Assembly: GCA_947629825.1 (NCBI GenBank)
Contig: CANRFF010000003.1
Location: 62,001-126,000, forward strand
DNA: 64,000 nt
Origin: an uncultured Anaeroplasmataceae bacterium
GTDB lineage: Bacteria > Bacillota_I > Bacilli_A > Acholeplasmatales > Anaeroplasmataceae
Direction of reading: 5' to 3'
Position 1 is the first letter of the stretch; every line of letters begins with the position of its first letter. The position numbers and the translations under genes were made by a program. Positions 1 through 64,000 of this stretch are shown here, piece after piece. The notes beneath the pieces were generated by a model. That model was not told the DNA's origin. It ran no database searches and saw nothing but the letters and a program-made list of their open reading frames with translations.

Positions 1-40
1 ATAAGGCTTTTTTTCATATATTAAAATTAGGGGTGATATC

Positions 41-184
41 ATGGCAAATACTTGTTGTAATAACACAACGACTCAGACAAACGGCTGTTCGAACAATAAT
101 TGCGGCACTACGGGTGGCGGATTTGCGTTTATCTTAGTTCTTTTCATTTTAGTTATTTTAGTCGGTGCCGCATGGGCTTATTAG
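41..184 (+). CDS. YjcZ/tiny-TM family small membrane protein
   Basis: A 47-residue protein that starts at ATG 41 behind a good ribosome site (AGGGGTGAT). The N-terminal half is rich in Cys, Asn and Thr (a CC pair, then two single Cys). The C-terminal half is one hydrophobic helix beginning GGGFAFILVLF and ending VGAAWAY. This glycine-rich lead-in and helix is the hallmark of the tiny transmembrane YjcZ family, found mostly in spore-forming Bacillus species and often called a sporulation protein, though its molecular role is unknown. It should sit in a membrane as a single-span protein. A hairpin terminator follows at 204-238 and the next gene is convergent, so it is probably a single-gene unit. 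The Cys-rich head is longer than in typical YjcZ. Family assignment is from the motif only. Confidence 0.75.
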   Translation: MANTCCNNTTTQTNGCSNNNCGTTGGGFAFILVLFILVILVGAAWAY

Positions 185-203
185 TTTTGACACATTTGTA
201 ATA

Positions 204-238
204 CCTGAAGATGTTTTCTTTGGGTTTTTATTTTTTTT
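204..238 (+). terminator. Rho-independent terminator after the YjcZ-like gene
   Basis: An eight-pair stem (CCTGAAGA at 204-211 with TCTTTGGG at 217-224, two G-U pairs) is followed by a long T-rich run. It lies between the tiny gene and the convergent PBP gene and overlaps the PBP stop region. Confidence 0.6.
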
Positions 239-1955
239 AAGCGGAATTTTCGGAAGAAAGTTGATTGATTTTTTTTAGAAAAATCGTTTTCGGCAATCGT
301 TTGATTCCGTTGTTTTTCAGTTCCCGGTTATCCAGATACCCTACCCATACGGAAACCAGATACTGTTCGTTAAAGCCGATCATATAACTGTCATAATCCG
401 TCAGTCCGCTTTTTCCGTAACACTCTGTCGTTAAAAAAGGAGAAATCACATTGCCTGTCGCATGCGGAATCGAAAGATCGAAAACGGAAGACATCAGATT
501 TTTGATTTGTTTGAAATAACGGGGAATTCCCAAGATGACGGATTGTTTGTTCTGATGAAACAGAACTTTGTCTTTGATTCGGATTTGTTCGATAAAATGA
601 AGAGATAAATACTCTCCTTCCGTAAAAAATTGAGTGTAGATCCGGGTCAACTGATAAAGGCTCATACCGATACTGCCTAAAGCCAAAGAAGGAAGAGAAG
701 GAGCGTCGATCTGATATTTTTTCAGATGATTGGCCAGGGTCTTCATTCCGATGTCCAAGTGGGTTTTGATGGCATAAATGTTGTCGGAAGTGGCTAAGGC
801 TGTTTTCATGGAGATTTCTTTCATCGGATAGTAGGTTCCGCTGTTTTGAATGGTAATCCATTCGTTTTGGTACTGAAACGAAAACGGTGCGGAATATTGC
901 GTGGTTGCGGGAGTATAACCGCATTTTAAGGCTTCGTAATAAAGAAGGGGTTTAATGGTGGATCCGATATCTCTTTTTCCGTTGAAAGCGATGTTGAATC
1001 CGGAAGCGGAATAATCGCTGTCTCCCAGACAGGAAACGATGAATCCTTCTTTATCAACCGCCAGCAAAGCGACGCTTGCGGACGTTTCCGTCGGTGTCAT
1101 TGTCGGAAGATACCGTGTCTGTATTCGGATAATTTCGTGAAATTTCGCTTTCAAGACGATCGTTTTGAATTCCTGATAGACGGCGTCGGTATAATAGAGA
1201 AGATCGTCGGGGTAGATTTTCGTATTTTCGGAAAATTCCAATGGTTTGATTGCGTTTTGATATTCATCGGCGGTAATTTGTTCTCCTTTGAGAAGCATGT
1301 GGGCGATTTCGTTTTTTCGTTGATTCCATAAATCGAGATGTTCGCTGTAATAAGAAGGCGCATTCAACAAGGCGATGAAAGAAATCATTTCCGCAGCGGT
1401 CAATTCGAAATAATGTTTTCCGAAATAGAAAAGACCGGCATTTTCGATTCCGTAAATATTGTTTCCAAGATAAATACAATTCAGATAGCCTTCTAAAATT
1501 TCATCTTTGGAAGCCAGTTGTTCGAGTTTGATCGCATAATAAATTTCTTTGATTTTTCTTGTCCAACTCTTGTCGGAAGACAAATATACGTTTTTGATAT
1601 ATTGTTGGGTAATGGTGGAAGCACCATGTGACTGATGACGGGTCCAATTGGTCCAGAGGGTCTTTAAAATTCTTTGAAAGTTGAATCCGCTGTGTCGATA
1701 AAAGTCCCGATCTTCCATATATAACAACAAATCGATGTTTTTTTGACTCATCAAAGACAAGTCAATCGGCGTGATTCGGTGTTCGTTGATATAGTGCATG
1801 ATTTCTTGTCCGTGGGCATCTTCGATAACGATTTCCGGATTTTGATGAACATCTTGCAGGGAGGTCAACGGTTGAATGAAAAAGAGCAGAAGAATTCCCA
1901 AAATCAGAAAAAAAACAATGGTGCCCACCAAAATTTTAACCCATGTTTTTCTCAT
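237..1955 (-). CDS. Class A penicillin-binding protein (PBP1A-like)
   Basis: A 572-residue bifunctional peptidoglycan synthase: glycosyltransferase (GT51) plus transpeptidase, acting on lipid II outside the cytoplasmic membrane. A single membrane anchor spans about residues 8-28. GT51 motifs are EDRDFYRH with the catalytic Glu at 81, HGASTITQQ from 110, and a conserved helix ending YLGNNIYGIENA. The transpeptidase has the nucleophile motif STIK (Ser332, Lys335), SDN at 390-392 and KSG at 515-517 in place of the more common KTG. The start at 1955 is chosen because it has a GGTGA ribosome site and directly precedes the basic residues and anchor; the frame stays open further upstream but that part looks non-coding. 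It is shorter than many PBP1A proteins and lacks C-terminal extensions. It shows that the organism makes a cell wall. Confidence 0.93.
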   Translation of the reverse strand: MRKTWVKILVGTIVFFLILGILLLFFIQPLTSLQDVHQNPEIVIEDAHGQEIMHYINEHRITPIDLSLMSQKNIDLLLYMEDRDFYRHSGFNFQRILKTLWTNWTRHQSHGASTITQQYIKNVYLSSDKSWTRKIKEIYYAIKLEQLASKDEILEGYLNCIYLGNNIYGIENAGLFYFGKHYFELTAAEMISFIALLNAPSYYSEHLDLWNQRKNEIAHMLLKGEQITADEYQNAIKPLEFSENTKIYPDDLLYYTDAVYQEFKTIVLKAKFHEIIRIQTRYLPTMTPTETSASVALLAVDKEGFIVSCLGDSDYSASGFNIAFNGKRDIGSTIKPLLYYEALKCGYTPATTQYSAPFSFQYQNEWITIQNSGTYYPMKEISMKTALATSDNIYAIKTHLDIGMKTLANHLKKYQIDAPSLPSLALGSIGMSLYQLTRIYTQFFTEGEYLSLHFIEQIRIKDKVLFHQNKQSVILGIPRYFKQIKNLMSSVFDLSIPHATGNVISPFLTTECYGKSGLTDYDSYMIGFNEQYLVSVWVGYLDNRELKNNGIKRLPKTIFLKKINQLSSENSA

Positions 1956-2007
1956 AATTTCACCGCTTTTATTATGCCAAAAATCAGTGGATATTATTTG
2001 TGAATTG

Positions 2008-2016
2008 TGATATAAT
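2008..2016 (+). promoter_or_regulatory. Extended -10 promoter for the CDF transporter gene
   Basis: TGA-TATAAT sits 33 bp before the CDF start codon, in the divergent gap with the PBP gene. No convincing -35 box is seen, as is common for extended -10 promoters. Confidence 0.6.
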
Positions 2017-2048
2017 GAAAAAAATCTCAAAGGTAAGGAAGTCAGATT

Positions 2049-3278
2049 ATGGTTCGTTTTCTGCGGAAACTTTTCATTAAAGACTATGAAAATATCGCCG
2101 ATGAACAAGTTCGGCATGCGCATGGGAAATTGGCCTCTTTTGTGGGAGTGTTTTCCAATTTGTTTTTATTTGTCGTCAAATTGGTCATCGGTGTTTTGTG
2201 TGGAAGTGTTTCGATGATTGCGGACAGTATCAACAATTTATCGGATATGGGATCGTCGATTGTTACTTTGGTGGGGTTCCGATTGGCTCAGGCACCTGCC
2301 GACTCTCATCACCCGTACGGACATCAGAGAATCGAATATATTTCCGGTTTGATTGTTTCTGTGGTAATTGTTTTCGTGGGCGGAAATCTGTTGGTTACCT
2401 CGATCGATAAAGTGGTTTATTATGAAAAAGAAACGATTTCTTCGTATCTGATATTCATTTCCATGGCGATTTTGGCGGTGGCCATTCTGATTAAGTTCTG
2501 GCAGTCTTATTTTAATCGTAAGATCGGGCGATTGATTCATTCCGTTGCTCTTCTTGCGACGGCCAAAGACAGTTTAAACGACTGTATTTCCACGCTTGTC
2601 GTTTTGGTTGGCAATATTGTGATTTTATGTGTTCCCGATCTTTCGTTCAGTATTGACGGAGTTATGGGTATTTTTGTATCGTTGTTCATTTTGTTTTCGG
2701 GAATCCGCCTGATTAAAGATACTACGGATCCTTTGATCGGGGTTCCGATGGATGAAGCGTTCGTGCAGAATATTTTACGGGAAATCGAGGAAAATGAATT
2801 TGTTCTCGGCTGTCATGATCCCGTTTGTCATTTTTACGGTCCGACCAAGTGTTTTATGACGGTTCATGTGGAAGTGGACGGCGATCAGAAACTGATAGAA
2901 ATTCACGAAGTGATTGACGAATTGGAAAGAAAACTTTCGCAAAAATACCATTTGAATATGACGATTCACATGGATCCGGTGCAAGTGGGGGATCCGGAAG
3001 TGGAAGAAGTCAAACAATGGGTTCAAAGAAAACTTGCCGATTTGCATTTGGATTTGTCTTTTCACGATTTCCGAATCGTCAAAAAAGAAGAGATTCACCA
3101 AGTGTTTTTGGATATTTTGCTTCCTTACGACTGTGAGAAAACACCGGAAGATATCAATCGTTACTTGGAAAACGAAGCCCATCAGGCGAATTTGAAAATT
3201 CATTTGAATATCGAATACGATCATGCGTTTATGCAGTCACCGAATGAAAAAGAACCTAAAAAAACAGAAAAACCGTAG
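2049..3278 (+). CDS. Cation diffusion facilitator family metal exporter
   Basis: A 409-residue CDF transporter, expected to export a divalent metal from the cytoplasm in exchange for protons as a homodimer. About six membrane segments fill residues 28-225 and a cytoplasmic domain follows. Helix 2 has NxxxD (Asn62, Asp66 in ADSINNLSD) and helix 5 has DxxxD (Asp174, Asp178 in TAKDSLND). The HPYGHQRIEY loop is typical of the family. An N-D-D-D site resembles manganese exporters such as MntE rather than the D-D-H-D zinc site of YiiP, so Mn export is my inference. The C-terminal part (residues 230-395) is longer than the usual single metal-binding domain and looks like a second related domain. The start has an upstream AAGGAAG. 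A terminator follows directly. Confidence 0.9.
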   Translation: MVRFLRKLFIKDYENIADEQVRHAHGKLASFVGVFSNLFLFVVKLVIGVLCGSVSMIADSINNLSDMGSSIVTLVGFRLAQAPADSHHPYGHQRIEYISGLIVSVVIVFVGGNLLVTSIDKVVYYEKETISSYLIFISMAILAVAILIKFWQSYFNRKIGRLIHSVALLATAKDSLNDCISTLVVLVGNIVILCVPDLSFSIDGVMGIFVSLFILFSGIRLIKDTTDPLIGVPMDEAFVQNILREIEENEFVLGCHDPVCHFYGPTKCFMTVHVEVDGDQKLIEIHEVIDELERKLSQKYHLNMTIHMDPVQVGDPEVEEVKQWVQRKLADLHLDLSFHDFRIVKKEEIHQVFLDILLPYDCEKTPEDINRYLENEAHQANLKIHLNIEYDHAFMQSPNEKEPKKTEKP

Positions 3279-3301
3279 GGACAAAATCCTTACGGTTTTT
3301 A
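3268..3301 (+). terminator. Terminator of the CDF gene
   Basis: A stem formed by AAAAACCGTA and TACGGTTTTT ends in a T run. It overlaps the last codons of the CDF gene. Confidence 0.8.
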
Positions 3302-3308
3302 CTATAAA

Positions 3309-3347
3309 AAAGATCGATAGGAAAATCCTATCGACCTCTTTTTTTTT
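3309..3347. terminator. Bidirectional terminator between CDF and PL9 genes
   Basis: The perfect stem CGATAGGA/TCCTATCG has a T run on the plus side and an A run on the other, so it can stop transcription from both convergent genes. It begins just after the PL9 stop codon. Confidence 0.8.
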
Positions 3348-6300
3348 ATGCGGTGGTTTCGATAAATTTCAGTTGCAGATAAGGAGCAACCAAAACTTTG
3401 GAATCTGCGTTTTCATAAACGGCTTCCCAAATGTTTTCCACATCGAATTCCGCATAGTCGATCCAGTTGTTGTTATGGCTTTCTTTGTATTTCATAGCGT
3501 TTGCCAGATCGGTTAAAGAATATGCGGTAACATCATAATCCGTATTGTTTTCTTCCATCATCGCAGCACAGCCTTCCACTAATGTTTCTGCGGCAGTACT
3601 GTAACCGCCGATGGTCGGAGATTGATTCTTTTGCGATGCTATAACGAGTTCGTTTTTGTAGTATTCCGTTTGAATCGACAAGCAACCTTTGATATGAAGA
3701 GGACCGACACCACTGTGGTATCCCAACATACCGCCGATACGACCGGTACCGGTATCTACCAATACACCTGCCGCAATACAATTGATGATTTCAACACCGA
3801 ATTCCAGACCGGCTCTTTGAGCATTGGCCAATTGTCCGTTTTCGTCATATTGACCGAGAATGGAACTTACACCGGAACCTCCACAGGAAATATAAGAATT
3901 GACATAGCAGTTTTCAATTCGTACCTGTAAAGAATTCTTAATCGGATTGTTGGTTTGAATATATCCGATCAAACCGCCGACTCTGTTTCCGGAACCGTAA
4001 ATGTAGAATTGTTCTTCCGGATCTTCCGGATCAACGGCGCCGGTAGCCAATAGTTTCGGAATCGGATTGACAAGAGAAACTTGAGTGATTTCCGTCGGAG
4101 TGGTTCCGTCGAATAATTGACCAATCAAACCGCCGGTTCTTTGATTGTTTCCGCGAATGTTCAAATTGGTAATGGCGATATTATGGAAATATCCACCGTA
4201 AACTCTGGAAGCAATCGCCGTTCTCTGTCCGCCGGTAATCGAAATCCGATCGAATTTGATATTGATGATCGAAGCGCCTTCGACATCTTTGAAAATACCG
4301 GTATTATCGCTGGTAGAAGAAATGGTAATGTTGGAAATCTTATGTCCCTGACCATTCAACAGACCTTTGAATTTTCCGGATGCCGGAGTATATGAAACGC
4401 CGGAGAAGTCCAGATCTTTGGTAACAAGATAAATCGTTTGCGAAACATTTTCTCCGTCCAACGTAGAACCGCCGGCAACTTTCATAAAGTCGGTTTCATT
4501 GTCGATGTTGACAACTTGCATTTGTGCTTGGTACAAAACGGAAGTGATCTTGTCTTCTCCGTTGGCCAAAGCATAGTAAACATAGTAACCTTTGCCGTTA
4601 TTTTGGCTGTAAGTGAAATTGATTGAAGTGGCTTTGAATTCTTTCTTTACCACGTTGGCATACGTTTTGATATTTTCCGTCGTTAAATCGGTAAGAGGTG
4701 TTTCGGAAGCCACCGAGTAAACAGAACCGATGACATTGGTTAAACCACCGGAGATGATATATCCGTCTCTGTATACGGAAACAGACGCTTCTCCGTCGAA
4801 ATCGACATCGGCCGAAGCGGTCGCAACATAGATTTGATAAGTAATCGATTGTTGAACACTCGGTTCACTTACAAGCGCAACGGTATGTGTGATTCGATAA
4901 ACACCCGGATGATTTACGGTAAATCCGTGTAATGTGATATATGCGTCTTTGGCAGATGGTGCATATTCGTAAGTGGATTCGACGATGTATTGATCTGCGG
5001 AAAGAAGAACTCCACTGTAATAAGCGGCATTCTGAACTTCCAATAGCGGTTCTTCATATAAACTGTAAGCGTCCATAATGATCTTTCCGCCGTCTTGATA
5101 AATATCGTCGGTTTCCGCAACTCTGATGACCATTTTTCCCAAAGCCGGTTCATCTTTTTTGATGACCAGTTTGAATTCTTTGGTAATGTTGTAATTTCCG
5201 CAAGTAATGGTTGCGGTCAAAGTAGCGGTTTGATCGGCATCGGTCGGTCTGGTTACCAGAATATTGAGATATTGACCGACAGCATTCCCGATTGTCAGAA
5301 GCGAACTGGAAGTAGACCAAGTGATTCTGCAACCACCCATGGAAGTAAATACCGGGAAGTTTTGATATACGGAATCCATTTCACAGTCCAACACCAGCGA
5401 TTCTTTTGCTTTCAACAATTTGGCAAAGGATTCGTTATTGATATCGTTTAACAGATTCTCGTCAACGAAATGTTTGTAGTCAGACCATTTGGTATGATTG
5501 AGTACCGATCCCGCTTTTTCGCCTTCTGCCAAAACGGCACCGAAATCGAAATCGTCTACAATGGCCAACAGATCACCCATATTGATGGAATGGTCTGCAT
5601 TCCGATATTTGTCGTGAACTCTTTCCGCCGTCGTGTGATCGGTGTCTCTCAATCCGCTGATCGCATAAGTGTAAGTCGAATCTTCCGGATTGAGCGTCAC
5701 AGGACATTTTTTGAACATCGTTTGGGAAAGAAGATCAATCTGAGAAGTATGATCGATTGCCGTTGCGGTTCTGGTATCGGTTTTCGTATCGGCATCGATA
5801 ACGCCTTTAACAACATTCGTTTTGCTTCCGGCGTACAATAAACTGTTCATTACGGAACCACGATAAGCGTCTGCGCTTAACGATTGGGCGATATCGCTTT
5901 TTACGGAAACCACGTTTTTCACGGTATTATAACTGTAAGATTGTCTTGCCACATCGATATTACTGTGTGTATCGTGATTTGCCGTGGAAATGATTTGTCC
6001 GAAAGTTTCACTGTCTTTATTGTCGTCGATTGCGGCCGAGTTATCGTAACTGGTTACGTTTTCGATTTTCAGATAACCCGGGTTGGAGTTATCGGTAACC
6101 CCATGCATTCTGTTCTGGAATGACAGACAGTTGTATAAGAAGACGTCTCCGTTCATTACGGAACCACCCAATTTGAATCCGTTGCCGTCTCCGTCTCTCG
6201 TCTTGAAAGAATCCAGATTCGGTTCATTGAACTCGGTTTTGTAATTCAATCTTTCATGATTTTCTTTTTGGGTATATTCCAGATAACCGTTTTCGAATGC

Positions 6301-7146
6301 CACGCAGTTATAGATAAATACGCAACCGATATTCCCACTGTCTGATTTCGCATATAAATCCCAACCGTCATCGGAGTTCCGATAAGCGATACAGCCATCG
6401 AAAACATTTCCGTGACCAATCGTCAATTTCGCAGCGAATCCGTCGGCATTTTCTCCATACGTCTCATCATCGTAATTGTTGTGGGAAGTACAGTTCTTGA
6501 TTAAATTGTAACTTGGCCAATAATTGATATCCGTAATTCCGCCGGAAGAACGACCCAACTGCAGACCGGAATCACGATTGTTGTAGAAATCGCAATATTC
6601 TACGGTGTTGTAACTTCCGCCGATATACATTCCGTTATCGCCGGCACCGCAGATATCGATTCCATACCAATCGATAAAATCGGCATTGATTTGTACTCCA
6701 CGGTTATTTCCGTCGAAAGCCATTTGACTGAAATCCAAAACGGCTTTCTTTTCGGAACCGGTATAACCGCTGTTTTCGTCATAAGCGGCATTGATGACTT
6801 TGATTCTTTTTTCAACTTTTCCGCTGGAAACCATTACCAGTCCCTGACTGGCTCTTTCATGTGTTTTCCAACCGATTTCCCATTGATAATTCCCCGGTAA
6901 AACGTAAATCACATCTCCGGGAACCAAAGAGTCCGAATTCAAAAGAGAAATATGGGCAGGGGTTTCCATTGTCAAACCGTCATTGTCCTTTTTTCCGTCT
7001 TTTGAGATATAGTAAGTATGCGGTTCGGGATCTTTCGGTTTCGTAGTATTATTGCTTCTCAATCCGAAAACCAATCCCAATACCAACCCCGTAATAGCCA
7101 ATACGGAGCAAATAGAAATAATAATCGTTAATTTTTTCTTACTCAT
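3346..7146 (-). CDS. Membrane-anchored PL9 pectate lyase with large C-terminal region
   Basis: A 1266-residue secreted protein with an N-terminal hydrophobic anchor (residues 6-29, no lipobox). Residues 44-420 form a right-handed parallel beta-helix of polysaccharide lyase family 9. The Ca2+ ligands of Pel9A (Asp209, 233, 234, 237) match Asp235, Asp259, Asp260 and Asp263 here with identical spacing (ADGFAAK and SDDGWD). The motif GDGNGFKLGG supplies the catalytic Lys325. It should cleave pectate by beta-elimination at the cell surface. Residues 560-830 look like Ig-type repeats. From about 870 onward there are GLUG-like glycine-rich coils (TGGLIGQ, VGGLIGY, IGGMLGY), perhaps for surface or glycan contact. 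It lies 14 bp after a lipoprotein gene with its own AAGGGAG site, so the two form an operon. The order of the accessory domains is inferred. Confidence 0.9.
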   Translation of the reverse strand: MSKKKLTIIISICSVLAITGLVLGLVFGLRSNNTTKPKDPEPHTYYISKDGKKDNDGLTMETPAHISLLNSDSLVPGDVIYVLPGNYQWEIGWKTHERASQGLVMVSSGKVEKRIKVINAAYDENSGYTGSEKKAVLDFSQMAFDGNNRGVQINADFIDWYGIDICGAGDNGMYIGGSYNTVEYCDFYNNRDSGLQLGRSSGGITDINYWPSYNLIKNCTSHNNYDDETYGENADGFAAKLTIGHGNVFDGCIAYRNSDDGWDLYAKSDSGNIGCVFIYNCVAFENGYLEYTQKENHERLNYKTEFNEPNLDSFKTRDGDGNGFKLGGSVMNGDVFLYNCLSFQNRMHGVTDNSNPGYLKIENVTSYDNSAAIDDNKDSETFGQIISTANHDTHSNIDVARQSYSYNTVKNVVSVKSDIAQSLSADAYRGSVMNSLLYAGSKTNVVKGVIDADTKTDTRTATAIDHTSQIDLLSQTMFKKCPVTLNPEDSTYTYAISGLRDTDHTTAERVHDKYRNADHSINMGDLLAIVDDFDFGAVLAEGEKAGSVLNHTKWSDYKHFVDENLLNDINNESFAKLLKAKESLVLDCEMDSVYQNFPVFTSMGGCRITWSTSSSLLTIGNAVGQYLNILVTRPTDADQTATLTATITCGNYNITKEFKLVIKKDEPALGKMVIRVAETDDIYQDGGKIIMDAYSLYEEPLLEVQNAAYYSGVLLSADQYIVESTYEYAPSAKDAYITLHGFTVNHPGVYRITHTVALVSEPSVQQSITYQIYVATASADVDFDGEASVSVYRDGYIISGGLTNVIGSVYSVASETPLTDLTTENIKTYANVVKKEFKATSINFTYSQNNGKGYYVYYALANGEDKITSVLYQAQMQVVNIDNETDFMKVAGGSTLDGENVSQTIYLVTKDLDFSGVSYTPASGKFKGLLNGQGHKISNITISSTSDNTGIFKDVEGASIINIKFDRISITGGQRTAIASRVYGGYFHNIAITNLNIRGNNQRTGGLIGQLFDGTTPTEITQVSLVNPIPKLLATGAVDPEDPEEQFYIYGSGNRVGGLIGYIQTNNPIKNSLQVRIENCYVNSYISCGGSGVSSILGQYDENGQLANAQRAGLEFGVEIINCIAAGVLVDTGTGRIGGMLGYHSGVGPLHIKGCLSIQTEYYKNELVIASQKNQSPTIGGYSTAAETLVEGCAAMMEENNTDYDVTAYSLTDLANAMKYKESHNNNWIDYAEFDVENIWEAVYENADSKVLVAPYLQLKFIETTA

Positions 7147-7160
7147 TTTCTCACTCCCTT

Positions 7161-9218
7161 TTACTGAACAACTTCAACGACAATCAGATACAGGTCGATT
7201 CCGTTGCTACTGCTTCCGAAATAAACGGTATCGTGTCCGCTGAAAGTGAATTCCGATCCGACCATGGTCTTATTGACTGGAGTGGAACAGGTTTCTTTGG
7301 TAGAAAAATTGTCAAAACTATAAGCGATATGTCGTGAATCATCTGTTGCACTTGATTTTCCGTAGACTGTGATCTTGTATTCCAAAGTAGCGTCCAGCGT
7401 CAACTTGATGGAACGTTTATTGGCACCTGCTGTTCCTTGAAGCGAATAAGTTTTCGTTACGGAATAAGATTGAGTTCCGTGTTGAATCGTTTGTGACGAA
7501 TGTTTCACTTTGATTGCATTGGTATCCAGAATGAAATCGATTCCCTTGACACTGCCGTCTTGCGGAAGAGTAATGGTTCCGATTTGATCTTTATTTGTAG
7601 CCGTATAAGAGGCATCTGCATCATCGACTCCCAAATTCAAACCGGTAAAATCAATGACCACCGGATCATAACTGATTTGAGGACCTCCCGTTTGTACCGC
7701 AACCGTATATGTAATGACCACTTTGTAAATATGCATCGTAACTGCATTGCCACCGGCATCATTCAATGTGGAAAGATAATAGGTTCCCGCACTGACATTC
7801 GTTGCTTCCAACAGATGCAATTTTTGAGTGGATGCACCGCTTGGGCCTACCAGAAGGGTTGCCAGCGAAGAAGAGCCATCTTTATTCGGACCGATGAAAG
7901 CCGTTCGATCGGCCGATGACGACGTATGAGAAATATACGCTTTAATCGAAACATCGGTGGCTTTCTCTCCGACAACAATGGTAATTTCTTTCCCGTTTTT
8001 GAATTCGGTATATACCGGACAAGTTACCGAACCATCTTCGGTTGATTTTTGCTTTGAGTCATTGAATTTCGTAGCATCGCATTTATTGGAAATCGCAACG
8101 TTGTTTTGAGGATCTTCCGTATCTGCACCCCAACTGGTCGCAAACGAACCGGAATCACTGCCTTTTTGAGCATCATAATTCAAAGTATAAGTAACGGTAT
8201 CGCCCGTGATCACTTTTGCGGTAATCGTATAAGTTACGGAGCAAGAAACGGAATGATCCGTTCCGGCCACATCTGCTTCGGTATAAGTTACCGTTGCGGT
8301 TTTGGATTGCCCCGGAGTAGCGGTATCGATATCAATTTCCAAACCGGAATCTCCTGCGTATATGGTTTTGGTCAATCCGTTTCCGTAAGTCAATTCGAAT
8401 ACCCAAGTTTCCGAAATGATATCTTTGGAACTTTGTTCTTGTTCGAATACGCTTGCCGAATCGGTTTTTAATGCGATAGCGGATACCGGATTGGAAACAT
8501 ATACGTTGATGAAATCCTGAGAAGAAGGATTGTCGGTAGAAATCACGGTGAATGAATATACGCCGTTTTCCGTAGCGACATTTCCATCGATTTTTTTGGA
8601 TCCGAGATATAATTGAGCGGTATATTTATCCGCAGCAAGAGGAGTTTCCCCGACCTTTCCATGATCGTCTACCGGATATACGGTAACGATATCTTTTGAA
8701 ATGGTAACGGACGGAGTTTGCGCCGACAACGTGTACACATTCGTTTGTCCGTCGGTCAGTTTGGCTACAATTCCTCCGTAAACTTCCGCTCTGGTGGAAA
8801 CCGTAACTTCATAAAGTTTCGATTTCGTAATTCCTTCGTGAGTATAACTTACAACGATTCGGTAAGTTCCGACTTGATCCGGTAAATAATCCTGACTTTG
8901 CAAGTCATATTTATCGCTGGATAGAATTTCCGTTACGACTTTGTTGTCTTTGGTGGAGGTATCCTTATATGTTGCGGTTACCACCATTCCGTCGGCGGAA
9001 AAAGCTTCCCCAAGTCTGAATTCGGTCTTGTAAGTACCGCTGAGAGCAATGTCTTGCAGTTCATAGCTTTCTTTGGTCTCACTGATGCCGAGATCATCGG
9101 CCGATTTATAAGGATCGTCTGTTTTACTTTCGTTGTTATTGCAGGCTGCCAGTGTGAATACGGAAACCAACGCAAACAAAAAAGTCAAAAAGACTCTCCC
9201 GAGACTTTTTTTCTTCAT
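7161..9218 (-). CDS. Surface lipoprotein with Ig-like and carbohydrate-binding-type domains
   Basis: A 685-residue lipoprotein with a lipobox LAAC (Cys26) after a short signal peptide. Residues 50-145 and the next 200 residues look like bacterial Ig-like domains (a YLPDQVGTYRIVVSY strand pattern). Two related beta-sandwich modules follow at about 350-510 and 525-685. Each ends with a strand pair of the type TYYLSTLND...IYKVVITY or TVYFGSSSNGIDLY, a pattern seen in modules attached to pectate lyases. No catalytic motif is visible. As first gene of the operon with the PL9 lyase, it is probably a pectin-binding or scaffolding partner on the cell surface; that role is inferred. The ribosome site is AAAGGAAAGGG. 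A consensus promoter lies 42 bp before the start. Confidence 0.75.
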   Translation of the reverse strand: MKKKSLGRVFLTFLFALVSVFTLAACNNNESKTDDPYKSADDLGISETKESYELQDIALSGTYKTEFRLGEAFSADGMVVTATYKDTSTKDNKVVTEILSSDKYDLQSQDYLPDQVGTYRIVVSYTHEGITKSKLYEVTVSTRAEVYGGIVAKLTDGQTNVYTLSAQTPSVTISKDIVTVYPVDDHGKVGETPLAADKYTAQLYLGSKKIDGNVATENGVYSFTVISTDNPSSQDFINVYVSNPVSAIALKTDSASVFEQEQSSKDIISETWVFELTYGNGLTKTIYAGDSGLEIDIDTATPGQSKTATVTYTEADVAGTDHSVSCSVTYTITAKVITGDTVTYTLNYDAQKGSDSGSFATSWGADTEDPQNNVAISNKCDATKFNDSKQKSTEDGSVTCPVYTEFKNGKEITIVVGEKATDVSIKAYISHTSSSADRTAFIGPNKDGSSSLATLLVGPSGASTQKLHLLEATNVSAGTYYLSTLNDAGGNAVTMHIYKVVITYTVAVQTGGPQISYDPVVIDFTGLNLGVDDADASYTATNKDQIGTITLPQDGSVKGIDFILDTNAIKVKHSSQTIQHGTQSYSVTKTYSLQGTAGANKRSIKLTLDATLEYKITVYGKSSATDDSRHIAYSFDNFSTKETCSTPVNKTMVGSEFTFSGHDTVYFGSSSNGIDLYLIVVEVVQ

Positions 9219-9259
9219 TTTTTCCCTTTCCTTTCAATTAACTTTTTGAGTTATTTAAT

Positions 9260-9288
9260 ATTATATCATGAAGAAAGCGTTTTCTCAA
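9260..9288 (-). promoter_or_regulatory. Promoter for the lipoprotein-PL9 operon
   Basis: On the minus strand TTGAGA (9288-9283), a 17-bp spacer and TATAAT (9265-9260) with a TG extension. It is divergent from the PL1 promoter about 60 bp away, so a shared regulator could act on both. Confidence 0.75.
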
Positions 9289-9347
9289 GCGTTTTATGTA
9301 ATTTTTGCCGAAAAAGAAAAAATCGAAATTTGTCCGGGCTTCTTTGC

Positions 9348-9376
9348 TTGACTTTTGCGATTGAAATCTTTATGAT
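9348..9376 (+). promoter_or_regulatory. Promoter for the PL1 pectate lyase gene
   Basis: TTGACT, a 17-bp spacer and TATGAT lie 34 bp before the PL1 start codon. Confidence 0.75.
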
Positions 9377-9409
9377 AAGAATTAGTTAATAGGGAAAGGG
9401 AATGTTAAA

Positions 9410-11815
9410 ATGATGAAAAGAAGAATAGTATCGCTTGCGGTTTTCATTTTTACGGGACTGATGTTATTGGTATCCTGTTCTTCGAAAACCCAAGAACCCG
9501 AACCGGAAACTCCGCCGACGGAATATACCATTACTTTCGAAGTCCATTCGGATTCGTTGGATACGGTATCGGTTTCCTATGAGGAAAGAACGTATTTGAC
9601 GGAAGAGATGATTTTAAAAGATGTTTATCATCAGACGAAGCCGACCAAAGAAGGATATACGGCGGAACATTGGTATCTCAATCCTTCTTTTCAAACCAGA
9701 ATTGCGTTTCCTTATCTGATTACCGAAGATGAAACTTTTTATTTGAAATGGGTATCGGACGAACCGAATCCAACGACGTTTGATGTGACCTTCGTCGATT
9801 GCGAAACGACGTTGAAAACCGAAAAAGTAACGGGAAATTCCATGGTAACTTCATGGACACCTCCTGCGAAAACGGGATATACTTTCGAAGGTTGGTATGC
9901 CGATTCGGATTACCAAACAGTCTTTGATTTTACTCAAAAAATTACGAAAAATACGACCATTTACGCCAAATATGTCATCAATGTATATACGGTGGAATTC
10001 TGGGCAGATACCGAAAAACTCAAATCCGTTTCGGTAGAATATAACACCTGTGTTACAAGACCGACGGAATTGGAAACCAAAACGGGATACACGTTTGACA
10101 ACTGGTATGCCGATGCCAATTTCAAAACGGTGTTTGATTTTGCACATCATCCGATTACCGAAAATACGTGCATTTACGGAAAATTCGATGTGATGACCGG
10201 AACGAATCCAATCGAAGTGGTATCTTTCGGAGGATATCGGGAAGGGGCGTATGTCGAACTTCGGAAACTTTCGGTTTCGAAAGACAAAATTCATGTTTTT
10301 TATCAAAAAGACGACGGCGATGAAACCGAAATCGATTCGGAACTGATCCGGGTTTCTCAGACGACGATTCGGGCAGATATTTTGGGTCTTTCGGCCGGAA
10401 CGTATTCCATAACGATTCGCGTCGACGGCATTGCCGATACGAAAAAAATCTCTTCCGTCGAAGTTTTACCGGAAGATCGTTCGGGCTATGCTCATTTTAA
10501 AAACACCGTTGGAATCGGAGCCTATAAAAACGACGGGACGTTGAAAGCAAATGCGGTGGTTGTTTATGTGACCGACGAAACCAAAAATACGGTAACGGCC
10601 GTCATCGGCGGAAAAACTTACACGGGGTTGGTCAATATCATTACGGCCTGCAACAAAGAATCTTATGCACTGGACGTAAGAATTTTGGGTGAAATTCAAA
10701 CGACTCAGTGGAATGCAAAATCTCACGGAACGGGAAGTACGTCCGCCCGTCAGGAAAATTTGGAAAATACTTTCAACTATCAGACGGATCCTTCGGGGTG
10801 GGACGAAACGAAATCCTCTTCGTATTCCCGTCTGTATGAGGATCAAATCATTGCCAAAGGAATCAATACGATGTCGCAGGATTCGGCTTTGGGAATCACG
10901 AAATTGGAAGGGTTGACCAATTACGTCAGCCGGACCAAAACAGCGAAATCGGGTATTTACGAATACGATTCTTACTATAATATGTTGGATGTCAATGGCG
11001 GATACAATATCACTATTGAAGGAATCGGAACCGATGCGGCCATTTTTCAATGGGGATTTACTTTCAAAAAATGCAATTTCATCGAAGTGAAAAATCTGCG
11101 GTTTTATCAGTATACGGAAGATGCGATCGGATTTGAAGGCGGAAGCAATTCCGATATCAATTACGGAAATTACTGGATTCATCAATGCACTTTCGATATC
11201 GGCGTCAACCACTGGGACGTTTGTTATGAAGCGGACAAAGGCGACGGCGACGGATCGACGGATGTGAAATACTGCCATAACGTAACGATCGACTATTGTC
11301 GGTATAACGGAACCCACAAAACCAATCTGATCGGTTCTTCCGATTCGGCTTTGCAGTACAACATTACGTTACATCACAATTATTATAATGAATGCGGTTC
11401 GAGAATGCCGTTGGTTCGACAGGCCAATATTCATATTTACAATAATTATTACTATAAGTCGACCAGTTACTGTTCGAGTATTCGAGCCAATGCGTTTGCG
11501 TTTATTGAAAACAATTATTACGATCAGGCAAAAAATCCGTTTGAAAATAAAGCAACGATCAAAGCCTACGGAAATGTTTTTTCGAATATTCCGGGATTGA
11601 GTAGCGGATATACTCAAGGAAATACGGTATCTTCCAGAACGGCGCAGGTTTCGGGAGAATGTCATCCCGACGGGAGTACGGACTACGCAAATTTCGATAT
11701 CAACGAGAATCTGTTTTACTATCAAAACGGAAAATCGGACGTTCTCGATTTATTGGAAGCGAATGCGGTTCCCGCTTGTTGTCAGAGATACTCGGGCGTT
11801 TTGAAAACGGCTTGA
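9410..11815 (+). CDS. PL1 pectate lyase lipoprotein with InlB-type repeats
   Basis: An 801-residue lipoprotein (lipobox LVSC, Cys24). Three Listeria-Bacteroides (InlB B-type) repeats follow; the second and third carry KTGYTFEGWYAD and KTGYTFDNWYAD, and the first, around residues 45-112, is degenerate. A linker domain leads into a PL1 beta-helix from about residue 450. PL1 signatures are WIHQCTF, DGSTDVKYCHNVTIDYCRYN, LIGSSD, and HHNYYNECGSRMPLVR with the likely catalytic Arg at 665 or 670. It should cleave polygalacturonate by Ca2+-dependent beta-elimination while tethered to the membrane. The repeats probably act as a stalk. It is transcribed divergently from the PL9 operon, so the two lyases probably attack pectin together. 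Start 9410 has AGGGAAAGGG upstream; Met2 (9413) is equally possible. Confidence 0.92.
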   Translation: MMKRRIVSLAVFIFTGLMLLVSCSSKTQEPEPETPPTEYTITFEVHSDSLDTVSVSYEERTYLTEEMILKDVYHQTKPTKEGYTAEHWYLNPSFQTRIAFPYLITEDETFYLKWVSDEPNPTTFDVTFVDCETTLKTEKVTGNSMVTSWTPPAKTGYTFEGWYADSDYQTVFDFTQKITKNTTIYAKYVINVYTVEFWADTEKLKSVSVEYNTCVTRPTELETKTGYTFDNWYADANFKTVFDFAHHPITENTCIYGKFDVMTGTNPIEVVSFGGYREGAYVELRKLSVSKDKIHVFYQKDDGDETEIDSELIRVSQTTIRADILGLSAGTYSITIRVDGIADTKKISSVEVLPEDRSGYAHFKNTVGIGAYKNDGTLKANAVVVYVTDETKNTVTAVIGGKTYTGLVNIITACNKESYALDVRILGEIQTTQWNAKSHGTGSTSARQENLENTFNYQTDPSGWDETKSSSYSRLYEDQIIAKGINTMSQDSALGITKLEGLTNYVSRTKTAKSGIYEYDSYYNMLDVNGGYNITIEGIGTDAAIFQWGFTFKKCNFIEVKNLRFYQYTEDAIGFEGGSNSDINYGNYWIHQCTFDIGVNHWDVCYEADKGDGDGSTDVKYCHNVTIDYCRYNGTHKTNLIGSSDSALQYNITLHHNYYNECGSRMPLVRQANIHIYNNYYYKSTSYCSSIRANAFAFIENNYYDQAKNPFENKATIKAYGNVFSNIPGLSSGYTQGNTVSSRTAQVSGECHPDGSTDYANFDINENLFYYQNGKSDVLDLLEANAVPACCQRYSGVLKTA

Positions 11816-11842
11816 AATAACACGAAAGAAAACGAAAGAAAG

Positions 11843-11881
11843 AAGGATATGATGTTCAAAAAGAAGTCATATCCTTTTTGT
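11843..11881 (+). terminator. Terminator of the PL1 lyase gene
   Basis: The stem AAGGATATGA / TCATATCCTT with a 14-nt loop is followed by TTTTTG. Confidence 0.75.
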
Positions 11882-11992
11882 TGTATTTCGGGAAAAGAAA
11901 AAATAAAAAATGATGTCAATATCTTTTGAAAATTTTTCCGAAATAATGAAACAGTAGTCCGGAAATCCGTTTTATGATAAAATGAATCGATA

Positions 11993-12027
11993 TTAAAAAG
12001 CGCCCAAGGAATCAACTCTTGGGTGCA
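11993..12027 (-). terminator. Terminator of the AlbA-type regulator gene
   Basis: The minus-strand stem GCACCCAAG / CTTGGGCGC is followed by a T run (five A on the plus strand, 11995-11999). It lies just beyond the stop codon at 12039. Confidence 0.75.
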
Positions 12028-12038
12028 AGATAAAAAAA

Positions 12039-13532
12039 TTATTTTAAAATCCACTTTCCGCCTTTATTAGATGTTTTACCTGACAGAAACTTTGCATTTT
12101 TCAATTCATTTATCGCTCTACTGACTGATGCAGTACTAATTCCTAATTTTTTTGCAATCTGAGGTTTAGAGATGGATAGATCTCCCTGTATTTCTTTATA
12201 AACCATTTGACTTGTTTTAGATAGCCTTTTTATCGTATCATTTATCGTATCATTTATCGTATCATTTCCGATTTCTTTTGACTTATCTTTTAAGATTAAA
12301 GTCAGAATAGTTCTATCCATTCCGATTTCTTCTGTGATCATAGGAGTCGGATAATTCTTTTCTTTGAAAGCATTGACAATGGTAGGAATGCCGGAACCGG
12401 CACGTTCTCCAATACCCAGTAAGTTAAAACACTTTAAAATGTTTCCGTTTCGCGGTAAAGAAATACCACCTTTATAAGCATCTTCAATAGAAATCCTTAA
12501 TGAACCCGGATTTTCAATAATAATTCGGTCGATATATCTTTTGATAACAATTCCTCTGGGAAAAGAGAAATCGGCATTTGTAATACAGTTTGCTAAAGCT
12601 TCACGGATGGCTTCATGTAAAGCGGTATCATTTTTTCTATAAATACGATTTTCTTCTAGTTCAAAAGGCAGAGGCAAATCCACACTGATTTTTGCATAAA
12701 CTCGATTATAAAAATCAAATAAATTTCCACTCCATTCGCCATTATCGGAAACAATCCTATCTGTATATCTGATATCGGGATCATGTGTCAAATGTTCCTG
12801 ATAATCTAAAAAGTATTCTGGAAGATATGAAGTAATATTATAGTCGTTACCAAAAAACAAGAAGCCAAATAAGGTAGGGTGAAGAATATTGTTTTCATCA
12901 TATGCAACAGCCCCGATAACTCTTAAAAATTCATCTTCGGAAAGATTGTGCCAAGGATGATTCGGCTTTTTGAACTTAAATTGTTCTCTAAAAGAATGAA
13001 CTGTTTTCATATTGAAAGTATCATCCCGTAGTGGAATATCTTTTAAAATACGATGATCCACATTTTTTTCTTGGTCTCTTATCATTGCAACCACTTCGGT
13101 TTTGGTACAATGATAATCTCCATCTTTATTTCTTCTAAAGGTTCCATTAAATATATCATTGTTAATGTAGATTGGCTTTTGAGAATAAGAGGCCATAGGA
13201 ATCTCAATAACCACTATGAAAGAAGAATTTATTTCTTCAATGTGAACGTTTTTTTCCTGAATTAAATTCAAATTTACTTTTTTATTATTGTGAATCGTAT
13301 TCCAAAAGGAAGTGATAAGGTTATCGCACTCTTTAAAAGATAAACCGGCAGGATATAAAGTCTTATTTTCCTTTTCGGCAATACCTAAAAGGATGACACC
13401 ACCATGTGTATTGGAAAAACTACTATACGTTTCCCAAATACTATTTGGCAAACCGCCTTTAGCGGTTTTAACTTCCAATTGATTATTTTCTTTTAAAGAA
13501 TAAAACTGACTGATATCGAACATTCTCACCAC
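12039..13532 (-). CDS. AlbA_2/Schlafen-type putative transcriptional regulator
   Basis: A 497-residue cytoplasmic protein. The N-terminal 130 residues form an AlbA_2 (Schlafen) domain with the typical opening E-N-x-x-LE-x-K and SFSNTHGGVILLGI. The middle is an HATPase_c_4 domain (ALHEAIREALANCITNADF, IIENPG, GIGERAGSGIP). The last 60 residues are a winged helix (ISKPQIAKKLGISTASVSRA). Such proteins are usually annotated as ATP-binding regulators; targets are unknown and some Schlafen-type proteins act in defence. A repeated NDTI linker precedes the winged helix. The gene is more AT-rich than its neighbours and stands alone between the pectin locus and rpoB, which suggests transfer. Start at 13532 follows the first Met; Met4 is an alternative. 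Confidence 0.85.
   Translation of the reverse strand: MVRMFDISQFYSLKENNQLEVKTAKGGLPNSIWETYSSFSNTHGGVILLGIAEKENKTLYPAGLSFKECDNLITSFWNTIHNNKKVNLNLIQEKNVHIEEINSSFIVVIEIPMASYSQKPIYINNDIFNGTFRRNKDGDYHCTKTEVVAMIRDQEKNVDHRILKDIPLRDDTFNMKTVHSFREQFKFKKPNHPWHNLSEDEFLRVIGAVAYDENNILHPTLFGFLFFGNDYNITSYLPEYFLDYQEHLTHDPDIRYTDRIVSDNGEWSGNLFDFYNRVYAKISVDLPLPFELEENRIYRKNDTALHEAIREALANCITNADFSFPRGIVIKRYIDRIIIENPGSLRISIEDAYKGGISLPRNGNILKCFNLLGIGERAGSGIPTIVNAFKEKNYPTPMITEEIGMDRTILTLILKDKSKEIGNDTINDTINDTIKRLSKTSQMVYKEIQGDLSISKPQIAKKLGISTASVSRAINELKNAKFLSGKTSNKGGKWILK
12232..12267. repeat. Three tandem 12-bp repeats in the regulator gene
   Basis: The unit ATCGTATCATTT (plus strand) occurs three times in a row without mismatch. 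It encodes NDTI repeats in the linker between the ATPase and winged-helix domains. Unit gain or loss would keep the frame. Confidence 0.9.
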
Positions 13533-13630
13533 ATCCTATAAATCATTTTACCATAAACTATTTTAATTATCTATCCCAAACAAAATCTATTTTACAACGA
13601 ATAATCCGAAAAAGAAAAAATAAAAAATGA

Positions 13631-13659
13631 TTGACAGATTTGTATTTTTGTCCTATAAT
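13631..13659 (+). promoter_or_regulatory. Consensus promoter of rpoBC
   Basis: TTGACA (13631-13636), an exact 17-bp spacer and TATAAT (13654-13659): a perfect sigma-A promoter. Transcription would start near 13666, leaving a leader of about 190 nt. Confidence 0.9.
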
Positions 13660-13854
13660 ATTAAAATGCAATTTGTTTGCATTTTGTACTTTTTTACATA
13701 GTAAAAAGATGAAAAACAGATGACAAAATCAGCACTTTTTTACCGCTTTTCAAGCGATTGAAATAAATTTTTTCGTGGGAACCTCGAAGGGATTTAAAAA
13801 CACCCGGTATTTCATACGAAGCCTTAGGCAGTTTTTAAAAGAAAAAGAAAGGAA
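13660..13854 (+). promoter_or_regulatory. Long rpoB 5' leader with several hairpins
   Basis: This untranslated stretch of about 190 nt holds a perfect 8-bp stem at the predicted 5' end (AAATGCAA/TTGCATTT, 13664-13684), CGCTT/AAGCG around 13744-13756, and TTCGT/ACGAA closing a region at about 13772-13820. A small GCCTTAGGC palindrome then precedes a T run. It may be an autoregulatory leader or attenuator, but I recognise no known family. The rest of the gap from 13533 holds nothing else that I can see. Confidence 0.45.
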
Positions 13855-16800
13855 ATGACTTTTGAATTTATGAATTACAAAAACGTCAATTACGGTAAGA
13901 AATCGGTTCGGAGAAATTATTCGAAGATTCGGACGGAAGTGGAACTACCGAACCTGATTGAAATTCAAACGAAATCTTTCGACTGGTTTGTCAACGAAGG
14001 ATTGCGGGAATTGTTTAACGATGTTTCTCCGATCACGTCGTTCAATGGAGATTTGAAACTGTATTTCGGAGAACATCATTTTGAAGATTCCAAATTTTCG
14101 ATTGTCGACTGTAAATTGAGAGACATCAACTATGCACGTCCGTTGAAAGTGGATGTCCGCTTGGAAAATTCGCAAACGGGAGAAGTTCTCGAACAGGAAT
14201 TGTTTATGGGGGATATCCCGTATATGACACCGGTGGGGACGTTTATCATCAATGGTGCGGAACGGGTCATCATCAGTCAGATCGTTCGTTCTTCCGGCGT
14301 TTATTATGCGAAAGAAATCGATAAGAAAACGGGAAACGTCAAATTTACGGGAACCGTTATTCCGACTCGGGGTGCGTGGTTGGAATACGAAACGGGTTCG
14401 AAAAACGTATGGTACGGAAAATTGGATCGTTCCAAAAAAATTCCTTTGACAACGGTGCTTCGGGCATACGGATTGTCTACCAACGAACAGATCATCGACT
14501 TGTTCGGAGACAGCGAATATTTACAGGCCACGTTTGAAAAAGATACGACGACCAATTCCGAAGGAGCGGCCATCGAGGTTTATTCCAAATTGCGTCAGGG
14601 CGAAAAAGTTCCCGTAGAAGGGGCTCAGGCTCTGATCAAACAGAGATTGTTCGACGATCGTCGATATGATTTACAAAAAGTAGGAAGATTCAAATACAAT
14701 GTAAAACTGGACGTTCTGCAGAGAGCCAAAGGTCATACGCTGGCCAGAGATGTCGTTGCGAAAGACGACGTTTTCGATGATAACACGGGAGAATTGTTAT
14801 ATACAAAGGGAACCGTGATTGCCAAAGCCGGCGATTTGGTTTCGGGAGAAGTTCTGCAGAAATTGAAATCGGCCAGAGCGGCTTTCCGTGAACAGATCGA
14901 TTTGGGAAACACGTTGTGCGAAGATCCTTGGAATGAAATTTTATATGTCAATTCCATTCACGGCGACGATACCGAAGTTGTCAAGGTCATCGGAAACGAC
15001 CAAAGAGAAACGCTGTTGCATATCACGATGTCCGATATTCTCGCCACAGTCAGTTATTATCTGAATTTGTATTACGGAGTGGGAACGCTGGACGATATCG
15101 ATCATTTGGGAAATCGTCGGTTACGGTTAATCGGAGAACTTCTGAAAAATCAATTCCGCATCGGTTTTGCGAAATTGGAAAAAAATATCATCGACCGGAT
15201 GTCGACGGTGGAAGTCAACAGTGCGACTCCGCAGAATTTGATCAATATCAAACCGCTGACTTCTTCGTTGAAAGAATTTTTCGGTTCTTCACAACTTTCG
15301 CAGTTTATGGATCAAATCAATCCGCTGGCCGAAATTACACAAAAACGACGGATCAGTGCGTTGGGTACCGGTGGAATCGCAAGAGATCGTGCGGGTGTGG
15401 AAGTCCGTGACGTTCATAACTCTCACTATGGTCGTATGTGTCCGATTGAAACACCGGAAGGTCCGTCGATCGGTTTGATTACTTCTTTGGCAACGTATGC
15501 CAAAGTCAATGAATATGGCTTTATCGAAACTCCGTATTTTATTGTCAAACGGGGGGCAGATGGTCGGAAATACGTTTCCGAAGAACAAGTTTATTTGTCT
15601 GCCGACAAAGAAGAGGGACAAGTCATTGCGTCCGCTTCGACCAAACTGGATGCCGAAGGACATATTGTGGAAGAAAAGGTGATCGGACGTAGAAACGGGG
15701 AAACCGAAATGGTGGATCCGGAAGAAGTGGATTATATGGACGTATCTCCGAAACAGATCGTTTCCGTTGCGGCTGCGTGCGTTCCGTTTTTGGAACACGA
15801 CGATGCGACCCGTGCGTTGATGGGTGCGAACATGCAACGTCAGGCAGTGCCGATCATCAATCCGGAAAGTCCGATTGTCGGAACGGGAATGGAATATAAG
15901 GCCGCCAAAGACAGCGGTTCGGCTTTGATTGCGACACAGTCCGGCGTGGTTCAATACGTCGATGCGAAAAGAATCGTGGTCAAAGAAGATATCGGGGAAA
16001 TTCATACGTATGAATTATATCAGTTCCTGCGTTCCAACTCGGCAACGGCGATTATGCAACGTCCGATTGTCAAGGCGGGAGAACGGATCGAAGCCGGCGA
16101 TATCATTGCCGACGGTCAATCGATGAAAAACGGAGAATTGGCTCTGGGAAGAAATGTTCGGATTGCCTTTATGACATGGGAAGGATATAACTTCGAAGAC
16201 GCAGTTATCATGAGTGAAAAAATGGTATATGACGATGTGTACACTTCGATTCATATCGACGAATTTTCCGTGGAATGTCGGGATACGAAATTGGGAAAAG
16301 AAGAGTTCACCTACGAAATTCCGAATGTCAAAGAAGAAACCAAGAAGAACTTGGATGCGAACGGAATTGTCATTCCGGGAACCGAAGTCAAAGAGGGCGA
16401 CATTTTAGTTGGTAAGATCACTCCGAAAGGAGTAACGGATCCGACGCCGGAAGAACGCTTGTTGTTGGCGATTTTCGGGGAAAAGAGCAGAGATGTACGG
16501 GATACTTCGTTACGGGTTCCTCACGGAGGCGGAGGAGTGGTTCAATCCATTCAGCACTTCTCCAAAGCCAACGGAGACGATCTGGCTCCGGGAGTCAATG
16601 AAGTCGTACGGGTGTACATCGTTCAGAAAAGAAAGATTCAGGTCGGAGACAAAATGGCCGGTCGTCACGGAAACAAAGGTGTTATTTCCAACATTTTGCC
16701 GTTGGAAGATATGCCGTTTACACAAGACGGTCAACCGATCGATATTATGTTGAATCCGCAAGGGGTTCCTTCTCGTATGAATATCGGTCAGGTTTTGGAA

Positions 16801-17385
16801 TTGCATTTGGGAATTGCCGCCAAGAAGTTGGGAATTCAGGTGGCAACGCCGGTTTTCGACGGGGCTACGATCGAAGATATCGAAGCGATTATGAAAGAAG
16901 CGAATTTGGCTCCGGACGGAAAAGAGATTCTTTATGACGGCCGTACGGGAGAACCTTTTGAAAATAAGATTACCGTCGGAATTATGTATTTCGTCAAATT
17001 GAGTCATATGGTTGATGATAAACTGCACGCCAGAAACGTCGGTCCGTATACGTTGGTTACGCAACAGCCGATGGGAGGAAAAGCCCAAAACGGAGGTCAA
17101 CGGTTCGGCGAAATGGAAGTCTGGGCTTTGGAAGCCTATGGTGCGGCTCATACGTTACGGGAAATGTTGACCGTGAAATCCGATGACTTGATTGGTCGTG
17201 ATCGTGTATTCGATGCGATTGTCGACGGAAAACCGATCCCGGAATCTTCCATTCCGGAATCATTCCGGGTTTTGACTCGCGAATTACAGGCTTTGGGAAT
17301 TCACGTGGAATTGATCAACGAAGACGGAGAAAACGAAGTCAATCGTTCGATTGTCGATGCGAAAATCAGACATACGGTACGTTAG
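13855..17385 (+). CDS. rpoB: RNA polymerase beta subunit
   Basis: A 1176-residue beta subunit of RNA polymerase, nearly full Bacillus length. The N-terminus matches the family ([15 protein letters not shown]). The rifampicin cluster reads [14 protein letters not shown], then [15 protein letters not shown], then the invariant [19 protein letters not shown]. At the position of E. coli His526 there is Gln496, and Pro after SALG is Thr. The C-terminus has the conserved [23 protein letters not shown]. The ribosome site AAAGAAAGG is only 2-4 nt from ATG 13855; ATG 13870 is an alternative start but its spacing is long. rpoC follows 15 bp downstream. The usual rplJ-rplL genes are not upstream; rpoB has its own consensus promoter instead. 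Confidence 0.98.
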
Positions 17386-17400
17386 AAAGGGGAAGAAAAG

Positions 17401-20400
17401 ATGAGTACGCAATACAAATATATTAAAATCGGTTTGGCTTCTCCGGAAGAAATCCTTTCTTGGTCTCACGGAGAGGTATTAAAACATGAAACCATCAATT
17501 ATCGTACTTTGAAACCGGAACCGGACGGATTATTCTGCGAAAAGATTTTCGGTCCGATGAAAGACTATCAATGTGCCTGCGGGAAATCGAAACGAAATAC
17601 CGACAAAGGCAAAATCTGTGAAAAGTGCGGTGTGGAAATTACGGAAGCGAAAGTTCGCCGGGAACGTATGGGACACATCAAACTGGCCAGTCCGGTAGTA
17701 CATACATGGTTTTTGAGAAACAGCACTTCCCCGCTCGCAACGCTTTTGGATATCAAGACCAAAGATCTGGAAGAAATCGTATATCTGGCTTCTTATATCG
17801 TCGTATCGGCGGACAAAGATACGGGGTTGGTTCGCAAACAGATTCTAACGGAGGGAGAATATTCCGTCAAAAGCGAAATGTATCCCGGAAAATTCAAAGC
17901 GTTGACGGGTGCCGAGGCAGTCAAAACGTTATTGAAAGAAATCGATTTGGAAAAAGAAGAAAAAACACTGCGGAAAAAATTGAAATCTTCTTCCAAACAA
18001 CGCAGAGATCGTGTGATCAAACGTTTGGAAGTGGTAGAATCTTTTTTACATAGCGACAACAAGCCGGAATGGATGATTTTGGAAGTTCTTCCGGTCATTC
18101 CGCCAGATTTACGTCCGATGGTTCAATTGGAAGGCGGACGGTTCGCAACGACGGATCTGAATGATTTGTATCGGAGAATTTTAAACAGAAACAATCGTCT
18201 GAAAAAACAATTCGAACAAAATGCACCGCATTTGATTACGAAAAACGAAAAAAGAATGCTTCAAGAAGCCGTAGATGCGTTGATCGACAATTCCAAACGT
18301 GGCAGAAAAGCCGTTGTGGAAAAGAATCATCATCTGAAAAGTTTATCGGATATGCTTCGGGGAAAACAAGGACGTTTCCGTCAGAACTTACTGGGAAAAC
18401 GGGTGGATTATTCCGGCCGTTCCGTGATTGTCGTCGGTCCGTCTTTGAAGATGTATCAATGCGGAATTCCGAAAGAAATGGCTTTGATTTTATTCAAACC
18501 GTTTGTTTTACGGGAATTGATCAAACAAGGAAACAGTATCGCCGTCGCATCGAAAGCCTGCGACAATCAGGAAGACAGCGTATGGAAAATTCTGGAAGAA
18601 GTCATTCGGGAACATCCGGTTCTTTTGAACCGGGCGCCGACGTTGCACCGTTTGGGTATTCAGGCATTCGAGCCGGTGTTGATCGAAGGAAAAGCCATTC
18701 GGCTTCATCCGCTCGTTTGTACGCCGTTTAATGCCGACTTCGACGGAGACCAAATGGCGGTTCATGTTCCTCTTTCTTTAGAGGCTCAGGCGGAAGCGAG
18801 ATTGTTGATGTTGGCCTCGAACAACATTCTGAACCCGAAAGACGGAAAACCGGTGGTTACGCCGTCACAGGATATGATTTTGGGAAATTATTATTTGACT
18901 TTGGAACGCAAAAACGAAGCCAACGAAGGTCATTTCTATAAAGATTTCGACGAGGCTTATATGGCCTATAAGAATGGAACGATTACGCTTCATACCCGTA
19001 TTTTCATCGATCCTTCTTATTTGCCTGCAGAGAAGTTCCGACAGGACTCTTTCCATGGAAAATATCTGTTCACAACACTCGGAAAAATGATTTTCAACAA
19101 CATTTTACCGGACGAATTCCCTTATTTGAATGAGCCGACGGAAGAAAACCTATGTATCGCCACTCCACAGAAATATTTCTTGGATTCCGATAATCTGGAG
19201 GCTTCTTATCGGGAATTGCTTCAAAGAGAGGAAGTTTCTCCGTTTAAAAAGAAATTCATTGCCCGGATTATTGCGGAAGTATTCAAAAGATTCAAAATTA
19301 CGGAAACTTCCAAAATGCTGGATCGGATCAAAGATCTCGGATTCCAGTATTCGACCATTGCGGGTTTGACGATTTCCGCAGCGGACGTATTGAACTACGA
19401 AGGAAAACAGACCAGAATTGCCGAAGCGGATAAGAAAATCGATCAGATTACCGAAATGTTCGAATTGGGACAGTTGACGAATAAAGAACGGAAAAAATTG
19501 GTGGAAAAAGAATGGGGAGACGCCCGCAACGAAATTCAAGACGGTTTGTGGGAAGAACTTTCCAAACAGAAAGACAACCATATCTTTATGATGGCCGATT
19601 CCGGTTCCCGTGGGAATGCTTCCAACTTTGCCCAACTGGCCGGAATGCGTGGATTGATGAGTAATACTGCCGGCGAAACCATTGAGGTGCCGGTCAAAGC
19701 GAACTTCCGTGAAGGATTGACCGTATCCGAATTCTTTATTTCGACGCACGGTGCCCGTAAAGGTTCGACAGACACGGCGTTGAGAACGGCGGAATCCGGA
19801 TATTTGACTCGTCGTTTGGTCGACGTTTCCCAAGATGTCATCATCTCTATGGAAGATTGCGGAACTCAGAAAGGAATGTATGTCGAAGATATTATCGATG
19901 ATACGGGAAAAGCCGTCGTAACGGTTCAGGATCGTGTTATCGGACGTTTCGCCGCCAAAGATGTGGCGGATCCGCAAACGGGAGAAGTGATTGTGAAAAG
20001 AAACGAACTTATTACCGAAGAAATGGCAGCGCAAATTGCCGAAGCCGGAATCAAGTCCGTTTGTATCCGTACGAATATTACCTGCGATGCGAAAACAGGA
20101 GTATGTATGAAGTGTTATGGTCGGAATTTAGCGACGAACACCGTCGTTGAAGTCGGAGAAGCCGTCGGTACCGTTGCGGCTCAGTCGATCGGAGAACCGG
20201 GTACTCAGTTGACCATGCGTACGTTCCACACCGGAGGGGTGGCCTCTACAGCCGATATCACTCAAGGTCTTCCTCGTGTTCAGGAGTTGTTTGAAGCCCG
20301 CAGACCGAAATGGAAAGCAACCATCAGTGAAATCGATGGTGTGGTGGAACGAGTAGAAAAAACCAAGAGCGGATTGGAAGTCAGAATCAAAAACGAAGAC

Positions 20401-21063
20401 GAAGAAAAAGACTATCTAATTGATGCGACTGCGGAACTTTTGGTTCATCAGGGAGATCAGGTTCATCGTGGAGACAAATTGATGAAAGGCTCCATTCATC
20501 CGAAAGAATTGTTAAGAATCAAAGATGCCGAAGCGGTACAAAAATATATCGTGGAAGAAATTCAAAAGGTATATCGTTCGCAATCGGTGGAAATTTCCGA
20601 TAAGCATATTGAAATTATCGTTCGGCAAATGATGCGTAAATTATTGGTGGTTCAGGAAGGCGATACGGATTTGTTGCCGGGAAAAGACGTTTCTTTACAA
20701 GAATTCAATGAGGCTTGTAAGAAGATGTTCGCAACCGGTGGTAAATTGCCGACGGCCAAACCGTTGTTGATGGGAATCACGAAAGCCGCATTGGCTTCCC
20801 AGTCGTTCTTATCGGCTTGTTCTTTCCAGGAAACCACGAGAATTTTGACATCGGCGTCGATTCAGTCCAAAAAGGACTCTTTGAGCGGTTTGAAAGAAAA
20901 CGTCATCATCGGAGGACTGATTCCTGCGGGAACCGGTGTTTTGGTAGAAGATGAATTCGAATGCGAACATCGCCCGCAAGAAGAAATCGAAGATGTTCGT
21001 TTGGACGACGAAGACAGTTTCGATGACGAAATCGATTCCGTTTTCAATACGGAAGAAGTATGA
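17401..21063 (+). CDS. rpoC: RNA polymerase beta' subunit
   Basis: A 1220-residue beta' subunit, the catalytic large subunit of RNA polymerase. The Mg2+ site NADFDGDQM is at residues 444-450. The N-terminal zinc site is CACGKSK...KICEKCG and a second zinc cluster includes [13 protein letters not shown]. The bridge-helix/trigger-loop region has [23 protein letters not shown]. The start ATG 17401 is preceded by AGAAAGGGGAAG. It is co-transcribed with rpoB. It ends in TGA, which with its many TGG Trp codons shows that the standard code is used. The last two codons, stop and terminator form one copy of a 59-bp direct repeat. Confidence 0.98.
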
Positions 21064-21113
21064 TGAAAAGGTGAAACATTTCACCTTTTTTTCTATGGCT
21101 TTTTATGTTAGAA
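21055..21113 (+). repeat. 59-bp direct repeat, left copy (rpoC 3' end and terminator)
   Basis: It runs from the last two rpoC sense codons through the stop, the hairpin terminator and ATGTTAGAA. It matches 22709-22767 at 58 of 59 positions (G at 21098, T in the other copy) by my reading. The two copies bracket an AT-rich segment with one ATPase gene. Confidence 0.92.
21066..21092 (+). terminator. Terminator of rpoBC
   Basis: The stem AAAAGGTGAAA/TTCACCTTTT with loop CAT leads into seven T. It starts right after the rpoC stop codon and is duplicated at 22720-22746. Confidence 0.9.
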
Positions 21114-21234
21114 GCCAAGTTTGCCTGTTTGGAAAATCGAGAAACAAAAAGTAACAAAGTGGTTTATTGTCTTTCTATGTTTTTTCGTTTTTTATTTGAT
21201 TCATTTTATTTCATAAAATAATATAAAAGGGCAG

Positions 21235-21279
21235 TTAAATAGGCAAAAAATAAAAAAAAACAAAAAAATGTCTATTTAA
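21235..21279. repeat. Inverted repeat upstream of the ATPase promoter
   Basis: TTAAATAGGCA (21235-21245) and TGTCTATTTAA (21269-21279) are inverted copies with one mismatch, separated by an A-rich spacer. The position just before the -35 box suggests an operator. Confidence 0.5.
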
Positions 21280-21281
21280 AT

Positions 21282-21309
21282 TTGATTTTTTTAATGTTGA
21301 TGGTATAAT
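21282..21309 (+). promoter_or_regulatory. Promoter of the DUF4143 ATPase gene
   Basis: TTGATT (21282-21287), a 16-bp spacer and TATAAT (21304-21309) with TGG just before it, 24 bp before the start codon. Confidence 0.7.
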
Positions 21310-21332
21310 ATGATTGAACGGAGTTGATCTTG

Positions 21333-22562
21333 ATGCAACTATATAAAAGAGAACAATATTTAAAAAAAATCAGAGGTTTTTATCATGACAGTGAAATGAT
21401 CAAGGTTTTAACAGGCGTTAGAAGATGTGGTAAGTCATCGATTATGTTAATGATAAAAGAGGAACTTATAAATCAGGGTGTTAATGAAGAAAATTGCATT
21501 TACATTGATTTAGATAGTCGTAAATTTAAAAAAATCAAAACAGATAATGATTTAGAAAATTTATTAGATTCATATACTTATATCAAGGGACTTAAATATG
21601 TTTTTATAGATGAAATTCAAAATGTCAAAAACTTTGAAGAAGTAATAAATAGTTTCAGAAACGAGAAAGAATATTCATTTTTTATTACCGGTTCAAATTC
21701 TTATTTATTATCCGGTGAATTGGTTACTAAATTAACAGGACGGTATATTGAATTTGAAATTCTGCCTTTGACTTTTTATGAATATCTTGAAATGAAAAAA
21801 TTTTATAATAAAGCCATTGATCCAATTCTTTTAAATGAGCTTAATAATTATATCATTGAGGGAGGTTTTCCCAGGACGATTCAATATGATGATATTTCAG
21901 ATAAACGGTTATATGTTAAAACTGTAATTGATGAAATCTTTGAAAAAGATATTAAAAGAAATGCTAAAATCAGATCCATTGAAACATTTAATTTGGTAAA
22001 GAATTTTGTGATTAATAATTTTGGTCAAACAACAAGTGTTTTAAGCATTCAAAAAGGGCTTGAAAATGCAAATATTAAAGTAAGACGAGAAACCATTACT
22101 AAATATATTGATATTCTGGTAAATGCTAAAATACTTTATCCATGTGATAGATTTGATATGAAAAGCAAACGATCCTTAAAAGGTGAAAAGAAGTATTATT
22201 TAACCGATTTATCATTTTATTTTGCGCAAAACGCGAACAATCTGATCAATTATGGTCCAACCTTAGAAAACATCGTTTTTACTTACGCAAAATCCAAAAA
22301 TTATGCCATTAGTGTTGGAAGAATCGGCTCATTGGAATGTGATTTTATTTTGAGAGATAATTTTCTTAATTATTCTTATTTGCAAATAGCCTTTACCATT
22401 TATGGTAGTGAAAAGACTGAAAATAGAGAATATAAACCACTAGAAATGATCAAAGATAATTATCCAAAATATGTTATTACAACTGATGTTATAATTCAAA
22501 AACGTAATGGTATTAAGCATGTGAACTTAATGGAGTTTATTAAATGTAATCAAGATTTTTAA
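21333..22562 (+). CDS. AAA ATPase with DUF4143 domain
   Basis: A 409-residue cytoplasmic ATPase of the AAA_14/DUF4143 type. Walker A is GVRRCGKSS (near residue 31), Walker B is YVFIDEIQN, followed by FITGSNS (sensor 1) and LTGRYIEFEILPLTFYEYL, the family signature. The C-terminal half is DUF4143, with a nuclease-like fold ending (EYKPLEMIKDNYPKYVITTD). The function is unknown; such genes are common in anaerobe genomes, are often laterally spread, and may act in stress or defence. Start ATG 21333 is chosen for its GGAG 9 nt upstream; a TTG at 21324 is an alternative. AT-rich codon use differs sharply from rpoC. It is the only gene of the inserted segment. Confidence 0.9.
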   Translation: MQLYKREQYLKKIRGFYHDSEMIKVLTGVRRCGKSSIMLMIKEELINQGVNEENCIYIDLDSRKFKKIKTDNDLENLLDSYTYIKGLKYVFIDEIQNVKNFEEVINSFRNEKEYSFFITGSNSYLLSGELVTKLTGRYIEFEILPLTFYEYLEMKKFYNKAIDPILLNELNNYIIEGGFPRTIQYDDISDKRLYVKTVIDEIFEKDIKRNAKIRSIETFNLVKNFVINNFGQTTSVLSIQKGLENANIKVRRETITKYIDILVNAKILYPCDRFDMKSKRSLKGEKKYYLTDLSFYFAQNANNLINYGPTLENIVFTYAKSKNYAISVGRIGSLECDFILRDNFLNYSYLQIAFTIYGSEKTENREYKPLEMIKDNYPKYVITTDVIIQKRNGIKHVNLMEFIKCNQDF

Positions 22563-22708
22563 AAGATAAAAAAATTTGCTATCACCCGAGTTTGCCGGAG
22601 TTTTAGAAATCAAGTGAAAAAAGTCCACAAAAAAGACAGTATATGTAAAATATCATAACATCTGTCATTTTCTTTATAAATATTCGAATTTAGAAGACAA
22701 GCACGTTG

Positions 22709-22767
22709 GAAGTATGATGAAAAGGTGAAACATTTCACCTTTTTTTCTATGTCTTTTTATGTTAGAA
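22709..22767 (+). repeat. 59-bp direct repeat, right copy
   Basis: This copy again contains the rpoC-type stop and terminator hairpin (22720-22746), though no rpoC precedes it. Its end, TGT-TAGAA, followed here by T, forms an extended -10 box (TAGAAT, 22763-22768) for the Sel1 gene. In the left copy the next base is G and the box is weaker. Confidence 0.9.
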
Positions 22768-22768
22768 T
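22760..22768 (+). promoter_or_regulatory. Extended -10 box for the Sel1 gene
   Basis: TGT-TAGAAT ends 20 bp before the Sel1 start codon. It lies at the right edge of the direct repeat. No -35 box is evident. Confidence 0.5.
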
Positions 22769-22788
22769 AAAAAATAGAAGGTGATTTT

Positions 22789-23976
22789 ATGCAAGAGATG
22801 ACATATCATGCGTATCGAGGAGTCTATAAACGGGCTTTGGAACTTTACGAAGAAGAAAACTATCGGGAAGCCTTTACCAAATTTTTGGCCGTAACACAAA
22901 ACGATCATGATAATTTTATGGCGAATTTTTATTTGGCGGAATGTTATTATCATGGTTACGGGACGGAAAAAGATATGAAAAAGGCCTATCAGAATTATTG
23001 TATCTCGGCAGCCAATCATCATCACCCTTCGGAATATCAAGTCGGATATTGTTTCGAGTTCGGTCTGGGGGTTGAGCCGGACGAAACTCAGGCAGTGGTA
23101 TGGTATACGGAAGCGACAAAAGCAGATGATGCCCAAGCGGAATATCGTTTGGGAATGTGTTATAAAGAAGGCCGGGGGATCAACCAAAGTTATCCTCTTG
23201 CGGCATCGTATCTTCTGAAAGCCGCCAGACAGGGAATGACGGAAGCCCAAAAAGAAGCGGCGGATTGTTATGAAATATTGAATCAACCGGTAGCGGCGGC
23301 TACGTTGTATCTGGCTGCGGCCGATGCGGGAGATCCTTACAGCGAAGAAAAAATGGGGGATTATTTTGCGGAAGGGTACGGATGTCCGAAAACGGAAGGC
23401 TTGGCCATCGAGTATTATACGAGAGCCGGCAATCACGGGAATTTGGAAGCTCAGTTGAAAATCGCAAGAAGATATGCGACCGGCGACGGTTTGACCCCCT
23501 CGATTTCTCAGGCGATTTTTTGGTGGTTGAAAGCCGCTCCGTCCTGTGCGGAAGCCAAATTTGCGTTGGCAGATTGTTATTTGACGGGAAACGGCGTATT
23601 CAAAGACGTCGAACAGGGAATGCGTTGGTTGGAAAAGGCGGCAGCGGAAAACAATACGGAAGCGATGATGAAATTGGCGGACTATTCGTTACACCCGTTT
23701 CCGGGATATGAACAGGATCCGGTAGCGGCGAAAAACTGGTGGGCGAAAGCGGCAGCCTTGGGAAATTATCAGGCCATGTATGAATTGGGCAGATGTTATG
23801 AAGAGGCAATCGGCGTGGCGATTCCGAATTATCAGGAAGCGTATAAATGGTTCCGCTTGGCTTCGCAAAACGGCGTAGAAGCGGCCAGTGACGCTTGTAA
23901 GAATTATTTTAAAGGCGCGATGGGAATCAAATTCAAGAAAACCGCTCTGAAAAAGAAAGAAAAGAATAAAAAATAA
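22789..23976 (+). CDS. Sel1-repeat (tetratricopeptide-like) protein
   Basis: A 395-residue protein without a signal peptide. It is built from about nine Sel1-like repeats, each with the pattern A-x-x-x-L-x-x-x-Y-x-x-G-x-G...A-x-x-W-x-x-K-A-A, for example AKFALADCYLTGNGVFKD and AMYELGRCYEEAIGVAIPN. Such alpha-solenoids are scaffolds for protein contacts; no enzyme motif is seen. The C-terminus is very Lys-rich (KKTALKKKEKNKK). Ribosome site AGAAGGTGA. Before the insertion it presumably lay directly after the rpoC terminator. The specific role is unknown. Confidence 0.88.
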   Translation: MQEMTYHAYRGVYKRALELYEEENYREAFTKFLAVTQNDHDNFMANFYLAECYYHGYGTEKDMKKAYQNYCISAANHHHPSEYQVGYCFEFGLGVEPDETQAVVWYTEATKADDAQAEYRLGMCYKEGRGINQSYPLAASYLLKAARQGMTEAQKEAADCYEILNQPVAAATLYLAAADAGDPYSEEKMGDYFAEGYGCPKTEGLAIEYYTRAGNHGNLEAQLKIARRYATGDGLTPSISQAIFWWLKAAPSCAEAKFALADCYLTGNGVFKDVEQGMRWLEKAAAENNTEAMMKLADYSLHPFPGYEQDPVAAKNWWAKAAALGNYQAMYELGRCYEEAIGVAIPNYQEAYKWFRLASQNGVEAASDACKNYFKGAMGIKFKKTALKKKEKNKK

Positions 23977-24002
23977 GGTTGCTCGGCAACCTTATTATTC
24001 TT
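23966..24002. terminator. Bidirectional terminator between Sel1 and LD-carboxypeptidase genes
   Basis: A perfect 11-bp stem AATAAGGTTGC/GCAACCTTATT with loop TCG lies between two convergent genes. It has a T-rich tail, strongest on the minus side. Confidence 0.85.
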
Positions 24003-24993
24003 TATATTCGAAAAAGATGTTTCCTTTTTGATAAGTAACGGTGGTATAAACTCCGTTTTTCATCGGCATGGTGGGTTGAATGTGACCCAAGTCGATGTTC
24101 AGTAAAATGGGCACCTGATATTCTTTCAAAATATCAAGTACGGCACTTTCGGGAGTGATATCCATAAAAGGAACTCCCAGACACAACGGTCTTCCGGATA
24201 AAAATCCTTTGATATGGCGAAACCACCCGGCTCTTTTCAACTGCAGAAGCGCCCGACGGATTCCGACGGCGGAAAGATCGCAGGCTTCGAAGTAAAAAAT
24301 GATTCCTTCGGAATGTTTTTCGGCATATTCTTTCATACGATCAAACGGGGTTCCGCAAAGTTGAATCAGACAATCCAGATTCCCACCGATCAAGGTTCCG
24401 GAAAACGGCTCGGTATAAAAGTGGGGAGTGATTTTTTTCCGATGTTTCAATAAAGGAGTATCCAGCGGATTTTGGCGGGGAATTCGTTCTTCGAATTTCG
24501 CATAGCCTTTGAATGTTTTTTCTCCTTGAAGCATTCGGTAGGCGTCTTTGACGTTGGAAGCCCATTTTGACGTACAAAAATGGGTAGCGTTCGGCCCGTA
24601 AATCGTCGGAAGGTCGGAAAGCGTGGTCAAAGTGAACGTCAGATTGGTATTGTCGGAAAAACCCATAAACCATTTCGGCGGAAGTCGTTTGATTTTTTCA
24701 AAAGGAATATATTCCAAAATATCCGTCATGGTTTCCCCTCCGCCGACGGAGATAATGACATCGGCATCACTTTCGTAAGCCTCCATGAATTCCTGTGCTC
24801 TTTTCTGCGGAGTATTCGAAGCGCAAATTCCCTCTGCCGAAAAGCAATTCGGACCGACCCAAACCGAATATCCTTTTTTCTCAAATGATTGAATGGCTGC
24901 TTCCAGACGGGTTTTGTGATCGGTATCCGTACAGCCGAACGACGGCGCAATCAGTGCGATTTTCGCAGAATTTCGAAGATATTTCGGAAGCAT
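23995..24993 (-). CDS. LD-carboxypeptidase (peptidase S66, LdcA/MccF-like)
   Basis: A 332-residue serine peptidase of family S66. Members remove the terminal D-Ala from tetrapeptide muropeptides during wall recycling (LdcA) or hydrolyse microcin C-type nucleotide peptides (MccF). The catalytic Ser113 is in MGFSDNT, Glu236 in YFEACDLS and His304 in IDLGHIQP. The GGGETM loop at about residue 84 is typical. There is no signal peptide, so the enzyme is cytoplasmic. It is transcribed alone on the minus strand. LdcA and MccF roles cannot be separated from sequence alone. It agrees with the presence of peptidoglycan shown by the PBP. Confidence 0.93.
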   Translation of the reverse strand: MLPKYLRNSAKIALIAPSFGCTDTDHKTRLEAAIQSFEKKGYSVWVGPNCFSAEGICASNTPQKRAQEFMEAYESDADVIISVGGGETMTDILEYIPFEKIKRLPPKWFMGFSDNTNLTFTLTTLSDLPTIYGPNATHFCTSKWASNVKDAYRMLQGEKTFKGYAKFEERIPRQNPLDTPLLKHRKKITPHFYTEPFSGTLIGGNLDCLIQLCGTPFDRMKEYAEKHSEGIIFYFEACDLSAVGIRRALLQLKRAGWFRHIKGFLSGRPLCLGVPFMDITPESAVLDILKEYQVPILLNIDLGHIQPTMPMKNGVYTTVTYQKGNIFFEYKE

Positions 24994-25062
24994 AAAACTT
25001 CACCCCTTTTGATTAAGTATAACATAAATGTTACCTTTCCTCTAGTGATTCTTGCGTTTTTA

Positions 25063-25071
25063 TGATATAAT
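25063..25071 (+). promoter_or_regulatory. Extended -10 promoter of the 25-34.6 kb gene run
   Basis: TGA-TATAAT ends 20 bp before the first gene of the long plus-strand run. No clear -35 box. Confidence 0.6.
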
Positions 25072-25091
25072 CAAAAAAGAAATGAAGTGAT

Positions 25092-25565
25092 ATGATGGGA
25101 CTGAAAAGTATCGGGCATTACGACACAAGGACATTTCCTTCGTTTCGTTTTTCTTTGGAATATGCCCAATATCAGTTGATTTACGAAAACGAGCATCTTC
25201 GCTCTTATTGCAGAGCTTCCCGCAGAGCATTGATTTTTCAAACGATTATCGAAGATGCGACCGGATTTGAATTGAATCAAAAAACCGTGGATTTTTTGGA
25301 AGAAAAGCGACGGGAATTTCCGATTGAAGACAAGTCTTCCCGCATTTATCTTTGGATTTTCAGGCAGGATAACGCTCAAACCGAAGAAATTGCCCAAAGA
25401 GTTCTGACCAACAACAAGAAAATATTCAATCACGTGTTGATCTATAATGAAACCGAGGTTCGCTTGGAATATTATCGACCGGTACCGAATTTTTATGCGC
25501 TATATCAGGATTATTCGGTAGCGATTTACGAAGATCTTGCGGCGATTGACTATAAGGCGAGATAG
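25092..25565 (+). CDS. Hypothetical protein (157 aa)
   Basis: I do not recognise this protein. It is soluble, has no signal peptide or membrane segment and is rich in Arg, Tyr and Glu. It has a conserved-looking start (MGLKSIGHYDTRTFPSF) and alternating helix/strand character. The ribosome site GAAGTGA precedes ATG 25092; ATG 25095 is equally possible. It is the first gene of the run and lies 6 bp before the next unknown gene, so they are probably translated together. Codon use matches the neighbours. Confidence 0.75.
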   Translation: MMGLKSIGHYDTRTFPSFRFSLEYAQYQLIYENEHLRSYCRASRRALIFQTIIEDATGFELNQKTVDFLEEKRREFPIEDKSSRIYLWIFRQDNAQTEEIAQRVLTNNKKIFNHVLIYNETEVRLEYYRPVPNFYALYQDYSVAIYEDLAAIDYKAR

Positions 25566-25571
25566 GAGGAT

Positions 25572-26261
25572 ATGATGAGAAAAATCAATACTAAAATTTT
25601 ATGGTTGATTGTGGCAATCTGTTTTGTCATTGCGGTCGGATTGATTGTCGGAGTTACTTATACGACGGGAGTCTGGACGAATGTGCTGATTGTCTTATTG
25701 GCGATTTGTTTTATCGTGATGACGATTGCGGTACAAATGGCGTCCACTCAGACGTTCCGATATCGGGCAAAACCGCCGAAATATATCACGAAAACTTACA
25801 CCTGTTCTTTGGAAACACTCGAAGAACGTCTGAAAAAAGAGGGCTATCAACCGAGAAAAGTTCCTTATGGAACAAGTTATCTGAAAATCGCTCCGCCGCT
25901 TGCGCTGAAAGCGGTGATTGTCGAAGACAGTGAGGCCTATTTTCGCTTTTCGGAAGAAAGTTCCGGATCGGAAGAAGCGCCGAATCCGCGATTGAAAAAA
26001 TGCAGTCGATTTATCGGGACGGAGATTTTTCTTCACCCGAATGAAGAGGCTTTGAAAAAATTACCGGATTTTTGTATTCAGGGAGAGAATATTTATTATT
26101 CTTCTTATAGAACCGATGAAAACGGAAATCTGGTTTGTCCGAACTTTATCGAACCGACGCCGAATTTTAAAGAAGCGCTGGACGTATTGTTGGAAAATTT
26201 AGGATTGGAAGAGGAGAAAAAAGATGAACAAGTACAAAAAGATTCAAACCAAATGGATTGA
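25572..26261 (+). CDS. Hypothetical membrane protein (229 aa)
   Basis: Two hydrophobic segments at about residues 9-30 and 36-56 anchor the protein. The remaining 170 residues form a soluble, presumably cytoplasmic domain of unknown family, with an acidic tail (LEEEKKDEQVQKDSNQMD). AGGAGG lies upstream. Its last 38 bp overlap the start of the M16C protease gene in another frame, and the overlap holds that gene's ribosome site (GAGGAG), suggesting translational coupling. Function unknown. Confidence 0.8.
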   Translation: MMRKINTKILWLIVAICFVIAVGLIVGVTYTTGVWTNVLIVLLAICFIVMTIAVQMASTQTFRYRAKPPKYITKTYTCSLETLEERLKKEGYQPRKVPYGTSYLKIAPPLALKAVIVEDSEAYFRFSEESSGSEEAPNPRLKKCSRFIGTEIFLHPNEEALKKLPDFCIQGENIYYSSYRTDENGNLVCPNFIEPTPNFKEALDVLLENLGLEEEKKDEQVQKDSNQMD

Positions 26262-29118
26262 AGATATTCAATCTCAAGTAACGATTTACGAACATATCAA
26301 AACGAAAGCAAAAGTCTGCACGATTGAAAACGACGATCACAACAAAGTGTTTTCCATCGCCTTTCGGACACCTCCGATCAACGACGGAGGATTGACGCAT
26401 ATTCTGGAACATTCCGTTTTATGCGGTTCTGCCAAATATCCGGTAAAAGATCCGTTTGTGGAAATGATGAAAGGGTCTTTGAATACCTTTTTGAATGCTT
26501 TTACGTTTCCGGATAAAACGGTTTATCCTTGTGCCAGTCAGAATGAAACGGATTTCAAAAATTTGATGAGTGTCTATCTGGATGCGGTGTTCTATCCGCA
26601 AATTTCCAAACACGAAGAAATTTTCATGCAGGAAGGCTGGCATTATCACCTATTGAACGAAAACGATCCGATTACTTATAACGGAGTGGTTTATAACGAA
26701 ATGAAAGGAGCATTTTCCGAACCGACGGAAGTATTATTTTCGGAAAGTTTCCATTCGCTGTATCCGGATACGCCGTATCATTTCGAATCGGGAGGAGATC
26801 CGGAATTCATTCCGCAACTTTCCTATCGGGACTTTTTGGATTTTCATCGTCGGTATTATCATCCGAGCAATTCGTATATTTTCTTATACGGAAACTGCGA
26901 TATGGAAGAACGTCTGAACTGGATGGACGAGGCGTATTTGTCGTCTTTCGACGCTCTTTCGATTGATACCGCAATTCCTTATCAAAAGCCTTTTTCGAAA
27001 CCGAAGTATATTACCGGAAAATATCCTTTCAACGAAGAAGCGATTCAGAGTAAAAGTTTTTTGTCATACAATGTGGCACTGAATACCACTCTCGACATCA
27101 AAAAGATGATAGCGGTACAGATTTTGGTGCAAGGGCTTTTGTCGGAACCGGGAGCACCGCTCAAACAGGCATTGATTGACGCTTCTTTGGCCGAAGATGT
27201 CGATGTGATGTTCGATGACGGGATTTTACAACCGATGATCAGTATCTTTTTGATTCATACGGATGCTTCCAAACAAAAACAATTTATCGAAATCGTCGAT
27301 CAAACGCTCAAACAAATCGCAAAAAACGGTGTGGATCAAAAGAGTTTTTCCTCTTTGATCAATTTTATGGAATTCAAAATCCGCGAAGGCAAATTCGGCT
27401 ATATGCCGAAGGGATTGGAAATCGAATTGACGTGTCTGAGTTCGTGGCTTTACAGCGATGAACATCCGTTTGACAAATTGGAAAATCTGAAGTATTTCGC
27501 CGAATTGAAAGAAGATTTGAAAAACGGATATTTCGAACAGTTGATCGAAGAATGTTTCCTCGACAATCCGCATAAAACTTTTGTCAGTCTGGTTCCGTCG
27601 GTCGAATATGCCGAAGAAAAAGAACGGGCTTTGAAAGAAAAATTGGATCGATTGAAAAAGAGTTTGTCTTCTTCGGAAATTCGCAAAATGATTGAGAAGA
27701 CGAAGGCATTACAGGCTTATCAGAGTGCCCCTTCGACACCGGAAGAACTGGCGACGTTACCGAAATTGAAAGAATCCGATCTGACGTTGTATCCGGAAAA
27801 ACCGAAGGTGACTTCATTTAAAAAAGAATACCCGTTATTGTGGTCGGATTATTTTACCAATCATATCGCTTATGTTGCGTATTCGTTTGACGTTTCGTCT
27901 TTGCCTTCGGAAGAATTGAAATATACGAAATTATGGGTGGATTTATTTACTTATCTTTCGACCGAAGATGAAAAATTTACGGAAATCAATCAACGGATCA
28001 AAGAACATACGGGCGGTTTGTCGGCAAGCCTATCTCCTTACGAAGATGCGCAAGGACAGTGTAAAACGCTGTTAACGTTGCGATTCAGTTGTTTACAGGA
28101 AAAAACGGAAACGGTTCAACAACTGTTGACGAAGATTTTAAAGAATACGGATTTTACCAACAAAAAGCGACTGTATGAACGGTTGTGCGAAATCAAAACC
28201 GATTGCGAAATGAACGTGGCCAATTCGGGACATGTTCTGGTATTGAACCGATCTTTATCTTATTGGAAAGAACTTTCTTATGTCAAAGATCAGGTGAGCG
28301 GACTGGGATATCTGGATTTTATCGAAAAAGTCGTTCGTACTTTTAGCGAAAACGCAGATGAGATCATCGCCCGCTTGCAAGAGTTGAACCGTCAACTGTT
28401 TTCAAAGAAAAACGTCTGTGTTCGTTTTGTGGGTACCAAAGAACAGTTGGAACAAATCGAACCGGTATTCTCGAATTTTTATCATCAGTTGTCCGACGAC
28501 GGGAAATTGAAGAAAACCGCTTTTGTTCCGCAAGCGCTCAATGAAGGAATCAAAGCGCCGTATGATGTCAACTTTGTTGCCCGTTCGGGAAAATTCGACA
28601 AGGAATATTCGGGAGGACTTCGTGTTCTCGAAAAGGCGTTGGAAACCGACTACTTATGGCAGAAAGTCCGGGTACACGGCGGAGCATACGGATGCTTTTT
28701 GACGATTTCGCGGAATCATTCGATTGCGATGGCAAGTTATCGGGATCCGTCGATTGCCGAAACGAATCGGGTATATGAACAGATCGTGGAATTCATTCGT
28801 CAGATGAATCCGTCGGACGAAGAACTTCTCAAATATAAAATCGGGGCTATCGGCGCCATGGATAAATCACTGGTACTGCATGCGAGCGACAAAGGCTGGT
28901 TGGCTCAATCGAACGAATTGATGGGATATACTTACGAAACGGAAGTTCAGACCCGTAAAGAAATCGTCGCCACCACCCAAGAAGATCTTCGGCGGTTCGC
29001 TTCTTATTTCGAAGAAGCATTGAAAACGAAATATATCTGCGTTTTGGGGAACGCTAAAAAGGTAGAAGAAAACAAAGATCTGTTTCAGACCGCAAGAGAT
29101 TTGATTCAGAAAAATTAA
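26224..29118 (+). CDS. M16C family zinc metalloprotease (PreP/Cym1-like)
   Basis: A 964-residue clamshell protease with two M16 halves. The inverted zinc motif HILEH is at residues 59-63, with the third ligand Glu159 in VVYNEMKGAFS. The family elements CGSAKYPVKDPFVEM and LNAFTFPDKTVYPCAS are intact. It resembles presequence protease and bacterial relatives that degrade peptides too small for larger proteases. It has no signal peptide, so it is probably a cytoplasmic oligopeptidase. Length is normal for the family. The start overlaps the preceding gene by 38 bp and has GAGGAG upstream. The flavodiiron gene follows 9 bp later. Confidence 0.95.
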   Translation: MNKYKKIQTKWIEDIQSQVTIYEHIKTKAKVCTIENDDHNKVFSIAFRTPPINDGGLTHILEHSVLCGSAKYPVKDPFVEMMKGSLNTFLNAFTFPDKTVYPCASQNETDFKNLMSVYLDAVFYPQISKHEEIFMQEGWHYHLLNENDPITYNGVVYNEMKGAFSEPTEVLFSESFHSLYPDTPYHFESGGDPEFIPQLSYRDFLDFHRRYYHPSNSYIFLYGNCDMEERLNWMDEAYLSSFDALSIDTAIPYQKPFSKPKYITGKYPFNEEAIQSKSFLSYNVALNTTLDIKKMIAVQILVQGLLSEPGAPLKQALIDASLAEDVDVMFDDGILQPMISIFLIHTDASKQKQFIEIVDQTLKQIAKNGVDQKSFSSLINFMEFKIREGKFGYMPKGLEIELTCLSSWLYSDEHPFDKLENLKYFAELKEDLKNGYFEQLIEECFLDNPHKTFVSLVPSVEYAEEKERALKEKLDRLKKSLSSSEIRKMIEKTKALQAYQSAPSTPEELATLPKLKESDLTLYPEKPKVTSFKKEYPLLWSDYFTNHIAYVAYSFDVSSLPSEELKYTKLWVDLFTYLSTEDEKFTEINQRIKEHTGGLSASLSPYEDAQGQCKTLLTLRFSCLQEKTETVQQLLTKILKNTDFTNKKRLYERLCEIKTDCEMNVANSGHVLVLNRSLSYWKELSYVKDQVSGLGYLDFIEKVVRTFSENADEIIARLQELNRQLFSKKNVCVRFVGTKEQLEQIEPVFSNFYHQLSDDGKLKKTAFVPQALNEGIKAPYDVNFVARSGKFDKEYSGGLRVLEKALETDYLWQKVRVHGGAYGCFLTISRNHSIAMASYRDPSIAETNRVYEQIVEFIRQMNPSDEELLKYKIGAIGAMDKSLVLHASDKGWLAQSNELMGYTYETEVQTRKEIVATTQEDLRRFASYFEEALKTKYICVLGNAKKVEENKDLFQTARDLIQKN

Positions 29119-29127
29119 GGGGAAATT

Positions 29128-30321
29128 ATGAAAGTCATTCGAAAAATTCAAAAAGATATTTATTATGTCGGAGCGAGCGATCATCGGCTCGAACGGTTTG
29201 AAAATTTATTTTCGATTCCGCAGGGAGTCAGTTACAATTCTTATTTGATTGTCGATGAGAAAACGGCATTGTTGGATACGGTGGACGCCTCGGTGGGAGA
29301 AGTCTTTTTCGAACAGATCGAAAAGGTTTTGGAAAATCGACCGTTGGATTATCTGGTCATTCATCATTTGGAACCGGATCATAGCGCAATGATCGAAGAA
29401 GTTTTGCGAAGATATCCCGATACGACATTGGTCATCAATGCCAAAATGTCCGAAATGCTGAAAGCGTGGGTTCGTGTTCCTTATCGCTTTTCGGAGGTTC
29501 GGGAAAACGAAACGTTGTCTTTGGGAACGCACACTTTGAAATTTGTGATGGCGCCGATGGTTCATTGGCCGGAAGTGATGGTCAGTTATGAAACGCAAAA
29601 TCGGATTTTGTTCAGTGCCGATGCGTTCGGCACATTCGGGGCGTTGTCCGGAAATATTTTCAGCGACGAACTGACACCGGACGAGTCCTATTACGGTGAG
29701 GCTCGGAGATATTATGCGAATATTGTGGGGAAATACGGGTCTTTGGTTCAAGGCTTGTTCAAAAAACTGCAAGGAATCGATTTTCAGATGATTGCTCCGC
29801 TACATGGTCCGATTTTAAGAGGAGATCTTTCTCCGATATTGAATCGATATACCCAGTGGTCAACGTATCAGCCCGAAAGTAACGACGTTGTGATTTTTTA
29901 TTCGAGTATGTACCAGAATACGTATCGTACCTGTGAGGATCTGGCGTATCTGTTGGCGGAAAAAAACGTCAAAAATATCCGGATGTGGGACGTTTCCAAA
30001 ACGGAAGTTTCTTATTTGATTTCGGAAGTGTTCCGTTGTCGGACGATCGTGTTGGCGACGCCGACCTATAACGGAGGATTGTTTCCGAAAATGGCTGATT
30101 TCCTGCAGGATATGAAAGCGTTGAATGTGCAAAACCGCAATTTCGTATTGATTGAAAACGGCAGTTGGGCGCCGATGGCCAACAAACAAGTATCGGAAAT
30201 CGTCTCTTCTTTGAAAAATGTCCGGATTTCCGAATGTTCGTTGACGATTCGTACGAAATTCAACGAAGATCAGCTTCCGCTTTTAGAACAAATGGCCGAA
30301 GAAATCGCCCATTTACAATAG
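29128..30321 (+). CDS. Flavodiiron protein (FprA-type A flavoprotein)
   Basis: A 397-residue cytoplasmic flavodiiron protein that reduces O2 to water and/or NO to N2O using an FMN and a di-iron site. The metallo-beta-lactamase-like domain (residues 1-250) has all diiron ligands: His80, Glu82, Asp84 (HLEPDH), His146 (VHWPEV), Asp165 (FSADAFG) and His226 (APLHGP). The flavodoxin domain runs from 252 (FYSSMYQNT, TPTYNGGLFP). This is a typical enzyme of anaerobes exposed to oxygen, so an oxygen-sensitive lifestyle is inferred. AAGGGGAAATT precedes the start. It lies between the M16C and HD genes in one apparent operon. Confidence 0.96.
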   Translation: MKVIRKIQKDIYYVGASDHRLERFENLFSIPQGVSYNSYLIVDEKTALLDTVDASVGEVFFEQIEKVLENRPLDYLVIHHLEPDHSAMIEEVLRRYPDTTLVINAKMSEMLKAWVRVPYRFSEVRENETLSLGTHTLKFVMAPMVHWPEVMVSYETQNRILFSADAFGTFGALSGNIFSDELTPDESYYGEARRYYANIVGKYGSLVQGLFKKLQGIDFQMIAPLHGPILRGDLSPILNRYTQWSTYQPESNDVVIFYSSMYQNTYRTCEDLAYLLAEKNVKNIRMWDVSKTEVSYLISEVFRCRTIVLATPTYNGGLFPKMADFLQDMKALNVQNRNFVLIENGSWAPMANKQVSEIVSSLKNVRISECSLTIRTKFNEDQLPLLEQMAEEIAHLQ

Positions 30322-30337
30322 AAAGGAAACGAAAGAT

Positions 30338-31564
30338 ATGTTTCGAAAATGGGAACGTTGTAAAGTGTTTCGGGATCCGATTCATACGTATATTCGGGTA
30401 GAGGATCCGTTGATATTGGATTTGATTGATTCCAAAGAAGTTCAAAGACTTCGCCGGATCCGGCAGTTGAGTGGAGTCTCCATGGTGTTTCAAACGGCGG
30501 AACATTCGAGATTTACTCATGCGCTGGGAGCCTATGAAGTCGCAAGATTGGTGTTGGAACAAGTCGAGGGAATCGAAGTTCTGACCGAATATGAACAAAT
30601 GGTATTGAAATGTGCGGCGTTGCTTCACGACATCGGACATGGTCCGTATTCTCATGCGTTTGAACAGGTTTTGAAAATCTCTCACGAGGAAATGACATGT
30701 CGTATGATTTTAAGTCCGAAGACGCAAGTTCATCGGATTTTGCACCGGTATGAGCCTTCATTGGCCGAAGATATTGCGTCCGTAATTGCTCATCAGGGAA
30801 AATTTCCTTTGATCGAATCTTTGGTTTCTTCCCAGTTGGATGTCGATCGTATGGATTATCTGACCAGAGATGCGTATTTCACGGGAGCTACCTACGGAAC
30901 GATTGACATTCCCCGGATTTTACGGAGTATGAAAATTATCGACGGGAAATTGGTATATCGTGCTTCCGGAGTTCATACCATCGAATCTTATCTGATGAGT
31001 CGGTACCATATGTATTATCAGGTCTATTTTCATCCGGTTGCCCGGGCGTATGAATTGTTGTTGGAAAGCATCTATAAAAGAATTTACGATCTGAGTGAAC
31101 AAAAAGTACCGTTGAATGCGTCGATTTCTTCGTTTATGAATGTCATTTCCAATCAAGAAGACGTGATGTCTTATATCGATCTTGACGATGCGTATGTCAA
31201 TGGGTTTATCAAACAACTGACGCACAGCGAAGATGAGATTTTATGTAAACTTGCGAATTCTTTTGAAAACCGCAAATTGTTTTCTTATGTCGATTTGGCC
31301 AATCATCCCGACCCTGTGTGGTTGGATTCTTTGAAAAAAAAGTATGCCGAATCCGACGGGGCCCGTTATTTTTATTATGAGATTACCGTATCTCAGGCAG
31401 CCTATTTGGAAATGAACGGCGAAGAAAATCTGAAAATCAAAATATTGCTTCCGAACGGAGAAATCCGCCAACTGAACGAATATTCGGCCATTGTCAATAA
31501 CTTTACGGAACTGGGATATAAAAAATTGAGCAGGGTGTATTATTTCGATGAATCCGAAATCTAG
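30338..31564 (+). CDS. HD-domain phosphohydrolase (YwfO/dGTPase-like)
   Basis: A 408-residue HD-superfamily enzyme. The motif set His61 (RFTHALG), His97-Asp98 (LLHDIGHGPYSH) and Asp168 (SSQLDVDRMDYL) fits the metal site of dNTP triphosphohydrolases. The N-terminus KVFRDPIHTYIRVED matches Bacillus YwfO-type proteins. It probably hydrolyses dGTP or other nucleotides to nucleoside and triphosphate; the exact substrate is unknown. The ribosome site AGAAAGGAAACGAAAG precedes ATG. The end overlaps rnmV by 17 bp, indicating coupled translation. Confidence 0.9.
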   Translation: MFRKWERCKVFRDPIHTYIRVEDPLILDLIDSKEVQRLRRIRQLSGVSMVFQTAEHSRFTHALGAYEVARLVLEQVEGIEVLTEYEQMVLKCAALLHDIGHGPYSHAFEQVLKISHEEMTCRMILSPKTQVHRILHRYEPSLAEDIASVIAHQGKFPLIESLVSSQLDVDRMDYLTRDAYFTGATYGTIDIPRILRSMKIIDGKLVYRASGVHTIESYLMSRYHMYYQVYFHPVARAYELLLESIYKRIYDLSEQKVPLNASISSFMNVISNQEDVMSYIDLDDAYVNGFIKQLTHSEDEILCKLANSFENRKLFSYVDLANHPDPVWLDSLKKKYAESDGARYFYYEITVSQAAYLEMNGEENLKIKILLPNGEIRQLNEYSAIVNNFTELGYKKLSRVYYFDESEI

Positions 31565-32093
31565 TGTTTTGGTTGTTGAAGGAAAGCATGACGAGATGCA
31601 AATTCGTAAAGTGTATCCCGAGGCACAAATCGTATTGACCAACGGAATAGAGGTTTCTTCGGAAACCCTTCGTTTTTTGAAAACGTTGAGTCGGGATCAT
31701 GAAATCATCATTATGACCGATCCCGATCACCCCGGAGAAAAAATCAGGAGAATGGTAACCGAAGTCGTTCCCGATGCGATTCAGGTTTTTTTGCCGAAAG
31801 AAAAGTGTATCGGACGGAACGGAAAAAAAGTCGGAGTGGAACATGCTTCCTGTCAAACGATCCGACAGGCGTTGAACTATCAGATCCATTCTTCCGACAG
31901 AGCGGTCTTTCAGATGCAGGATCTTTTCGATTTGGGATTGATCGGTCAAAAACAAAGTGCCGAAATCCGAGCCGAAATTTCCGAAAGATATCATATCGGA
32001 AAACCGAATGCCAAAACGTTTCTGAAACGGATCAACATGTTGAACATTACGAAAGAAGAATTAAAGGAGGCTGTATGCCGTCATCGAAAATAA
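31548..32093 (+). CDS. rnmV: Ribonuclease M5
   Basis: A 181-residue Toprim-domain nuclease that matures 5S rRNA from its precursor. Toprim motifs are VVEGKHD at the start, the acidic MTDPDHPGEKIR, and GVEHA. The C-terminal half (DLGLIGQ, RYHIGKPNAKTFLKRIN) matches RNase M5. As in Bacillus, ksgA follows; here they overlap by 19 bp, coupling the two rRNA maturation steps. It overlaps the HD gene by 17 bp. Confidence 0.95.
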   Translation: MNPKSSVLVVEGKHDEMQIRKVYPEAQIVLTNGIEVSSETLRFLKTLSRDHEIIIMTDPDHPGEKIRRMVTEVVPDAIQVFLPKEKCIGRNGKKVGVEHASCQTIRQALNYQIHSSDRAVFQMQDLFDLGLIGQKQSAEIRAEISERYHIGKPNAKTFLKRINMLNITKEELKEAVCRHRK

Positions 32094-32941
32094 AACCGTC
32101 TTCGGCGGTTCAAAACCAGTTGAATCGTCATCATCTTTCCGCCAAAAAGAAATACGGACAGAATTTTTTGATTCGAAACGATATTTTGAAACGAATCGTT
32201 GACGTTGCCGAAATCACGAAAAAAGATGCCGTCATCGAAATCGGACCCGGACTGGGAGCCTTGACCCGATATCTTTGTGAAGCAAGTGGGTTCGTTTTGG
32301 CGTATGAAATCGATGAAAGGCTTCGGCCGTTATTGGAAGAAAATTTAAAAGAATTTGCCAATTATCAAATCATTTGGGACGATGTTCTCAAAAGAGATCT
32401 GGCGAAGGATATCGAGTTATATATTCCCAAAGGGACTTCGGTTTATGTCGTGGCAAATTTGCCGTATTATATTACAACGCCGATTTTGTTTAAATTTTTG
32501 GAAGAAGCCCCACAGATTCTCCGATATGTGATGATGATGCAGTATGAGGTGGCACAACGGATTTGCGGAGTGCCTCAGACGAAAGATTATAATGCGTTGA
32601 GTGTGGCCATTGCTTATCGGGCCACCGCTTCCAATGTTTTTTGTGTGCCGAAAACGGCGTTTGTTCCGATGCCGCAGGTAGATAGTGCCGTTGTCCGCTT
32701 GGACGTGGATTCGATTCCGAAAATCAAAGCGGTCGACGAAGACTTTTTCTTTCGTCTGATTCGTTTGTGTTTTCGTCAGCGCAGAAAAACGCTTTGGAAC
32801 AACTTGTCTTTTTCATTTCCGAAAGACCTTTTGAAACAATGCTTTTTTGAATTGAACCTTCCGCTTTCGGTACGAGCCGAAGAGTTGAATGTGTATGAAC
32901 TGGTTCAACTGGCCGATTGGTTCACAAATTCGGGGAAATAG
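32075..32941 (+). CDS. ksgA: 16S rRNA dimethyladenosine transferase
   Basis: A 288-residue SAM-dependent enzyme that dimethylates two adjacent adenosines near the 3' end of 16S rRNA (A1518/A1519 in E. coli), late in small-subunit assembly. KYGQNFLIR, EIGPGLGALTRYL (SAM site) and VANLPYYITTPI (catalytic NLPY) are intact. The start ATG 32075 is fixed by a perfect AAAGGAGG 4-5 nt upstream; the open frame extends 270 bp further upstream but only as an overlap with rnmV. A 40-residue basic lead (MPSSKIKPSS...) precedes the core. Confidence 0.96.
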   Translation: MPSSKIKPSSAVQNQLNRHHLSAKKKYGQNFLIRNDILKRIVDVAEITKKDAVIEIGPGLGALTRYLCEASGFVLAYEIDERLRPLLEENLKEFANYQIIWDDVLKRDLAKDIELYIPKGTSVYVVANLPYYITTPILFKFLEEAPQILRYVMMMQYEVAQRICGVPQTKDYNALSVAIAYRATASNVFCVPKTAFVPMPQVDSAVVRLDVDSIPKIKAVDEDFFFRLIRLCFRQRRKTLWNNLSFSFPKDLLKQCFFELNLPLSVRAEELNVYELVQLADWFTNSGK

Positions 32942-32968
32942 TCATACAATAGTTTGGGTGAATATGGT

Positions 32969-33736
32969 TTGAAAAAGGGAGATATTGTCGGAAGAATTTC
33001 TTATCGGAAAGATATTGTTTTCATCATCAGCGAAATCAAAGAAGATATTGCGATTTTGCAGGGACTTTATGTTCGGTTGGTGGCGGATAGTCCGCTTTCC
33101 GATTTGGAACTGATCGATGATGATTTTTTGGTTCGATATGAAGAAAACGAAAAAGAATATCAGGAAAGTATTATCAATACTTATAAGAAAAAAATAGGAC
33201 ATATTACCGGAAAAATACTTCACTTCGACAGCGATCCGTTTTATCTGACGAAATGTCTGAATCTATATCGTTCTTTAAATATTTATGCGTATGGGGTCGA
33301 GTTGGAAGAATCTTTGATGGCGGAACATATTTTATCTTATGTTCAGAAAATCCGTCCCAATATTATTGTGTTGACGGGGCATGATTCCTATAATCAGAAA
33401 GGTGTCGGCGATTTGCGGAATTATCGGAATTCCATGAATTTTCTCAAAGCCGTGATCAAGGTTCGGGAACGATACAGTCTGGACGATATTTGTATTTTTG
33501 CGGGGGCTTGCGGAAGCAATGCGGAGGCTTTGATTGCGGGAGGAGCCAATTTCGCTTCTTCGTTCGACAGAGCCAATATCGAAGCATTCGATCCGGCGAT
33601 TGTTGCGGTCTTGGTGGCAATTACACCACTGAATCAGTTGATCGACATCAATCATTTGTATAATTTTTCGAAAATGAAAAAGGGAAGCATCGGCGGTGTG
33701 GAAACTTACGGAAAAATGCGACTGTTGATGCGGTAA
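32969..33736 (+). CDS. yabG: YabG-type sporulation protease (peptidase U57)
   Basis: A 255-residue protein matching YabG, which in Bacillus subtilis is a spore-coat-associated protease expressed late in sporulation. Conserved blocks: GDIVGRISY at the start, ILHFDSDPFYLTKCLNLY, IVLTGHDSYNQKG, FAGACGSN, GANFASSFDRANIEA, and GSIGGVETYGKMR near the end. The region between the N-terminal and catalytic parts is shorter than in B. subtilis. TTG 32969 is chosen as start because GGGTGA lies 7 nt upstream and it aligns with the family N-terminus; TTG 32954 is an alternative. It keeps the Bacillus position between ksgA and ispE, without veg. Confidence 0.9.
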   Translation: MKKGDIVGRISYRKDIVFIISEIKEDIAILQGLYVRLVADSPLSDLELIDDDFLVRYEENEKEYQESIINTYKKKIGHITGKILHFDSDPFYLTKCLNLYRSLNIYAYGVELEESLMAEHILSYVQKIRPNIIVLTGHDSYNQKGVGDLRNYRNSMNFLKAVIKVRERYSLDDICIFAGACGSNAEALIAGGANFASSFDRANIEAFDPAIVAVLVAITPLNQLIDINHLYNFSKMKKGSIGGVETYGKMRLLMR

Positions 33737-33746
33737 GGAGGTAATG

Positions 33747-34568
33747 ATGATTTTTGAAAGAGCCTATGCCAAAATCAATTTGGCGTTGGAAGTATTCGCT
33801 TTGAAAGACGGGTATCATCCCGTTTGTAATCTGATGGTTCCGATTTCCGTCTACGACGAATTGTTTTTTCAAAAATCGCCGACAGACGAAATCGACTGTC
33901 CGGAAATTGCGCAGGAAGATAATCTCTGTTGGAAAGCCATTCGGTTGTTTAAAGAAAAATATCATATCGAAGAGGGCGTTTCACTGATTTTAAAGAAAAA
34001 CATTCCGATGCAAGCGGGACTGGCGGGAGGAAGCAGTGATGCGGCGGCGACGTTGCGTGGTTTGAATCGCTTGTTTCAAGTAAATGCTCCTTTGGAAGAA
34101 TTGTCGGACTTGGCGGTTCAACTCGGAATGGACGTTCCGTTTTTTCTCCATACGAAAGCGGCACTGTGCAGCGGAAGAGGAGAAATTGTGGAATTGTTGC
34201 CGTTTCCGGTCGTTTCGCTTCCGATTCTGTTGATCAAACCTCCGTTCGGTCTTTCCACCAAAGAAATTTATCAACAATATGTCTATGACGGGATTTCGAA
34301 GAGCCGGCAAATTCAGGCTCTTTTACAGGCGCTTCCCGAAGGAGATGTTTCTTCTTTGGAAGAAAATACGTTCAATGATCTGGAAAAGACGGCACTGCAA
34401 AACGAAACTTTAAATGAAATTTTCGACCGTTTGAAACATTTGAGTTATGCACCTCATCTGAGCGGAAGTGGGCCGACGATTTTCCTTCTTGATGCGACGG
34501 CAATGGATTTCGACATCATTCAAAAAGAATTTCCGGAATGTCAAGTCATCTTTTGTCGAACACAATAA
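33747..34568 (+). CDS. ispE: 4-diphosphocytidyl-2-C-methyl-D-erythritol kinase
   Basis: A 273-residue GHMP kinase of the MEP (non-mevalonate) isoprenoid pathway; it phosphorylates CDP-methylerythritol with ATP in the cytoplasm. The N-terminus AYAKINLALEV and the ATP loop PMQAGLAGGSSDAAATLRGL are diagnostic. The C-terminal LSGSGPTIF is also conserved. Two adjacent ATGs occur; 33747 has AAGGAGG at 5-nt spacing and is preferred over 33744 (2 nt). It ends the run, with a terminator overlapping its stop codon. Confidence 0.95.
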   Translation: MIFERAYAKINLALEVFALKDGYHPVCNLMVPISVYDELFFQKSPTDEIDCPEIAQEDNLCWKAIRLFKEKYHIEEGVSLILKKNIPMQAGLAGGSSDAAATLRGLNRLFQVNAPLEELSDLAVQLGMDVPFFLHTKAALCSGRGEIVELLPFPVVSLPILLIKPPFGLSTKEIYQQYVYDGISKSRQIQALLQALPEGDVSSLEENTFNDLEKTALQNETLNEIFDRLKHLSYAPHLSGSGPTIFLLDATAMDFDIIQKEFPECQVIFCRTQ

Positions 34569-34598
34569 GTAAAGTTTTCTTTACTTTTTGTTTTTTTT
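34566..34598 (+). terminator. Terminator of the rnmV-ksgA-yabG-ispE run
   Basis: The perfect stem AAGTAAAG/CTTTACTT with loop TTTT and a T-rich tail begins at the ispE stop codon. Confidence 0.85.
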
Positions 34599-34599
34599 G

Positions 34600-34608
34600 T
34601 GTTATACT
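34600..34608 (+). promoter_or_regulatory. Extended -10 promoter before a candidate small RNA
   Basis: TGT-TATACT follows directly on the ispE terminator. No -35 box is convincing. Confidence 0.45.
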
Positions 34609-34614
34609 GAAAAT

Positions 34615-34717
34615 AAGGGAAAATCCCGAGAGTTTAAAAAGCGGGTTTTCAGAAAGAAGCACCATCCTTTCTTTTATATTTTTATGGAAAACAGTTCTGA
34701 TTCGGGACTGTTTTTTC
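34615..34717 (+). ncRNA. Candidate small RNA of about 100 nt
   Basis: Between a likely promoter (34600-34608) and a good terminator (34688-34717) lies a segment with no credible gene. It contains a strong stem AAAATCCCG/CGGGTTTT (34620-34649, one bulged T) with an A-rich loop. I recognise no known RNA family. It could be an independent RNA or a remnant leader. Confidence 0.35.
34688..34717 (+). terminator. Terminator of the candidate small RNA
   Basis: The stem AAACAGTTC/GGACTGTTT (one G-U pair) is followed by a run of T. Confidence 0.75.
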
Positions 34718-34744
34718 TTGAACGGGCAAAAATGAAATAACCTC

Positions 34745-34772
34745 TTGAAATTTATTTTTCTTGTGCTATAAT
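34745..34772 (+). promoter_or_regulatory. Promoter of tRNA-Gly
   Basis: TTGAAA (34745-34750), a 16-bp spacer and TATAAT (34767-34772) with TGC just before it, 20 bp before the tRNA. Confidence 0.8.
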
Positions 34773-34791
34773 AAAAATGCATTAAATCTTT

Positions 34792-34866
34792 GCCGCAGTA
34801 GTACAACGGTTAGTACCTATGCTTGCCATGCATATGATGACGGTTCGATTCCGTTCTGTGGCTCCA
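34792..34866 (+). tRNA. tRNA-Gly (anticodon GCC)
   Basis: It folds into a complete cloverleaf. The acceptor stem GCCGCAG/CTGTGGC has one G-U pair. The D arm is GTAC/GTAC. The anticodon stem TATGC/GCATA encloses TTGCCAT with anticodon GCC. The T loop is TTCGATT. The 3' CCA is encoded. It has its own promoter and terminator and so is a single-gene unit. Confidence 0.96.
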
Positions 34867-34876
34867 TATTGTATTT

Positions 34877-34904
34877 CGGTCGAACTTTTCAGTTCGATTT
34901 TTTA
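34877..34904 (+). terminator. Terminator of tRNA-Gly
   Basis: The stem GTCGAAC/GTTCGAT with a six-base loop and T run starts 11 bp after the CCA end. Confidence 0.85.
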
Positions 34905-34938
34905 ATATCAAAAGAATACAAGGTCGAAAAGCGAAAAA

Positions 34939-35043
34939 ATGTGTGATAAATATTTGACAGTCGCTTCAATCAAAGATAAGGAAAGGGTTGAATTTTTCAA
35001 ACGACGATTGAAATCTTTGGAAAAAGCGATGACGAATGAATGA
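34939..35043 (+). CDS. Possible small protein (34 aa)
   Basis: ATG 34939 opens a 34-codon frame: MCDKYLTVASIKDKERVEF, then a basic helical tail (KRRLKSLEKAMTNE). The codons resemble those of genuine genes here and the tail is coiled-coil-like. Against it, no good ribosome site is near (only AAGG about 16 nt away) and the size is near chance. It sits in the gap between tRNA-Gly and the HtrA-like gene. Confidence 0.3.
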   Translation: MCDKYLTVASIKDKERVEFFKRRLKSLEKAMTNE

Positions 35044-35085
35044 GTTTCTGTTTTTTCAAAAAAAGTTTTTTTCAAACGCAATTTG

Positions 35086-35094
35086 TGCTATAAT
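35086..35094 (+). promoter_or_regulatory. Extended -10 promoter of the HtrA-like gene
   Basis: TGC-TATAAT; the surrounding TTGTGCTATAATAAA is identical to that of the tRNA-Gly promoter 320 bp upstream. Confidence 0.7.
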
Positions 35095-35159
35095 AAATTT
35101 TATTCCGAAGAATAAAAAAAATTATGATAAAAAATCCAAACGAACAGGAGGCTTTTTTT

Positions 35160-36413
35160 ATGAGAAAAATGATTACGAAAACCATTGGTTTTGTCTTGTT
35201 GACACTGTCTTTGTCTGCTTGTACGCAAAAAGAAAAAACGCCCGATTCCGAAACTCCCAAAACGTATGAGGTCATTATGTCGGAAGGAAGTTCCGATGTG
35301 AAATCATCCGCAGTGGAAACGTTGGCGGAAATTCGTCCGTCTGTTGTCGATGTTACCAGTACGTCAAGTTCGGGGGTCAGTAGCGGAAGCGGAGTGATTA
35401 TTGCGGGAGCCGGACAAAGTCAATCGGCTTACGAACAGTATTTTATTGTAACCAATCATCATGTCATCAGTGACGGAACGTCTTTTAAAGTCGATGTTTT
35501 GACGATTGAATCCGACGGGTCGGAATCCACGACCGCATATAATGCGACGTTGATCGGCAGTTCTTTGAAACGGGATATTGCGGTTTTGTCCGTTCGTCCG
35601 CCGAAAGGAACGGTTTTTCAAATGGCGACGTTTATTTCGGATAGTGATACGGTTTCGGTCGGAACGGAAGTGTATGCGATCGGAAATCCTCTGGGAATTT
35701 TGGGAGGTACCGTAACGCACGGAATTGTTTCCGCAACGCAAAGAACCGTCAGTGTCGGTGAAATCGGGTCGATGACGTTGATGCAGACAGACGCTTCGAT
35801 CAACGGAGGAAATTCCGGAGGGGGACTGTTTGACAAAACGGGAAAATTGATCGGAATCATCAATTCCGGATATGATACCTACAACAATCAAAGCGTTGAA
35901 GGTTTGAATTTTGCCATTCCGGCCAACGATGCGAAATATGCAGTTCAAAAATTGATTGAAACTCACGAAGAAGAAAACAATGTTGTGACGAAATACGGAT
36001 ATGTTCAAGGAGATGTCCAACTGGATCTGACGTATTCTACCACAAGTCTTTATGACAATGCGGATTTGTCTTCCGGAAGTACTTATTTGGTTGCGGGTGC
36101 TTCATCGACAACCAGTCCGGTTTATTCCGCTTGGCAGAACAACACCAAGGTTTTGACGTCCATCACCATCAATGAAACGAAATATCCTTTGACGGAAGAA
36201 AAAGAAAGTTCTTATTCCCTGACTTCGCTTGCCGATGAAATTTTGGCAAAAATCAAAGCGGAAGACGAAGTGGTTTTCGAATATCGGGATATTCTTTCAA
36301 AATCGCTTGGCGGTCTTGGCCATTTCGGTATGTCTTATTACTATGTGGATTCGACGGTGAAAACTTGTCGTTTTGTTGCCGAACAGTATATTTACGAACC
36401 GAATATCGCTTAA
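35160..36413 (+). CDS. HtrA-like trypsin-fold serine protease, lipoprotein
   Basis: A 417-residue lipoprotein (lipobox LSAC, Cys21) with a trypsin-like S1C domain. The catalytic triad is His101 (TNHHVI), Asp139 (KRDIAVL) and Ser219 (INGGNSGGGLF). It should act outside the membrane in quality control of secreted proteins. Residues 285-417 replace the usual PDZ domain; they share no clear PDZ motif (no GLGI loop), so this may be a divergent PDZ or another domain. Start ATG 35160 has AGGAGG 8 nt upstream; earlier ATGs lack one. It stands alone with its own promoter and terminator. Confidence 0.92.
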   Translation: MRKMITKTIGFVLLTLSLSACTQKEKTPDSETPKTYEVIMSEGSSDVKSSAVETLAEIRPSVVDVTSTSSSGVSSGSGVIIAGAGQSQSAYEQYFIVTNHHVISDGTSFKVDVLTIESDGSESTTAYNATLIGSSLKRDIAVLSVRPPKGTVFQMATFISDSDTVSVGTEVYAIGNPLGILGGTVTHGIVSATQRTVSVGEIGSMTLMQTDASINGGNSGGGLFDKTGKLIGIINSGYDTYNNQSVEGLNFAIPANDAKYAVQKLIETHEEENNVVTKYGYVQGDVQLDLTYSTTSLYDNADLSSGSTYLVAGASSTTSPVYSAWQNNTKVLTSITINETKYPLTEEKESSYSLTSLADEILAKIKAEDEVVFEYRDILSKSLGGLGHFGMSYYYVDSTVKTCRFVAEQYIYEPNIA

Positions 36414-36449
36414 GTGGGTTTCATAGTGCATTAAAAAAGAGATATCAAT

Positions 36450-36481
36450 AAAAACTACGGAAGTTTTCCGTGGTTTTTTTC
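36450..36481 (+). terminator. Terminator of the HtrA-like gene
   Basis: The stem AACTACGGAA/TTCCGTGGTT (one G-U pair) is followed by seven T. Between it and 36690 I see only AT-rich sequence with weak -10-like boxes. Confidence 0.8.
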
Positions 36482-36689
36482 TTCGTTCGTTGAAATTCTT
36501 ACAAAAAATATTTTTGGAAAAACTCAAAAGAATGTTTTTATATTTCCAAAAGAAGAGAAGCGAACAACGAAAAGAAAATCATATTGAAACGGAAAACGGA
36601 TCTGTCTTTCAAAGTACTCGGCATGTTTGCCATTTGCGAAAAAAAGTGGTAAAATAATAGAGATTTTAAGGAAAACAGAGGAAGAAATG

Positions 36690-38648
36690 ATGAAAAGAAA
36701 AATCTCTTTATTTTTTTATATGGTAATGGCAGTGGTACTCTGTGTTTTGACGGCTTGTACCCCCTTTACCCCTCGTGCCGATGCGACGGTGACGATTTTT
36801 ACCACCAACGATATGCACGGAAATCTCGAAAACGATGAAAAAAGCACGATCGGTATCGTGCAGGCAGCGAAGATCAAGGCTTCTACCGAACATGCACTGC
36901 TGGTTGATGCGGGTGATGCAACCCAAGGAGCGTCATTCGCTTCGATTTCGCAAGGTGCGGACGTAGTTCGTATGATGAATGAGGCAGGGTATGACCTGAT
37001 GGCTGCGGGCAACCATGAATTCGATTATGGTGCGGAGGTGCTTCTTGAAAACAAGGAACTGGCTGAATTTCCGATTCTTGCCGCCAACGTGCAAAAAGAC
37101 GGAAAGCCTCTTTTGGAAAGTTCGGCCGTGATCGAAGAAGCGGGGTATAAAATCGGTTTTATCGGATTGACAACGGTTTCGACCGCAACGTCGACAAATC
37201 CGACTCTCCTTACGGGCGTAACCTTTGAAGATGAATTGAAGACGGCAAAAAAAGAGATTGCGGCTCTCAAAGACAAAACGGACGCCATTGTTCTGGTCTG
37301 TCATATGGGGGATAATCAAAAGGCGGTTTCCCGTACGAGCGAACAACTCATTTCCGCACTTTCGAAAGAAGAGCAGGCGGAAGTTACTGCGGTGATTGAC
37401 GGACACAGCCATACTGTGGAAAACAAAACGGTACAAGGTGTTCCCGTGATTCAGACAGGGGTCAATTTCACCAATCTCGGCAAACTCACTCTTACGTTTC
37501 AAGACGGGAAAGAAAAAGCGAGCGTTACCGCTGTGGGTGAGGTGCTTGATTATACGATGGCGATGAACTATACGGTAACGGAAGCGGGAGAACAAAAGTC
37601 TTATAAAGTCAAAGAGAAACTCGACGCAATTTCTCTTCAACAAGGAGAAATTTTAGAAGAAGTTCTATGTCGGATCGATCATCCTCTTTTCGGTGGGTAT
37701 GTTTGCTACAACTATGTGGAATCACGGATTGTGGAAACAAGTTACGGAGATTTCGTGACAGATGCATTCAAATATTATGCCGAAAAATTTGCGAAAAATG
37801 AAAAACTCAATCTTCCGATCATCGCAGTGGAAAACGGAGGCGGTATTTCGCAAAGTCTGCCGACTTGGTATTCCGGCGGAAATCAAGTGACTGTCGGCGA
37901 CGTCATGAACGCTTTCAACCACGGCAATCTGGTAGAGGTTCTGAAAATTTCTCCCGCAGAGTTGTTTGCGGCGATTGAAAAGGGACTTGTCACGACGGGA
38001 CAGGATGACAAAGGACTTTTGTTGTGTGAAAAAGTGAGCGGTTCCTTCTTACAATGCAGCGGTTTTTCCTATACTTATGATCCTGCGGGAAATGTGGGGG
38101 AAAAAGTAGTGGAAGTCAAACTTGCCGACGGAACGTTGCTGGATCGTACGGATACGGAAAATAAACTGCTTCTTGCGACCAATAACTATGTTTCTTCTTC
38201 CTTTGCACAAGGAGAAAAACTCGGAGAACTCGGCGGTGAAGACGTACTCATTCAGGATTATATCTTGTATCTGAGCAATCAAAACGACGGGATTCTCGAT
38301 TATGAGACGGGATATGACCGCATCAGGGTTGCCAATGACAAGTCGCCCGAAACCTATACGGTAAAAATCGGTGTGAAGAAAAACACGGCTCTACAAGCCA
38401 ACCGGACATATTCCCTTTCGGTAGACGGAGGTCCAGTACGGGAAGTGAGGACGGACAGTGAAGGATATATCACCGTTACTCTTTCAAAAGGCGCTCACTA
38501 TCTGTGGCTTACGGGCGGAAGTAACTTTGTGTATGTGAACAACTACTCCGGCACAGGTGTTGCCGAAGGTAGTGAAAAGAATCCCGACTACTATACCAAA
38601 GACGGGTACTATACGTTTGCATTTTCCATTTCCGATCCAACGGCTTAA
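36690..38648 (+). CDS. 5'-nucleotidase/UshA-family lipoprotein
   Basis: A 652-residue lipoprotein (lipobox LTAC) with the two-domain fold of bacterial 5'-nucleotidases. The metallophosphatase domain shows TNDMHGN, DAGDATQG, AAGNHEFDYG, VCHMGD and DGHSHT, which hold the di-metal ligands. The 5_nucleotid_C substrate domain follows (AVENGGGISQ, VMNAFNHGNLVEV, LQCSGFSYTYDP). The last 100 residues form an extra beta-rich domain. It likely dephosphorylates nucleotides at the cell surface for salvage. Start 36690 has AGAGGAAG at 5-nt spacing; ATG 36687 is adjacent. Leucine codons CTC/CTT are more common here than in neighbouring genes, which mostly use TTG, a possible sign of transfer. Confidence 0.93.
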   Translation: MKRKISLFFYMVMAVVLCVLTACTPFTPRADATVTIFTTNDMHGNLENDEKSTIGIVQAAKIKASTEHALLVDAGDATQGASFASISQGADVVRMMNEAGYDLMAAGNHEFDYGAEVLLENKELAEFPILAANVQKDGKPLLESSAVIEEAGYKIGFIGLTTVSTATSTNPTLLTGVTFEDELKTAKKEIAALKDKTDAIVLVCHMGDNQKAVSRTSEQLISALSKEEQAEVTAVIDGHSHTVENKTVQGVPVIQTGVNFTNLGKLTLTFQDGKEKASVTAVGEVLDYTMAMNYTVTEAGEQKSYKVKEKLDAISLQQGEILEEVLCRIDHPLFGGYVCYNYVESRIVETSYGDFVTDAFKYYAEKFAKNEKLNLPIIAVENGGGISQSLPTWYSGGNQVTVGDVMNAFNHGNLVEVLKISPAELFAAIEKGLVTTGQDDKGLLLCEKVSGSFLQCSGFSYTYDPAGNVGEKVVEVKLADGTLLDRTDTENKLLLATNNYVSSSFAQGEKLGELGGEDVLIQDYILYLSNQNDGILDYETGYDRIRVANDKSPETYTVKIGVKKNTALQANRTYSLSVDGGPVREVRTDSEGYITVTLSKGAHYLWLTGGSNFVYVNNYSGTGVAEGSEKNPDYYTKDGYYTFAFSISDPTA

Positions 38649-38668
38649 CGGAAAATAACGATCTTTGC

Positions 38669-38700
38669 AGAAAATCCGATTCTCTCTTTCGGATTTTCTC
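38669..38700 (+). terminator. Terminator of the 5'-nucleotidase gene
   Basis: The stem GAAAATCCGA/TCGGATTTTC with an eight-base loop lies 22 bp after the stop codon. Confidence 0.75.
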
Positions 38701-38751
38701 AAAACAAGAGTTCTGTTTTACAAACAGGCGATATGAAAGATTCGAAATCAT

Positions 38752-38788
38752 AAAAAAACGACAAGGAAAGTTTCCTTGTCGTTTTTAT
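38752..38788. terminator. Bidirectional terminator hairpin
   Basis: A perfect 13-bp stem AAAAACGACAAGG/CCTTGTCGTTTTT. It can act as back-up for both the plus-strand nucleotidase gene and the minus-strand operon. Confidence 0.8.
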
Positions 38789-38831
38789 CTTGTTTTTACT
38801 ACATTGGAATGTCAACCTCGAAAGAAGAGAT

Positions 38832-38862
38832 AAAAAACCACGGGAATTACCGTGGCTTTTTG
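38832..38862 (-). terminator. Terminator of the LURP-one operon
   Basis: The minus-strand stem GCCACGG/CCGTGGT is followed by a T run, 10 bp beyond the last gene of the operon. Confidence 0.8.
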
Positions 38863-38871
38863 TAAGGATAT

Positions 38872-39363
38872 TTAAGATTTATTTCTGTAACGATCCATAA
38901 TATTGTCAATGGCGATGACAAGGGCAATTAAAAACGGAGCATCTTCCGGCTGATTTACGTGAAGCACGAATGAATCCGTCAACGCCCAGAATTTTCTGTC
39001 GATACTTCCGACGGCTTCGTCGTTTTTGTAAATGGTGTAGTCAAATCCCAAAACATCGCCTTCCAGCCGTAATTCATCGGTAAATCCGATCACGTTGAAT
39101 TTTTTGTGAAAACTGAAAAGTTTATGGCAAACTTTCGCAACCTTTTCCTTTTCGGCATCATAAACATAGGCGTTATTGGATAAAAATTTCCAGAATTTGT
39201 TTCTTACCATAAATAGACGGTTTCCGTCTAAATCACGGATAAATTTTTTGGAAGTGATCGAAAAAAATCTTCCTTTGACTTCGTAAATCGGTTCTTGGTT
39301 CTCGTCCAGTACGGTAGAACTTCCTTTCAGTGAAAATAAATTGTTTTTAATATAGAAATCCAT
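38872..39363 (-). CDS. LURP-one-related (Tubby-like fold) protein
   Basis: A 163-residue protein of the LURP-one-related/YxjI type, a Tubby-like beta-barrel fold. Typical features are the N-terminal YIKNNLFSLKGSSTVLDENQ, EPIYEVKGRFFS, and a terminal hydrophobic helix (FLIALVIAIDNIMD). Biochemical function is unknown; members may bind membranes or phospholipid. Start 39363 has AAAGGAGG directly upstream; the open frame reaches further but without a ribosome site. It is the last gene of a three-gene minus-strand operon with two membrane proteins. Confidence 0.88.
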   Translation of the reverse strand: MDFYIKNNLFSLKGSSTVLDENQEPIYEVKGRFFSITSKKFIRDLDGNRLFMVRNKFWKFLSNNAYVYDAEKEKVAKVCHKLFSFHKKFNVIGFTDELRLEGDVLGFDYTIYKNDEAVGSIDRKFWALTDSFVLHVNQPEDAPFLIALVIAIDNIMDRYRNKS

Positions 39364-39377
39364 TCTTTTTTCCTCCT

Positions 39378-39893
39378 TTAAAGTAGAATGACAACGGCAA
39401 TGACTACCGCAAGTATAACAAGCATAACCCACCAAAGAATTTCAAACGTTTTGAATTTTTTGACTCTCTTTTGGCATTGGTTATCGATATAATAAATATT
39501 TTCTTTCGGTGTGAATTCCTCTTTGTTGACGGTTGTTTTAATGGCAGGTTCTTCGTCTTTGAAAGTATGAAAAGTCAAATTCAGATCGGTAACGTCTTCC
39601 GAAAGCGGAATGACGGCTTCGTATTTGACGCTTTTGCCGGTTTTCTCGTAACGCCGGTTGAAAATACCGAAAACACTGATAATGAAGAAGAAAAATGCAT
39701 ACCAAAACCACTTCGGACGACTCATTTCATGGAAAGAAAAAATTTCCAGTCGGATTTCCGATTGTTCTGTTTCCCAAGAGTAGAACAGCCGATTTTCTTT
39801 GGTACTTGTCCAAAGGATTTCGTTTCCGTCGATTCGGAACACGCAAAACATTTTTTTCGGAACTCTTTTGACTGTCAAATTCAGTACTTTCAT
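39378..39893 (-). CDS. Hypothetical membrane protein (171 aa)
   Basis: Unknown family. Two membrane helices: about residues 62-77 (WFWYAFFFFIISVFGIF) and the C-terminal tail 150-171. The first 55 residues and the segment between the helices look like small beta domains. The ribosome site GGAGGTGA is strong. The start codon overlaps the stop of the upstream membrane gene by 4 bp (ATGA), showing tight coupling. It probably works with the other two products of the operon. Confidence 0.8.
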   Translation of the reverse strand: MKVLNLTVKRVPKKMFCVFRIDGNEILWTSTKENRLFYSWETEQSEIRLEIFSFHEMSRPKWFWYAFFFFIISVFGIFNRRYEKTGKSVKYEAVIPLSEDVTDLNLTFHTFKDEEPAIKTTVNKEEFTPKENIYYIDNQCQKRVKKFKTFEILWWVMLVILAVVIAVVILL

Positions 39894-40330
39894 ATAGCGT
39901 CACCTCCTTTTTGAAAGAAGTGAATCAATAAAAAAGCGATGAAGAGAACCGCCGAGATTCCCAAAATGATCGAAGAAACAATGATTTTGTTTTTGCACCG
40001 ATAATCTTTTCTAAACACAATGTAAAACACTAAGGAAATGATGAGAAACAGATATCCCAAAGGAGCCAGATAAGGAATGGCTTTCATTGCCGGAGCCAGT
40101 GCGTCCGGATGAATGGCATTGGGAAGGTTGATAAACCATTCTTGAGTCAGTGCGATGAAAAGAGTGCAGATGAGAATGAAGAACCAGGCAATCATCACAA
40201 CGATTTGCAGTACGAACATAAATATTTGTGCTGCGACAATCATCAGACTGGCGATCAACAAAACCAAAGCAATTTTAAATAGAATATCTGCCAGCCGGAT
40301 TCTATCGGTTCGAATCACATATTTTTCCAT
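39890..40330 (-). CDS. Hypothetical four-helix membrane protein (146 aa)
   Basis: Four hydrophobic helices (about residues 16-36, 39-62, 86-108 and 118-140) with basic loops; no known domain. First gene of the operon. The nearest Shine-Dalgarno sequence (AGGAGG, 40382-40377) is 47 nt before ATG 40330. A TTG 7 nt after it is in the same frame but is cut by a TGA at 40348-40346. The start given is the first Met after that stop. Confidence 0.75.
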   Translation of the reverse strand: MEKYVIRTDRIRLADILFKIALVLLIASLMIVAAQIFMFVLQIVVMIAWFFILICTLFIALTQEWFINLPNAIHPDALAPAMKAIPYLAPLGYLFLIISLVFYIVFRKDYRCKNKIIVSSIILGISAVLFIAFLLIHFFQKGGDAI

Positions 40331-40345
40331 TTTATTCTTAAGCGA

Positions 40346-40369
40346 TCATCGACGGCTTGTCGAGATCAA
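40346..40369 (-). other. Possible leader peptide or interrupted 5' end
   Basis: TTG 40369 follows AGGAGG at ideal 7-nt spacing and opens seven codons (MISTSRR) before TGA. The frame continues into the downstream membrane gene. It may be a regulatory leader peptide, or a nonsense change that shortened the gene. Confidence 0.4.
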
Positions 40370-40390
40370 TCCCTTTCCTCCTTTCTTTTT

Positions 40391-40419
40391 ATTATAACCG
40401 AAATCGAAAGGTAAGTCAA
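40391..40419 (-). promoter_or_regulatory. Promoter of the LURP-one operon
   Basis: Minus-strand TTGACT (40419-40414), a 17-bp spacer and TATAAT (40396-40391). Confidence 0.85.
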
Positions 40420-40438
40420 AAAATAAAACCGATGGTGT

Positions 40439-41347
40439 TTATTTTGCAAACACGTTGCTTTCGAGGATTTGTTGCAGTGCGGTTATCGATGTTTCATACG
40501 TTGTTTCATCAAATAAAATTCTTTGAGTTACTTTAATGTAATCATGATAGAAAATTCTTTCATCAATTATTTGTTGTAAGATGATCGGAATGTCGTATTG
40601 ATCTTGGGCGGAATAACAACGCTTATGATGTTTCCGTTCCTCTTTGACTTCTTTTACAAGGGATTTGAATTGATCGTTTAGAATTGTTGTTTTCAAAAGT
40701 TGATAAATGTCGTAAATATGTCTGGAATGGCCGGTAATATTGTTGGATATGGTGTAATCACAAAGAGCAAATACCTTATCGATCAGTGTTCGGTCGGTAG
40801 TTTGTACCTGAATCTCAAACGGAGCCATTTTGTACTTTTCAATGGCATCGAAGTCACCGATTTCTTTCCAAAAATCATAAATCATGGATGTGGCATTTTT
40901 TATTTCATAAGGAAATGATTTCACCATAAAAACCGTTTCCGCAAAAAGATATGGTTTGATTCCGCCGTCTTCAAAAAGAATCGGATATTTTATTTCATAT
41001 CGATTATAAGTTCTGCGACTGTATATGTCTTCTTTGTTAATTAATTCCAAGCCCAGTTCATTACAAATTTCTATCATCACGGATTTAAGGTTTCGCTTGT
41101 TTGCCTGTGTTTGCTTTTTTTCATCAAGAGTCAGATCAATATCTTCCGAAAATCGATGGATCAGTTGATAGCATTTTGAAAGAGAAGTACCACCTTTGAA
41201 AATCAACCCGGGGACTTTTTTGGAAAGTTTTTCTAAAAACATAGTCACATAGTAGTCTTTTTCGATAATGGCAGGTGAAGTGTGTAAATGTTTTGCAACT
41301 GCCAGTAAAGTATCGGAAAACTCTTGAGGGTTCTTATGCAAATTCAT
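40439..41347 (-). CDS. abiEii: AbiEii-type nucleotidyltransferase toxin
   Basis: A 302-residue nucleotidyltransferase-fold protein of the AbiEii/MenT-type toxin family. The active-site motifs are FKGGTSLSK (52-58) and FSEDIDL (Asp69, Asp71). The family C-terminal part (RTLIDKVFAL, HIYDIYQLL) is present. In studied type IV AbiE systems the toxin blocks growth, by transferring nucleotides to tRNA in MenT relatives, and gives abortive phage resistance. Its start overlaps the AbiEi antitoxin gene by 14 bp, standard for this pair. It appears intact. Confidence 0.9.
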   Translation of the reverse strand: MNLHKNPQEFSDTLLAVAKHLHTSPAIIEKDYYVTMFLEKLSKKVPGLIFKGGTSLSKCYQLIHRFSEDIDLTLDEKKQTQANKRNLKSVMIEICNELGLELINKEDIYSRRTYNRYEIKYPILFEDGGIKPYLFAETVFMVKSFPYEIKNATSMIYDFWKEIGDFDAIEKYKMAPFEIQVQTTDRTLIDKVFALCDYTISNNITGHSRHIYDIYQLLKTTILNDQFKSLVKEVKEERKHHKRCYSAQDQYDIPIILQQIIDERIFYHDYIKVTQRILFDETTYETSITALQQILESNVFAK

Positions 41348-41966
41348 CGATCATACCACTTTCCATCAGATTTCTGGTTGTTTTGGCGGGAAATGCTCTC
41401 ACCAGAGAAGAGATATCTTTCCTTTTGATTTTCTTGTCTTTGATAAACGTGCGGATTTCTTTTTGAACAAGGGTATCGTTGAAATATTTTTTCATATCGA
41501 TACCGGTGAATAATTCGAGAATGGTATAGGCATCGGCATTTTCTTTGGTAATCAGCAGACGGGACTTGCGAAGAATAATTTTACGGTCTTTCAGTTTGAT
41601 TTCCCGTACAAACATCGTTTCATGATTGGTAATCACTTCAATGGTGTTCGGGACTTGTGTGGTCAACATAAAATTCAGTTCCATTTGTAATCCGCCATAA
41701 ATTCCGAAGACGTTTTCTTCATTACTTATAAATTTTTTTCTGATTACTTGTTCGACCGATATCAAAGAAAGACCATAGCGGGTCTTGGTCGGGATATAGT
41801 AAATGCCTTTATCAAACTTAATGATTGTTTTTTCTTGTTCGGCATTTTTTAAAAGTTGAAATACTCTTGCTCGGGAATATTCTTTCATTTCTTCTAAAAT
41901 TTCACTGGTAAATATGGGTTGATTTACGCCGAATTTATTTTTTAATCGTTCGATCACAAAACTCAC
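41334..41966 (-). CDS. abiEi: AbiEi-type antitoxin / transcriptional repressor
   Basis: A 210-residue antitoxin partner of AbiEii. The N-terminal 60 residues form a winged helix (FTSEILEEMKEYSRARVFQLLK...FDKGIYYIPTK), and the rest matches AbiEi-like C-terminal domains (VFGIYGGLQMELNFMLTTQVP, DAYTILELFTG). AbiEi proteins repress their own promoter by binding inverted repeats. A fitting inverted repeat lies at 41991-42015 and a perfect promoter just beyond. It is co-transcribed with the toxin gene. Ribosome site AGAGGTGAG. Confidence 0.88.
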   Translation of the reverse strand: MSFVIERLKNKFGVNQPIFTSEILEEMKEYSRARVFQLLKNAEQEKTIIKFDKGIYYIPTKTRYGLSLISVEQVIRKKFISNEENVFGIYGGLQMELNFMLTTQVPNTIEVITNHETMFVREIKLKDRKIILRKSRLLITKENADAYTILELFTGIDMKKYFNDTLVQKEIRTFIKDKKIKRKDISSLVRAFPAKTTRNLMESGMIDEFA

Positions 41967-41990
41967 CTCTATCTATAATATGTTTCGGTT

Positions 41991-42015
41991 GATTGAAATT
42001 AGACTGATTTCAATA
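41991..42015. promoter_or_regulatory. Inverted-repeat operator candidate for AbiEi
   Basis: GATTGAAAT (41991-41999) and ATTTCAATA (42007-42015) are inverted copies with one terminal mismatch. They lie between the promoter and the abiEi start, where an autorepressor would bind. A second, longer-range pair TAGACT/AGTCTA flanks the -10 box. Confidence 0.6.
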
Positions 42016-42035
42016 TTATTACTTTATTTTAGTCT

Positions 42036-42064
42036 ATTATAATTCATATGAATAAATTTGTCAA
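42036..42064 (-). promoter_or_regulatory. Consensus promoter of the AbiE operon
   Basis: Minus-strand TTGACA (42064-42059), an exact 17-bp spacer and TATAAT (42041-42036). Confidence 0.88.
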
Positions 42065-42182
42065 TGATTCGGATATGCTCTTTCTCCGTTGTTTTTCGTT
42101 TTCATACCGCTATGAAACAACCGGCGACTTCGGTTTTCCCGCCAAATCGTTTTTTTGTCTTTTTTTCGTTTGGAAAATGAGA

Positions 42183-42188
42183 TATAAT
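42183..42188 (+). promoter_or_regulatory. -10 box upstream of ecfA1
   Basis: TATAAT lies 35 bp before the ecfA1 start; no clear -35 box at correct distance. Confidence 0.5.
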
Positions 42189-42223
42189 GTAAGTGATTCT
42201 TTGTCTGAAGGAGTAAAAAAATC

Positions 42224-43033
42224 GTGATAAAATTAGATCAAGTTACATTTGAATATAACACGGTGGAAGGACAAGTATTGAAAAACGTCAGTTTCGAAGT
42301 CAAAGATCGGGAATGGGTTTCCATTTTGGGACATAACGGAAGCGGAAAGTCGACGATTGCAAAACTGATGGTAGGACTTCTGGCAACCCAGTCGGGAACG
42401 GTTTCTTATAACGACGTGGTGTTGAATGACAAAACGATTGATGAAGTCCGGCAGAAAGTGGGAATTGTTTTTCAAAATCCCGACAATCAATTTGTGGGAT
42501 ATAATGTCAAATACGATATTGCGTTCGGTCTGGAAAATCGGAAAGTTCCGAGAGAAGAGATGAAATCTCTCATTCGCGAATATACCGAAAAAGTCGGTAT
42601 GGAAAACGAATTGGAACGGGAACCGCAGACGCTTTCCGGAGGGCAGAAACAGCGAGTGGCGATTGCGGGGATTCTGGCGATGAATTGCGAAACGGTTATT
42701 TTAGATGAAGCGACGTCGATGTTGGATCCGGAAGGGGTAGAAGAAATTACCGGACTGATTACGGAATTAAAGGAAAAATATCAAAAAACGATCATTACCA
42801 TTACCCACGATTTGAATTTGGCCGCCAAAAGTGACCGGATCATCGTATTGAAAGACGGAGAAATTTTAGCGCAGGGAACGCCGAAAGAAATTTTTATGAA
42901 CAGGGAACTTTTGAAAAGTTCACATTTGGATATGCCGTTTGCGTTGCGATTTTATGAGGAAGCACAGAAAACCGATTTGAAAAACAATCGGGAAGTGATG
43001 GAGGTACTATGGGAATATCATTTAAAGAAGTAA
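42224..43033 (+). CDS. ecfA1: ECF transporter ATPase EcfA1
   Basis: A 269-residue ABC ATPase of the energy-coupling factor module that powers group II vitamin and metal uptake through exchangeable S-components. Walker A GHNGSGKST, signature LSGGQKQR, Walker B VILDEATSMLD and the switch His in ITHDL are intact. It starts at GTG 42224 with GAAGGAG 10 nt upstream. It overlaps ecfA2 by 25 bp, and the order ecfA1-ecfA2-ecfT-truA is the usual one in Bacilli. No S-component gene is nearby, as expected for a shared (group II) module. Confidence 0.96.
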   Translation: MIKLDQVTFEYNTVEGQVLKNVSFEVKDREWVSILGHNGSGKSTIAKLMVGLLATQSGTVSYNDVVLNDKTIDEVRQKVGIVFQNPDNQFVGYNVKYDIAFGLENRKVPREEMKSLIREYTEKVGMENELEREPQTLSGGQKQRVAIAGILAMNCETVILDEATSMLDPEGVEEITGLITELKEKYQKTIITITHDLNLAAKSDRIIVLKDGEILAQGTPKEIFMNRELLKSSHLDMPFALRFYEEAQKTDLKNNREVMEVLWEYHLKK

Positions 43034-43869
43034 GTCATCTCTATCCGGGAGCCCGAAAAAAAGAATGGATTTGTGCTTTGGAAGAAATTTCTTTGGAAAT
43101 TGCGCCGACCGATGAATTTATTGCGCTGGTCGGACAAACGGGAAGCGGAAAATCCACGTTATTACAGCACATGAACGGATTGTTGTTGCCGTCGAAAGGG
43201 TGTGTGGAGATTTTCGGCAAGACGTTGACGCCGAAAAAAAACAAAAATCCGAAACTCAAAGAAATTCGTAAAAGAGTGGGTTTTGTATTTCAATTTCCGG
43301 AATATCAACTGTTTGAAGAAACGGTTTTGAAAGATCTGATGTTTGCGCCGAAAAATTTCGGTCTCAAAGAAGCCCAAGCGAAAGAAAAAGCGCTGGAAGC
43401 GGCAAAATTACTGAACTTGGATTCCGAACTTTTGCGGAAATCTCCGTTTAATTTGAGCGGAGGGCAAATGCGTAAAGTGGCGATTGCGGGGATTTTGGCA
43501 TACGATCCGGATATTTTGTTGTTGGATGAGCCGACCAGAGGATTGGATCCGCAAAGTGCCGAAGAAATCATGGAGATGTTTTATGAAATTCATCGGAAAC
43601 TGCATAAAACGATTGTTTTGATTTCGCATGATATGGATTTGGTTTATCGCTATGCGACCAGAGTCGTCGTGTTGAATCAGGGAAAAATCGTCTATGACGG
43701 AGATAAGGTATCTTTGTTTCAATCGGACGTTTATCGAAAAAATCATCTGACCCGTCCGCAGATTCTCGATCTGATCGACTATTTGAACGAACGATTGAAT
43801 TTATCGCTTTCTTTTGATATTTTCAACGAACGGGATCTGTTGGAAAAGGTGGTGCGGTATTATGAATAA
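43009..43869 (+). CDS. ecfA2: ECF transporter ATPase EcfA2
   Basis: The 286-residue second ATPase of the energizing module; it pairs with EcfA1 as a heterodimer under EcfT. Walker A GQTGSGKST, signature LSGGQMRKV, Walker B ILLLDEPTRGLD and ISHDMD are intact. The C-terminus has the DIFNERDL-type extension typical of ECF ATPases. GGAGG precedes ATG 43009, inside the end of ecfA1. It overlaps ecfT by 8 bp. Confidence 0.96.
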   Translation: MGISFKEVSHLYPGARKKEWICALEEISLEIAPTDEFIALVGQTGSGKSTLLQHMNGLLLPSKGCVEIFGKTLTPKKNKNPKLKEIRKRVGFVFQFPEYQLFEETVLKDLMFAPKNFGLKEAQAKEKALEAAKLLNLDSELLRKSPFNLSGGQMRKVAIAGILAYDPDILLLDEPTRGLDPQSAEEIMEMFYEIHRKLHKTIVLISHDMDLVYRYATRVVVLNQGKIVYDGDKVSLFQSDVYRKNHLTRPQILDLIDYLNERLNLSLSFDIFNERDLLEKVVRYYE

Positions 43870-44836
43870 TATTGCGTTCGGACAATATGTTCCCGGAACC
43901 TCGTGGATTTATAAATTGGATCCCAGAGCGAAAGTATTGTTGGCGGTTTTGTTGATTGTGGCGATTTTCATCATTCCGAGTTTTTACGGAATTTTGATTG
44001 CGTTTGGCGTCTTTCTGTTGATTTTTTTATCGACCAGAGTGTCGGTGATCCGGATTTTAAAAGGGTTGAAACCGATTTTGTTTCTGTTGTTGTTTACGTT
44101 TGCGCTCCAGTTGATTTACAACCGGAAAGGGACGTTGTTATATACGTTTCCTATGCAAATCGGACTCTATCAGACGTTGATGATGGTAGGAATTTTTTTG
44201 GTTTATGCGTTTTCGAAAAAATGGATTCGCTGGAAATTTTTATATTTGCTTACGATGCTTTCATCGCTGTTTTTGGTTCTTTGGTATGCCCGATTCGATT
44301 CGCTGGTCTGGTATGATTTTTCGTTTGAAATTTATGATTCCGGTCTCCAACAAGCCACCTTTGTCTTTGTCAGGATCTGTATGATGATCGGTATTACCAC
44401 GATGTTGACGATTTCGACGATGTCTACGGACATCAACAATGCTTTGGAGTGGCTGATGCACCCGCTGAAGTGGATTAAAATTCCGGTCGGTGTGATTTCG
44501 ATGACGCTTTCTTTAACGCTTCGCTTTATTCCGACACTCTTGGAAGAAACGAAGAAAATCATGAATGCGCAAGCCTCCAGAGGAGTGGATTTTCAGGAAG
44601 GACACCTCAAAGACAAAGTAACGCAGATCATTTCGCTTTTGGTGCCGATGTTTGTCATTTCTTTCAAAAGAGCGGAAGATTTGTCGAATGCGATGGAAGC
44701 CAGAGGATATATCATCGACGCCCCGAGAACCAAATTGGATGAAATGAAATTTCGGTGGCGGGATTATCTGTGTTTTGTCATGGGATTGGTTTTATTGGGA
44801 TTGGCGATAGGGAGTAATTTCATTGGAAAGATTTAA
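43862..44836 (+). CDS. ecfT: ECF transporter transmembrane protein EcfT
   Basis: The 324-residue membrane scaffold of the ECF transporter. Coupling helices carry the Ala-Arg-Gly type motifs ASRGVDF and MEARGY. The N-terminal FGQYVPGTSWIYKLDPRAK is typical. The protein is longer than the usual 265 residues because a stretch of about 60 residues with extra hydrophobic helices (WKFLYLLTMLSSLFLVLWYA) is inserted after helix 3-4. It connects EcfA1/A2 to S-components. ATG 43862 is chosen for family alignment and an AAGGTGG site. Confidence 0.95.
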   Translation: MNNIAFGQYVPGTSWIYKLDPRAKVLLAVLLIVAIFIIPSFYGILIAFGVFLLIFLSTRVSVIRILKGLKPILFLLLFTFALQLIYNRKGTLLYTFPMQIGLYQTLMMVGIFLVYAFSKKWIRWKFLYLLTMLSSLFLVLWYARFDSLVWYDFSFEIYDSGLQQATFVFVRICMMIGITTMLTISTMSTDINNALEWLMHPLKWIKIPVGVISMTLSLTLRFIPTLLEETKKIMNAQASRGVDFQEGHLKDKVTQIISLLVPMFVISFKRAEDLSNAMEARGYIIDAPRTKLDEMKFRWRDYLCFVMGLVLLGLAIGSNFIGKI

Positions 44837-45566
44837 GATGATTTGCAGTTATGACGGATATGACTATATGGGGTTTCAAATTCAGAAAGATCTTCCTACG
44901 ATCGAACGGAAACTTGTAGAAGCCTTTCGCAAATTGGTCGGAGTTCCGGTAAAAATTTATCCTGCCGGTCGGACGGATCGGTATGTTCATGCGCTCGGGC
45001 AGGTGTTTCATGTGGATTTGGATGTTTCCATTTCCGAAGCGGGATTGAAAAAAGGGTTGAATTCTTTTTTGCCGGAAAGCATTTATATTCGGTCGGTGGA
45101 AAAAGTTCCGATGACGTTTCATGCCCGGTTCAGTGCGGTGGCAAAAGAGTATCGGTATTATATCAATACCGGCGAGTATCAGCCGATGCTTTCCCGATAT
45201 ATGCCCACGATCGTTCATCTGGACGCAGAGGCACTGGAAGAAGCGTTGAAACTGTTGGAAGGAACGCATGACTTCAAAGGGTTTGCGTCCGCTTCGATCG
45301 ACGCCCGCAAATCGACGGTTAAAACGATTTATCACACGCAACTGATCCGACGGGAAGATCTCATCGAAATCCGCTTTGTCGGAGACGGTTTTCTCAAATA
45401 TCAGATCCGGAGAATGGTGGGACTTTTGTTGGAAATTGCGCTTCATAAAGAATCCAAAGAGAAAATCATCGAAGTTTTCGAAAAAAAAGACCCCCGAATT
45501 TCTCATCGGATTGCCGATGGGTGCGGTTTGGTTTTATATCGGGTGGAGTATGAAGAAAACCGATAA
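44823..45566 (+). CDS. truA: tRNA pseudouridine(38-40) synthase
   Basis: A 247-residue enzyme converting U38-U40 in the tRNA anticodon arm to pseudouridine. The catalytic Asp is in GRTDRYVHA, a variant of the common GRTDxGVHA (Tyr replaces Gly). Other motifs: SYDGYDYMGFQ, FHARFSAVAKEYRYYI and DGFLKYQIRRMVG. It starts at TTG 44823 with AGGGAG at 8 nt, overlapping ecfT by 14 bp, the normal arrangement. The rplM-rpsI pair that often follows is absent; a terminator overlaps the stop codon. Confidence 0.95.
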   Translation: MERFKMICSYDGYDYMGFQIQKDLPTIERKLVEAFRKLVGVPVKIYPAGRTDRYVHALGQVFHVDLDVSISEAGLKKGLNSFLPESIYIRSVEKVPMTFHARFSAVAKEYRYYINTGEYQPMLSRYMPTIVHLDAEALEEALKLLEGTHDFKGFASASIDARKSTVKTIYHTQLIRREDLIEIRFVGDGFLKYQIRRMVGLLLEIALHKESKEKIIEVFEKKDPRISHRIADGCGLVLYRVEYEENR

Positions 45567-45586
45567 AAAAATATCGGTTTTTTCTT
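45555..45586 (+). terminator. Terminator of the ecf-truA operon
   Basis: The stem AAACCGATA/TATCGGTTT with an A-rich loop and T tail includes the truA stop codon. Confidence 0.8.
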
Positions 45587-45607
45587 TTCTATTTGAAGGA
45601 AATGGGA

Positions 45608-45613
45608 TATAAT
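45608..45613 (+). promoter_or_regulatory. -10 box of the tmk-holB operon
   Basis: TATAAT lies 29 bp before the tmk start, after the ecf-truA terminator. A -35 box is not evident. Confidence 0.5.
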
Positions 45614-45642
45614 AAAAAGCGAAAAAGAAATGGGGGATGAAA

Positions 45643-46269
45643 ATGTCGAAAGGGTTGTTTATCACTTTCGAAGGTGGGGAATGTAGCGGAAAAACAAGCG
45701 TTATTGCCACTTTATGCGAGATTTTGAAAGAAAAAGGGATTCCTTTCATTTCGACTCGGGAACCCGGTGGAATCAAAATCGGCGAGGAAATCCGCAAGAT
45801 CATTTTGGATGTACACAATACGGCAATGACTCCGGAAACGGAAGCACTTCTTTATGCGGCGAGCCGGATGCAACATCTGAAAGAAAAAATTCTGCCGGCA
45901 TTGGAAGAAGGAAAACTGGTCATTTGCGATCGGTTTTTGGATTCTTCGATTGCTTATCAGGGCTTTGCCAGAAATCTGGGAATGGAAGCCATTTTGAAAA
46001 TCAATTATTTTGCGCAAAAACATCTGCCGGATCATACGATTTTTATTGACGTCAAGCCGGAAGAGGCGTTGAAAAGACTGAAAAACAGAGAAAAAATCGA
46101 TCGGTTGGATTTGGAAGAAATGTCTTTTCATCATAAAGTTTATGAAGGATATTTACATGCCATTCAAAGAAATCCCGATCGGTATTTGATTGTGGACGGT
46201 GAACGTTCTTTGGAAGAAGTAACGCAAGAATGTGTCTTTGCCGTTTTGAATTGGTGGGAAGGGAGATGA
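45643..46269 (+). CDS. tmk: Thymidylate kinase
   Basis: A 208-residue kinase converting dTMP to dTDP with ATP. The P-loop is FEGGECSGKTS (Cys where Gly or Ala is usual), followed by TREPGG, DRFLDSSIAYQGFAR (substrate site) and the lid region (RLKNREKIDRLD). Two in-frame ATGs compete: 45643 has the G-rich site at about 6 nt, while 45637 abuts it. It begins the group tmk-holB-ricT-trmN6-rsmI shared with Bacillus, but yaaQ and yaaR homologues between tmk and holB are missing. Confidence 0.95.
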   Translation: MSKGLFITFEGGECSGKTSVIATLCEILKEKGIPFISTREPGGIKIGEEIRKIILDVHNTAMTPETEALLYAASRMQHLKEKILPALEEGKLVICDRFLDSSIAYQGFARNLGMEAILKINYFAQKHLPDHTIFIDVKPEEALKRLKNREKIDRLDLEEMSFHHKVYEGYLHAIQRNPDRYLIVDGERSLEEVTQECVFAVLNWWEGR

Positions 46270-46273
46270 TTTT

Positions 46274-47227
46274 TTGGATATTTCGGATATGATTTCAAGT
46301 CAGTCTGCGATTTTCGAGATTTTGAAACAAAACAAGAAAAAAGATCGTCTTTCCCATGCCTATTTGTTTTACGGAGAAGAGGGTGTCGGCAAAAAAGAAA
46401 TGGCGTATGCTTTGGCGTGTCTTTTGTACTGCGAACATGACGGCTGTCTTTCCTGTCCGACCTGTCAGACCATTTTAAACGGAAATCATATGAATGTGGA
46501 ATATATCGGAATCGAAAGTACGAAAAAATTGATTTCCAAAGAACAGATTCTTTCTTTACAGGAAGAGTTTTCCAAAACGTCTTTGGTCGAAGGTCCTCGG
46601 GTATATATTGTCGACGGGATCGATACGGCCTCTTCTTCGGCTCAGAACAGTTTGTTGAAGTTCATCGAAGAACCGACCAATCAGGCGATGACGGTGGGAA
46701 TTTTCATTGCCAAGGATTTGTCCGGTGTCGTTCCGACGATTGTTTCCCGTTGCGCTTTGTTTCATTTTCCGAGTATTGATACGAAACTGCGGGTGGAAAT
46801 GATAACGGAACGGAATGTTTTGCGTTTGGATGCGGTTTTGGCGGCGTTTCTGACGAATGATATTTCCGAGGCCGAACAACTGGTTCAGGGACTCGAATTT
46901 ATGCAAGCCAAAGAATTCTTTCTGAAGTTTCTGTCTTTGAAAAACGAAAAAGAGGCTGTTCTGTTTTATTTACAGAATGCTTCTTTGATTCAGAATGCTT
47001 CGGCGATGAATATGTTTTTTCGTTGGTTGGTGGGGTTGTATGAGGATTTATTGAATCCGGAAGAATTGCTTTTTCAAGAGGTATATGATAGAATAAAGAT
47101 AGTTCATTCGGAAAATCCGGAAGAGTTGATGAAACAGTTTTCTTTGGTTTTGAAGTTGTCTTCCAAAATGGAATATAATGTTTCATCGAAAAATGTTTTT
47201 CATGAATTGATGACAAAATTATTTTAA
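46274..47227 (+). CDS. holB: DNA polymerase III delta' subunit
   Basis: The 317-residue clamp-loader subunit. Walker-type GEEGVGKKEMA is followed by a zinc module with Cys53, Cys58, Cys61 and Cys64. SLLKFIEEPTNQAM and the SRC motif (VSRCALF) are typical of delta'. It helps load the beta sliding clamp at replication forks. It starts at TTG 46274 with GGGAG 8 nt upstream (inside the tmk end); ATG 46289 is the next choice. Tight spacing with tmk and ricT supports one operon. Confidence 0.93.
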   Translation: MDISDMISSQSAIFEILKQNKKKDRLSHAYLFYGEEGVGKKEMAYALACLLYCEHDGCLSCPTCQTILNGNHMNVEYIGIESTKKLISKEQILSLQEEFSKTSLVEGPRVYIVDGIDTASSSAQNSLLKFIEEPTNQAMTVGIFIAKDLSGVVPTIVSRCALFHFPSIDTKLRVEMITERNVLRLDAVLAAFLTNDISEAEQLVQGLEFMQAKEFFLKFLSLKNEKEAVLFYLQNASLIQNASAMNMFFRWLVGLYEDLLNPEELLFQEVYDRIKIVHSENPEELMKQFSLVLKLSSKMEYNVSSKNVFHELMTKLF

Positions 47228-47240
47228 GTTGGTGATATAG

Positions 47241-48095
47241 ATGAAGGCCATTCGTGTAAAATTCAAACCGTTGGGAAAAAGATATTTTTTCGGGATTGAC
47301 GGTTTCGATTTGAAAGACAAAGACGAAGTCGTTGTCAATACCATTCGGGGATTGGAATTGGGATTTTGTTCTCAGGAGCCGTTTGAATTGAATGAAAAAG
47401 ATTTGACTTCGGAATTGAAGAACATTGTTCGTGTGGCCACGGCGAAAGATCGGGAAGATTATGAGAAAAATTGTGCCGATGAACCGGAAATCATCGAAAC
47501 GACGAAACGGCTTTCCAGACAGTTGGATTTACAGATGAAAGTTCTCGAAGCGGAATATACGTTGGATCGGGCCAAATTGATCATTTATTTCGAATCGGAA
47601 ACCCGTGTGGATTTTCGGGAATTGGTTCGGAAACTGGCGGAGATTTATCATACGAGAATCGAACTGAGACAAGTCGGTTCCCGAGACGGCGCCAAAGCGT
47701 TCGGCGGGATCGGTCCTTGCGGATTGATCGTCTGTTGTAAGACGTTTATCACGGAGTTTGAAAATGTTTCGGTGAAGATGGCCAAAAATCAAAATTTATC
47801 TTTGAATCCGGTCAAAATCAGCGGAAATTGCGGAAAGTTATTGTGTTGTATCACTTATGAAAACGAATTGTATCACGAGTTGCGCAAATATGCTCCCGAA
47901 GTCGGGGATATCGTGACGACCGAAGAGGGTCCTGCCAAAATTCTTACTTGCGATGTACTGAATCGGAATTGCAAAGTAAAATACATTCAAGAAGAAAATA
48001 AATTCGGGTATTTGAAGTTGGACGATGTTCAGTTTGTTCGCTCGATCGATAAGAACAAGGAGACCGAAGAAGACAGTGCCGAAGATATGCAATGA
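47241..48095 (+). CDS. ricT: PSP1-domain protein RicT (YaaT)
   Basis: A 284-residue PSP1-domain protein. In Bacillus, RicT with RicA and RicF forms an Fe-S complex that guides RNase Y in maturation of operon mRNAs and affects competence, biofilm and sporulation. The cysteine clusters GPCGLIVCC (160, 165, 166) and GNCGKLLCC (197, 202, 203) are the expected metal ligands. RDGAKAFGGIG is the PSP1 core. The tail is acidic (KETEEDSAEDMQ). Ribosome site GGTGAT. Its last 20 bp overlap the proposed start of the methyltransferase gene. Confidence 0.95.
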   Translation: MKAIRVKFKPLGKRYFFGIDGFDLKDKDEVVVNTIRGLELGFCSQEPFELNEKDLTSELKNIVRVATAKDREDYEKNCADEPEIIETTKRLSRQLDLQMKVLEAEYTLDRAKLIIYFESETRVDFRELVRKLAEIYHTRIELRQVGSRDGAKAFGGIGPCGLIVCCKTFITEFENVSVKMAKNQNLSLNPVKISGNCGKLLCCITYENELYHELRKYAPEVGDIVTTEEGPAKILTCDVLNRNCKVKYIQEENKFGYLKLDDVQFVRSIDKNKETEEDSAEDMQ

Positions 48096-48810
48096 CTTAT
48101 TGGGACGTCCCGGATTGAAAATTTATCAGGATTCCGATGCGTTTCATTTTTCGCTCGACTCGATTTTGTTGGCGCACTTTGTGCAGATTTCCTGGAGAGT
48201 GACGAAGATCTGCGACTTATGTACGGGGAATGCGCCGATTCCTTTGTATCTTTCGCTTCGTACGAAAGTTCCGATTGTCGGCGTGGAAATTCAAGAAGAT
48301 TCCGTGGAATTGGCTCAATGTTCCGTGGAAGAAAATCATCTGGAAGATCAAATCCGGATTGTTCATCGCAATTTGGTCGGGGTTCATGAAATTCTGGGGA
48401 AAAGCGGATTCGATGTGGTAACCTGCAATCCTCCGTTTTTCAAGGTGGGGGCCCATCAGACCAACGAAAACGAATCGAAAGCGATCGCCCGTCACGAGAT
48501 TAAGGCGACGCTTGATGATATCGTCAAAGAAGCCTCGATTTTATTGAATTCCAAAGGTCGATTGGCGATGGTACATCGTCCGGACCGGCTGGTTGAGATA
48601 TTGGATACGTTCCGGAAGTATCACATCGAACCAAAAAAACTGCAATTTGTCTATCCCAAAATCGGCGGTGAATGCAATCATATTCTGATTGAGGGAATCA
48701 AAGACGGCAAAGCGGGAAATTTGGTGGTGTTGCCTCCGATGATTGTTTATGACGAAAATCAAAAGTGGACAAAAGAAATTATCAGAATATATAATTATGA
48801 AAAGGAGTGA
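48076..48810 (+). CDS. tRNA1(Val) N6-adenine methyltransferase family (TrmN6/YabB)
   Basis: A SAM-dependent methyltransferase of about 244 residues. The SAM loop is ICDLCTGNAPIPLYL and the catalytic NPPF is in VTCNPPFFK. The N-terminal NDLLGRPGLKIYQ...FHFSLDSILLAHF matches the family. Members modify A37 of tRNA-Val in E. coli; the Bacillus homologue YabB lies in the same position. The start is uncertain: GTG 48076 fits the family length, TTG 48100 and an upstream ATG 48025 are alternatives. yabA, which precedes yabB in Bacillus, is missing here. Confidence 0.9.
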   Translation: MPKICNDLLGRPGLKIYQDSDAFHFSLDSILLAHFVQISWRVTKICDLCTGNAPIPLYLSLRTKVPIVGVEIQEDSVELAQCSVEENHLEDQIRIVHRNLVGVHEILGKSGFDVVTCNPPFFKVGAHQTNENESKAIARHEIKATLDDIVKEASILLNSKGRLAMVHRPDRLVEILDTFRKYHIEPKKLQFVYPKIGGECNHILIEGIKDGKAGNLVVLPPMIVYDENQKWTKEIIRIYNYEKE

Positions 48811-48815
48811 GGAAT

Positions 48816-49223
48816 ATGTTCTTGAGTCTTTTAAACAAAAAAGAAATGTTGAAGTTTTTGGATCTTGCGATCTACATGGTAGATATCGACGGAGAACCGA
48901 CGCAAACGGAAAAAAGAGTATTGAATAAAATGATTGCGGAACTGGATCAGATCCGTGACGAATATTCTTTTCGTCTGACGGATTCCGTGGAAAATACCAT
49001 TGAATTTTTCAAAGACTGCAATAAAGTCGTTAAGAATGTGGTGTATCTGAATCTGGTAACGATTTCGATGGAAGACGATTTGTATAATACTTCCGAATTG
49101 TTGTTCTTGGAAAAAATTCAGAAAAAGTTCGGAATTACCGCCGAAAAAAGAAGAGAACTTATTTCGATTGTCTATGCGGAAAGAGATTTGCGGGAAAAGG
49201 CAAATCGTATCATTAAAAACTAA
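48816..49223 (+). CDS. TerB-like helical protein (135 aa)
   Basis: A small, all-helical cytoplasmic protein. The start KEMLKFLDLAIYMVDIDGEPTQTEKRVL resembles the TerB/DjlA-type domain with its acidic metal-binding D-x-D-G turn. No enzyme motif. Function unknown; TerB-like domains often sense metal ions or tie other proteins to membranes. ATG 48816 is preferred (AAGGAG at 8 nt) over GTG 48807, which lies inside the ribosome site. Its stop overlaps the rsmI start by one base (TAATG). It takes the place of yazA in the Bacillus gene order. Confidence 0.8.
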   Translation: MFLSLLNKKEMLKFLDLAIYMVDIDGEPTQTEKRVLNKMIAELDQIRDEYSFRLTDSVENTIEFFKDCNKVVKNVVYLNLVTISMEDDLYNTSELLFLEKIQKKFGITAEKRRELISIVYAERDLREKANRIIKN

Positions 49224-50068
49224 TGAAAATCCGCAGTTTCGATGGCGAGAAAGCCATTTTGTATTTGGTGGCGACACCGATCGGCAATTTGGAAGATATG
49301 ACGTTTCGGGCAGTTTCCGTCCTGAAGTCCGTGGATAAAATTTATGCGGAAGATACCAGAACCTCCAAAGTTTTGCTTTCAAGGTTCGATATTCATACAC
49401 CGCTTGCCAGTTATCACGAATTCAGTCAGGAAACGAAAGAAGACAAAATTCTGGAAGAATTGCAATCGGGAATGAAGCTGGCGCTCATTTCGGATGCCGG
49501 ACTGCCGATTATTTCGGATCCGGGTTTTAAGATTGTCCAAAAAGCGATCGAACATCAAATTGCGGTTTCTCCGATTCCGGGCGCTTCGGCGGGAATTTCC
49601 GCTTTGATCGCCTCTGGACTTTCGCCGTCGCCGTATTTGTTTTGCGGATTTTTGGATGCGAAACAGACAAAACGGATTCAACAGTTGACGAAACTGAAGT
49701 CGATTCCGTATACGTTGATTTTTTATGAGGCTCCGCACCGGGTGAAAGAAACGTTGGAAGATATCCGGACGGTTTTGGGAAATCGGAAAATGGTTGTCGG
49801 TCGGGAATTGACGAAAAGTTTCGAAGAATTTGTTCGCGGAACGGTAGAAGAGGTTCAAAGAGAACTTTCCTGCAAAGGCGAAATGGTACTGTTGGTCGAA
49901 GGGTGTGCCGAAGAAAATTTGTCTTTGAATCAGGCTACGGAAAGAATCGACGAGTTGATTGCCTTGGGGTATTCGATGAGCGATGCGGTCAGGGAAGTTT
50001 GCGAAATGTTCGGAATTCGCAAAAACGAAGTTTATCGGAGTTATTTACAAATTCATCATAAGGAGTAA
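49223..50068 (+). CDS. rsmI: 16S rRNA (cytidine1402-2'-O)-methyltransferase
   Basis: A 281-residue SAM-dependent enzyme that methylates the 2'-O of C1402 in 16S rRNA, in the decoding centre. Signatures: LYLVATPIGNLEDMT, AEDTRTSKVLL, LISDAGLPIISDPG and PGASAGISALIASGL. The tetrapyrrole-methylase fold is complete. It has no ribosome site of its own and starts at the TAATG junction with the TerB-like gene, so it depends on coupled translation. The Bacillus homologue is yabC/yraL-type and occupies the same operon position. Confidence 0.96.
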   Translation: MKIRSFDGEKAILYLVATPIGNLEDMTFRAVSVLKSVDKIYAEDTRTSKVLLSRFDIHTPLASYHEFSQETKEDKILEELQSGMKLALISDAGLPIISDPGFKIVQKAIEHQIAVSPIPGASAGISALIASGLSPSPYLFCGFLDAKQTKRIQQLTKLKSIPYTLIFYEAPHRVKETLEDIRTVLGNRKMVVGRELTKSFEEFVRGTVEEVQRELSCKGEMVLLVEGCAEENLSLNQATERIDELIALGYSMSDAVREVCEMFGIRKNEVYRSYLQIHHKE

Positions 50069-50074
50069 ATGAAT

Positions 50075-50620
50075 ATGAGTTTTTCGAAAGATTATATCAA
50101 TTTGGATCATTTCAGTGTTTTTAAAAGTATTACGTATGATAAAATGATGCAGTTATTTCATCGGTTGAAAACGGGGGTGCTGATGATTGGCGGTCCTTGG
50201 TGTCAGAATTGTCAGGCGGTCATGGGGATTGTGAACCATGTTGCGAAGAAAAACCGGATTCATACGATTTATTGTTATGACCCGCATTTTGTCAATGTGT
50301 TCAAAGAAATCGATGATTTACGGGATTGTAAGGATCTGGATACCAAGTTGAAATATTATGAATTGATTGAGAAAATCGGATACCGGAGTCCCGAATTGGT
50401 ACAGGATACTTTGATTCCGAGATTGCCTGTTCCGGCGATTATCGGCGTCAAAAACGGCGATTGTATCGGGATTATCAGCGACGAATATCTGCTGGACGAC
50501 TATGGTTTGCATACCGTAGACAGCAAAGTCGATCACCGGCAGGAGTATGAAACCCGATTGACGAAATTATTTCAATTGATCAAACCGAAAAGAAAACACA
50601 GAAAGGAAAAAAGCGAGTGA
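50075..50620 (+). CDS. Thioredoxin-fold protein with CxxC motif
   Basis: A 181-residue cytoplasmic protein with a thioredoxin-like core. The redox motif is GPWCQNCQAV (Cys43, Cys46) after a beta strand (TGVLMIGG), and a cis-Pro candidate is in RLPVPAIIGVKNGD. Length exceeds thioredoxin because of an inserted helix-rich segment (FKEIDDLRDCKDLDTKLKY). It may reduce disulfides or be a specialised redox partner; the target is unknown. ATG 50075 is chosen for AAGGAG at 9 nt; ATG 50069 is too close. The tail is very basic. Confidence 0.85.
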   Translation: MSFSKDYINLDHFSVFKSITYDKMMQLFHRLKTGVLMIGGPWCQNCQAVMGIVNHVAKKNRIHTIYCYDPHFVNVFKEIDDLRDCKDLDTKLKYYELIEKIGYRSPELVQDTLIPRLPVPAIIGVKNGDCIGIISDEYLLDDYGLHTVDSKVDHRQEYETRLTKLFQLIKPKRKHRKEKSE

Positions 50621-50643
50621 TTTTTGATCACTTCTTTTGTTTG
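50614..50643 (+). terminator. Hairpin between the thioredoxin-like and LRAT genes
   Basis: The stem AGTGAT/ATCACT includes the stop codon of the upstream gene and is followed by TCTTTTGTTT. The T tail is imperfect, so termination may be partial. Confidence 0.4.
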
Positions 50644-50650
50644 TCTGAAG

Positions 50651-51040
50651 ATGTGGGAAAGAAAAAAACCGGTTTTGGGAGATCAGATCCGGGTACGAAG
50701 AACATTTTATACGCACCATGGCATTTATGTTTCCGATGATTGCGTGATTCATTTCGCTCCCGAAGGAAATACCGACGTGTTGGATCCGAAAAGTGCGAGA
50801 ATTATTAAAACCACGTTGGCGGAATTTTTACATGGCGGGATTCTGGAAGTCCGTGTTTATACGGAAGAAGAACTGAAAAAAAGAAGATCTCCTTTTGAGA
50901 TCGTGCAGGTGGCTTTTTCCCGATTGGGAGAAGGCGGATATGACTTATTGACGAATAATTGCGAACATTTTTCCAATGAATGTGCGTTCGGGGAGAAAAA
51001 AAGCGAACAGGTGGAAAAGGTGTTGTCGTTTTTTTCATAG
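50651..51040 (+). CDS. LRAT/NlpC-P60-like cysteine enzyme
   Basis: A 129-residue protein with the lecithin:retinol acyltransferase-like papain fold. His22/His23 (TFYTHHGIYV) and Cys104 in NNCEHF form the typical active site; the second strand VIHFAPEG also fits. Bacterial members are probably acyltransferases or (thio)esterases acting on lipids, but substrates are unknown. There is no signal peptide, so it acts in the cytoplasm. ATG 50651 is chosen from the domain boundary, though its ribosome site is weak; TTG 50624 is an alternative. The ROK kinase gene follows 8 bp later. Confidence 0.85.
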   Translation: MWERKKPVLGDQIRVRRTFYTHHGIYVSDDCVIHFAPEGNTDVLDPKSARIIKTTLAEFLHGGILEVRVYTEEELKKRRSPFEIVQVAFSRLGEGGYDLLTNNCEHFSNECAFGEKKSEQVEKVLSFFS

Positions 51041-51048
51041 GAGGAAAT

Positions 51049-51939
51049 ATGAGATTTGGTGTGGATATCGGTGGAACGTTCGTAAAAATAGGGTTGGTCG
51101 ATGGGCAGACGTTGATCCGACAATTTTCGATTCCGACCCGAAAAGAATCTTTATTTGAAGACATCTGCGAAAAAATCAAACAAATTTTAAAGGAAAATCC
51201 GGAAATAAAAATCGAGGGAATCGGCTTTGGTATTCCGGGGCATGTCGTTTCGGATCATATCGATCAAATGCCGAATATCGGAATCCGAAATGTCGATTTG
51301 AAACCAGTGATTCAATCGGTTTTTCCCGATTGGAAAATCAAAAGTACCAATGATGCGAATGCGGCCGCTCTTGCCCAAGTTCGCTGTGACCATTTGGAAA
51401 ACGGGTTTATGATCACTTTGGGAACGGGTGTCGGCGGAGGATTGATTTTAAACGGACACGTCGTGGAAGGCAGTCATTGCGCTTGTGCCGAAGTCGGGCA
51501 TCTTTTTGTGGATGACGTTCATCGTTTTCCCTGTACTTGCGGTTTGGAAGGATGCTTGGAAACGGTGGCTTCGGCGACGGGAGTGGTTCGTTTGTTTTTG
51601 AAATATTACGATGCTTATCCGACCAAACTTTCCAGAAGTGCGGATTGTAAACAGATTTTCGATGCGGCCAAAGAACAAGATCCGCTTTCGATGTTTGTGA
51701 TTGATCGGGTCGCCTTTTATTTGGCGAGAGGCCTTTCGATGATTGCCGTTACGGTAGATGTGGAGGCGTTCTATATCGGGGGAGGCGTTGCGGCGTGCGG
51801 AGAATTCTTTTTGGATTCGGTACGGAACCATTATCGGAAGTTGGCTCATTATGCCGTCAAAGACACTGCCATTTGTTTTTCGGAGTTGAAAAATGAGGCG
51901 GGAATGATCGGAGCGGCGCTTTTATTGGATGAAATCTGA
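51049..51939 (+). CDS. ROK-family glucokinase
   Basis: A 296-residue sugar kinase of the ROK family, most like glucokinase. DIGGT at residues 6-10 binds ATP phosphate; Asn101-Asp102 give the catalytic base; GTGVGGG (125-131) is the second phosphate loop. The zinc motif is His151, Cys162, Cys164 and Cys169 (CTCGLEGC). It likely phosphorylates glucose or a related sugar at the start of glycolysis. There is no helix-turn-helix, so it is a kinase and not a ROK repressor. Start ATG 51049 has a strong AGGAGG. Confidence 0.93.
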   Translation: MRFGVDIGGTFVKIGLVDGQTLIRQFSIPTRKESLFEDICEKIKQILKENPEIKIEGIGFGIPGHVVSDHIDQMPNIGIRNVDLKPVIQSVFPDWKIKSTNDANAAALAQVRCDHLENGFMITLGTGVGGGLILNGHVVEGSHCACAEVGHLFVDDVHRFPCTCGLEGCLETVASATGVVRLFLKYYDAYPTKLSRSADCKQIFDAAKEQDPLSMFVIDRVAFYLARGLSMIAVTVDVEAFYIGGGVAACGEFFLDSVRNHYRKLAHYAVKDTAICFSELKNEAGMIGAALLLDEI

Positions 51940-51950
51940 GGTGGTGTGCG

Positions 51951-52634
51951 GTGAAAGAGGTTTGTAAGAACTATAAACCCGAAATTTCGTTTTGTCCGAA
52001 ATGCAATCGTAAACTGGTTTATCGTTATCCGATTTCCGATAAAGTCGTGCAGTTTTCCAATGGGAAAAAGATTCGTATCAAAAATCTGGCATATGGTTGT
52101 CCGAGTTGTCGGTGGGTTTTTGTTTCGCAAACGGCGAACAAGTTGAGTTTGAAAGGATATACGTATTCGACGAAGATTGCCTGTATGGTCGATGACTATA
52201 AAAAAAAGCATTGGTCCCGAGAAACCATCTGCGACTTTTTTGCCGGAAAAAACATCGAAATTTCCGATCGGAATATCGATATGCTGTATCATAAAATGCA
52301 AAAGTTGTTGGCTTTGGACGGAGCGGTAACGATTCCTTCGGCGTATCAAAAGATGATCGATCGGTTTTCGACGATTCGTCTGGCGGTGGATTTGATTTCT
52401 TTGGAAGAGCGCAGATATGTTCTCGTTTATGATTTTTTTACGGCCGATTTGTTGGCGATTCGCTGTTTTTGGACGTTGGACGATCCGGATTTGAAAGTGT
52501 TTTTGGAAAGTTTTTTAAAGAAAGATTTGCCGATTTCGATGATTGTTTCGATCCGCAAAGACGCCCAACTGGTTCCGCTTATGAGACAATTATGCCCGCC
52601 GACGACCAAGTTTTTGTCTTTTAACAAGTTTTGA
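51951..52634 (+). CDS. Transposase-like zinc-ribbon protein, short (227 aa)
   Basis: The N-terminal zinc ribbon has Cys15, Cys18, Cys50 and Cys53 (CPKC...CPSC). A helix-turn-helix-like part follows (HWSRETICDFFAGKNIEISDRNIDML), then a strand with an acidic residue (IRLAVDLISL) and YVLVYDFFTADLLAIRCF. This order resembles the front half of ISL3-type DDE transposases. The protein ends at 227 residues, so the later catalytic residues are missing. No inverted repeats or target duplication are visible, and the gene is tightly spaced behind the ROK kinase with a good GAGGTGG site (GTG start). It is either a domesticated fragment or another DNA-binding family. No certain function. Confidence 0.65.
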   Translation: MKEVCKNYKPEISFCPKCNRKLVYRYPISDKVVQFSNGKKIRIKNLAYGCPSCRWVFVSQTANKLSLKGYTYSTKIACMVDDYKKKHWSRETICDFFAGKNIEISDRNIDMLYHKMQKLLALDGAVTIPSAYQKMIDRFSTIRLAVDLISLEERRYVLVYDFFTADLLAIRCFWTLDDPDLKVFLESFLKKDLPISMIVSIRKDAQLVPLMRQLCPPTTKFLSFNKF

Positions 52635-52647
52635 ACGTGGGGACGGC

Positions 52648-52676
52648 TTGACATATTTTTTATCGAGTGTTATTAT
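52648..52676 (+). promoter_or_regulatory. Promoter of the Lrp-ABC exporter unit
   Basis: TTGACA (52648-52653), a 17-bp spacer and TATTAT (52671-52676), 32 bp before the regulator start. Confidence 0.82.
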
Positions 52677-52707
52677 ATTTTCGGTTGAAAGAAAGGAGTG
52701 ATACCAA

Positions 52708-53178
52708 TTGAACAAATTAGAGTTGGATAACTACGACAAAAAAATTATAGAATTGTTGCAGAAAGATTCTTCCATCAGCAATATCGAACTTTCGAAGAAG
52801 ATTGGTCTCGCGCCTTCTTCTTGTTTGTCACGGGTGAAGAATTTAAAGGAACAGAAAATATTAAAGCAATATACCATTGTGGTCGATGAAAAGTTATTGG
52901 GCTTTGAAATCATTTGTTTTGTCAAAGTCTATATGCACCCTTTGAATCGGGAAACCTCCCGTAATTTTGTGGAGGCGATTTCGAAAATTCCGGAGATCGT
53001 CGAATGTTACAATATTACCGGAGATGCGGCGTTTTTATTGAAAATCGTTGCGAAAGATTTTAATGGATATCGTGATTTGTTGTTTGATAAATTACTCAGT
53101 TTGCCGTACGTCAGCAATGTGGAAACCTCATTGGTGGTCGGAACGGAAAAAATGACAAATTCCATTCCTTTGAAATAA
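52708..53178 (+). CDS. Lrp/AsnC-family transcriptional regulator
   Basis: A 156-residue regulator. The N-terminal helix-turn-helix (DKKIIELLQKDSSISNIELSK, KIGLAPSSCLSRVKNL) is classic Lrp/AsnC, followed by a RAM ligand domain (IPEIVECYNITGDAAFLLKIV) that binds amino acids or similar effectors and sets the oligomer state. It starts at TTG 52708 with AAAGGAG 9 nt upstream. It lies directly upstream of an ABC exporter pair and may control it; a terminator-like hairpin separates them, allowing partial read-through. Confidence 0.93.
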   Translation: MNKLELDNYDKKIIELLQKDSSISNIELSKKIGLAPSSCLSRVKNLKEQKILKQYTIVVDEKLLGFEIICFVKVYMHPLNRETSRNFVEAISKIPEIVECYNITGDAAFLLKIVAKDFNGYRDLLFDKLLSLPYVSNVETSLVVGTEKMTNSIPLK

Positions 53179-53189
53179 TATGGTATTTT

Positions 53190-53218
53190 TGCTCCTGAAT
53201 GATTGGGAGCTTTTATTT
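53190..53218 (+). terminator. Terminator-like hairpin between the Lrp gene and the exporter
   Basis: The stem GCTCC/GGGAGC with a nine-base loop leads into TTTTATTT. The exporter genes lack another obvious promoter, so this may be an attenuator. Confidence 0.65.
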
Positions 53219-53244
53219 GGGGAAAAAAAGGAGAATTATTGAAT

Positions 53245-55059
53245 ATGAGCGGAATCAAAAAACTGTGGAAATGGAGCCGAAAATATTTGTGGTTGATTAT
53301 CGGGATTGTGGCGTTATCCACGTTACTTCAGTGGCTGTATGCCTATTTACCGCTGTTTGTCCAATATGCGTTTGAACGGTTGGGACAGGCTTCGGACGGA
53401 AAAACAGACTTACCGCAATTTCTTTTGAACTGGTTTGACAGCTTTTCGGATGTGTTGACGTGTCTGTTGGTGGTCGGACTTACGATGATCGCCTTGCAAT
53501 TTGTCCGCTCCATTTTAAGATTTTTGGATAATTATTATGAAGGAGCCTTGGCTCATTATATCGGCTATGATATGCGACTGGAAATTTACGATCATGTGAT
53601 TGATTTGCCGTATAGTTTTCACAATCACAGCGATATCGGGGATTTGATTCAAAGATCCACATCCGATGTCGATCAGACGTCGGTATTCGTCTCTTCGTAT
53701 GTTCCGGGATTGATCGATATTTTCGTTACGGTCGGAATCGGAGCGTATCGGGTTTATCAGATTTCACCGATGTTGATGTTGGTCAGTTTGGTCAGTGTGC
53801 CGATTACGGCGATCTCTTCGATTTTATATTACCGATATTGCAATCGGCAGTTTGAAATCATCGAAAAGTCCGAAAGCAAGATGACGACGATCATTCAGGA
53901 AAATATCAACAGTGCGAGAGTCGTTCGGGCGTTTTCCAATGAGAAATACGAGTTTGAAAAAATGGATGTTGCCAATCAAGACTATACGAAGAAAAATTCC
54001 AAATTCAATACGATGATGGCGGTTTTCTGGGGTTCCAGCGATTTCTTGGTATTTCTGCAGTATGCGCTGACGATGTCCGTGGGGATTATTTTGGCTCAGA
54101 AAGAACAACTGGCGGCGTCGGATATTGTGGCTTGTCTGTTGTTGATGGGAATGTTGATCTGGCCGATGAGAGGTCTGGGACGGACGATTGCGTCTTTCGG
54201 AAAAGCGAGCGTTGCGGCCAATCGGATTGATGAGATTTTGAATCGTCCGAGCGAATATGAAGTCAACGGAACATTGACGCCCGAAATTTACGGGAATATC
54301 GAATTCAAAGATGTGTCTTTTCGGTTCGATGACGACAACAAACATTTGTTGGAACATATTTCTTTTTCGATTCATGCGGGACAAACCGTGGCGATTGTCG
54401 GCAAGACGGGAAGCGGAAAATCGACCATTTGCAATTTGCTGACTAGAATGCTTGAAGTCGATGACGGAACGATTTTGATCGAAGGAGTTCCGATTCAGAA
54501 CATCGATAAAAAATATTTGCGAAAAAATATCAAAATGGTCTTGCAGGATCCGTTCTTGTTTACCAAGACGGTTTATGACAACATTGCTATTTCCGAAGCC
54601 TCTTTGCCGAAAGAACGAGTCTTCGAAGCGGCGGAAATGGCGGCGTTGCATCAGGAAGTTCTCAAGTTCGAAAAAGGATATAAAACGATTGTCGGCGAAA
54701 AAGGAACGACGTTATCCGGAGGGCAGAAACAACGGGTGGCGATTGCCAGAATGTTGGTGCAAAAAAGCAATGTGATCGTCTTTGACGACGCTTTGTCGGC
54801 TGTGGATACGGAAACGGATCTGCTGATTCGGACGGCGCTCAAAAAGAAGAGCCGGAAACAGACGATGATCATCATTACTCATCGTTCGACGACAGCCAAA
54901 GAAGCCGATGTGATTATTGTGTTGGATCAAGGCCGGATTGCCCAGATCGGAAGTCATGACGAACTGGTAAAACAAGAAGGTCTTTATCGGGAATTGTGGG
55001 GAATTCAAGGAGAATTGGAAGCGGAATTCACTGCGATTCTGACTGGGGAGGTGAAGTAA
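53245..55059 (+). CDS. ABC exporter half-transporter A (degenerate Walker B)
   Basis: A 604-residue half-transporter: six membrane helices (residues 15-310), then an ABC domain. Walker A GKTGSGKST (about 386-394), signature LSGGQKQR (about 489) and Walker B VIVFDDALSAVD, in which Asp replaces the catalytic Glu. The switch His is present (ITHRST). It pairs with the next gene, whose ATPase supplies the other half of each site. It belongs to the heterodimeric multidrug/lipid exporter type (BmrCD/TM287-288-like). The start may be ATG 53245 or TTG 53239. It overlaps the partner start by one base (TAATG). Confidence 0.92.
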   Translation: MSGIKKLWKWSRKYLWLIIGIVALSTLLQWLYAYLPLFVQYAFERLGQASDGKTDLPQFLLNWFDSFSDVLTCLLVVGLTMIALQFVRSILRFLDNYYEGALAHYIGYDMRLEIYDHVIDLPYSFHNHSDIGDLIQRSTSDVDQTSVFVSSYVPGLIDIFVTVGIGAYRVYQISPMLMLVSLVSVPITAISSILYYRYCNRQFEIIEKSESKMTTIIQENINSARVVRAFSNEKYEFEKMDVANQDYTKKNSKFNTMMAVFWGSSDFLVFLQYALTMSVGIILAQKEQLAASDIVACLLLMGMLIWPMRGLGRTIASFGKASVAANRIDEILNRPSEYEVNGTLTPEIYGNIEFKDVSFRFDDDNKHLLEHISFSIHAGQTVAIVGKTGSGKSTICNLLTRMLEVDDGTILIEGVPIQNIDKKYLRKNIKMVLQDPFLFTKTVYDNIAISEASLPKERVFEAAEMAALHQEVLKFEKGYKTIVGEKGTTLSGGQKQRVAIARMLVQKSNVIVFDDALSAVDTETDLLIRTALKKKSRKQTMIIITHRSTTAKEADVIIVLDQGRIAQIGSHDELVKQEGLYRELWGIQGELEAEFTAILTGEVK

Positions 55060-56957
55060 TGGAAGAGTTTGATTTGGAAGAAGAGGAACTGAATGATATG
55101 GATTATCATTCCAATCAGATGGGTCCTTGGAAAAAGATATTCAAAACGGTTTTGCTTCACAAAGGTTTTGCGATCGGATTGATTCTGAGCGTTTTGTTTC
55201 TGGCGTTTCTGGACGTGGCTTATCCGCTGGTCAATTCGTATGCCATCGGACATTTTTTCCAATCCGAAGATGCTTCCAGATTCAATCAGGTCGGAATGAT
55301 GATCGGTATTTATATCGGCGTTTCCGTCGCTTACGGATTGGCGGTGTTTTCCTTTTTGTATTTTGCGGGAAAAGTGGAGATTCATACGTCTTACGAACTG
55401 CGGAAAGAAGCCTATCTGAATCTGCAGAAACTGTCGTTCAGTTATTTCGATCAGACGGCGCAGGGTTGGATTATGGCCAGAGTTACTTCCGACTCGAGAA
55501 AATTAAGTGAAATTATTTCTTGGGGCTGTGTGGACTTATTGTGGGGACTGTTGTCGATGATCGGGATTTTGGCGGTTTTGTTGGTCATCAATATCAAGTT
55601 GTCTCTGATCGTGTTGATTCTTTTGCCGGTAATGGTTTTTCTGACGATTGTCATCCGGAAAAAGATGTTGACGACTTATCGGGACGCAAGAAAACTGAAT
55701 TCGCAGATTACAGCGGCTTACAACGAAGGATTTATGGGAGCCAAAGCGACCAAAAGTCTGGTGATCGAACAGCGGAATTCCGAAGAATTTCACTCGAAAG
55801 CACTTCAATATAAGAAAGCGTCATTGAGAGCTGTGTTCTTTTCGGCGATTTTCGGACCGATTACGTTTATTTTATGTTATGTCGGCGTCGGAACAACGCT
55901 TTATTTCGGTGGAAATATGGTTATTTCCATGGTTTTGGGTGTAGATGTATTGTATTTGTTTATCGATTATACCATCAAATTTTTCGATCCGATTATTTCG
56001 GTATCCCGAGTGATCGGCGATTTCCAACAGGCTCAGGCTTCGGCGGAGCGAATCATTTCTTTGATCGAACAACAACCGGAAATCGTCGACAGTAAAGAAG
56101 TGGTCGAAAAATATGGGTCGATTTTCGATCCGAAATATGAAAATTTCGAACCGCTTCTGGGAGAAATCGAATTTAAAAACGTGACGTTCAAATACGCCAA
56201 AGGCGAAACGGTTCTGAAAAACTTCAATCTGCATATTCCGGCAGGATCCAATGTGGCTTTGGTCGGACATACGGGAAGCGGAAAATCGACGATTGTCAAT
56301 TTGATCTGCCGGTTCTATGAACCGACTTCCGGCGAAATTCTCATCGACGGCAAAGATTATCGCCAAAGGAGTATTACGTGGTTGCATTCCAATATCGGCT
56401 ATGTCTTGCAGACACCGCAGTTATTCAGCGGAACGATTATGGAAAACGTACGGTACGGGAATCTGAATGCGACCGACGAAGAGGTGATTCGTGCTTTGAA
56501 AACCGTTGCGGCAGATGAATTTATCGAACGTCTGGAAGATCAATATCAGGCCAAAGTAGGCGAAAGCGGAAGCAAGTTGTCTTTGGGAGAACGGCAGTTG
56601 ATTTCTTTTGCCAGAGCGATTGTGGCCGATCCGAAGATATTGATTTTGGATGAGGCGACTTCTTCGATTGATACGCAGACGGAACATCTGATTCAAAGTG
56701 CGGTTGAAAAGGTCATGCGGGGAAGAACCAGTATTATGGTTGCTCACCGTCTTTCGACGGTCGTTCATGCGGATCTCATTTTGGTTATGAGAGACGGAGA
56801 AGTGGTCGAAAGCGGAAAACATCACGAATTGCTTGCGAAAAAAGGATATTATTTTGATTTGTATAAAACGCAATTTCAACAAGATGCGGTGGATAAACTG
56901 TTGAATCGGGACTTGTCCGCCGAAAGCGGTCGGAATTTGTCTTTCGAAAAAGATTGA
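55059..56957 (+). CDS. ABC exporter half-transporter B (variant signature)
   Basis: The 632-residue partner of the preceding half-transporter: an acidic N-terminal tail (EEFDLEEEELND), six helices (about 40-330), then an ABC domain. Walker A GHTGSGKST (about 404), Walker B ILILDEATSSID with the catalytic Glu intact, but the signature is LSLGE instead of LSGGQ. With the partner's Asp at the catalytic position, one composite ATP site is degenerate and one is canonical, as in known heterodimeric exporters. The substrate is unknown (drug, lipid or peptide). The ribosome site GGGGAGGTGA lies in the end of the partner gene. Confidence 0.93.
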   Translation: MEEFDLEEEELNDMDYHSNQMGPWKKIFKTVLLHKGFAIGLILSVLFLAFLDVAYPLVNSYAIGHFFQSEDASRFNQVGMMIGIYIGVSVAYGLAVFSFLYFAGKVEIHTSYELRKEAYLNLQKLSFSYFDQTAQGWIMARVTSDSRKLSEIISWGCVDLLWGLLSMIGILAVLLVINIKLSLIVLILLPVMVFLTIVIRKKMLTTYRDARKLNSQITAAYNEGFMGAKATKSLVIEQRNSEEFHSKALQYKKASLRAVFFSAIFGPITFILCYVGVGTTLYFGGNMVISMVLGVDVLYLFIDYTIKFFDPIISVSRVIGDFQQAQASAERIISLIEQQPEIVDSKEVVEKYGSIFDPKYENFEPLLGEIEFKNVTFKYAKGETVLKNFNLHIPAGSNVALVGHTGSGKSTIVNLICRFYEPTSGEILIDGKDYRQRSITWLHSNIGYVLQTPQLFSGTIMENVRYGNLNATDEEVIRALKTVAADEFIERLEDQYQAKVGESGSKLSLGERQLISFARAIVADPKILILDEATSSIDTQTEHLIQSAVEKVMRGRTSIMVAHRLSTVVHADLILVMRDGEVVESGKHHELLAKKGYYFDLYKTQFQQDAVDKLLNRDLSAESGRNLSFEKD

Positions 56958-56982
56958 GAAATCGACAAAAATTTAGTATAAT
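56954..56982 (+). promoter_or_regulatory. Promoter upstream of mfd
   Basis: TTGAGA (56954-56959), a 17-bp spacer and TATAAT (56977-56982). The -35 box overlaps the stop of the ABC exporter gene, and the predicted start falls inside the exporter's terminator. Confidence 0.7.
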
Positions 56983-56985
56983 AAA

Positions 56986-57014
56986 AAAAGATCCGAGATT
57001 ATTGGGTCTTTTTT
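56986..57014 (+). terminator. Terminator of the exporter unit, at the mfd promoter start site
   Basis: The stem AAAAGATCC/GGGTCTTTT is followed by a T run. It begins about 4 bp after the mfd -10 box. Confidence 0.7.
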
Positions 57015-57039
57015 GTGTTTATTTCGGGAGGGAAAACCG

Positions 57040-60000
57040 ATGGATCTTTATTCTTTTCTTTTGCGACATGAAACGATCGGCAAAGTCGTCCATGCGCCTC
57101 GGTTGAAAATCAATCATACCAACGATGACTTCAATGCGATGATGATTGCGACGGACTTTTATCAACAGGATAAAAGTATTTTTGTCGTTTGTCCCAATTT
57201 GTTTCAGGCTCAGAAATACTATGAAACGTTATCTCATATTTTGCCGGAAGAAGACGTTTTGTTTTTTCCGGCAGACGAGTTGATTACGGCGGAAATGGTC
57301 GCAGCGACGGGAGATTTTTTATTTGAACGGATTCAGACGATTTGTACGCTTTTTTCCGGCGGAAAAAAATTGGTGATTATGAATCTGCACGGGGCAATCA
57401 AATACGAACTTCCGAAAGAAATTTGGGAGGGCAGTATTTTTACGCTCAGACCATCAATGACCATTGAACCGGACGATCTGATTCATCACTTGCTTCGGAT
57501 GGGGTACGAAAGAGTTTATACAATTACGAAAACGGGCGAATTTGCGAAAAGAGGAAGTATCGTCGATATTTTCCCTTTGGGATTTACTTCTCCGATCCGT
57601 TTGGATTTTTTCGCAGACGAGATTGATTCGATTCGTTTTTTCGATATGGAAACCCAACGCTCGACGACGCCCGTTTCTTCCGTTACGATTTTACCGGTTA
57701 CGGAGATTTTATACGACGATGTGGATTTTCGTCTGGCCAAAGATCGTATCGGTCATTTTCTGGATTCGTTTCAACTTTCTTCCGTGGAAGAAGAAATGAT
57801 TCAAAAAGACTTATTTTCTTTGGAACATCATACCAATTTGTCGGGGTTGATGAAATATTTGGAATTTTTCAATCCGGATGTCAAAACGATTTTCGATTTT
57901 GTTTCCGATAAAAGAATTTATTGGATCGATCCGGTCAAATGCAAAGAAAACTACGATCGGATGGTTTTGGATCTGGAAGAATACTGCGGACGAATCGGCG
58001 GATATAGTTTTTCGCATATGAAGTTGTTTTCTCCGCTTTCTTCGATTTCCGCTTCGGCAAATATCTGGTTTGAAGGAGTTCGTTCTTTGGGAAAAGTCGA
58101 TATGGAAATTCCGATTCACGAAATTCCTTTGTATTATGCGAAAGAAAAAGCGATCATCGAAGATCTGAAAAGATATAAAGACAACAAGTATGTGATTCTT
58201 TCCTATCAAAGCGAAGAACGGTTTCGTCGTTTGCAGGAAGTTTGTCTGGAAGAAGGACTATTTGTCGTAAAAGTTGAAAGAGAAGATCAGATCCGGCTCG
58301 GACAGATCAACGGGATTGCGGGAAATCTGCCGGCTTTTCATATGATTGACGAAGATTTTGTTTTATTGAATGAAGCGGTTTTGTTTGAAAATAAGCCGGT
58401 CGTCCGAAAAGCAAGATTCAAATCCATATATAAAAACGCCGTCCGCATTTCGAAATACGATGAGTTGGAAATCGGAGATTATGTGGTTCATTACGATTAC
58501 GGAATCGGAAAATATCTGGGAATCAAAACGTTAACGTCCGAGGGAATCAAAAGAGATTTTCTCTATGTGATGTATGATAAAGGATCGAAAGTGTATATTC
58601 CGCTCGAACAGATTTCTTCGATTATGAAATTTGCATCCAAAGATGTGGAAGGCGTTACGCTTCACGAGATCGGTTCGACGGCTTGGGCAAGAACCAAGGC
58701 CAAAGTTCGCAAAAAAGTCCACGATATTTCCGGACAACTGATTTCTCTTTATGCCGCAAGACAAAATGCCCAAGGGTTTGCGTTTCCGCCGGATTCGGCC
58801 GAACAGGCGTTATTCGAAAATGATTTCGAATACGAATTGACTCCGGATCAGAAACAGGCGATTGATGCGGTCAAAGCGGATATGGAATCTTCTCGTCCGA
58901 TGGATCGTCTGATTTGCGGAGATGTCGGGTACGGAAAAACGGAAGTGGCCATGCGAGGAGCGTTCAAGGCGGTTTACGGCGGAAAACAAGTTGCCGTTTT
59001 GGCTCCGACGACGATTCTTTCGATGCAACACTATCAGACGTTTCAAAGAAGAATGGAACCTTACGGAATCCGTGTGGAATTACTGAACCGGTTCGTTCCT
59101 CAAAGGAAGCAGAAAAAGATTTTGGAAGATCTGCGTAAAGGCGGAGTGGATGTCGTGATCGGCACGCACCGGATTTTATCGGAGGAAGTCGTTTTCAAAG
59201 ATCTGGGTTTGTTGATTGTCGATGAGGAACAACGATTCGGAGTAACGCACAAAGAAAAAATCAAAGAAATGAAAGTCAATGTAGACTGTATGACGCTTTC
59301 CGCTACGCCGATTCCGAGAACACTGCAGATGTCGGTAATCGGGTTAAAAGATCTTTCGATGATCGAAACGCCTCCGAAAAATCGGTATCCCGTACAAACG
59401 TATGTTCTGGAACGGAATGACCGGATTATTGCCGATGCGATTGAACGGGAACTTTCCCGAGGGGGTCAGGTTTTTTATCTGTATCATCGGGTGGATACGA
59501 TTGATCTGATGGCGGCTCATTTGCACACCTTGGTGCCGGAAGCAAGAATCTGTGTCGGGCACGGAAAACTTTCCAAAGACCAACTCGAAAATCGGATTCG
59601 GGAATTCATTGATAAAAAATACGATATTTTATTGTGTACGACGATTATTGAAACCGGAATCGATATGCCCGATACCAATACGCTGTTGATTCATCAGGCG
59701 GATTCTTTGGGGTTGTCGCAACTCTATCAGATTCGGGGACGTGTCGGAAGATCCAGCCGGATTGCTTATGCGTATCTGATGTATGAACCGAGAAAAAGAC
59801 TGACTCCCGAAGCGGAAAAACGATTGGAAACCATCAAAGAATTCAATGAATTGGGGAGCGGATTCAAAATCGCTATGAGAGATTTGTCCATTCGCGGAAG
59901 CGGAGATTTGTTGGGAGAAGAACAGTCCGGTTTTGTGGAATCGGTCGGATTGGATATGTACTTGAAGATTTTAAATGAGGAAATTCATCATATTCAAGAA

Positions 60001-60471
60001 AGCGAAGAGTCGGAAGATATCAGTTTGAAAGTGCCTTTGACGGATCGGACGATTTCGCCGGAATATATCGAAAACGAAGATGTACGGATCGAAATTCACA
60101 AAAAAATCGATGCGTTGAAAAATTTAACGGATTTGGATTCTTTGAAAAGCGAATTGACCGATCGTTTCGGAGAAGTTCCGAACGATTTATTGAGTTATAT
60201 GTATGAAAAATTATTGAAAGTTTATTGTAAAGAGGCAGATATTGTTCATCTGGATACGTCTTCGCAACAGGTATGGGATTTTGCGTTCGGGGAACAAGCG
60301 AGTATGAAAGCAGACGGCAACTTTCTGTTTCAATCGATTTTACCGTATCCGAATATGAAACTGACGTATCGTCAGGGTCAAATTCATATTTTGGTACAGA
60401 TTGCGAAGAGAAACAAAGCGGATTGTATCAAAGAAACTTGTCTTTATTTTCATCGGATTTGCGAGAAATAA
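57040..60471 (+). CDS. mfd: Transcription-repair coupling factor
   Basis: A 1143-residue Mfd protein. It removes RNA polymerase stalled at DNA lesions and recruits UvrA for nucleotide excision repair. The UvrB-like N-terminal part binds UvrA (EFAKRGSIVDIFPLG). The polymerase-binding domain has DYVVHYDYGIGKYLG. The translocase has Walker A GDVGYGKTEVA, DEEQRFGVTHKEK, ATPIPRTLQMS, and the GIDMPDTNTLLIHQAD...QIRGRVGRS block. The C-terminal domain is present. Length is normal. ATG 57040 has GGGAGGG upstream. pth and fin, often upstream in Bacillus, are absent. Confidence 0.97.
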   Translation: MDLYSFLLRHETIGKVVHAPRLKINHTNDDFNAMMIATDFYQQDKSIFVVCPNLFQAQKYYETLSHILPEEDVLFFPADELITAEMVAATGDFLFERIQTICTLFSGGKKLVIMNLHGAIKYELPKEIWEGSIFTLRPSMTIEPDDLIHHLLRMGYERVYTITKTGEFAKRGSIVDIFPLGFTSPIRLDFFADEIDSIRFFDMETQRSTTPVSSVTILPVTEILYDDVDFRLAKDRIGHFLDSFQLSSVEEEMIQKDLFSLEHHTNLSGLMKYLEFFNPDVKTIFDFVSDKRIYWIDPVKCKENYDRMVLDLEEYCGRIGGYSFSHMKLFSPLSSISASANIWFEGVRSLGKVDMEIPIHEIPLYYAKEKAIIEDLKRYKDNKYVILSYQSEERFRRLQEVCLEEGLFVVKVEREDQIRLGQINGIAGNLPAFHMIDEDFVLLNEAVLFENKPVVRKARFKSIYKNAVRISKYDELEIGDYVVHYDYGIGKYLGIKTLTSEGIKRDFLYVMYDKGSKVYIPLEQISSIMKFASKDVEGVTLHEIGSTAWARTKAKVRKKVHDISGQLISLYAARQNAQGFAFPPDSAEQALFENDFEYELTPDQKQAIDAVKADMESSRPMDRLICGDVGYGKTEVAMRGAFKAVYGGKQVAVLAPTTILSMQHYQTFQRRMEPYGIRVELLNRFVPQRKQKKILEDLRKGGVDVVIGTHRILSEEVVFKDLGLLIVDEEQRFGVTHKEKIKEMKVNVDCMTLSATPIPRTLQMSVIGLKDLSMIETPPKNRYPVQTYVLERNDRIIADAIERELSRGGQVFYLYHRVDTIDLMAAHLHTLVPEARICVGHGKLSKDQLENRIREFIDKKYDILLCTTIIETGIDMPDTNTLLIHQADSLGLSQLYQIRGRVGRSSRIAYAYLMYEPRKRLTPEAEKRLETIKEFNELGSGFKIAMRDLSIRGSGDLLGEEQSGFVESVGLDMYLKILNEEIHHIQESEESEDISLKVPLTDRTISPEYIENEDVRIEIHKKIDALKNLTDLDSLKSELTDRFGEVPNDLLSYMYEKLLKVYCKEADIVHLDTSSQQVWDFAFGEQASMKADGNFLFQSILPYPNMKLTYRQGQIHILVQIAKRNKADCIKETCLYFHRICEK

Positions 60472-60479
60472 CAATCCAA

Positions 60480-60514
60480 AGACTTCGGTGTCAAAAGCAC
60501 CGGAGTTTTTTTGT
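60480..60514 (+). terminator. Terminator of mfd
   Basis: The stem ACTTCGGTG/CACCGGAGT (one G-U pair) and T run start 9 bp after the mfd stop. Confidence 0.85.
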
Positions 60515-60531
60515 TTTTTAAGAAGTCGATT

Positions 60532-60560
60532 TTGACAAATATCCGGCTGTTTTTTACCAT
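60532..60560 (+). promoter_or_regulatory. Possible promoter of the 582-aa lipoprotein gene
   Basis: TTGACA (60532-60537), a 17-bp spacer and a weak TACCAT -10 box. The -35 is perfect but the -10 matches at only four positions. Confidence 0.45.
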
Positions 60561-60665
60561 TTTGTGAAATTAAATTGAAAAGACAAAATCAAAAGAGTTA
60601 AATAAGAGAATGAGAACGGAATCAAACGTTCTTACGGGAATAAAAGCGAAAAAGGAGATTTAATT

Positions 60666-62414
60666 ATGAAAAAAAGAAAAATTGCATTGAATTTGGGCGT
60701 TTTGGCTTTGGCGGGATTGTCTTTGGCTTCCTGTGGCGGCGGAAATGCCGAAAAAGGTCTTACGACCAAAAACGTCGAAGAAGCGTCTTCTTCGATTATT
60801 GCCGGACTATTTCCGGAAAAAGCCATCTACAATGTGAAGAAAACGGCTTTTACGGTGGCTTCAGATGACAAAGTTTCGTATTCTTTGTCGAATTTGCCGA
60901 GTTGGGCAGTGGAAAAAACCGAAGGCGAAAAAGGCGAAATCGACACTTGGGACGGCAAAAAAGTCTGTGATAAGGAAGAAGGTTATACCTACAAGAACAA
61001 AGTTGTTTCCGCATCGGGAGTACCGACGGTATTACAAAGCGGAGAATTGTTGTGGGCAGATTCTTCTGCGGAAAACAAACCGGATGTCTATTATTTCGCA
61101 AACGGAACATCATGGTTTTCCTGTCTTTCCGGTACCACTCCGACGATTCATAAAAATTATGTCGGCGATTACGTTGACGATTTGAAAAGTTACTATGTGG
61201 AACGGTATGCGGTTACCTATACGAATACCAAAAAAGAAGAGGTGAAGGATTCTTGTTATGTGACAACACAGGTGAGCAACAGTAATATCGAATCGGTCGC
61301 AATCAGTACTGCTAATCCGATAAAAAACCAAAAACCGTCTTTGGTAGCGGGCTATGTCGATGACGATTTGTTGGAAGCGGGTTTTTATTTTAAAGAAAGC
61401 ACCGAAGGCGGATATACCATTACGGTTGTCAACAATGCTTCGAAAGTGGTATGTTCGAAGAGTTTGGATTCTTCTTGGAAATATATGAGAAACGGGAAAA
61501 CGTTGATTTACCAGAAGGCGAAATTACTTCCGAATGACGCCAAAGAATTCGACATTCGGATTCTTGCCGAAAACGATAGTGCGGTAGCGGGAACCTATCT
61601 GAAATATGCGTTGAACACGTATTCCTTTGATTTGATTTCGGGAACGGAAACCAAGATCAATGTTGACTATGTCCTGTTGGGTGATCCTTTGCGTGAAAGT
61701 AACACCAGTATCTATGGACTGGCCGCATATTGTCCGATTGTCGACGGAGTAGTCAACCAAGACGAAATCAAATTCGGATTGTTTGATGAAGCAGGAGCAT
61801 TGTCTTATACGACTGATCTTTCCTATACTTCATATCCTTCTTCCACCATCGAAAGATTGCCAAGCGGTCTGTACTGGGTATCGAAAGACGGTTATTATTC
61901 CAGTTATGATTTATATGACGAGAATTTCCATTTGATTGCGGAAGATGTTACTCCTGTCAGCGGAAGCGGATATCAGGCATTCACGGGAGAGGCTAACGGT
62001 GTTACATTTGTACTGGATAGCCAAGGAAAAACAAGATTCTTTGATCAAACGGTAAGGGTTGATGTTTATAACGGTCATCCTTGTGTTTATGACGATGGTG
62101 TAATGTATGAGATTGCAGGTGGTCAGTTCCTTTCGGTCAATCAGAAAAACTTCAAAAACGACTGGGAAATCCTTTTGGAAAACTTAGAAGACGGTAAAAA
62201 AGAAGAAGAAAAAACGGAAACACCGACTTATAGAGTAACTTTGAGAAAGTTTGGTAGTACCGACACCTTTGTCTTCTATACAAAAGGAGAAGGCAAGGTT
62301 ACACCTGTCGTTGCCGCACCGACCAAAATCGGATTCCGAGAGATTTATACAATCACCAATATGTATGCGAATGAAGAGTTGACTCAATCGGTTACCTATT
62401 TCGGTTGGAAGTAA
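60666..62414 (+). CDS. Lipoprotein of unknown function (582 aa)
   Basis: The signal peptide ends in a lipobox LASC (Cys23), followed by GGGNAEKG. The mature protein is beta-rich with many Tyr, Ser, Thr and Asp; internal motifs such as LPSGLYWVSKDGYYSSYDLYDENFH suggest a beta-propeller or WG-type repeat region around residues 380-480. A Lys/Glu linker (DGKKEEEKTETP) separates a C-terminal beta domain. No catalytic motif. It should be displayed on the outer face of the membrane. The AAGGAGA site is 8 nt before ATG. I cannot name a family. Confidence 0.75.
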   Translation: MKKRKIALNLGVLALAGLSLASCGGGNAEKGLTTKNVEEASSSIIAGLFPEKAIYNVKKTAFTVASDDKVSYSLSNLPSWAVEKTEGEKGEIDTWDGKKVCDKEEGYTYKNKVVSASGVPTVLQSGELLWADSSAENKPDVYYFANGTSWFSCLSGTTPTIHKNYVGDYVDDLKSYYVERYAVTYTNTKKEEVKDSCYVTTQVSNSNIESVAISTANPIKNQKPSLVAGYVDDDLLEAGFYFKESTEGGYTITVVNNASKVVCSKSLDSSWKYMRNGKTLIYQKAKLLPNDAKEFDIRILAENDSAVAGTYLKYALNTYSFDLISGTETKINVDYVLLGDPLRESNTSIYGLAAYCPIVDGVVNQDEIKFGLFDEAGALSYTTDLSYTSYPSSTIERLPSGLYWVSKDGYYSSYDLYDENFHLIAEDVTPVSGSGYQAFTGEANGVTFVLDSQGKTRFFDQTVRVDVYNGHPCVYDDGVMYEIAGGQFLSVNQKNFKNDWEILLENLEDGKKEEEKTETPTYRVTLRKFGSTDTFVFYTKGEGKVTPVVAAPTKIGFREIYTITNMYANEELTQSVTYFGWK

Positions 62415-62554
62415 TTTCAAATATTGTTTTTCTTTAAAAAAGAATGACAATAGATCCGGCTCTGACCTTTTGTTTCGATGACAAATTTCGAAAAAAATAT
62501 CCCTTTCCTCTTTTTTGAGTATTCATTGAAATGAAAGTGCGGGGTCAAAGATAA

Positions 62555-62588
62555 AGAACCGTAAGAAATTTTTACGGTTTTTTATTTT
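62555..62588 (+). terminator. Terminator of the 582-aa lipoprotein gene
   Basis: The stem AACCGTAA/TTTACGGTT with a T-rich tail, about 140 bp after the stop codon. The rest of the gap from 62415 to 62808 holds the next promoter and nothing else that I see. Confidence 0.75.
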
Positions 62589-62715
62589 GCCGTTCAAACC
62601 ATTTTTTGTCATAAAAAAGACCGTAAATTCTTTTAAAAAAACGGATTTTCAAAACGATGAAAATCACAGGGTTATAGTTTTACTATATGCAATCGATTTT
62701 TTCTTCTATTTTATC

Positions 62716-62744
62716 TTGACATAGGGGGGGGGTATAGTTAAAAT
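62716..62744 (+). promoter_or_regulatory. Promoter with a G9 tract in the spacer
   Basis: TTGACA (62716-62721) and TAAAAT (62739-62744) are separated by exactly 17 bp, of which nine consecutive bases (62724-62732) are G. Loss or gain of G would shift the spacer from its optimum. The gene starts 65 bp downstream. Confidence 0.7.
62724..62732. repeat. Homopolymer of nine G
   Basis: Nine consecutive G in an otherwise AT-rich promoter region; I noticed no longer G run in the window. Confidence 0.9.
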
Positions 62745-62808
62745 GGAATTGTAGGTGTTTTACAAATATCTACAAAATATAAGAAAGGAAAAGAAAAGAA
62801 AGTTAAAA

Positions 62809-64000
62809 ATGAAAAAATTAGGTTTCATGTTTTTAACACTATGTAGTTTTTGTTTTTTGGCGGCAGCGTTTTTACAAGTAAATGCCGCAGAAACATTGGT
62901 GTCCGACGTATTGACAAATACGTTTTTGGGAGTCAGCGATAACAAGTATACGGCTTTTTCCGACGTCCAAGGAACCAGTGGCGTAACTTATGCTGGTCAA
63001 ATTGCGGCAGATACTGGTGATAAGGTTCAGTTACGTTCCACCAAAGATAATGAGAATAATTATAGCGGAATTGTAACGACAGGGACGTCCAATGCCTATG
63101 TCAGACGGATTACGGTGGTTTGGAATTCGAAAACCTCTCAAACAGCGGCCCGCACATTATCTATTTACGGAAAAACGTCCGCTTATACGGGTGCGAATGA
63201 TTTATATTCCAACGATGCCGGAGTGAAAGGAACTTCTTTGGGAAACTTAAAATACGATGTGGCTAAAGACGACATTGATACGGAACTTTCCGTTACCGGA
63301 GATTATTCCTATATCGGAATTCGTTCCAACAGCGGTGCCCTTTATTTGACTTCCATTACGATTGAATGGGGAGTTCAGAATATGTCCTCTTCGTCAGTAA
63401 CTGTTCATTTCGATACCAATGGGGGATCCGTGATTGCGGATAAAAAGGTAGAACCGGGAGAGAAATTGACGAATGTGGCAACACCGACGAAATCGGGATA
63501 TGTTTTTGCCGGTTGGTATCGGGACAATAATACATTTGAACAGGAATGGAATTTGGAAAACGATATGGTTTCTGAGGAAATGACTTTATATGCCAAGTGG
63601 GACGAACGTCCTGCAAGTTCGATTGCGGAAGCCAAAGAAAAAGCCAATAACGAAGAAGTCGTATTGAATAATGTAACGGTGGTCGCAACGTATGGAAATG
63701 GATTTTTAGTCAAAGATTCGACCGGAACGTTGTTGATTTATAAAGGATATGATTATGCGAAAGATCTTTCGATCGGAGATCAGGTAAAAGTAACAGGGAA
63801 AAAGTCTGAGTATTCGAAAATGGCACAAATTGCCGATCCGGTATATACGAAAACCGGTACCGAAACCGTTACTCAGCCGACTCCGAATAAACTGACGGCG
63901 GAAGATATTAACGATACGATAAGTCAATCGGCGGAGTTTGACGATACCGAGTATGTTACTATGGTGGGAACGTTAACGATCAGCGGAAGTTATTTCAATG
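62809..64000 (+). CDS. Secreted InlB-repeat/OB-fold protein, cut by the window end
   Basis: At least 397 codons, open to the last base. The Sec signal peptide (MKKLGFMFLTLCSFC...VNAAE) has a likely cut after VNA and no lipobox. Residues 29-195 form a beta-sandwich-like domain. One Listeria-Bacteroides repeat follows (FDTNGGSVIADKKV...KSGYVFAGWYRDN...MTLYAKW). Next comes an OB-fold-type domain (NNEEVVLNNVTVVATYGNGFLVKDSTGTLLIYKG, then IGDQVKVTGK), a module found in secreted nucleases and other surface proteins. The catalytic part, if any, lies beyond the window. Ribosome site AAAGAAAG is weak. Its promoter contains the G9 tract. Confidence 0.85.
   Translation, partial: MKKLGFMFLTLCSFCFLAAAFLQVNAAETLVSDVLTNTFLGVSDNKYTAFSDVQGTSGVTYAGQIAADTGDKVQLRSTKDNENNYSGIVTTGTSNAYVRRITVVWNSKTSQTAARTLSIYGKTSAYTGANDLYSNDAGVKGTSLGNLKYDVAKDDIDTELSVTGDYSYIGIRSNSGALYLTSITIEWGVQNMSSSSVTVHFDTNGGSVIADKKVEPGEKLTNVATPTKSGYVFAGWYRDNNTFEQEWNLENDMVSEEMTLYAKWDERPASSIAEAKEKANNEEVVLNNVTVVATYGNGFLVKDSTGTLLIYKGYDYAKDLSIGDQVKVTGKKSEYSKMAQIADPVYTKTGTETVTQPTPNKLTAEDINDTISQSAEFDDTEYVTMVGTLTISGSYFN

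Follow-up and report, generated by a model that had tools for sequence, protein, structure and literature searches.

The window analyzed here, a stretch of 64,000 nucleotides from an uncultured Anaeroplasmataceae bacterium, carries genes for two pectate lyases of different families and a lipoprotein, raising the question of where such a pectin-cutting locus came from and how its products would be used in a lineage near the Mollicutes. The locus described in the original prediction is confirmed, with open reading frames at exactly these positions: a PL9 pectate lyase at 3346-7146 on the minus strand (1266 aa), a surface lipoprotein, here called LP, at 7161-9218 on the same strand (685 aa, separated from PL9 by 14 bp), and a PL1 pectate lyase lipoprotein at 9410-11815 on the plus strand (801 aa; lipobox by sequence reading). 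The placement of this cell-surface locus near the Mollicutes is borne out by the labels of congeneric genomes (‘Anaeroplasmataceae bacterium’, ‘uncultured Mollicutes bacterium’), which rpoB placement helped to match to the congeners. The explanation that we favor, with a probability of roughly 0.8, is that an imported LP-PL9 pair stands beside a native PL1 at the outer end of an otherwise native pectin pathway.

PL9 scores 33.1 bits against the PL9 beta-helix profile PF22842 (curated cut-off 25.2), is also above the cut-off for PF20578, and matches Pel9A (1ru4) at 5.7e-21 by phmmer. Its catalytic right-handed beta helix (5467-7020, minus strand, residues about 43-560, outer limits approximate) contains D235, D259, D260, D263 and K325, which align with 1ru4 chain positions 184, 208, 209, 212 and 248, as counted by hand along the phmmer alignment. 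These positions presumably correspond to D209, D233, D234, D237 and K273 of Pel9A in its usual numbering, and we take the four aspartates of PL9 to be the calcium aspartates and K325 to be the catalytic lysine; all five residues are invariant in the 15 aligned PL9s. The N-terminus reads as a hydrophobic anchor with no lipobox cysteine. Beyond the catalytic helix lie an aBig_2 domain found by profile search (5155-5373, minus strand, residues 592-664), the region of which matches AbnA structurally (Z 13.0), and a second, C-terminal beta helix in the predicted model (3355-4521, minus strand, residues about 876-1264; mean pLDDT 90.5), whose modeled fold resembles the beta helix of M26 IgA1-protease-type proteins (Z 27.8 vs 3n6z).

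PL1 reaches 77.7 bits against PF00544 (cut-off 24) and matches PelC (1air) at 1.2e-19 by phmmer. The catalytic domain (10994-11521, plus strand) holds D571, D614, D618, K620, K637, R665 and R670, the last six corresponding to PelC positions 166, 170, 172, 190, 218 and 223. We assume that D571, D614 and D618 are calcium acids and that R665 is the catalytic arginine; D571 is probably the equivalent of PelC D131, a position at which the HMMER alignment places another residue. The three acids are kept in 12/12 aligned PL1s and R665 in 11 of them, with a gap in the remaining one. The vWiDH sequence is a motif of the Pel superfamily, not known to be strictly defining, and PL1 of the window has YWIHQ where it aligns. 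Listeria-Bacteroides (Flg_new) repeats occupy three stretches of PL1 (PF09479, 9623-10204, plus strand, limits approximate). The profile matches and alignments thus uphold the claim of two pectate lyases from different families with calcium and catalytic positions intact.

LP has a lipobox on sequence reading and a Big_3 domain by profile (PF07523, one stretch), the latter within an Ig-like region of probably three domains (8178-9080, minus strand, residues about 47-347; PF07523 and model). Two jelly rolls are predicted after it. The first and less certain (7695-8108, minus strand, residues about 371-508) is modeled with pLDDT mostly 59-90, and its structural matches span residues 340-506. The second, CBM-like jelly roll (7164-7676, minus strand, residues about 515-685) shares, in the predicted model, the fold of a pectate-lyase carbohydrate-binding domain (8wc1, 8x8h): the top structural hit for residues 516-685 is 8wc1, such a domain from a putative pectate lyase (Z 14.6, rmsd 2.8 Å, 145 of 151 residues aligned, 18% identity), and the next fold, a xylan-binding module, reaches Z 9.9. 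A phmmer search of LP against solved structures returned nothing of value and no 8wc1/8x8h-type chain up to E 1. Foldseek with the whole LP model retrieved many unrelated multidomain proteins, toxins included, at low TM-scores, and these matches were read as shared jelly-roll and Ig folds only.

On this model the probable role of LP is to hold the pectin chain for PL9, in keeping with the earlier description of LP as a binding-type lipoprotein, for which lipobox, Big_3 and jelly-roll domains are in place and binding itself is predicted. The strongest competing view is that LP is a mere spacer or anchor, or a folding or surface-assembly partner of PL9, with no part in glycan binding. LPs of only 239-333 aa stand beside some PL9s, two LPs of 251-252 aa have no CBM-like sequence on reading, and conservation within LP lies in its Ig part; the shortest LPs seem to lack the CBM-like part, so pectin capture may not be LP’s core role. 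Set against these short forms is the ranking of a pectate-lyase carbohydrate-binding domain ahead of every other fold for residues 516-685, and we regard a non-binding LP as a serious but rather doubtful possibility.

With LP’s own sequence as query no relatives appeared in the named genomes, probably because LP is too divergent, and they were reached instead through the PL9 matches (best 80 of 514). Of 70 long-PL9 loci, drawn from two bacterial classes, 64 have a match to the LP model immediately upstream of PL9 (64 of the 69 loci at or above 300 bits, to which L114 was added), and 29 of the 64 paired LPs lay outside the set from which the model had been built. Long PL9s without LP also occur within the family (L049, L048/L114). 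Gene neighborhoods thus point to PL9 and LP as a near-constant pair, common to Clostridia and Anaeroplasmataceae, in which the lipoprotein belongs to a family unnamed in the profile libraries used. The titles and abstract openings searched, with subscription papers mostly outside, describe neither a PL9-lipoprotein pair nor pectin use by Anaeroplasmataceae; in the part of PMC5114307 available to us, only taxa and pectate lyase read counts are given. If the pairing is real, two questions open to experiment: do pectin degraders outside Bacteroidota rely on a surface-binding protein dedicated to the lyase, and does each lyase need its own matched partner?

Judged by gene content, the window locus covers only the outer end of a pectin pathway. 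Other regions of the genome encode a pectinesterase (CE8), a GH28, four GH88/105 matches and an ABC transporter, together with KduI, KDPG aldolase (Eda), KDG-kinase-like genes, UxaC, UxaB and a UxaA-like gene; KduI, Eda and UxaC are found in 11, 10 and 11 of the genus’s 11 genomes. CE8, GH28 and three of the four GH88/105 proteins read as having no evident signal peptide, and the fourth has a lipobox. The whole-genome check for galacturonate uptake and catabolism therefore agrees with the suggestion that distant genes handle the products, whereas the sharing of products with other cells, offered alongside it, need not be invoked: as a main outcome it was rejected, because the inner pathway is encoded in the same genome. 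The enzymes might still act on some other uronic-acid polymer (bacterial exopolysaccharide, host glycan) instead of plant pectin, a view that draws on the long non-catalytic C-terminal half of PL9, second beta helix included, and on the second phmmer match of PL9, rhamnogalacturonan lyase 5olq (1.3e-07). Such a substrate is unlikely, however, as the catalytic sites align with those of pectate lyases and relatives tie LP-PL9 to pectinesterase-type, KduI and Uxa-type genes.

The origin of the pair can be read from comparisons with Clostridia and congeners. PL9 of the window is 61% and 58% identical to two clostridial PL9s (L074 and L056) and 33-39% identical to those of six congeners compared; rpoB of the window genome is 90-91% identical to that of 10/10 congeners, and 60-61% and 45-46% identical, over two stretches, to that of the L056 and L074 genomes. 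Control genes likewise stay close to congeners (UxaC 91-93% in four, KduI 90-92% in three, KduD-like 91-98% in three). In a PL9 tree of 71 sequences the window copy falls inside a clostridial clade, and the LP tree (31 rows) is congruent with it; AU tests gave delta lnL 249.7 and p 4.5e-66 for PL9 (window row with 17 other-clade rows, 32-row tree) and delta lnL 99.8 and p 2.4e-4 for LP, all trees being quick ones and the tested groups having been named after the first tree was seen. The LP-PL9 pair thus looks like a xenolog acquired as one unit from or through Clostridia, the direction of transfer being the one that we infer. PL1, which is 62% identical to the PL1 of a congener (G050), is judged native and was dropped from the import; on this comparison its origin is native, unlike that of LP-PL9. 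Since the pair is shared with Clostridia and PL1 is native, what had been called a divergent PL9 is better described as mainly an imported PL9 of clostridial type.

Several congeners keep an LP-PL9 pair in the native pectin cluster, a place at which the window genome has none; G044, G047, G050 and G051 likewise lack it there, so loss predates import and the history is not a simple swap. The GC content of LP and PL9 (43%) is near that of the window’s other genes (mean 41%; clostridial genes 46-50%), and base composition gives no sign of transfer relative to those genes, which suggests an old transfer or a donor outside the genomes sampled. Even the closest clostridial PL9 shares no more than 61% identity with the window copy. 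UxaC is also 82-84% identical to its counterparts in L074 and L056, and for the KduD-like gene the identity to that in L106 is 84%; rpoB is far less similar, so some of the inner pathway may itself have been exchanged, earlier and genus-wide. Vertical descent from an ancestor with two LP-PL9 paralogs, of which the window genome kept the one that its congeners lost, would fit the several PL9 lineages inside the genus, which imply that gain and loss are common; yet 46 of 55 family genomes carry PF22842 and, among the treed part, only the window copy lies in the clostridial clade, and the AU tests reject grouping window PL9 and LP with the other clade, leaving this history improbable. A binning or assembly artefact, in which a clostridial fragment was joined into the window’s contig, is very improbable despite the 12-contig assembly and the similar size (1.5-1.6 Mb) of the clostridial L056 and L074 genomes, because LP-PL9 sits on a 219,730-bp contig beside native PL1 and about 4.6 kb from the congener-like rpoB, the pair has a GC3 (0.41-0.45) near the average for the window’s other genes (0.445; clostridial PL9 0.58-0.61), assembly contamination is 0.23%, and the genome has no second PF22842 match.

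The imported pair and PL1 diverge from a 191-bp gap in which both promoter-like sites lie at sensible distances from their genes: TTGAGA-17-TATAAT with a TG extension for LP-PL9 (9260-9288, minus strand, reading 9288-9260) and TTGACT-17-TATGAT for PL1 (9348-9376, plus strand). Promoter-like sites are no commoner in the region than in shuffles (17 found, mean 19.7, sd 3.9), and the back-to-back promoters of the original prediction are plausible by position and spacing, with no statistical excess behind them. A palindromic cre-like operator, GAAAGCGTTTTC (9273-9284), overlaps the LP-PL9 site. The sequence WTGNAANCGNWNNCW, which we take to be the cre consensus of the CcpA regulon, fits 9271-9285 with one mismatch, and in the window matches of this kind are about as frequent as chance would give (57 vs a mean of 48.3). 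A narrower palindrome, GNAARCGYTTNC, derived from the window and relatives so that the window match itself carries no weight, occurs three times in 240 kb of the genome; its only two intergenic sites there are in the LP/PL1 gap and in the divergent promoter of the native pectin cluster, and four control patterns occur 0-2 times in the same 240 kb, none intergenic. Genome-wide it is not enriched (6 sites vs 17 for the reversed pattern), with five of the six intergenic if a 109-codon low-complexity ORF is ignored; the other sites precede genes for an EF-G-like protein and a solute-binding-type lipoprotein or lie next to a GidA-like gene (gene names by sequence reading), which makes the palindrome a general carbon-control site at most. 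The genome has a single PF00356 (LacI-type) match, for which the best NCBIfam model is ccpA (299.7 bits, under the 442 cut-off). Tentatively, the cre-like site may link LP-PL9 to control by this one CcpA-like regulator.

In the mechanism that we propose, PL9 and PL1 would cut homogalacturonan at the cell surface into unsaturated oligogalacturonides, with the Ig-like domains and CBM-like jelly rolls of LP holding the chain for PL9. Products would enter through the genus’s native ABC transporter, presumed to be specific for them, and inside the cell CE8, GH28 and GH105 would finish the oligogalacturonides, followed by KduI, a KduD-like dehydrogenase, a KDG-kinase-like protein and KDPG aldolase, and also by UxaC, UxaB and a UxaA-like dehydratase. 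The imported unit would occupy a new place beside native PL1, the place at which several congeners have LP-PL9 being without it here, and the LacI-type regulator may act through the cre-like site. A broader proposal, which we rate a little short of even odds, is that LP and PL9 make up a transferable surface module of two parts, an SGBP counterpart outside Bacteroidota in which an Ig/CBM lipoprotein presents pectin to its cognate PL9; it would have moved between classes as a unit into a conserved inner pathway and existing regulation, the outer module being repeatedly replaced within the genus. If right, this would be a clear case of the outer, substrate-facing step of a polysaccharide pathway being swapped across classes, with the lineage retaining its own transporter and catabolism. 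The interpretation in the original prediction is partly supported, and the comparisons add to it the near-constant LP-PL9 pair, the apparent clostridial type of this copy and the separate native origin of PL1.

Among known systems, Paenibacillus amylolyticus 27C64 also pairs extracellular PL1 and PL9 pectate lyases with a cytoplasmic GH105 and, by the title of the report, requires no extracellular pectin methylesterase, which resembles the CE8, GH28 and most GH88/105 proteins of the window genome in their want of an evident signal peptide; in the part of that report available to us, lyases PL3 and PL10 are tabulated as well and no LP-type partner is mentioned (PMC7267202). Compared with Pel9A, a 400-residue chain with which the catalytic helix, four calcium aspartates and catalytic lysine align, PL9 of the window adds an N-terminal surface anchor and about 700 residues of C-terminal domains. 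PL1 shares with PelC its family and its calcium and catalytic arginine positions, and differs in being a lipoprotein with Listeria-Bacteroides repeats and an altered vWiDH motif. Foldseek with the LP model also retrieved two surface glycan-binding proteins from Bacteroides PULs (7kwb, 6e57), with global TM-scores of only 0.12-0.19; such proteins are, we assume, lipoproteins with Ig-like domains and a terminal glycan-binding module, as in LP. The LP model has the SusE/SGBP-type architecture (Ig spacers and a terminal CBM on a lipoprotein), and neither SusC nor SusD was found among six scanned proteins of the locus and its neighbors, so by analogy LP may work like a SusE/SGBP-type protein and is not classed as a member. 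Gram-positive polysaccharide utilization loci combine an ABC transporter with GH and PL genes under LacI-type control, whereas in the window genome the outer lyase module lies apart from the transporter cluster and appears to be of foreign origin.

The locus consists of the PL9 pectate lyase ORF (3346-7146, minus strand), the ORF of the surface lipoprotein LP directly upstream of it (7161-9218, minus strand, 14-bp gap) and the PL1 pectate lyase ORF divergent from LP (9410-11815, plus strand). PL9 scores over the Pel9A profile cut-off and aligns with the Pel9A structure 1ru4; Asp235, Asp259, Asp260 and Asp263, which we take to be the calcium ligands, and Lys325, presumably the catalytic lysine, are unchanged in 15 of 15 aligned relatives. 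PL1 matches PF00544 and PelC (1air) and retains the aligned calcium and catalytic positions, with a changed vWiDH motif. These profile and alignment matches bear out the original prediction of two pectate lyases from different families with intact calcium and catalytic residues. The locus finding is real, and its enzymology is mostly ordinary.

Beyond its catalytic helix, PL9 carries an aBig_2 domain, then more Ig-like domains and another beta helix (model of residues 565-1266, mean pLDDT 90.5). In structure comparison this second helix resembles its counterpart in M26-type proteins (Z 27.8, 288 residues), a match of fold only, and neither Pfam nor NCBIfam lists a protease domain in PL9 up to E 1. 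Two loci, L112 and L121, encode a short PL9 (516 and 521 aa) followed by a separate protein of ~1000 aa resembling the C-terminal half of the window PL9, a pattern suggestive of fusion in the long PL9 or of its splitting. LP comprises a lipobox, read from the sequence, Ig-like domains (one PF07523 match) and two jelly rolls; its model has a mean pLDDT of 81.1 and a pTM of 0.42, at which the placement of domains relative to each other is unreliable. In this predicted model, the best structural match of residues 516-685 (Z 14.6) is to the carbohydrate-binding domains 8wc1 and 8x8h from a putative pectate lyase; the next fold scores 9.9. LP lengths range from 239 to 1197 aa, contig-end pieces excluded, and reading of the sequences shows a constant Ig part and a variable jelly-roll part. 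The LPs beside PL9 in the congeners G044 and G050 (L206 and L041) measure just 252 and 251 aa and apparently retain the Ig-like parts without a jelly roll.

The association of LP with PL9 was assessed by scoring, with an LP model, the ORF directly upstream of each PL9 on the same strand and within 400 bp. Among long PL9s at ≥300 bits against the window PL9, 64 of 69 have an LP-model match at this position; 35 of these belong to the 36 sequences from which the model was built, and so match by construction, while 29 lie outside it. Three of the misses are contig edges (L080, L089, L099) and two lack any ORF within 400 bp (L049, L094). The fair figure is 64 of 70, since L114 (from G054; L048 is its duplicate) falls below the cut-off at 253 bits yet encodes a long PL9 of 1321 aa, behind a helicase-like gene rather than an LP. 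Other PL9 matches below 300 bits (shorter proteins or different architectures) were left out, as were five loci whose genomes were already represented by another locus and L047, which holds a different protein. At L054 the PL9 frame is split, the weak match (6.2e-07) is to the PL9 fragment, and the real LP lies one ORF further upstream. Such tight pairing over two classes is unusual.

The ancestry of the pair appears to depart from that of its host. The rpoB of the window genome is 90-91% identical to those of ten congeners, whereas its PL9 is only 33-39% identical to those of the six congeners aligned (G042, G045, G046, G048, G050, G051) and 61% and 58% identical to those of L074 and L056, from records titled uncultured Clostridia and Clostridiales bacterium. 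The rpoB genes of the L056 and L074 genomes are differently built: they match over two stretches, with identities of 60-61% and 45-46%. The tree of 71 PL9s places the window sequence with L074 and L056 (support 100) inside a clade of 35, the remaining rows of which are titled Clostridia or Clostridiales except for one "Bacillales bacterium UBA1744"; seven congener PL9s fall in a separate clade of 28. Forcing the window PL9 to group with 17 rows of the other clade lowers the log-likelihood by 249.7 units (p 4.5e-66; AU test, 32 rows), and LP agrees (99.8 units, p 2.4e-4; AU test, 31 rows); all trees were "quick" trees, and the tested groups were chosen once the first tree had been seen. PL1, by comparison, is nearest to a congener protein (62% over residues 103-800, G050). 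The window genome has one match to its own PL1 protein, against 5 to 41 in congeners, many of them repeat domains, and so looks pared down in PL1-like surface proteins. Its loci have a GC content of ~38-42%, against ~32% in the congener loci L040 and L043, though the rpoB proteins are ~90% identical.

The congeners also indicate where a native pair resides. In G042, G045, G046 and G048, LP-PL9 sits between a pectinesterase-type gene and membrane and ABC-permease genes, and in G049 it adjoins these genes at a contig end. The window genome keeps this cluster on contig C2 (PF01095 pectinesterase, GDSL esterase, permeases with up to 83% and 86% identity to those of congeners, ABC ATPase and GH28), with no LP-PL9 in it. 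The pair is likewise missing from this position in G044, G047, G050 and G051. These genomes have LP-PL9 of other types at different positions (for G047, the distal end of this cluster), implying at least three PL9 lineages within the genus; the G043 PL9 lies on a 5.6-kb contig, too short to place. PF22842 occurs in 46 of 55 family genomes, and once in the window genome. A Spo0A homologue with receiver and Spo0A_C domains (L202:11274-12053, about 16.3-17.1 kb on C2) adjoins the native cluster, and relatives occupy the equivalent position in several congeners.

Genus-like identities are found for UxaC (91-93%, four congeners), KduI (90-92%, three) and a KduD-like gene (91-98%, three). UxaC also shares 84% identity with L056 and 82% with L074, and the KduD-like gene shares 84% with L106, which counts against a simple import story and suggests that inner pathway genes may have been exchanged between these groups earlier, genus-wide. 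The apparent arrival of a complete foreign pair in a pathway whose remaining tested genes track the genus is unusual.

Regulation of the locus had been predicted to proceed from back-to-back consensus promoters. Two promoter-like sites do lie back to back within the 191-bp LP/PL1 gap, but such sites are no commoner across the region than expected by chance. The palindrome GAAAGCGTTTTC overlaps the LP site, and 11 of the 12 family loci examined, which are mutually related, have a CG-centred cre-like match no more than 220 bp from LP; L051 has a cre-like match of unlike type only. Among clostridial loci, two of ten have a weak cre-like match, and in some of the ten, L074 among them, other genes of the run precede LP. 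In 240 kb of the window genome, the palindrome occurs between genes only once more, within the native pectin cluster's divergent promoter; no genome-wide enrichment in number was found. The genome has one LacI-type regulator, closest to CcpA and below its cut-off, and we put the chances that LP-PL9 is controlled through the cre-like site and this regulator at about even. The cre-like palindrome is also found a short way upstream of an EF-G-like gene at G000:C3:8932 (window genome) and G045:C32:86738 (congener).

As originally noted, no sugar transport or uronate-use genes were found among the neighbours of the locus, which are a cation-efflux gene and a class A penicillin-binding protein (237-2123; transglycosylase and transpeptidase domains) on one side, and an AlbA_2/HATPase_c_4 gene (12039-13532) and rpoB, named from sequence and searches, on the other. 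The AlbA_2/HATPase_c_4 protein, which lies between PL1 and rpoB, has a C-terminal winged helix and no BLAST homologue within the loci fetched. The penicillin-binding protein, in a lineage named after the wall-less Anaeroplasma, suggests peptidoglycan synthesis there. Just past the window end, near a secreted protein starting at 62755, a 199-aa lipoprotein (L197:721-1320) best matches an LP from a clostridial locus (31% over 124 aa).

The suggestion that distant genes handle the products agrees with the predicted gene content of the genome, which includes four GH88/105 matches, KduI, KDPG aldolase and UxaC. KduI, KDPG aldolase and tagaturonate reductase (UxaB) score over their NCBIfam cut-offs. 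Two kinases have KDG-kinase-type best models at scores below cut-off, the KduD-like gene clears the threshold for gluconate 5-dehydrogenase but not for KduD, and the sole match of a UxaA-like gene, galactarate dehydratase, is below cut-off. Neighbourhoods at other loci independently tie the LP-PL9 pair, by predicted function, to uronate catabolism: in L074 it immediately follows KduI, an ABC-ATPase-like gene, UxaB, a UxaA-like gene and UxaC; L056 shows this gene order by clustering, except that one ORF separates UxaC from LP; and in L065 these genes come after the pair. As read from sequence, predicted CE8 and GH28 and three of four GH88 proteins have no evident signal peptide. This is consistent with de-esterification after uptake, as in Paenibacillus amylolyticus 27C64 (PMC7267202).
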